Assembly (NCBI GenBank): GCA_027596195.1
Contig: JADGJG010000374.1
Location: 1-22,089, forward strand
DNA: 22,089 nucleotides
Source of the DNA: Podochytrium sp. JEL0797
Lineage: Eukaryota; Chytridiomycota; Chytridiomycetes; Chytridiales; Chytriomycetaceae
Direction: 5' to 3'
Position numbers and translations under genes: made by a program. Shown piece after piece: positions 1-22,089 of the stretch. Position 1 is the first letter of the stretch. The number at the start of each line of letters is the position of its first letter. Under the pieces are notes generated by a model. That model saw nothing but the letters and a program-made list of their open reading frames with translations. It did no database searches and was not told the origin of the DNA.

Positions 1-51
1 CGCTATGATTACAAAGGACGTCGAATTGGAATCACTGAGTTTCCATGAGAT

Positions 52-264
52 ATTGATCCGGGGTTGGGGCCTATTGATTGTGGTTTTGGTTTAGACCTTC
101 AAGGCCATCCAGTCGGAAACGAAAAACCACCATCTGATTTCGATGAGGCAGCATGGAATAATATGCTCTTTGAAATCGAAGACAACGTGTTCGTCTCAGC
201 CATGGAAGAAATGGTGTATATTGGTATGGCTGCCGAAATGCTTGAAGGAAGAATATGTCGCTAA
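52..264 (+). CDS. Partial hypothetical protein, 3' end only
   Basis: An open frame ends in TAA at 262-264 and is preceded by an in-frame TGA at 49-51. It has no ATG before a late one, so it reads best as the last exon of a gene starting left of the window; the AG at 50-51 could be the splice acceptor. The codons look coding (varied, acidic, ending in AAEMLEGRICR). I do not recognise a family. A decayed fragment is equally possible. Confidence 0.3.
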   Translation: MDPGLGPIDCGFGLDLQGHPVGNEKPPSDFDEAAWNNMLFEIEDNVFVSAMEEMVYIGMAAEMLEGRICR

Positions 265-600
265 TTTGTCGTCTTATTCCATCAAACAATAAATCAAAAT
301 TATTGGTTTTCTTGAAATTTGAGTTACAATACTTAGGTTTCAAATTTTCGTAGTCAATTGAATATATTCCGAATTTGATAGGTATGATTAGGACCCGCAC
401 GGAGAAAAAGGTCTATTAGCTTTATAGCAAGCTAAAAAGGATTAAAGCAGAAAGCTTATTTATTAGGTTGGTGTACACATAAACAATAAATCCTCCGCAC
501 CTTGACGATTAAAGCAGAAAGCTTAAACCATCAAAATGCAAAAACCAACAATTTTCCCAACACCAAAACTCCCCGTGGGGACTGCTTCATATCAGACTTC
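265..600. other. Intergenic, AT-rich, with a short direct repeat
   Basis: No convincing gene. The stretch holds AATAAA-type motifs (about 287 and 485) that may end the fragment to its left, and a 19-bp perfect direct repeat described separately. Confidence 0.4.
440..525. repeat. 19-bp perfect direct repeat pair
   Basis: GATTAAAGCAGAAAGCTTA occurs at 440-458 and again at 507-525, with 48 bp between. It sits just upstream of the truncated LRR copy 1. It could be a target-site duplication, a microhomology-mediated duplication, or chance retention after a rearrangement that removed the 5' half of that LRR copy. Confidence 0.6.
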
Positions 601-1244
601 CTTCCAATAATTCCAGAAGTCCACGAAATTGGAAACCTCATGTGCCTTCAAGACCTGAATTTGGGCCAGAACCATCTCAATGGCCCCATTCCCTCCAACA
701 TTTCTGACCTCACGTCCTTGAAGCTATGAAGCTTATGCAAGAACATGCTGTCTGGCCCAATTCCCGCTGAGCTGGGGGAACTCTCCAACCTCTCTGGTCT
801 GTGGTTGTATGACAACAGACTGTCGGGCACACTGCCATCTTCTCTGAGAAGTCTCAGTAAGCTTAAATGGATGCATCTCAGCAACAACGCGTTTTCTGGG
901 AATATTCCACATGAGTTGGGCACCCTCTCGAGCTTGCTGACCTTATCCCTTGGAGACAACGAGGGCTTGTCTGGCAGCATTCCGCGCGGGAACTAGCGAA
1001 TCTCACTGCTCTTGAATATTTGTCCCTCGGATCCTGCAACCTGTCGGGCCAGATTCCACCTGAGCTAGGCCAACTCGCGAACTTGCATGAACTCGAACTG
1101 AGCGGTAACTCGCTGTTGCTTGCCGAGGTTCCCACAGACTTGGCGGCATTGCAACATTTGGAGTTGTTGGATGTGCGTGGGTGTCCCGGAGTCTAGTGTT
1201 TGGTTGACTTTCCAGATGGTGTGCTGCGAATGGGAGAGTGGTGA
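600..1244 (+). pseudogene. F-box/LRR family relic, copy 1 (LRR part only)
   Basis: Plant-type leucine-rich repeats of the L..L.L..N.L.G.IP..L form run across three broken segments. The first ends at an in-frame TGA (727-729). The same frame resumes with LSGPIPAELGELSNL and runs to TAG at 994-996. Around 985-990 the frame shifts (net +2 or -1) and the repeats continue as LSGQIPPELGQLANL to a further TAG at 1194-1196. The usual family C-terminus follows that stop and ends at TGA 1242-1244. The coiled-coil N-terminus and F-box present in the intact member (17009-18292) are absent. Two nonsense codons plus a frameshift and 5' truncation make this a pseudogene. Confidence 0.8.
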
Positions 1245-1781
1245 TGGGAATTTGAAGGTCGTTCGGAAGATGGCGGCTACGCTGTGATGAGAGAAGAAGG
1301 AAAGAAAGGGAAGGAATTATATGATGATGTTTCCGCGTGAGGGGATGCTGAGACTGCCGTGATTCAGTGGAGTTGAGGGGAAAGGGAGGTCTACAAACGC
1401 ATGTCAAATATAGTCCTCGAATATAACCAGCGATCCCTCGAAAGCCCCAATTGTCCTCACTGCACAGTAATTGTGGGCTTCCACTCGCGCGTGATTTTCT
1501 CGAGGCGATTCCGCGCAACCTTGGCCGACTTGGAAGTATTGGACTGCGTGAGGGCCAATGGCGGGCCTGTTGCTTTTCTTATAGGAGTCTGAAGGCGAGG
1601 GTATATCCATCAAAACGCGCTTAAATTCACAGGTGTCACTTGGCGTTCTCCCTTTGAAATTTCCCTGAAACCAAAGCGGCTTTCAATTGAATTTTCTATT
1701 GTAGCAAAGCCAGCTGCCTAGATCAAGATGTGAAAGTGTCCGAAATTAGTTTTTTTTACCCAAAAATCAAACATCGAACGC
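1245..1781. other. Intergenic with a possible LRR sliver
   Basis: No intact gene. Around 1500-1560 on the plus strand one frame reads AIPRNLGRLGS, close to the IPRELGRL motif of the neighbouring LRR copies, so a very short LRR remnant is likely. The open frames on both strands here have no recognisable domain. The last 60 bp carry a T8 run and form the 5' flank of LRR copy 2. Confidence 0.35.
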
Positions 1782-2353
1782 ATGGATCCGCCAACATATC
1801 CTCTGCAGCCATCGCTTGCTGACATCGTCACCCTCTTGACCCAACTGGCTTCTCAACTCAAAAAAGTCACTGCCAACCAGTCACAACTCGCTGCCAACCA
1901 GGAAAGACTCGAATCAAACAATAATCCATCTCAACTGACTCTCGCTTCAATGCCCTTGCGCTCAACGTCGCTCCATAGTACAAACAAACCAATAAAGCCA
2001 CCTATATATACACTATCGCCAGGAGAAAGGAAACCAAGTAAAAGACTATCGAGTGAATGCAACCCATCTTGCAATTCACAAGAAAATTGTCCCTCGGAAC
2101 CTGCAACTTGTCAGGCCAGATTCCACCAGAGCTCGGCCGACTCAGGAACTTGGTGAAACTGGGATTGGGTTGGAATGCGTTGTTGTGTGGAGATGTTCCC
2201 GCAGAGTGGGCCGCATTGGAACAGTTGCATATATTTGATTTGCGTGAATGCCCAAGGGTCTCGTGTTCAGTGGAGTTTCGAACTGGTGTGTTGGTGCAGG
2301 AAGTGACGCCAGAGGAACCAGAAGAGGAAGGTGGTTCGGATTTATTGATATGA
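1782..2353 (+). pseudogene. F-box/LRR family relic, copy 2 (N- and C-terminal ends joined)
   Basis: The ATG at 1782 opens with the family N-terminal signature (MDPPTYPLQPSLADI, then a Q/N-rich coiled-coil segment with repeated ANQ). After roughly 45 residues the similarity stops. From about 2066, in a different frame, the family's last repeat and tail appear (LSLGTCNLSGQIPPELGRL, ending at TGA 2351-2353). The F-box and most of the repeats are missing. An intron could in theory join the two frames, but the product would still lack about 250 residues of the intact member, so internal deletion is the simpler reading. Its end lies only 47 bp before the start of the PPP1R21 homologue. Confidence 0.75.
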
Positions 2354-2400
2354 AATATAAAAACTGGGGTTTTTTCCCGCCCAGTTGAAGAATTCCTCGA

Positions 2401-5400
2401 ATGACACCTTCGAATGTTTCCGTGTCGTCGTCAACCGACAATGGCAGCACCGCCATCGAGTATGGACGAGCAAGGGCGCAGCTTGCCGTGCTTCGCAAGG
2501 GGCTTCTGTTGGTGCGTTTTTCATTGTCCTGACCTGTGCTAACTCGCAACCAGGAACAAGCCAAGACAAAGTCGCTCGAAACGCAGCTGAGAAACAAGGA
2601 CCAAATGCTGCGCGATGCAAACCAGCAGATGCTTCTGTTGTCGGCCCACAACGAGACCCTCGTAAAGCGCATCGAGTTGATGACCAGGGAGAAGGAGTCC
2701 TCATCTGGCTTTGCGTCCTTGATTCCGAGCATATTGTTGAAGGTATCACATACCTAGCAATATCTAGTGATATCGTACCTTGTAATAGCGAATAATGTTT
2801 GAACCCCCCTCTCAGAAAAAACCAAGTACCGCCAGCATCTCCGCAAGCCTCCATAGCCATCAAGACATGGAACTCGTCTTTGACCAGATGGAATCGAAAG
2901 CCATTGAAAACGGTACACCCCTTGCTTTCGAATCAAGTCATTCTGACGCTTCGCTCGCTTTCCGCCCCCACAGCCGACCTTCGCGATCAACTCGAATCCA
3001 CAGAATCGACACTCACATCCCTCCGATCCAAACTCTTTGATACCGAATCGTCTGTTGCGGCGTTAACCGCGTCTCACGCGGACCTCGAATCGCGGTCACA
3101 AGCTCTGCAAACTCAGCTCGAGAAATCACGCGAATTGATGGGTGTTCAGAAGCAGCGGGATTCAGTCTATTTGTTGAATTTGATGCATTGTGTGCAAGAT
3201 TGGAGGGGATTTGCGTTGCAGGTGCAGGAGTTGGCTGTGGGGGGTGACGGCACGGAGGGTTTGCATAAGCAAACCTCCGCTCCAGTTATTTTGTATTTCA
3301 TGAATGTGTTGCGCAAGTATTGCGAATCTGCATTCGAAGTCCTCGGTGTGGTCAGTTTGGCGCCATTTTGTCGAAACCCCGCCCCCATCTCACCCAACGA
3401 ACCGCGAATCACAGAACCTTCAAAACTCCCCCTTCACTACCGCGAACCCGAGTCTCCTGGACCCTCTCACTTCCCCTCAAAACCTTCCACCCCTGCGCAA
3501 ATTCGAATCCGCCCTGTCAGCGTCCTGCCTCGTCCAAATCTCGTCCCTCTCGAACGTATCTCTCAAACGGCGGAGCATCGTGCTCGATTTGGCTGTCGCA
3601 GCCATTAAAGACAGGGAATCTTCAGGCAGGAACGATTGGACTGCGAGTCTCGTGGCGGATTTGAAAGACCTCGCGGCCACGTTTCAAGATTTTGTATCGT
3701 GCGTCGAAACTGCTTCTTCTTCATCAGGTACCTTCGCAACGTCTCCCTCGGGATTAATTTGCCTTTCCTGCGACTCACCGAGTATTTTTCAGATCCCACC
3801 TCGGCAACTTCGCAAATCCACATCCACCACCTCTTCACCCGCCTCCAACACACCTTCCACACCCGTCTCGCCACCCACTGGCGCTTCAAACTCCACACCA
3901 TAACTCCAACCCGCGCCACCACCACCCTCCTCGCGATATTCCCATCCACAACCCCCGCAACTCCCGTGGCCGTGGACGCTGATTCGATACACGCGCTCTA
4001 TCGAATCTCAGACACGATTTTCACCCATCACGTTTCAGCTGCCGCACGCGTTGCGAGGCCTCAATGCGGTGTACAAACGGAATCCATCGACGTGCTGGAA
4101 TCCAACACCCAAACGGACGCTCTTGCACACACGGTGACGACCGGGTCTGATCCGATACGAATCGAAGGCGTGGAGTGTGGGAAGGGTGTGCAAACGGACG
4201 GTATCGAAACGGCCCACACGGGGACAGACGCTGCAGAATCGAACGGGGTGGCTGTCGACACGCAAACTGATGCAGTCGAGTGTTTGGATCGTGGGGTTAG
4301 ATCTGGTGTGGTTCGCGTTGAGGAAATGGGGGTTCAGACTCTGGCCGTCGACTTGGCGACAGACGCTGCGGAAGCGAAAGGGGCGGTAGGAGTGGGTGTC
4401 GACACGCAAACTGTTGCAGTTAAGTGTTTGGATCGTGGGGTTGGGTCGGGTGTGGTGCACGTCGAGGAAATGGGGGTTCAGACTTTGACTGCCGTGGGTA
4501 CGAGTGTGTCCTGTCAGCAGGCTGATGTTGTGGAATCTGTGCCTGTTCAGACTGAGACGGTTTCGACTGGGGTTTGTGGGATACAGACTCTTGTGGATGA
4601 GGTCCCACTCGAGCGGGGAACGGATGCGAGCACGGAGGAGGTGTTTGAACAAGCTCACGACGTGTTGGATCAGCTTGGGGTGGGTGTGGCTGAGTCTGTT
4701 AATGAGGACGTGATGGTTGTGGACGTGAATGGGGAAGACGAGGATGAAGTCTCAGGGCGGACCACCAACTCGGAATCGGTTTCGAAAGCGGGGCCTGTTG
4801 CTGCAACGAGTGGAGTCGCGTCGGTGTCGAGTGGGGAAAAGAAGAAGAAAAAGAAGAACAAGAAGAAGAGTGGTGGTAGTGGTGGTGGTGGGGCTGCAAA
4901 TGGGGCGGGTGGTGGATCTGGCACTGGCGCGGTTGTGTTGACTCCTCAGAAGGCTGTCAGCACGGATGCATCCTTACCTCCTGACACAGCACCAACAGCA
5001 CCAACCCCGGCTGCTACATTGGTTCCAGAGGCACTCGAACCCGCGATTCCTCCACCCACGCAACCCATCACGTCACTCCTTTCTTCTACACTGGCTCCAG
5101 AGACACAAGAACCCGCGATTCTTCTGCAACCCACCATTCCAACCCCACCTCGACCAGAACCCCCCCTCTCCCAAACCATCACCATCACCTCCCAAGCAAC
5201 ACTCACCCACTTTTCCCTCCCCGCCGCATCCCTCCTCACTTACACCACACCGCAACACGTTTCCATCGAAAAGAAAGGATGCATCGACGCGGTATGGGAT
5301 ATGCAGAGGATACAAGCACTCGTGGACACGTGTCAGAGGAATGAGGCGCGGTGTGTGCGGTATGAGCGGTTGTTGAGGGATAAGGGTGGAGTCATGGAGG

Positions 5401-5426
5401 AAGAGGAAGAGACGGTTGAATGTTAA
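2401..5426 (+). CDS. PPP1R21: PPP1R21-like (KLRAQ domain) endosomal adaptor with TQT/VQT array
   Basis: Six exons (2401-2511, 2554-2742, 2816-2912, 2974-3347, 3415-3727, 3793-5426) join in frame to 905 residues; introns are 42-73 bp with GT..AG ends, and the first has a CTAAC branch site. Residues 20-85 match the animal KLRAQ region of PPP1R21 (RAQLAVLRKG, QLRNKDQML, NETLVKRIELM), followed by coiled coil (about 133-190). Near the C-terminus, residues around 860-890 (DMQRIQALVDTCQRNEARC) resemble the second conserved PPP1R21 block. Human PPP1R21 is a subunit of the FERRY complex that links Rab5 endosomes to mRNA. The long last exon holds nine TQT/VQT/IQT motifs (about 455-627), a Lys/Gly-rich stretch (about 712-738) and a Pro/Thr-rich linker. 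Exon 4-5 joining is the least certain junction. Possible ATTAAA poly(A) signal at 5480. Confidence 0.85.
4068..4595 (+). repeat. Periodic TQT/VQT motif array inside the PPP1R21-like gene
   Basis: Nine copies of a [GDNP][TVI]QT core occur at residues about 455, 467, 494, 518, 542, 566, 590, 613 and 625 of the predicted protein, with exact 24-residue spacing across the middle five. At DNA level, two near-identical stretches (about 4254-4345 and 4398-4489) lie 144 bp apart, each encoding one DTQT and one GVQT motif, so part of the array arose by tandem duplication. Confidence 0.85.
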
Positions 5427-5585
5427 ATTTTGTCGGACATGTGGCGTGTGATCGATAATTAAAAGTTTGCCAAACTGTTATTAAAAAAAAGTGGGTAAAA
5501 CATTTCAAACTTTCCGCATCATAATCACCACGCACCCCCGCACATCTCCGCCACGAGTGGCGTGACCAAAACGGCAAGCCGGAAG

Positions 5586-5590
5586 AAAAA
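5586..5590 (-). terminator. Pol III T-run terminator of tRNA-Arg
   Basis: On the minus strand a run of five T begins three bases after the discriminator base of the tRNA, the usual RNA polymerase III stop. Confidence 0.75.
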
Positions 5591-5593
5591 GTG

Positions 5594-5665
5594 CGATCCC
5601 ACTGGGGATTGAACCCAGGACCTTCAGCTCCGGAAACTGACGCGTTGCCACTTCGCTATGGGACC
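5594..5665 (-). tRNA. trnR-CCG: tRNA-Arg (anticodon CCG)
   Basis: The 72-nt minus-strand sequence folds as a cloverleaf: acceptor GGTCCCA/TGGGATC (one G-T pair), D stem GCG/CGC, anticodon stem TCAGT/GCTGA with loop TTCCGGA, a 5-nt variable loop, and T arm CTGGG-TTCAATC-CCCAG. The anticodon CCG reads the Arg codon CGG. Internal A box (TAGCGAAGTGG) and B box (GGTTCAATCCC) match Pol III promoters. There is no intron and CCA is not encoded, as expected for a eukaryotic nuclear tRNA. Confidence 0.95.
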
Positions 5666-6024
5666 GCTGACATTGGAACTAGATTTCTTTTTTACATTCT
5701 GTTAATGAAAATTTTGTTAAGGAATATTGCACTACTCTTTTTACGTTGGATAAGGGCATTAAATCCCCCTCCCTGGCAGCACAATACAAAGAGATGGGCC
5801 TAACAGGAAGGGGGGTAACAAATTCTGGCAACTGCTTTATTTTTTACGGGGTTTTTCGAACAAACTGTGCTTGTTTTGCAGCAAATTATACCAAAACTGA
5901 TCGCAAACTTCTCCGCATCGAAAAAATGCGTCATCACGCTCATTTGTCCCTTCTCACGCGAATAGAACGACAAAAACAGCGAATTGTAGCGGTGTTCAAA
6001 TTTATGCGCTCTCTCGTATTCTTT
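5666..6024. other. Intergenic, nothing recognised
   Basis: Between the tRNA 5' end and the first LRR sliver I see no domain or RNA motif. The plus-strand open frame here starts without a good context and has no family resemblance. Confidence 0.4.
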
Positions 6025-6246
6025 TCAAACGTTGTTCGTAAATAGGAGATTTGGACGGAAGGTCTGGAGTTGGAGGAGTTGGAGGGAGACTTGGCGGAGC
6101 GTGAGGGAGGTCTGAGTGGAGAGGTGGGACAAGGAAGACTCGAGGGAATCGAGGCAGGTGATGTGATGTCTTTTTTTAGTAATTTGAGAGAGGAGGGCAA
6201 CGATCTCGGCGCTCGATGGCTGCGGAGGAGATGTTGGCGGATCCAT
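6025..6246 (-). pseudogene. F-box/LRR family 5' fragment, copy 3
   Basis: Read on the minus strand from ATG at 6246, the frame opens MDPPTSPPQPSSAEIVALL, nearly the same as LRR copy 2 at nucleotide level over the first 50 bases. After about 22 residues there is a deletion relative to the intact member, then the second coiled-coil segment (LRQVSLQLLQLQ) returns. It ends at TAA before any F-box. Only about 73 residues remain. Confidence 0.7.
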
Positions 6247-6450
6247 GCGATGTCATGTTGGGCTCGATTTTTCCATTTGGAGTGTCGAAGAGAAAATTGG
6301 AAGGGACAAAGAGAATTTATGTCTCCCTTGTCGAAAGATAACTGAACCTGTAATTTATAATGCAATGGGACGAGTCGGCTTTTGAGGGATCAGACTAATT
6401 ATTTCACTGGGAGAATATTAAACCGCGTTTTGCCGAAAACCAGAGAGTAC

Positions 6451-6552
6451 TCATTTCGACACGTTTAGCTGTGTCTGGTTGGCAGCAATTTGAGCGAGGA
6501 GGACATGGAGGTCAGCATTCGATGGCTGCGGATGAAACGTTGGCGGGTTCAT
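6451..6552 (-). pseudogene. F-box/LRR family 5' fragment, copy 4
   Basis: From ATG at 6552 on the minus strand the frame reads MNPPTFHPQPSNADLHVLL then a Q/N-rich AANQTQL and stops after 33 residues. This is the family N-terminal signature only. The same frame is open further upstream, but that part is antisense to the RRM gene promoter and first exon and shows no relatedness. Confidence 0.6.
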
Positions 6553-6944
6553 GCGGGGGATGGCTGGTCGTGGGCAGATTTGCAAATTGCAATCTCCCAT
6601 CAATCTCCCGTTGGGAGAAACACGTGCTTGGGAAATGAGGGCAAGCCGAATCTCGATCGATGGCAATTTTGCGGTTATTTCTCTTGTTTTTATGGCATGG
6701 GGAACACGCGTGAAACGCGAGCCCAACACGGGTGGCCTGGCCAAAAATCGAAACCCTCTTCTTTTCCACACTTCCTGTGAATTTTTACGATTTTCGCCAA
6801 TCACATGCGCCAGCCGCAAAGAGAAAAAAAAACAAAGCGAAACTCCAACACCCTGACTTTCCGCCACCGCCCCAAACCCCACCCACCATCCAAGAAACCT
6901 CCAAGCACTCTGCTCACTGCATTCCACTGCATTTGCTCTTTGAG
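6553..6944 (+). promoter_or_regulatory. Upstream region of the RRM gene with a CCAAT box
   Basis: No gene. A CCAATCA motif lies at about 6797-6803, roughly 145 bp before the RRM start codon, followed by an A-rich and then a C-rich stretch. No clear TATA box. A promoter role is inferred from position. Confidence 0.35.
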
Positions 6945-9521
6945 ATGAATTGGGAAGACTGCGAGTGGGGGCCTCCTTTGCCTCCTCAACGTCCACCCAG
7001 CCAAAGTGCCTCGGTTGACGGAGAAAACAACCGCGAGAGTGAGAGCGAGCGAATGCATTCCTGTGAAGGTAACTGGCTGGTTGTGAGAAGTGTTTTTGGT
7101 TCTGACCCATCTGGGTGCTTTTATTCCGTAGAACCAACGAACAGACCTGTGACAAACGCGACTCTTGGAGAGAACACTGGAACCACTGAGCATGGATCAG
7201 GTGCGGTTCTCTGACTCTCAAAAATACGAAACACTCGGTATTCACACAACACCACCCTCCTCTCAACACACCACACGAACAATCCAGAACCGCACTTCTC
7301 ATCCTTGGACAGTGTTTCTGGTCGATTGAACGACCTTTCACTTGAGAATCCATCCACTCCGACCGCCATGATCAAAAACCCTCTTGTGACCAACAGCAAC
7401 GATCCACGAGTCAATCTTCCTGAAGCGTGTCTCTTTATTGCGAGGTGGGTGTTTTCAGTGCTCCATCGTTGACTTTCGCCGCATTCACACCCGCAACACA
7501 ACCGCAGCTTGTCCTCCTCCGTCTCGCCTCACCAACTCAACAACACTCTCACGCACCACTTTTCCCAATGGGGCCCCTTAACCAATGTCAAAGTCCTCAA
7601 AGACTGGCTCGCGAGACCTTACGCGTTTGTGCAATTCGAGAACGAGGTTGATGCCAAAAACGCGCTTCAGAGAGCCCACAACACGATCGTGTGTGGGAGA
7701 TATATTCGTGTGGAACAGGCCAAAGTGAATCGTACTCTGTTTTTGGGCAAGTTTGGCGGGGCTTCACATGAGCAAGTTGAGTTTTTGGATATTCGATTTT
7801 TTGGCCTGTTATGCGCTCACGACGCGTTCATTCTCGCTTTTACCAGTTGAAAACGGCGCTCGAGACGTTCGGACCCGTCGAAGATCTCAACGTTCTGTTT
7901 GACCATCGGCTGGGTCGCAGCAAGGGTTGCGGATTCGTGAAGTTTCGCTTCAGAGACGACGCCATCAAGGCATTTCTTGTGTGTATTCCTCTTTCTTGCC
8001 TTTTCAAAGTATTCCTCGTCTGATGCTGTTCATTTTTGCTCAATGACAGGGAATCCGTCAAAAGTATCCGTGGACTGTGGAGTGGTGAGTTTTCTTCCGC
8101 AGCTTGTCTCCGACGCTGACTAATCTCCGGCTCAAATCGCAGGGCCGCGAATTTGGACCGCAACAAGCCCGAGATTGACTTGAGTTCTCTCTTCATCGGC
8201 CAGTTGAACCAAAACACCGTCACAGAAAAGCTGTTGCGCGAGCGATTTGGGCAATACGGAGTGATTCATTCGTTGGAGCTCGTCAACAAGTTATCTGGGA
8301 GTGGGCCAGGTAAATCCGATTTATGGCGTGGTTGAATGTTCTCTTGCAAAACTCATTATCGCTTATTTCCGACGCGCGTTCTAGAATCGAGACCTGCATT
8401 TGCGTTTGTGACATACGAGGATGAATCGAGTGCCGAGAAAGCGATCGAGAAAGAGGTGCTGTCAGTTTTTCTTTCTCCGCGAAATCATTCCACATTTGAA
8501 AGCAGAAATTGAACCGCTGCACAATTCTCAAAACCAGAACGCCCAAGCCTGGCTCGACCGCACCATTCGTGTGCAATACCGCGAAATCGGCGAATTCAAA
8601 GGGCTCTCGCGCACCATGAAACGCGAGTTGATGAACGTGCGAGCAGCTCCCGAAAAGCCTTTCTCGACCCTACCGTCTTCCTCTTTGCAAACGCGTCCAC
8701 AAATGCATCACCCGATTCCTCAACGTCCACCCCAGTCGTTCATCAAACCTGCGATGCCAACTCCCACCCGCCGCACGCAATCCCCGATTCAAACTCCGAC
8801 ACCACCCATCGCGGGCACCAGCAGATACTCACACCAAACACCACCCCCCTACTTCTCCACCCAGACTCCCTTCAGCCCCGACCAATCCAACTTCCAACCC
8901 AACTTCCCCCCTCCCGCGGGAGGAGCCTCCCCACTCGACACCCCCTTCAACCCATACCAGCATCAACCTGTGCCAAACCAATTCGTCCCCTACTACTTCC
9001 CACAATACCAAAAGTCATACACGACCACAACAACCACCACGAGCAGAACTTCCCCGTTCCCACCCGCTGGCGGCATGTCGTTCTCTCCACCAGACCCACC
9101 TTCGATCGTGTACTACTCCAAAGACCCCACCGTTGCACCCCTCCCGATTCCTTTCACCCCACGTAGTGCGGAGATGTTACTTCCACTCATGACTCCACAA
9201 TCCATGGTGTCTCCATACCCCTCCTTCTTCCCCGACCCCGAATTCCCAGCTGGACCAACCGCCAACGCCACAACACCCCTCTCTCGCCGCGCGAGTCTCG
9301 AAACGACCGGAATGCTCTGGTGCACAACCCTTCCCAAACAGAAACGTCCATGGTCCAAGCGGTACTGGGCGCGCAAACGCAGCGGGTTGGGGGGCGCGTG
9401 TTTGGAGGCGTGTGAAGGAGAGGATTGGGAGAGAGGGCAATTTGATGAAGGGGAGTTTGGAGGTGTGGAAGAGGGGGAAGGGGGTGGGGAGGAGTTGGAG
9501 GTGATGAGTGCTGTGTTGTGA
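6945..9521 (+). CDS. Three-RRM RNA-binding protein, Rim4/Mug28-like, with Pro-rich tail
   Basis: Nine exons (6945-7068, 7132-7200, 7288-7444, 7508-7775, 7847-7978, 8050-8084, 8143-8309, 8385-8455, 8538-9521) join in frame to 668 residues. RRM1 (about 110-195) has RNP2 ACLFIA and RNP1 RPYAFVQF; RRM2 (about 190-262) has TLFLGKF and CGFVKF; RRM3 (about 275-357) has SLFIGQL and PAFAFVTY, closing with LDRTIRVQYREI. The order of three RRMs and the last motif resemble fungal meiotic regulators of the Rim4/Mug28 type, which bind mRNA and repress translation; that assignment is from memory of the family. Residues 370-600 are Pro/Thr/Gln-rich and disordered-looking. The exon 9 acceptor at 8537 was chosen because nearer AGs break the frame. 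The final 60 residues are Gly/Glu-rich and less certain. Confidence 0.85.
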
Positions 9522-9607
9522 ATTTTCTTTTCTTTGGCCTGTTGTCCGTTTTCGGTCTTTAGTTTTTTTGCTGTATTTTGTGTGTAGTGTGGCTCTGTCT
9601 CGTTTTA
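9522..9607. other. Convergent 3' flank
   Basis: A T-rich spacer separates the stop codon of the plus-strand RRM gene from the stop codon of the minus-strand MYND copy C, so the two transcription units would end tail to tail within 86 bp. Confidence 0.5.
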
Positions 9608-10122
9608 TCAGCAATTTTGCATTGGGAAGAGAGTGAATTCATCTTTTTTGAATTTGAGTTGTTCGGGTTCGTTGTGTAACCACTTCTTGGAAGTGATTTC
9701 GCGGCTGTTGGGGACCGAACGGGGAATGATGATATTGACGGCAGACGCGAAGGCGAAGTCGGGACTGATTTGATCCTTCGATACAGCGTTCCTCCAACTC
9801 ACCTCCAAACTCTCCTGATTATTTAGTTTGGTCTCTGCGCTCCTCTCTGAATACGACACGCGTAAGATTCGCCTCCTTCACAATCACTTCACCACCACTA
9901 CCCTCCACCGAAACAATCCACTTTGGATCACCCAACAAAGAATTCGGCGCTGGCCCGCGGACCTCATACATTTTGGAGTTCATTGCCGAATATTTCGGAT
10001 TTTGGAGTCCATGCACGCGAACCAAGTCGAGTTCGACGAGATCACTCAGTGCGCGACACATTTTTTTTATGCCCCATTTTCCAAGCGATGCTTTGACACT
10101 CGGCTGAGCAGTAGAATTTGCA
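9608..10122 (-). pseudogene. MYND-finger family, 5'-truncated copy C
   Basis: On the minus strand the similarity begins inside the MYND zinc finger (FYCSAECQSIAWKMGHKK), then runs into the family body (LVRVHGLQNPKYS, MYEVRGPAPNS, DPKWIVSVE) as in copy B. The finger and body lie in different frames: the break coincides with a run of eight A (plus-strand T8 at 10061-10068), where seven would restore the frame. A later frame change occurs near 9830, after which a tail of about 75 residues ends at TGA 9608-9610. The whole N-terminal half is missing. It may be a pseudogene, or the homopolymer may be a sequencing error; the truncation argues for the first. Confidence 0.65.
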
Positions 10123-10647
10123 GCTGATTCGAATTGCGATATTTTGACCCCCAAAATAAGACAATACCCACTTGCCCACCCGCCCCCCAATCCGAAGGAC
10201 ATAGTAACAGTTACTCGAATGTCAAGACCAAAAGTCAAAGAGGAAACACGCGAAACTCGTCTTCGCGTGAACGCACACCAAAACCCAGATGCAGCAGCGA
10301 CTATGCGGTATCGAACCCCATTCGAGATGCCCAAAGTATCCACGGCGCAGTGAGCCATGTGAGGTCGCAGCCCGCAAAGAGTCAAACCCTCACAAGAACG
10401 ACACCTTGTGTGAATTGCTGCCGACATCAAACCGCATCCATCAAACCGCATCCAACGGACTATTAAGTGTCGGAAAATGAAGGACCGCACCCCCCGAGGA
10501 GTCACGCCCTCAACAGATACGACACCCTGTGAAGGTTGTTGGAAGGGTTTTTGGGTTTCGGTGCATTATTTTTGGCGATTTTTCAAAAACAATACGGAGT
10601 TTATTTATCGACTCCCACAGCAGCGAAGAGAAACCCCCCCTTCAAAA
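10123..10647. other. Intergenic with short tandem and dispersed repeats
   Basis: No coding feature recognised. A 14-bp unit, CATCAAACCGCATC, is present twice in tandem at about 10425-10452. Two imperfect copies of a roughly 40-bp segment (GAGTCA..CCCTCA..GA..CGACACC) lie at about 10379 and 10499. Overlapping open frames on both strands show no family resemblance. Confidence 0.45.
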
Positions 10648-11440
10648 TCACGGCAAAAACGTCACCGGACGCTCCCCAACCCCTCCATACGAATCAAACA
10701 CAATCCCACAAACGAAATACTCCGCGTCGGCATACACGCGCACAATGTCTTCCGTCCCAGAGGGACGCACAAAACATCTACCCTTGTTGAATTTCGCGAC
10801 TTGCTCGTTGATGCGGGATTGGAGGTCAAGCGGGTGCGAGAGTTCGGTATCGGCTTTGATGGGGACAAAGTCGGCGCGGTTGGCCACATTGTGTTTTGAA
10901 TATACAAAAATGAATAACAAACCCAATCGACAACGAGGCCAATGTTGAGGGGGGTTTTGGAACCGGGACGGGGGATCAGGATTTGGGCTTGTTTGGCAAG
11001 GTCCATGATGAATTCGGCGGCGAGGGTGGCGATTTTGTCGCCGTCGAGGAGGCGGAAGGTTCCGTCTGTTCAAAAGCGGGTGAATAAGGAAGGAGGCGAA
11101 AGAACGAGGGGGAGGGATCCGACCTTCTTCGACTTAGTAAAACACGATACGGTCAGCGTCTCCATCCAAGGAACAAGCTCTCTGTCCGTACCTCAATTCC
11201 ATACCGAGTGGGGCGGTTTGCTTGATTTTGACGAAATCGGCTCCACTCTAAAAGCGACGCTTGTGAGCCAAAGAACCGCAAAAACAAGGAGAAAAAACTC
11301 AGCGTGGTTGAGTTTTCCCTTCGAAACGACATCGTGGTTCACAAGCTCGTACGCAAACGAATCGCCGAGGTATTTGCCGAGCTTCTCCATGGCGGGGGCT
11401 CCGATACCGTTGGCGCCATCAATCAACAGAGAAGAGAGTC
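10648..11440 (-). pseudogene. AGM1: Phosphoacetylglucosamine mutase (AGM1/PCM1) relic
   Basis: The minus strand carries pieces of AGM1, which interconverts GlcNAc-6-P and GlcNAc-1-P for UDP-GlcNAc and chitin. Segment 1 (about 11440-11304) has LLIDGANGIGAPAM and ELVNHDVVSKGKLNH. Segment 2 (11247-11124) has GADFVK, the metal-binding loop [10 protein letters not shown], and then an in-frame TAA where an aromatic residue is expected. Segment 3 (from 11065) has TFRLLDGDKIATLAAEFI and runs to about LNIGLVVD. The sequence then jumps, in another frame, to the phosphate-binding loop CFVRPSGTEDIVRVYA and the family end GGVGERP (stop at 10648-10650). The active-site serine region and roughly 150-200 residues of domain 3 are missing. 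Segment 1 to 2 would use a GC-AG intron (11303-11248), segment 2 to 3 a GT-AG intron (11123-11066). Confidence 0.85.
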
Positions 11441-11972
11441 TGGGGAATCCGTTCTGAGAATCCGAGCATACGGAATGTTTGGAATCGCGTGTGAGTGCCT
11501 GGGATAGCTGCGAAAACATTTTTGGGATCTTTTTCGGAAAAAAGTTCAAACCGTCCAAAGTTGTAATTATTTCATCAAAATTAAAACGAACCTGGCATCG
11601 TTTAGAAAAGCCTCCTTTACAATTGGGGCTTTTGTGGCGCGTTGGATGCGGTGCGCAATTAAAGGATAAATATAAAAACCAGTATGGGAGGAGACTGTGA
11701 AATCTGAGCAGCAATGCAGTCTGTACGTGCGCACTTGCCCTCATAAAAAAGTGTGGGAAAACGCAATTTGTAGCGATTGGTCAACAATTTCTGGGTTAAC
11801 TTTTTGAGTGCCAAATCAGAAGGAATTCATTCCCTCTTTCCAATTATTCTAATGTAATGAAAATTTTTCGCCGGAACAAAGGTGTGACTCACTCGTCGTC
11901 ATTATTTTCAACGTGCGCTCCATAAAAATGCGTCCCCCACGCCCGAATTGATCCAACAAAAACAGACAACAA
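11441..11972 (+). promoter_or_regulatory. Shared 5' region of the AGM1 relic and the cNBD-LDH gene
   Basis: No gene is supported. The minus-strand frame of the AGM1 relic stays open to 11744 but only a short piece (SQALTRDS) is faintly AGM1-like. Facing the cNBD-LDH gene are an inverted CCAAT (ATTGG at 11776-11780), a direct CCAAT near 11840, and a CA-rich leader immediately before the ATG. A TATA box is not evident. Confidence 0.3.
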
Positions 11973-13623
11973 ATGTCCACCACATCCGCAGAATCTCTGA
12001 CCGTTCTTACCAACTCTGGCCTCTTTCCTGGTCTCGACCAGGCCCAATTGCAATCCCTTGCGGCCGAAATGCAGCTGGTCACCTTCCAGAAGGGTGATGT
12101 TCTTGGCCGCGAGGGTGACAAGGCAATCTACCTGTTCATGATCACCAGTGGTCTCGTGGACGTCGGCAAGCGCATCGATGACAACGACGAAGCCAGCGAG
12201 TCCGTCAAATTGATTTCCCTCGGCGTGGGCGACTATTTCGGCGAGAGCATGGTGAGCATTTAAATCACAGTGACGCGTATCTATTATTTCGTATTTATTC
12301 GTTTCGAATAGATTTCTGAGCGCAACATCAGCGCCACAATGACCGCAGCCGAAAACAACACCTCCGCCCTCCGTCTCGACAGCACCGCATTCGCCCACAT
12401 CCTCAAACAACACCCCTCCATCTCCACCAGCCTCATCAAGGGCCTCTCGCACCAACTCCGCACTTTCCGAAGCATCCTCACCTCCACCCTCGCCAAAAAC
12501 GCGTCCACTGGAAACCTCGCCGCCAGAACCATCGACATGGCCGTATTCGACTTCATGAAGCACGAGAAGGTCTCGTTCCAGCAATCTGTCGCAGACCTCC
12601 AATCGACCCTTCCAGACGGCGTTGTCCTGCGCGTCCACTACTTTGAAACCAAACTCACCCTTCAATCCGCGCGTCTCGCAGAAGGCTGTCAAGTCGTCTG
12701 CATCTTTGTGAACGACACGGCTTCAGCAGAAGTTCTCCACATTCTCGGCACGATGGGTGTTGAACTGATGGCTCTGCGTTGCGCTGGATTCGATATGGTT
12801 GATTTGAAGGCAGCCAAGGCCTTGAACATTGAAGTGTGTCGCGTGCCCGCGTACTCTCCGTTCGCGGTCGCCGAGTTTGCCGCCACCTTGGCCATGTCGC
12901 TCAACCGCAAGATTGTCCCCGCCTCCGCGCGTGTCAAGACGGGCAACTTTGGTCTTGCCGGGCTCGTCGGATTCGACATGCACGGGAAGACTGTTGGTGT
13001 AATCGGCACAGGTAAAAAACCATGCAACCCCGCATTTCCCTCACCATCAGAAACTCATCTTCGTTTCCACCACAGGCAAAATCGGTCAATGTTTCATCAA
13101 AATCATGCTCGGATTCGGATGCAAAGTCCTCTGTTTCGACGCGTACCCTTCCAAGGACGTGGCCACCTGGGAAGGTTGCTCCTACGTCACTTTGGACGAG
13201 CTCTACGCGCAATCCCGCCTCATCTCCCTCCACGCTCCTCTCTTCCCCGAAACCAAACACATGATCAACGCCACTTCCATCGCCAAAATGCAACGCGGCG
13301 TCCTCATCATCAACACCTCCCGCGGCGGACTCATTGACACCAAGGCCCTCATCGACGGTTTGAAATCAGGTCAAATCGGAGGCGCCGGACTCGACGTGTA
13401 CGAGAACGAAAAGGCGCTCTTTTTCGAGGACCACTCCGACAGTGTGATGGAGGATGACATTTACGCGCGGTTGATGACGTTCCAGAATGTACTGGTAGCG
13501 GGTCATCAGGCTTTTTTGACCGAGGAGGCGTTGGAAAAGATTGGGGCTGTGACGATGCAGAATGTGAGGGAGAAGATAGTGGAGGGGAAGACGGGTAAGG
13601 AGTTGGAGAATGTGGTGTTGTGA
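11973..13623 (+). CDS. Cyclic-nucleotide-binding-type domain fused to LdhA-type D-lactate dehydrogenase
   Basis: Three exons (11973-12251, 12312-13011, 13076-13623) join in frame to 508 residues. Residues 14-165 form a cyclic-nucleotide-binding-type domain: LFPGLDQAQLQSLA, FQKGDVLGREGD, LGVGDYFGES and a closing helix. From about residue 170 (DMAVFDFMKHEK) the protein is a full-length D-lactate dehydrogenase close to bacterial LdhA: IFVND, LRCAGFDMVDL (catalytic Arg), AVAEFA, Rossmann GVIGTGKIG with Asp in CFDAYP pointing to NAD, NTSRGGLID, LDVYENE (catalytic Glu) and GHQAFLTEEAL (catalytic His). It should reduce pyruvate to D-lactate with NADH in the cytosol. No signal or membrane segment is seen. 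Intron 1 lies inside the phosphate-binding cassette and intron 2 inside the Rossmann glycine loop. AATAAA lies 38 bases past the stop (13661). Confidence 0.9.
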
Positions 13624-13660
13624 TTTTAGCAAAGCCGGCGTGTAATTTTTAATCATCGCG

Positions 13661-13666
13661 AATAAA
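13661..13666 (+). promoter_or_regulatory. Poly(A) signal AATAAA
   Basis: A perfect AATAAA lies 38 bases after the stop codon of the cNBD-LDH gene, at the expected distance for 3' end formation. Confidence 0.55.
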
Positions 13667-13720
13667 TTCTGTTAAATATGAAGTTTTTTGTAATTAAACG
13701 CGAAAATAATAAACAGCTCG

Positions 13721-13836
13721 TCATGGTGAATGATGTGTATGCGCGGTTGCAATGACGTTCCAGAATGTTTTGGTCGCCGGGCATCAGGCTTTCTTGACGG
13801 AGGAGGCGTTGCAGCAGATGGGGCTGTGACGATGCA
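13721..13836 (+). pseudogene. 3' remnant of a second D-lactate dehydrogenase copy
   Basis: About 115 bp repeat the end of the D-LDH exon 3 (about 13441-13560) with obvious identity, including the codons for the catalytic-His segment GHQAFLTEEAL. A three-base difference near GCGCGGTTG adds an early TGA in one frame, and the copy lacks everything upstream. This is the trace of a former tandem duplication whose second gene has been almost entirely lost. Confidence 0.8.
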
Positions 13837-13938
13837 CCCGTTTTTTTTGTCTCGGTTTGGGAATTTTTGAAAAAAAATCCTGAGCACAAAATGCACTTAC
13901 ATTCTTCTTATCCGCTTTGGTTCATCTTTCAGAGACCA

Positions 13939-14856
13939 TCACGCGATTCTCCTTGGAACCCGAATTGGAACGCGAACAATATCGATGATTAAAGCCTTTT
14001 GCGCCATGCGAGACGGCAGTGTCATGGAAGTTAACCAAATCGAGATCCGCGATTGCGAAGGCATAAACACCCTCTCTCCATGAAGTCTTCCGCTACTTGG
14101 ACTGCCATGGCCGGAAAAAATCCAATAACATATTTTTACACAACGTGTAGAAGAATATTTCTCGTTTTGGAGTCCGTGAATGCGGACCAAGTCAGACTCG
14201 ATGAGTGCAGTGGGAGGTCGACACATGGACTTGTGCCAACCTTTCCAAACGGGGGCAAAACATCACACTCGTCACACTGATGCCCGGGAGAGCGATGGAA
14301 AATCATATTCTGGAATCGGGGAAATTCGGTATGCTTGCGAATTTCAATGGGTGTGCACTCTTGTCCATCGTCCAATACGGCCACGATTTTGTCCGTCTCC
14401 TCGCTCGTATAATAATGCGTAATATTCATTGCGTCGAGGCTTAGCTTCGCGGCGGTCAGCATCGACCTGGGCATCGTGAGAAATTCGCGAATGGAGGCCT
14501 TCACGCGGCCGTTGCCATAGAATATCTGCTCTTTTGCGGTACCGCGCAGCTGCCTGATCGCAGTTTCCGGAACGTTCGAGGATGCACCCGAAGGCAAAGG
14601 CAGCCATGGCGCGATGGTGAGTCGGGGCTTTTGCAACCGTCAGGATATTCTTGAAGAAGGCCTCGTCGGAGGGGCGGATTTCCGTCATGATGTACTGCAG
14701 CGAGTGGAAATACGCAGGCTCCACGAGAGGAAGGAAAGGTTGCTCGGCAGCGAGGGTCAGGTAGGCTTCCTTGAAGAGCTCTTGGCAATCGCTGCTTCTT
14801 CCCTCGCGACCGGCCTGCAGCGCAGCCTAGTATTGGTCGAATCCGTCAAGAGACAT
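13939..14856 (-). pseudogene. MYND-finger/TPR-like family, copy A
   Basis: From ATG at 14856 (MSLDGFDQY) the frame meets TAG at 14829-14827, then continues as an N-terminal helical region shared with copy B (EAYLTLAAEQ, AYFHSLQYIMTEI, FKNIL, AMAAFAFGCIL, QAAARYRK). A deletion of some 40 bp then shifts the frame to EQIFYGNG and ITHYYTSEETDKIV. The zinc-finger start HQCDECDVL is followed directly by the end WHKSMCRPP in another frame, so the middle Cys ligands are deleted. The body continues as SDLVRIHGLQNEKYSS, then decays; a weak match to the copy C tail (ALIIDIVRVPIRVP) occurs near 13940-13995. MYND fingers generally mediate protein-protein contacts; this copy cannot encode one. Confidence 0.75.
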
Positions 14857-15141
14857 GACCAGAAAAAAATAATACAATAGAGAAACTCACCATCAACCAT
14901 GCAAGAATTGGCTTGGCTGCTGGTTAAATTTCTATCGAGATTTCAACCAGCCTTGACGCGAGACAGTGTAAATTCCGTGAGGAAACGCGTTCATTTCTTC
15001 TCAAGAACTCACTATTTAGTCCTTTTGGAAACAAGCGATTGAATCTCACCCGAGTATATTTCTTTTCCATTCTCCATTGATAGCCATTCCGAACAGATGA
15101 AACGCGCGGTAGCTGAAGAGTTGGTCGTGGGAAAATTGAAT
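14857..15141. other. Spacer between MYND copies A and B
   Basis: A minus-strand open frame (14924-15223) continues past the stop of copy B with CRGGYEWWDVVGPAPGR, and may be the frameshifted C-terminal part of copy B, but I cannot confirm it from the other copies. Immediately upstream of copy A there is a GTGAGT and a T-rich tract that could be a 5' intron. Confidence 0.3.
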
Positions 15142-16308
15142 TTACGCGTCCCGGAGCAGGTCCGACAACATCCCACCATTCATACCCACCGCGACACGCC
15201 TCCATAAATTTAGTAACTTGCATCGGAAACGAGTTCGTTCAGTTTCAAGCGACTTGTTCAAAGCAGTGTAGTTTTTTTTTAATGCTTGCCAGTTCCAACG
15301 CTCCTCCTTGAACATGCCACGCGCGAGATTCATGTGCTTCACAACAACCTCATTTCCAACACCCAAATACGACGCGATCCATTTGGGGCCATCTTCAGAA
15401 GACGTCGGCGCGGGCCCGCGAATCTCAACGATGTTTCCGTTCATTGAGGAATATTTCGCGTTTTTGAGACCATGGACGCGAACCAAGTCGAACGTGACAA
15501 GAGAAGTTGGAGGTCGACACATGGATTTGTGGCCGCCTTCCAGGCAGTGCGTTGACATTCGGGCGAACAGTAGTACATGTTGGCGCTTTCTGAGGCGCAC
15601 AAAAGATTCCGGTCCGCCTTGCTCCTCGCGGGACAACACATCACACTCGTCACACTGATGGCCTGGAGGGCGCTTGAAAAACAAGTCGAATCGGGGACAC
15701 TCGGCATTCTTGCGAGTTTCGCAAAGGAACGGGCCCGTTTTGACTGAATTTGAAGGGGCTGGTGCAATATGTCCCTTCTCCATTAATTCAGCTCTGCTTC
15801 TCTCCATCTCTTCATCCGTATAATAATGCGTGAGACCCATGGTATTAATTTCGAGGCCGTCAGTATCGAGTTGGGTCACTTGAGATACTCGCGAAAGGAG
15901 ACCATCGCTGTCCCGTTGCCATACATAACTTGCTCTTCGAGTTCCGCAGGAGTGATTTTGTCGCAGAAATAAATGGTCTTGCGGAATATCGCAGCTGCCT
16001 CGTCATAGCTGCCGTACATGTGGAGAATGCAAGCGCGGGAATAAACAGCCGTGGCGCGAGGTATGTGGAAGCATCTGTATCTCTCTGGAAGTTCTTGAGG
16101 AAGACATCATCGGCAGGGTCGATTTCCGCCATGATGAACCGTAACGAGTCGAAATACTCGGGATCCACCAGGGCTGGGGAGGAGGCGTTGCTCGGCGGCC
16201 AGAGTCAAGTATGCTGCCTTGGCGAGATCATTGCTCTCACGCTTTCTGCCCTTGCGAAATGCCTTTTGTGCTGCCCTTAAGTTTGTCGTATCCGTTGACT
16301 GGTGACAT
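15142..16308 (-). pseudogene. MYND-finger/TPR-like family, copy B (multiple frameshifts)
   Basis: The most complete copy. From ATG at 16308 (MSPVNGYDKL) it runs through shifting frames: RESNDLAKAAYLTLAAEQ; ALVDPEYFDSLRFIMAEI; RATAVYSRACILHMYGSYD with FRKTIYFCDKITPAELEE (a TPR-like helical pair); then THYYTDEEM and HQCDECDVLSREE. The second half of the zinc finger (NLLCASESANMYYCSPECQ) is in yet another frame, and GGHKSMCRPPT returns to the earlier one. Body motifs are LVRVHGLKNAKYSS, VEIRGPAPTSS and GPKWIASYLG. At least five one- or two-base shifts are needed, for example a missing G in GCGGCCAC. One expected zinc ligand in the second pair appears as Glu. Decay is the best explanation since neighbouring genes are clean. 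Confidence 0.75.
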
Positions 16309-16324
16309 TTTGTCCAGGAACTTG

Positions 16325-16816
16325 TCTGTTGAGGGGAATGGGTTACCAACAAAGAGGGAGTGTTCCAACGGACCTTGCGAGCCCTCTCCGTTCACTTGTT
16401 GCCAAGTCAATCAGTTGAAGAACGAGCCGGATTTTTTGGAGTAAGGGTCCATGTTGGAGGAGGTGTTTAAACACACGCCACACGGAATAGGGCTTGGCCC
16501 CAAGTCACATTGCGAATTGGCATGGATTGAGAATGTTTGGGAGGATATGAAGCGCTTCTGTCGAGCCAACTGCTCCTACAGCTTCTCTGGACTTCATCAA
16601 ACCCTGCCAAAAGCGCTTGAGTATGTGAATTTACCGGATGGGCTTGTGAGAACGAAGCGATACTTTCGACGGTACATGCGGTTGGTGGATGCATATTTCA
16701 AGGGATACTCTCTCAGCCTAGCGGAATTTGCGGCGAAAATGTACAAAAGCCACAGAATGATCCCTTCTGAGGCTACTATGGCTCAAATCCAGAAGGAATT
16801 CGACTTGAGAAAGTGA
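16325..16816 (+). pseudogene. DDE-superfamily transposase, 3' remnant
   Basis: One plus-strand frame reads CEPSPFTCCQ, NEPDFLE, a TAA at 16442-16444, then LEEVFKHTPHG, the conserved acidic-helix region HCELAWIENVWEDMKRFCR, a YSFSGL block and the end AAKMYKSHRMIP, stopping at TGA 16814-16816. These blocks and their order are those of the C-terminal catalytic part of DDE endonucleases common as mobile elements in fungal genomes; the Glu in ELAWIE is the likely third catalytic acid. The N-terminal two thirds, with the other acids, is absent and one nonsense codon interrupts what remains, so the element is dead. It abuts the start codon of MYND copy B on the other strand within about 20 bp. Confidence 0.8.
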
Positions 16817-17008
16817 TTTAATAATAATAATGTTATCCTCTTTTTTCCCGCACTTATTGAGAGCCACTGTATGTCAGGAATTTTCAACTCCCCCCTTACT
16901 TCCCCGCGCTTCCAATCGGGCTCATTAAGTCACGAGTTTTGAAACAGCGACTTGTCTTTCTAATTTTCGGAGCAGAAAAACGTTTCTCGCGCGGAATGCA
17001 AGTTTATT

Positions 17009-18292
17009 TCACTCGCCCTCATCGAGGGACCAAGGCACGTCAGGACCCAGCACCTCCACCCTTTCCGGAAACTCAAACCCAACATGCAAACGTCGACACC
17101 CTCTCAAATCGCATTCGCGAAGGCCGTCCAATCTTCCCAGAGATTCCGGAACTTCCCCCTCCAACAAATCGTTTCCCGCCAAATACAAAGACTCGAGTCT
17201 AGAGAGCTGACCGAGCTCGTGAGGAATGGGACCAGAGAAATTGCACCCTGCAAGGCCCAAATCCATCAACAGAGTCAGATTTCCAAACTCAGAAGGAAGA
17301 GATGCTTCCAGAGTCTTGTTTCCGAAAAGATTCAGAAATTTCAAGTTGAGGAGGGTGGTCAACTCGATTGGAATCGGGCCCGACAACGAGTTGTTCTTGA
17401 TGTAGAGGCTTTCGAGTTTTTGAAGCTGCCCCAGAGCCGATGGCAATGGACCCGACAACTTGTTGTTCGACAGCACAAGAACAGTCAGATTATTCAACTC
17501 GGCGAGAACGTCAGGAATCGAGCCGCACAACGCGTTGGTGTCCAAGTCCAGTTGTTGCAGCGACTTGAGGTTGGCAATCTCGACGGGAATGGTGCCAGTG
17601 AGGTTGCAGTCAACCAGAGCCAAACGGACAAGGATTTTGCTTTGAAGCAGGGCTGGCGGGATGGATGAATTGAGATCGAGCTCGTGATGGACAAAGTCTT
17701 CGGCGTCGTTAACTCCCCAACGGAATGACTTCAGGTGGTTCAGCTGTTTTTGAATGTAAACGGTTTGATACGAGAGTGGAGCACTCAGATAAACGATATC
17801 GGTAGCTGACGGCTCGGAAGATTCATGATTTTTCAGATCCGGTGCAGGGACGAAGCGTCGTATGTTGAGCAACGCAAACGACTTGGTCGAAATGGAGTTG
17901 CGAAAAGAACGCGAAAGACGGCGAAGCTTCCAGACGTCTTTTGGATAAACCCAACTCAACACCAAAGCCACAATCTCGGAAGGAAGACTTGTGAAGCGAG
18001 TGTAATGTTTTTTGGTCGGATTTTGGAGTTGCAGAATTTGGAGGGAGAGTTGGCGGTGTTTGTGGGTGATGGAGGACTCGACCGAAGAAAGGGAGGACTG
18101 GAGAAAGGATTGGAGTGCCGATTGAGCAGCGCTGGCCTCAGCCTTGAGGGCATCGATGCGGGTATTGGTTGTGTCATGGCTGGCGGCCAATTGGTTCATC
18201 TGGTTCTGGATCTGCGACTGGTTCGAAGCAACCTGGTTGAGGAGAGCAAAGAGGGAGGCCAGCGAAGGCTCGGGGGCCTGAGTTGGTTCCAT
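17009..18292 (-). CDS. F-box protein with plant-type leucine-rich repeats (intact member, copy 5)
   Basis: An uninterrupted 427-residue frame. The frame is open to 18403, but ATG 18292 is chosen because every other copy begins with the same M[DEN]PP..EPSLAS signature. Residues 10-90 are Q/S-rich and likely coiled coil. Residues 101-141 form an F-box (SLPSEIVALVLSWVYPKDVW, LSRSFRNSI). Residues 220-400 carry seven to eight repeats of the L..L.L..N.LSGPIP type. The C-terminus is acidic. F-box proteins usually recruit substrates to SCF (Skp1-cullin) ubiquitin ligases, with the LRR part selecting the substrate; that role is inferred. No intron, no signal peptide. Its neighbours on the same strand are broken copies of itself, so it is the surviving or founding gene of this local array. 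Confidence 0.8.
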   Translation of the reverse strand: MEPTQAPEPSLASLFALLNQVASNQSQIQNQMNQLAASHDTTNTRIDALKAEASAAQSALQSFLQSSLSSVESSITHKHRQLSLQILQLQNPTKKHYTRFTSLPSEIVALVLSWVYPKDVWKLRRLSRSFRNSISTKSFALLNIRRFVPAPDLKNHESSEPSATDIVYLSAPLSYQTVYIQKQLNHLKSFRWGVNDAEDFVHHELDLNSSIPPALLQSKILVRLALVDCNLTGTIPVEIANLKSLQQLDLDTNALCGSIPDVLAELNNLTVLVLSNNKLSGPLPSALGQLQKLESLYIKNNSLSGPIPIELTTLLNLKFLNLFGNKTLEASLPSEFGNLTLLMDLGLAGCNFSGPIPHELGQLSRLESLYLAGNDLLEGEVPESLGRLDGLRECDLRGCRRLHVGFEFPERVEVLGPDVPWSLDEGE

Positions 18293-18439
18293 GATTGATG
18301 ACGAATCTGAACAAGTTTTGCCTCCGGCCAAATCTGCCCTCCTCACTCCCTTGAGAACACACTGGTTCACGCGTGCGTTTCGAATTACGAGAAACTCGAG
18401 CATGCAAAACCGACCTAACGCCGTTCTAACGTAAAAAAT

Positions 18440-19400
18440 AGAGCCATTATTCTTATTACTGGAAAAAAAAAAGGTGTGGCCAATTCCACCGGAACTTCAC
18501 CACACAAGCGCTTATTATCAAACAAACCTAACTCTTCCGAACTCTCGAGTCCACCAAGCTCATGCGGAATCTCCCCCGACAGATTGCACCCTCCCAGCCA
18601 TAACTTTTGTAGCCGCTTCAGCCTTCCAAGCTCCCGAGGAATTGAATCACTCAGGTCTGAATTCTCGCCAAGGCGGAGATGTTCTAACTTGGACAAGTCC
18701 CCCCACTGTGGTGGAATCGACCCTGATACACCCGTTCCTCTGATCGCGAGGTATTCGAGTTCTTTGAGCTGCCCGAGAGCAGAAGGCAACAGCTAAAATT
18801 GCGACAACTCGCCGAGTTCACCAGGAATAACGCCACACATGACACAACGCGTTGAACTCCAAGTCCAACTCTTGGAGAGTCTTGAGATTCGCGATTTCAA
18901 CGGGAATCGGTCCAGAGATATTGCACCTCTTAAGAACTAGACGGACCAGAGCTTTTGAGACAAGAAGAGCCATTGGAAGTCCAGACTTGAGGTGGAGATT
19001 GTGTAGTCCGGGTCCAGTTCCCCAGCAGATGGTGTGTATGTGGTTTAGGTGGCGTTGGATGTATACGAGAGCGGGGCATTCAAGCATGCTATGCCGAGGT
19101 CGCACGGTCGGTCCAATGATTCGAGGCGCGCAGGGTCGGGTATGGGGAGAAAGCGTGAGATGTTGAGCACAGCGAACGACTTGGTCCAAATGCAATCCCT
19201 GAACGACCGAGAGACGCGACAAAGTTTCCAAGCATTCTTTGGATGAATCCAACCCAAGATTAATACCATCACCTCGGAGGGAAGATGGAGTCAGCCAATT
19301 GATTCATCTGGTTTTGCATCTGCGACTGGTTTGAAGCAACCTGAGTGAGGAGAGAAAAGAGGGAGGCCAGCGAAGGCTCAGATTCTTGAGGCGGATCCAT
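18440..19400 (-). pseudogene. F-box/LRR family relic, copy 6
   Basis: On the minus strand ATG 19400 opens MDPPQESEPSLASLF and the coiled coil, then about 65 residues are missing and the frame changes into the F-box (LILGWIHPKNAW, VSRSFRDCI). Near 19080 a second shift leads to VYIQRHLNHIHTICWG and the first repeats (CNISGPIPVEIANLKTL). A third shift plus a stop near 18795 precedes PSALGQLKELEYL and two to three further repeats. The copy ends abruptly at a plus-strand A-run near 18465 without the family C-terminus. Its end is about 150 bp upstream of the intact copy 5. Confidence 0.8.
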
Positions 19401-19779
19401 TGTTTGACAATTTGGGGGGAAAATATATTCCACATTCCATTCTTTTACTGTTTCGGAGTGTTTCATAAAAAGTTGGAGGGTAAATGAACCCGCCTCATCC
19501 TCCGTTTTTTTCTGTTTTCATTCCTGAATCCTGTATCGCAAAATGAAAGCGAAAATGAATTTGATATAAAAAGTCGTGAGTCCACGAAACGCGTCGTTCA
19601 ACATTGGCATTCAAAGATCTATACAATTGAGCTCAAGGAAAGGGAAAAAAATGACATTTAGGCATCATCAGCCCTTCTATTCCTCACCCAAACACGCAAT
19701 TTCATTATCCAATCACGCAATTCCCTCTTTGTCTAATTTTTTGGATCCGCTCCGACAAACCGTCCCAGTCCCCCGGTAA
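19401..19779. other. Intergenic, nothing recognised
   Basis: AT-rich spacer between LRR copy 6 and a further LRR sliver. It holds a plus-strand TATAAAAA at about 19564 with no supported gene after it. Confidence 0.35.
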
Positions 19780-19875
19780 CACTTACGGTAACGGACCCGA
19801 CAGCAAACGGTTGCTTGGACAACACGAGACTCTTGAGATGCGACAACTCGGCAATTTCAACGGGAATCAAGTCAA
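19780..19875 (-). pseudogene. F-box/LRR family sliver, copy 7
   Basis: A minus-strand frame reads LIPVEIAELSHLKSLVLSKQ, one leucine-rich repeat closely resembling IPVEIANLKSLQQL of the intact copy 5, and then loses similarity. It is the shortest recognisable fragment of the array. Confidence 0.55.
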
Positions 19876-20019
19876 AAAAGGGGGGAAATAAACTCAAATT
19901 CTTAGACCCTTGAGCCGCCAAAACGCGTCGTTTATGAATGGGCGGATTGTTTGAGATTCAATCAACTAAATCCGTTAGTGGATGCGCTCTGGTCGGATAA
20001 TTCGAATATATAAACGACT

Positions 20020-20815
20020 CCTCATCCAAAATTTATCCAATAATCTGACCACTCATCTGAGTCTCGATAACTAAACTCATATTCAGATCCATTCCCTTCC
20101 TCGTCTGCATTGTGAGAATCCCCAACAAGCACACGAAACTCGACCCTCTCACTCAACTCCAGATGCTCCAACGCTCCGAACCCAGCCGGAACCTTCCCGA
20201 CAATAACGAATTGTCGTACAATTCCAATTCCACCAGTTTTCCAAGACTATTTCCCTATTTTTGGCTCCCTTGGAATCGAACCACTCAAACCCTCATTCCC
20301 CTCCAACACGAGTCGCTTCAAGTTCGACAAGTCGCCATAACAGGACGGAATCGAACTTCGAATCACGAGATTAGAAAGCCGGCCCAGCGCCACCGGTAAT
20401 GGCCCCGACAGCAACCGGTTGTTGGACAGCACGAGACACGTTAAACTAGTTAATTTAGCGAGTTCATCGGGAATCGGACCGCACAACGCGTTCGTGTCCA
20501 AATCGAGTTCCTGGAGAGTCTTGAGATGTGCGATTTGTATGGGAATCGGACCGGTGATGTTGCACTTCATGAGGGCTAGGCGTACGAGACGCTTGCTCTT
20601 GAGGAGGGCGGTTGGGAACGGAGAAGTGAGTTGAAGAGTGTGGGGAACGTCGTTTTCGGATTCGTCAATCCCCCAGCGGATGGCGCTCATGTGGTTCAGG
20701 TGGAGTTGGATGTAGACGGTTTGGTATGAGATTGGGGCCTTCATGCAAACGATATCGATGTCGGAAGGTTTTCCCAAAGATTCGAGGCGCGTTGGATCAG
20801 GTGCCGGAAGCACAA
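20020..20815 (-). pseudogene. F-box/LRR family relic, copy 8
   Basis: The minus-strand frame from about 20815 begins just after the F-box (VLPAPDPTRLESLG), runs through YQTVYIQLHLNHMSAIRWG and five to six repeats (CNITGPIPIQIAHLKTL, LSGPLPVALGRLSNL, NEGLSGSIPRE) and stops at TAG/TGA near 20247. A shifted frame then continues the last repeat (LGKLVELELYDN) and, after one more shift, an acidic tail (GALEHLELSERVEF, then D/E/S-rich). The N-terminal coiled coil and F-box are gone and one repeat is shortened, so it is a pseudogene despite a 199-residue open stretch. Confidence 0.75.
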
Positions 20816-20846
20816 ACTTCCAGCCTCCAGCACCGCAGCCACGCAT

Positions 20847-21118
20847 CCGGGAGCGCGCTGAAACACTCAGATATCTTACATAATAGCGTAATATATGAAT
20901 TAACGTGCCGTGAGGGAAAGGGGGAGGCTTCCTTCTCCCAACTTCCCTCGCTGAAACACTGCATAAAACTTCTGCAAATCTGCGATTGCAAGCAAAATCA
21001 GAGCTCAGAGCCAGTTTGTGCGGAATCTATAATTATCTGTGAGGAAACTCTGAAGCCCTTTTAGTGTGTTCCTGGCGTGTGGTAGTGGCACAACCGTGTT
21101 CGGAACACTAGCGAGGAA
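20847..21118. other. Intergenic with a hairpin and short direct repeat
   Basis: No gene recognised. CGCTGAAACACT occurs at 20856-20867 and 20949-20960. Between them GAGGGAA (20912-20918) and GGGAG (20922-20926) can pair with CTCCC (20935-20939) and TTCCCTC (20943-20949) in a nested hairpin with an 8-base loop. Confidence 0.45.
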
Positions 21119-21897
21119 GTGGAGCAGGTGGCTTTCTTCGCATCAATTGGACTCTGCCGCACGGATCTTTCGTCTCTGGCGCTGTTGAATCAGTCATCCG
21201 AGGACTGGTGCAAGTGGCTCAGCTTGCGCATGAGGAAGGTCGCAGTTGAGAAACGCATTCTCAAGGTGCAAGAGGCCGCAAAAGACGCGTACGCGAGATC
21301 CGAGGGCCATTCAAGCCATTGGCGCCGACTCCTGTTTGGAATCCAGTCTCTTTCCACCACGCATCAGTTTCCGCAGGATTTTTTTGACCAGCATGGTTTG
21401 GCCAGGATTCCATGCCGATTCCAACTTGAAGCCCACCAGTTCAAGCTGTCCCTCCAAGTTTTGTGACAGGCACATCCGATTCATCAACGCATCTGTTGCC
21501 ACCGGTCTCTGCTTCATCGATTTCGACGACTCATCTTGCCACAACGCCGGTCCTCAGTTTGTCGTCGAGCAATATCCCACCATCTGCCCAACCTGACCCG
21601 TCGATAAGCCTTGCGCCGATTTCGCTCTCCTCCTTGACGACAAATGCTGATTCCGGTGGCGTACGGCAGCAACGCTGGATCGAGCCGCGGAAGGTTGGGG
21701 ACTCAGGTGAATCTAAGCCCGTTGAATCGCGTTGCAGGCGGAGGTGGTGTGAAGAAAAGTGGTGTGGGGGGGGGGTGAAGAAGGTGCAAAAGTATGGTTG
21801 CTCTCCTCCCAAAAAAAAATGCTTCCGAATATCGAGCACACGTCGCGCAGTAAAAACTGCCCTTCCAGAACGTTGTGATAAAATAAAACAAACGCAC
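21119..21897 (+). other. Possible degenerate coding region, unrecognised
   Basis: Two plus-strand frames in succession look partly protein-like: the first (to 21466) has a charged helical stretch (RMRKVAVEKRILKVQEAA), and the second (21463-21900) opens Ser/Thr/Pro-rich and becomes Arg/Lys/Cys-rich. The stop and restart overlap by four bases. I recognise no family, and neither frame has a convincing start. It could be a broken gene, a gene with introns I cannot place, or non-coding DNA. Confidence 0.2.
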
Positions 21898-22006
21898 TAG
21901 TTATTTTTTCGGTTGTTTTTTTGAATTGATTCAGCCAGCTCTCCACAGCTCTCCAATCTCAATTCTCAGCTCGCCAAACGAACCTTTCATCTCCAATCGA
22001 AAAAGG

Positions 22007-22014
22007 TATAAATA
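22007..22014 (+). promoter_or_regulatory. TATA box of a gene beyond the right edge
   Basis: TATAAATA in a GC-rich setting (GGTATAAATAGAGGGC), followed by a C/T-rich tract and a T-run up to the end of the window. This is a canonical core promoter for a plus-strand gene whose start codon must lie right of 22089. A CCAAT (21994-21998) sits 13 bp upstream. Confidence 0.6.
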
Positions 22015-22089
22015 GAGGGCGCGATTCCACAACCCCCTCCTTCCCCCATCCACTTTTTTTTCTCTAGCTATAATACATGTAATTCGGGG

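Follow-up and report, generated by a model that had tools for sequence, protein, structure and literature searches.

A cyclic nucleotide-binding domain and a D-lactate dehydrogenase encoded by a single gene

The window, that is, the whole stretch of 22,089 nucleotides analyzed here, originates from Podochytrium sp. JEL0797, which belongs to the chytrid family Chytriomycetaceae. On the forward strand it carries a gene of three exons which, when spliced, encode a protein of 508 residues with one terminal stop codon. In this protein, a cyclic nucleotide-binding domain (cNBD) is followed by a complete LdhA-type D-lactate dehydrogenase (LDH). The gene and the sequence downstream of it are organized as follows:

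11973..12251, forward strand: exon 1 (from splicing and Pfam)
12252..12311, forward strand: intron 1, 60 bp, GT..AG, within the ligand site of the cNBD (PBC); the spliced model equals the database protein
12312..13011, forward strand: exon 2, residues 94-326, 700 bp without a stop codon and with the domain junction inside; encodes the remainder of the cNBD, including its long C-helix (128-156), then a short linker and LdhA's first half as far as the NAD-binding motif
13012..13075, forward strand: intron 2, 64 bp, GT..AG, within the GTGKIG motif
13076..13623, forward strand: exon 3, remainder of the Rossmann domain followed by the catalytic C-terminal part (R409, E438, H470) and the stop codon
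13720..13836, forward strand: degenerate copy of the terminal part of the LDH gene, outside the enzyme; it matches 13444-13559 in 98 of 118 aligned columns

The fusion of the two domains in one protein is confirmed by several observations. The corresponding database protein (P0001, HDU98_007282) also has 508 residues and is 100% identical to our model over residues 1-185 and 160-508. Pfam profiles recognize the cNBD (PF00027, residues 36-127, 42.1 bits against a cut-off of 27.5) as well as both D-2-hydroxyacid dehydrogenase domains of the LDH part (PF00389, residues 196-497, 87.4 bits against 24.6; PF02826, residues 285-472, 172.2 bits against 25.1). The frame of exon 2 remained open in just 8 of 10,000 base shuffles of this exon, and GC3 is similar in the cNBD (0.74) and LDH (0.70) parts. 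The first-pass annotation, which had read a cNBD and an entire LdhA from one spliced frame, is thus borne out by the gene model, Pfam, and the database protein, and its borders for the first intron (12251/12312) were right.

Nothing indicative of an assembly or annotation artefact was found for the JEL0797 gene itself, although the assembly does contain a broken piece of a second copy on another contig (C795). Because the domain junction lies within one open exon and the same domain order is repeated across many independent genomes, this reading is refuted, and we consider its probability negligible.

Distribution of the fusion in chytrids and prokaryotes

A search with the first 185 residues retrieved three other full fusions, from a second Podochytrium copy, Rhizoclosmatium globosum, and Siphonaria, which display 72-85% identity to the JEL0797 protein when aligned. 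With the LDH part as a query, 7,999 candidates were scored, 7,979 of them at E ≤ 1e-60; among the best 120 of these, on which the figures given here rest, 52 LDH-domain relatives combine PF00027 with LDH domains. Sixteen of the 52 come from 15 genomes which, judging by the source names, we take to be those of chytrids, and the chytrid range of the fusion extends from Chytriomycetaceae to Batrachochytrium salamandrivorans, Cladochytrium, and Nowakowskiella. The N-terminal stretch of a B. dendrobatidis protein (P0045) also aligns with the fusion and yields no Pfam cNBD match.

Some of the chytrid models among the same best 120 consist of the LDH only. Four of them (P0020, P0037, P0041, and P0042) begin at the counterpart of Met169, and P0020 has almost the same LDH part as the fused P0021, suggesting that these four models may be truncated. 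The shared start could also be taken to mean that the gene yields both the full fusion and, from the internal Met169, a shorter form with the LDH only. Given that the short models may simply be truncated, and that P0016 and P0045 have Leu and Ile, respectively, at this position, we consider two products improbable.

To survey prokaryotes, genome contigs were scanned with an alignment of bacterial-side cNBDs, and the best 80 loci of 298 stretches encoding a relative were inspected. In 12 of these 80 loci (L024-L035; L032 is cut by the contig end), the cNBD and LdhA are encoded in one open reading frame (ORF). According to their titles, the 12 loci belong to Verrucomicrobia (n = 2), Auribacterota, Spirochaetales (n = 3), Bipolaricaulota (n = 2), Kiritimatiellota, Lentisphaerae, a metagenome-assembled genome (MAG) labelled Thermoplasmatales, and Mycobacterium attenuatum. 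Matches covering both domains are rare and patchy. For the genus of L034 they were found in at least 1 of 98 genomes; for the phylum of L027 the count is at least 4 of 198 genomes, 48 of which give a match at E ≤ 1e-90, and for that of L025 at least 2 of 194 (72 at E ≤ 1e-90). All of these counts are lower bounds because a diverged cNBD would not join the match. All 31 proteins retrieved at E ≤ 1e-20 with the bacterial-side cNBD of P0111 (query included) carry LDH domains; the search compared proteins of 0.55-1.75 times the query length, a range beyond which short lone cNBDs fall.

The fusion in M. attenuatum MK41 (L034, 6977-8455) resides in an isolate genome, and its presence in a single one of the 98 genomes searched in the genus suggests transfer. 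In a Bipolaricaulota MAG (L045, 7001-8449; not among the 12 fused loci), a cNBD match occurs together with an LdhA ORF in another frame, pointing to a frameshift or a split gene. No recurrent gene neighbours were seen by eye in crude ORF calls at the bacterial fused loci, and a conserved bacterial operon is, at this level of inspection, not suggested.

The first-pass annotation had noted that LdhA enzymes normally stand alone and proposed a search for the domain order in other proteomes. The same order turned up in other chytrids and in scattered bacteria, and with 52 of the 120 best-listed LDH relatives and 12 of the 80 best prokaryote loci being fused, the fusion is not confined to the JEL0797 genome. 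The prokaryote loci and the bacterial-side relatives also rule out that cNBD-LdhA is an invention of chytrids only.

The D-lactate dehydrogenase part

For comparison of functional residues, we compiled a table of 61 fused rows, which leaves out P0060, P0096, P0120, and the locus L032 and in which P0110 and L026 are one protein in two rows. R409, E438, and H470, which we take to be the catalytic Arg, Glu, and His, are kept in all 61 rows together with the three GxGxxG glycines (GTGKIG), in agreement with the earlier claim that the catalytic and NAD-binding motifs are intact. The Asp following GTGKIG (D348 in Podochytrium) is present in 56 of the 61; the roles of all these residues are assumed from the D-LDH literature.

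The best solved relatives of the LDH part are the D-LDHs of Salmonella, Escherichia coli, Pseudomonas aeruginosa, and Fusobacterium nucleatum. Among solved proteins, the best match has an E-value of 2.8e-95, and the first match of another activity, D-2-hydroxyisocaproate dehydrogenase, follows at 3e-52; the ten best fold matches are 44-48% identical. Judging by the Pfam cut-offs, the catalytic residues, and the closeness to LdhA over other D-2-hydroxyacid dehydrogenases, the LDH part is assigned to the LdhA type and would be expected to act as an NADH-dependent D-LDH. The likeness to the characterized enzymes encompasses the whole LDH part, including the Arg/Glu/His residues and GTGKIG with its Asp, whereas the matched chains have no cNBD. 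PMC4230899 describes the D-LDHs of E. coli, P. aeruginosa, and F. nucleatum as allosteric tetramers and reports that their allostery involves pyruvate, oxamate, fructose bisphosphate, or metal ions.

The JEL0797 genome carries at least two further LdhA-type genes (L107 on contig C98 and L108 on contig C176), with 56-64% identity in the matched stretches. PF00027 has no match on either contig; for the C98 gene the unfused state is uncertain because the contig ends ~0.4 kb upstream of it. Both genes resemble P0059 of Rhizoclosmatium hyalinum.

The ligand site differs between the bacterial and fungal sides

The 61 rows were divided according to the tree of the LDH part. The bacterial side comprises 28 metagenome and 11 locus rows (one locus is labelled archaeal), and the fungal side comprises 22 rows, namely, 16 chytrid rows, Nowakowskiella, and five metagenome rows; one of those counted as fungal-side, P0063, groups with the bacterial side by its LDH and with the fungal side by its cNBD. 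In PKA, an Arg of the PBC neutralizes the cyclic phosphate (PMC10959531). This Arg is present in 38 of the 39 bacterial-side rows versus none of the 22 fungal-side rows. Its position is occupied by Ile, Leu, Phe, or Met in all 16 chytrid rows and by His in the other six fungal-side rows (Nowakowskiella and the five metagenome proteins), and the PBC strings of P0003 and P0004 contain no Arg at all. Other features of the site have a different distribution: the PBC Gly is kept in all 16 chytrid rows, and the Glu of the GE pair is found in 15 of them (Podochytrium included), in 18 of the 39 bacterial-side rows, and in none of the six His-type rows.

Since the Arg is replaced, the chytrid cNBD-LdhA is probably no classical cAMP/cGMP switch. 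By the same token, the bacterial members, which keep the Arg, may plausibly be cyclic-nucleotide switches, with the reservation that more than half of their rows lack the GE-pair Glu. Canonical cAMP or cGMP gating of the chytrid enzyme as well, which would tie cyclase signalling to fermentation, nevertheless has to be weighed. The JEL0797 genome contains 33 PF00211 (cyclase) and 87 PF00027 matches, counted by stretch, so that cyclic nucleotides are probably made in this organism, and R. globosum, the source of the fusion protein P0003, has light-driven guanylyl cyclases, as described in PMC7655827. Against this stands the replacement of the phosphate-binding Arg in every chytrid row, and such gating of the chytrid enzyme is accordingly judged unlikely. 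Of the ligands named in the first-pass annotation, a cyclic nucleotide is thus disfavoured for Podochytrium.

The other ligand named there, a nucleoside, has a precedent in the PKA of trypanosomatids (PKAR), whose nucleoside-binding cNBDs, like those of chytrids, are without the cyclic-phosphate Arg (PMC10959531). Loss of the Arg combined with retention of the GE-pair Glu, as observed in chytrids, is part of the kinetoplastid pattern. However, according to the same source, the Glu at the position of PKA Ala202 is central to nucleoside specificity, and this residue is absent from the PBC strings of all 22 fungal-side rows; furthermore, hydrophobic residues replace the Arg in chytrids, as opposed to polar ones in kinetoplastids. 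With the trypanosomatid-type signature incomplete, both this class of nucleosides and cyclic nucleotides are disfavoured, and nucleoside control of the trypanosomatid PKA kind, itself a special case of a changed ligand, seems very doubtful.

Linker and structural models

In 33 of the 39 bacterial-side rows, the PBC Thr and the first LDH strand are spaced by exactly 65 residues, although the cNBDs of the 28 bacterial-side metagenome rows have a median identity of just 36.9%; in the 16 chytrid rows, the spacing varies from 66 to 96. This fixed spacing suggests a mechanical constraint in bacteria and its relaxation in chytrids. Among the chytrid rows, the median pairwise identity is 44.8% for the cNBD versus 71.3% for the LDH.

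These observations also bear on the possibility that the chytrid cNBD binds no ligand and is a structural, oligomerization, or localization module, or else a decaying remnant, on an otherwise ordinary D-LDH. Such a fate would be consistent with the replaced Arg, with the faster evolution of the cNBD relative to the LDH, with the relaxed linker length, and with the missing Pfam cNBD match in P0045 of B. dendrobatidis. It is harder to reconcile with the near-complete retention of the PBC Gly and GE-pair Glu, with a Podochytrium domain which exceeds the Pfam cut-off, and with the full-length domains in the second Podochytrium copy and in the Rhizoclosmatium and Siphonaria proteins. We regard a ligand-free cNBD as a serious possibility, though less likely than not; for chytrids, regulation by some ligand appears only slightly ahead of it.

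AlphaFold2 modelled the Podochytrium protein with a mean pLDDT of 87 and pTM of 0.63, predicting a beta-roll followed by a single long C-helix (128-156), a linker that is short and of low confidence, and a dehydrogenase fold; the loop 436-449, which holds the catalytic E438, is of low confidence. The 10-residue mean confidence of the linker is 57 in the chytrid model and 51 in a bacterial-side model (pTM 0.63 and 0.62, respectively). The low pLDDT in both models lends no support to a rigid linker and speaks against the mechanical constraint suggested by the spacing, and with these linker and pTM values, the relative placement of the cNBD and LDH is not given by the models. The 50 best-listed Foldseek matches were all dehydrogenases and hence uninformative on the cNBD.

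Descent of the two domains

In an LDH tree of 93 chosen rows, 26 chytrid and four metagenome rows form one group of 30 (SH-aLRT 98) separated from the 63 others, which are a mixture of fused and unfused rows. A single clade of all fused and chytrid LDH-only rows is rejected on the LDH domain (p-AU 0.0002), which implies several fusions, losses, or exchanges.

The cNBD trees place the fused cNBDs on one side of a branch, with 47 of 119 rows and a support of 90 in one tree and 46 of 115 rows and a support of 92 in the other. The 115-row tree omits 22 near-duplicate and five long-branched rows of "other" cNBDs, P0087, and one own-genome row, and its own-genome cNBDs are 25 domains from fetched regions, out of the 87 matches. 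In both trees, the fungal-side fused cNBDs form one group (98 and 99). A single group of fused cNBDs is favoured by these trees, albeit not decisively: grouping of the fungal fused cNBDs with the 25 other cNBDs of the JEL0797 genome is not rejected (p-AU 0.29). The reading that chytrids and bacteria have a sensor lineage in common, which travelled with LdhA, is accordingly favoured but not proven.

Comparison with known cNBD proteins

In databases, some of the bacterial members go by the name "D-lactate dehydrogenase family protein" or "cyclic nucleotide-binding domain-containing protein", and no listed NCBIfam model passes its cut-off for the seven fused proteins tested. The best solved relatives of the N-terminal part are cNBDs of the PKG, PKA, and CRP types, which have the same fold; unlike these, the Podochytrium protein is missing the cyclic-phosphate Arg and is neither a kinase regulator nor a DNA-binding protein. 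Fusions of a cNBD with an enzyme as such are already known, for example, in the mycobacterial lysine acetyltransferase Pat, which is regulated by cAMP. In Pat, the N-terminal cNBD, a weak relative of the one studied here (4ava, NF058543), is likewise joined directly to the enzyme; yet the catalytic domain is an acetyltransferase, and the NCBIfam match of 35.4 bits is far under the cut-off of 460. The bacterial cNBD-LdhA proteins share the domain order with the chytrid ones and differ in the Arg and in the fixed spacing.

The first-pass annotation knew of no described cNBD-LDH enzyme, and we likewise found no description of such a fusion in the open-licence full texts of PubMed Central; in one open-licence text mentioning both a cNBD and a 2-hydroxyacid dehydrogenase, the two are separate genes. 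The cNBD-LdhA protein is thus no artefact, recurs in other genomes, and appears to be undescribed; its sensor site has changed in an unusual way, and its domain order is already visible in databases.

A putative sensor-gated D-lactate dehydrogenase

The explanation we find most probable, with moderate confidence, is that the protein is an intact NADH-dependent D-LDH with an N-terminal CRP/PKA-type cNBD serving as a regulatory module, the ligand of which has been changed or lost in chytrids. This assessment and those of the alternatives are not exclusive of one another. We infer that the module and LdhA have kept together for a long time, within a lineage that chytrids and bacteria have in common.

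With the cNBD joined to the first strand of an allosteric D-LDH, movement of the C-helix could shift cooperativity. In the bacterial members, binding of a cyclic nucleotide (cAMP or cGMP) would move the C-helix beside the LDH and thereby alter activity or cooperativity. In the chytrid members, the altered module would preferably answer to a different small ligand and otherwise act as a fixed assembly or inhibitory element. As the two other LdhA genes of the JEL0797 genome look unfused, the fused form would be a regulated isoform beside them. More tentatively, and with less confidence than in the regulatory module itself, cNBD-LdhA might represent an undescribed family of sensor-gated D-LDHs, gated by cyclic nucleotides in scattered bacteria, shared with chytrids as a unit, and re-tuned there to a ligand other than a cyclic nucleotide.

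If so, a signal or metabolite would directly set fermentation in a chytrid: with a sensor fold on the terminal fermentation enzyme, the fate of pyruvate and NADH would be determined without a kinase or transcription factor, and chytrid metabolism would gain a directly testable control point. Furthermore, the retention of the Arg on the bacterial side and its absence in chytrids offer a natural comparison for the change or loss of a cNBD ligand.

Neighbouring sequences and related proteins

The degenerate duplicate at 13720-13836 lies ~100 bp downstream of the LDH gene, which indicates that LDH sequence was duplicated here. Upstream of the LDH gene and divergent from it, the window encodes a C-terminal phosphohexomutase domain (PF00408; 10651-11133, reverse strand). 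On the same strand are an ORF with an F-box and leucine-rich repeats (LRR; 17012-18496) and a second LRR ORF (20250-21026); further LRR-like frames discerned by eye suggest an LRR cluster in the window.

The broken piece of the second fusion copy (L109, contig C795, 1432-1798) is 95% identical to P0002 over 96 residues and contains a stop codon. A PF04884-type gene lies upstream of this piece, and the annotation of protein P0005 extends into it; P0002 itself is not among the matches in the searched JEL0797 assembly.

Two other kinds of proteins deserve mention. In P0008 and P0009, a cNBD occurs with PF01326 (pyruvate,water dikinase according to one source), possibly another cNBD fusion at the pyruvate node. 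Finally, a set of proteins of ~800 residues with LDH domains (P0011-P0015, P0018, P0019, P0023, P0026, and P0028-P0031), some from Durusdinium or marine transcriptomes, score well above single-LDH matches at similar identity, as if they contained two LDH units.
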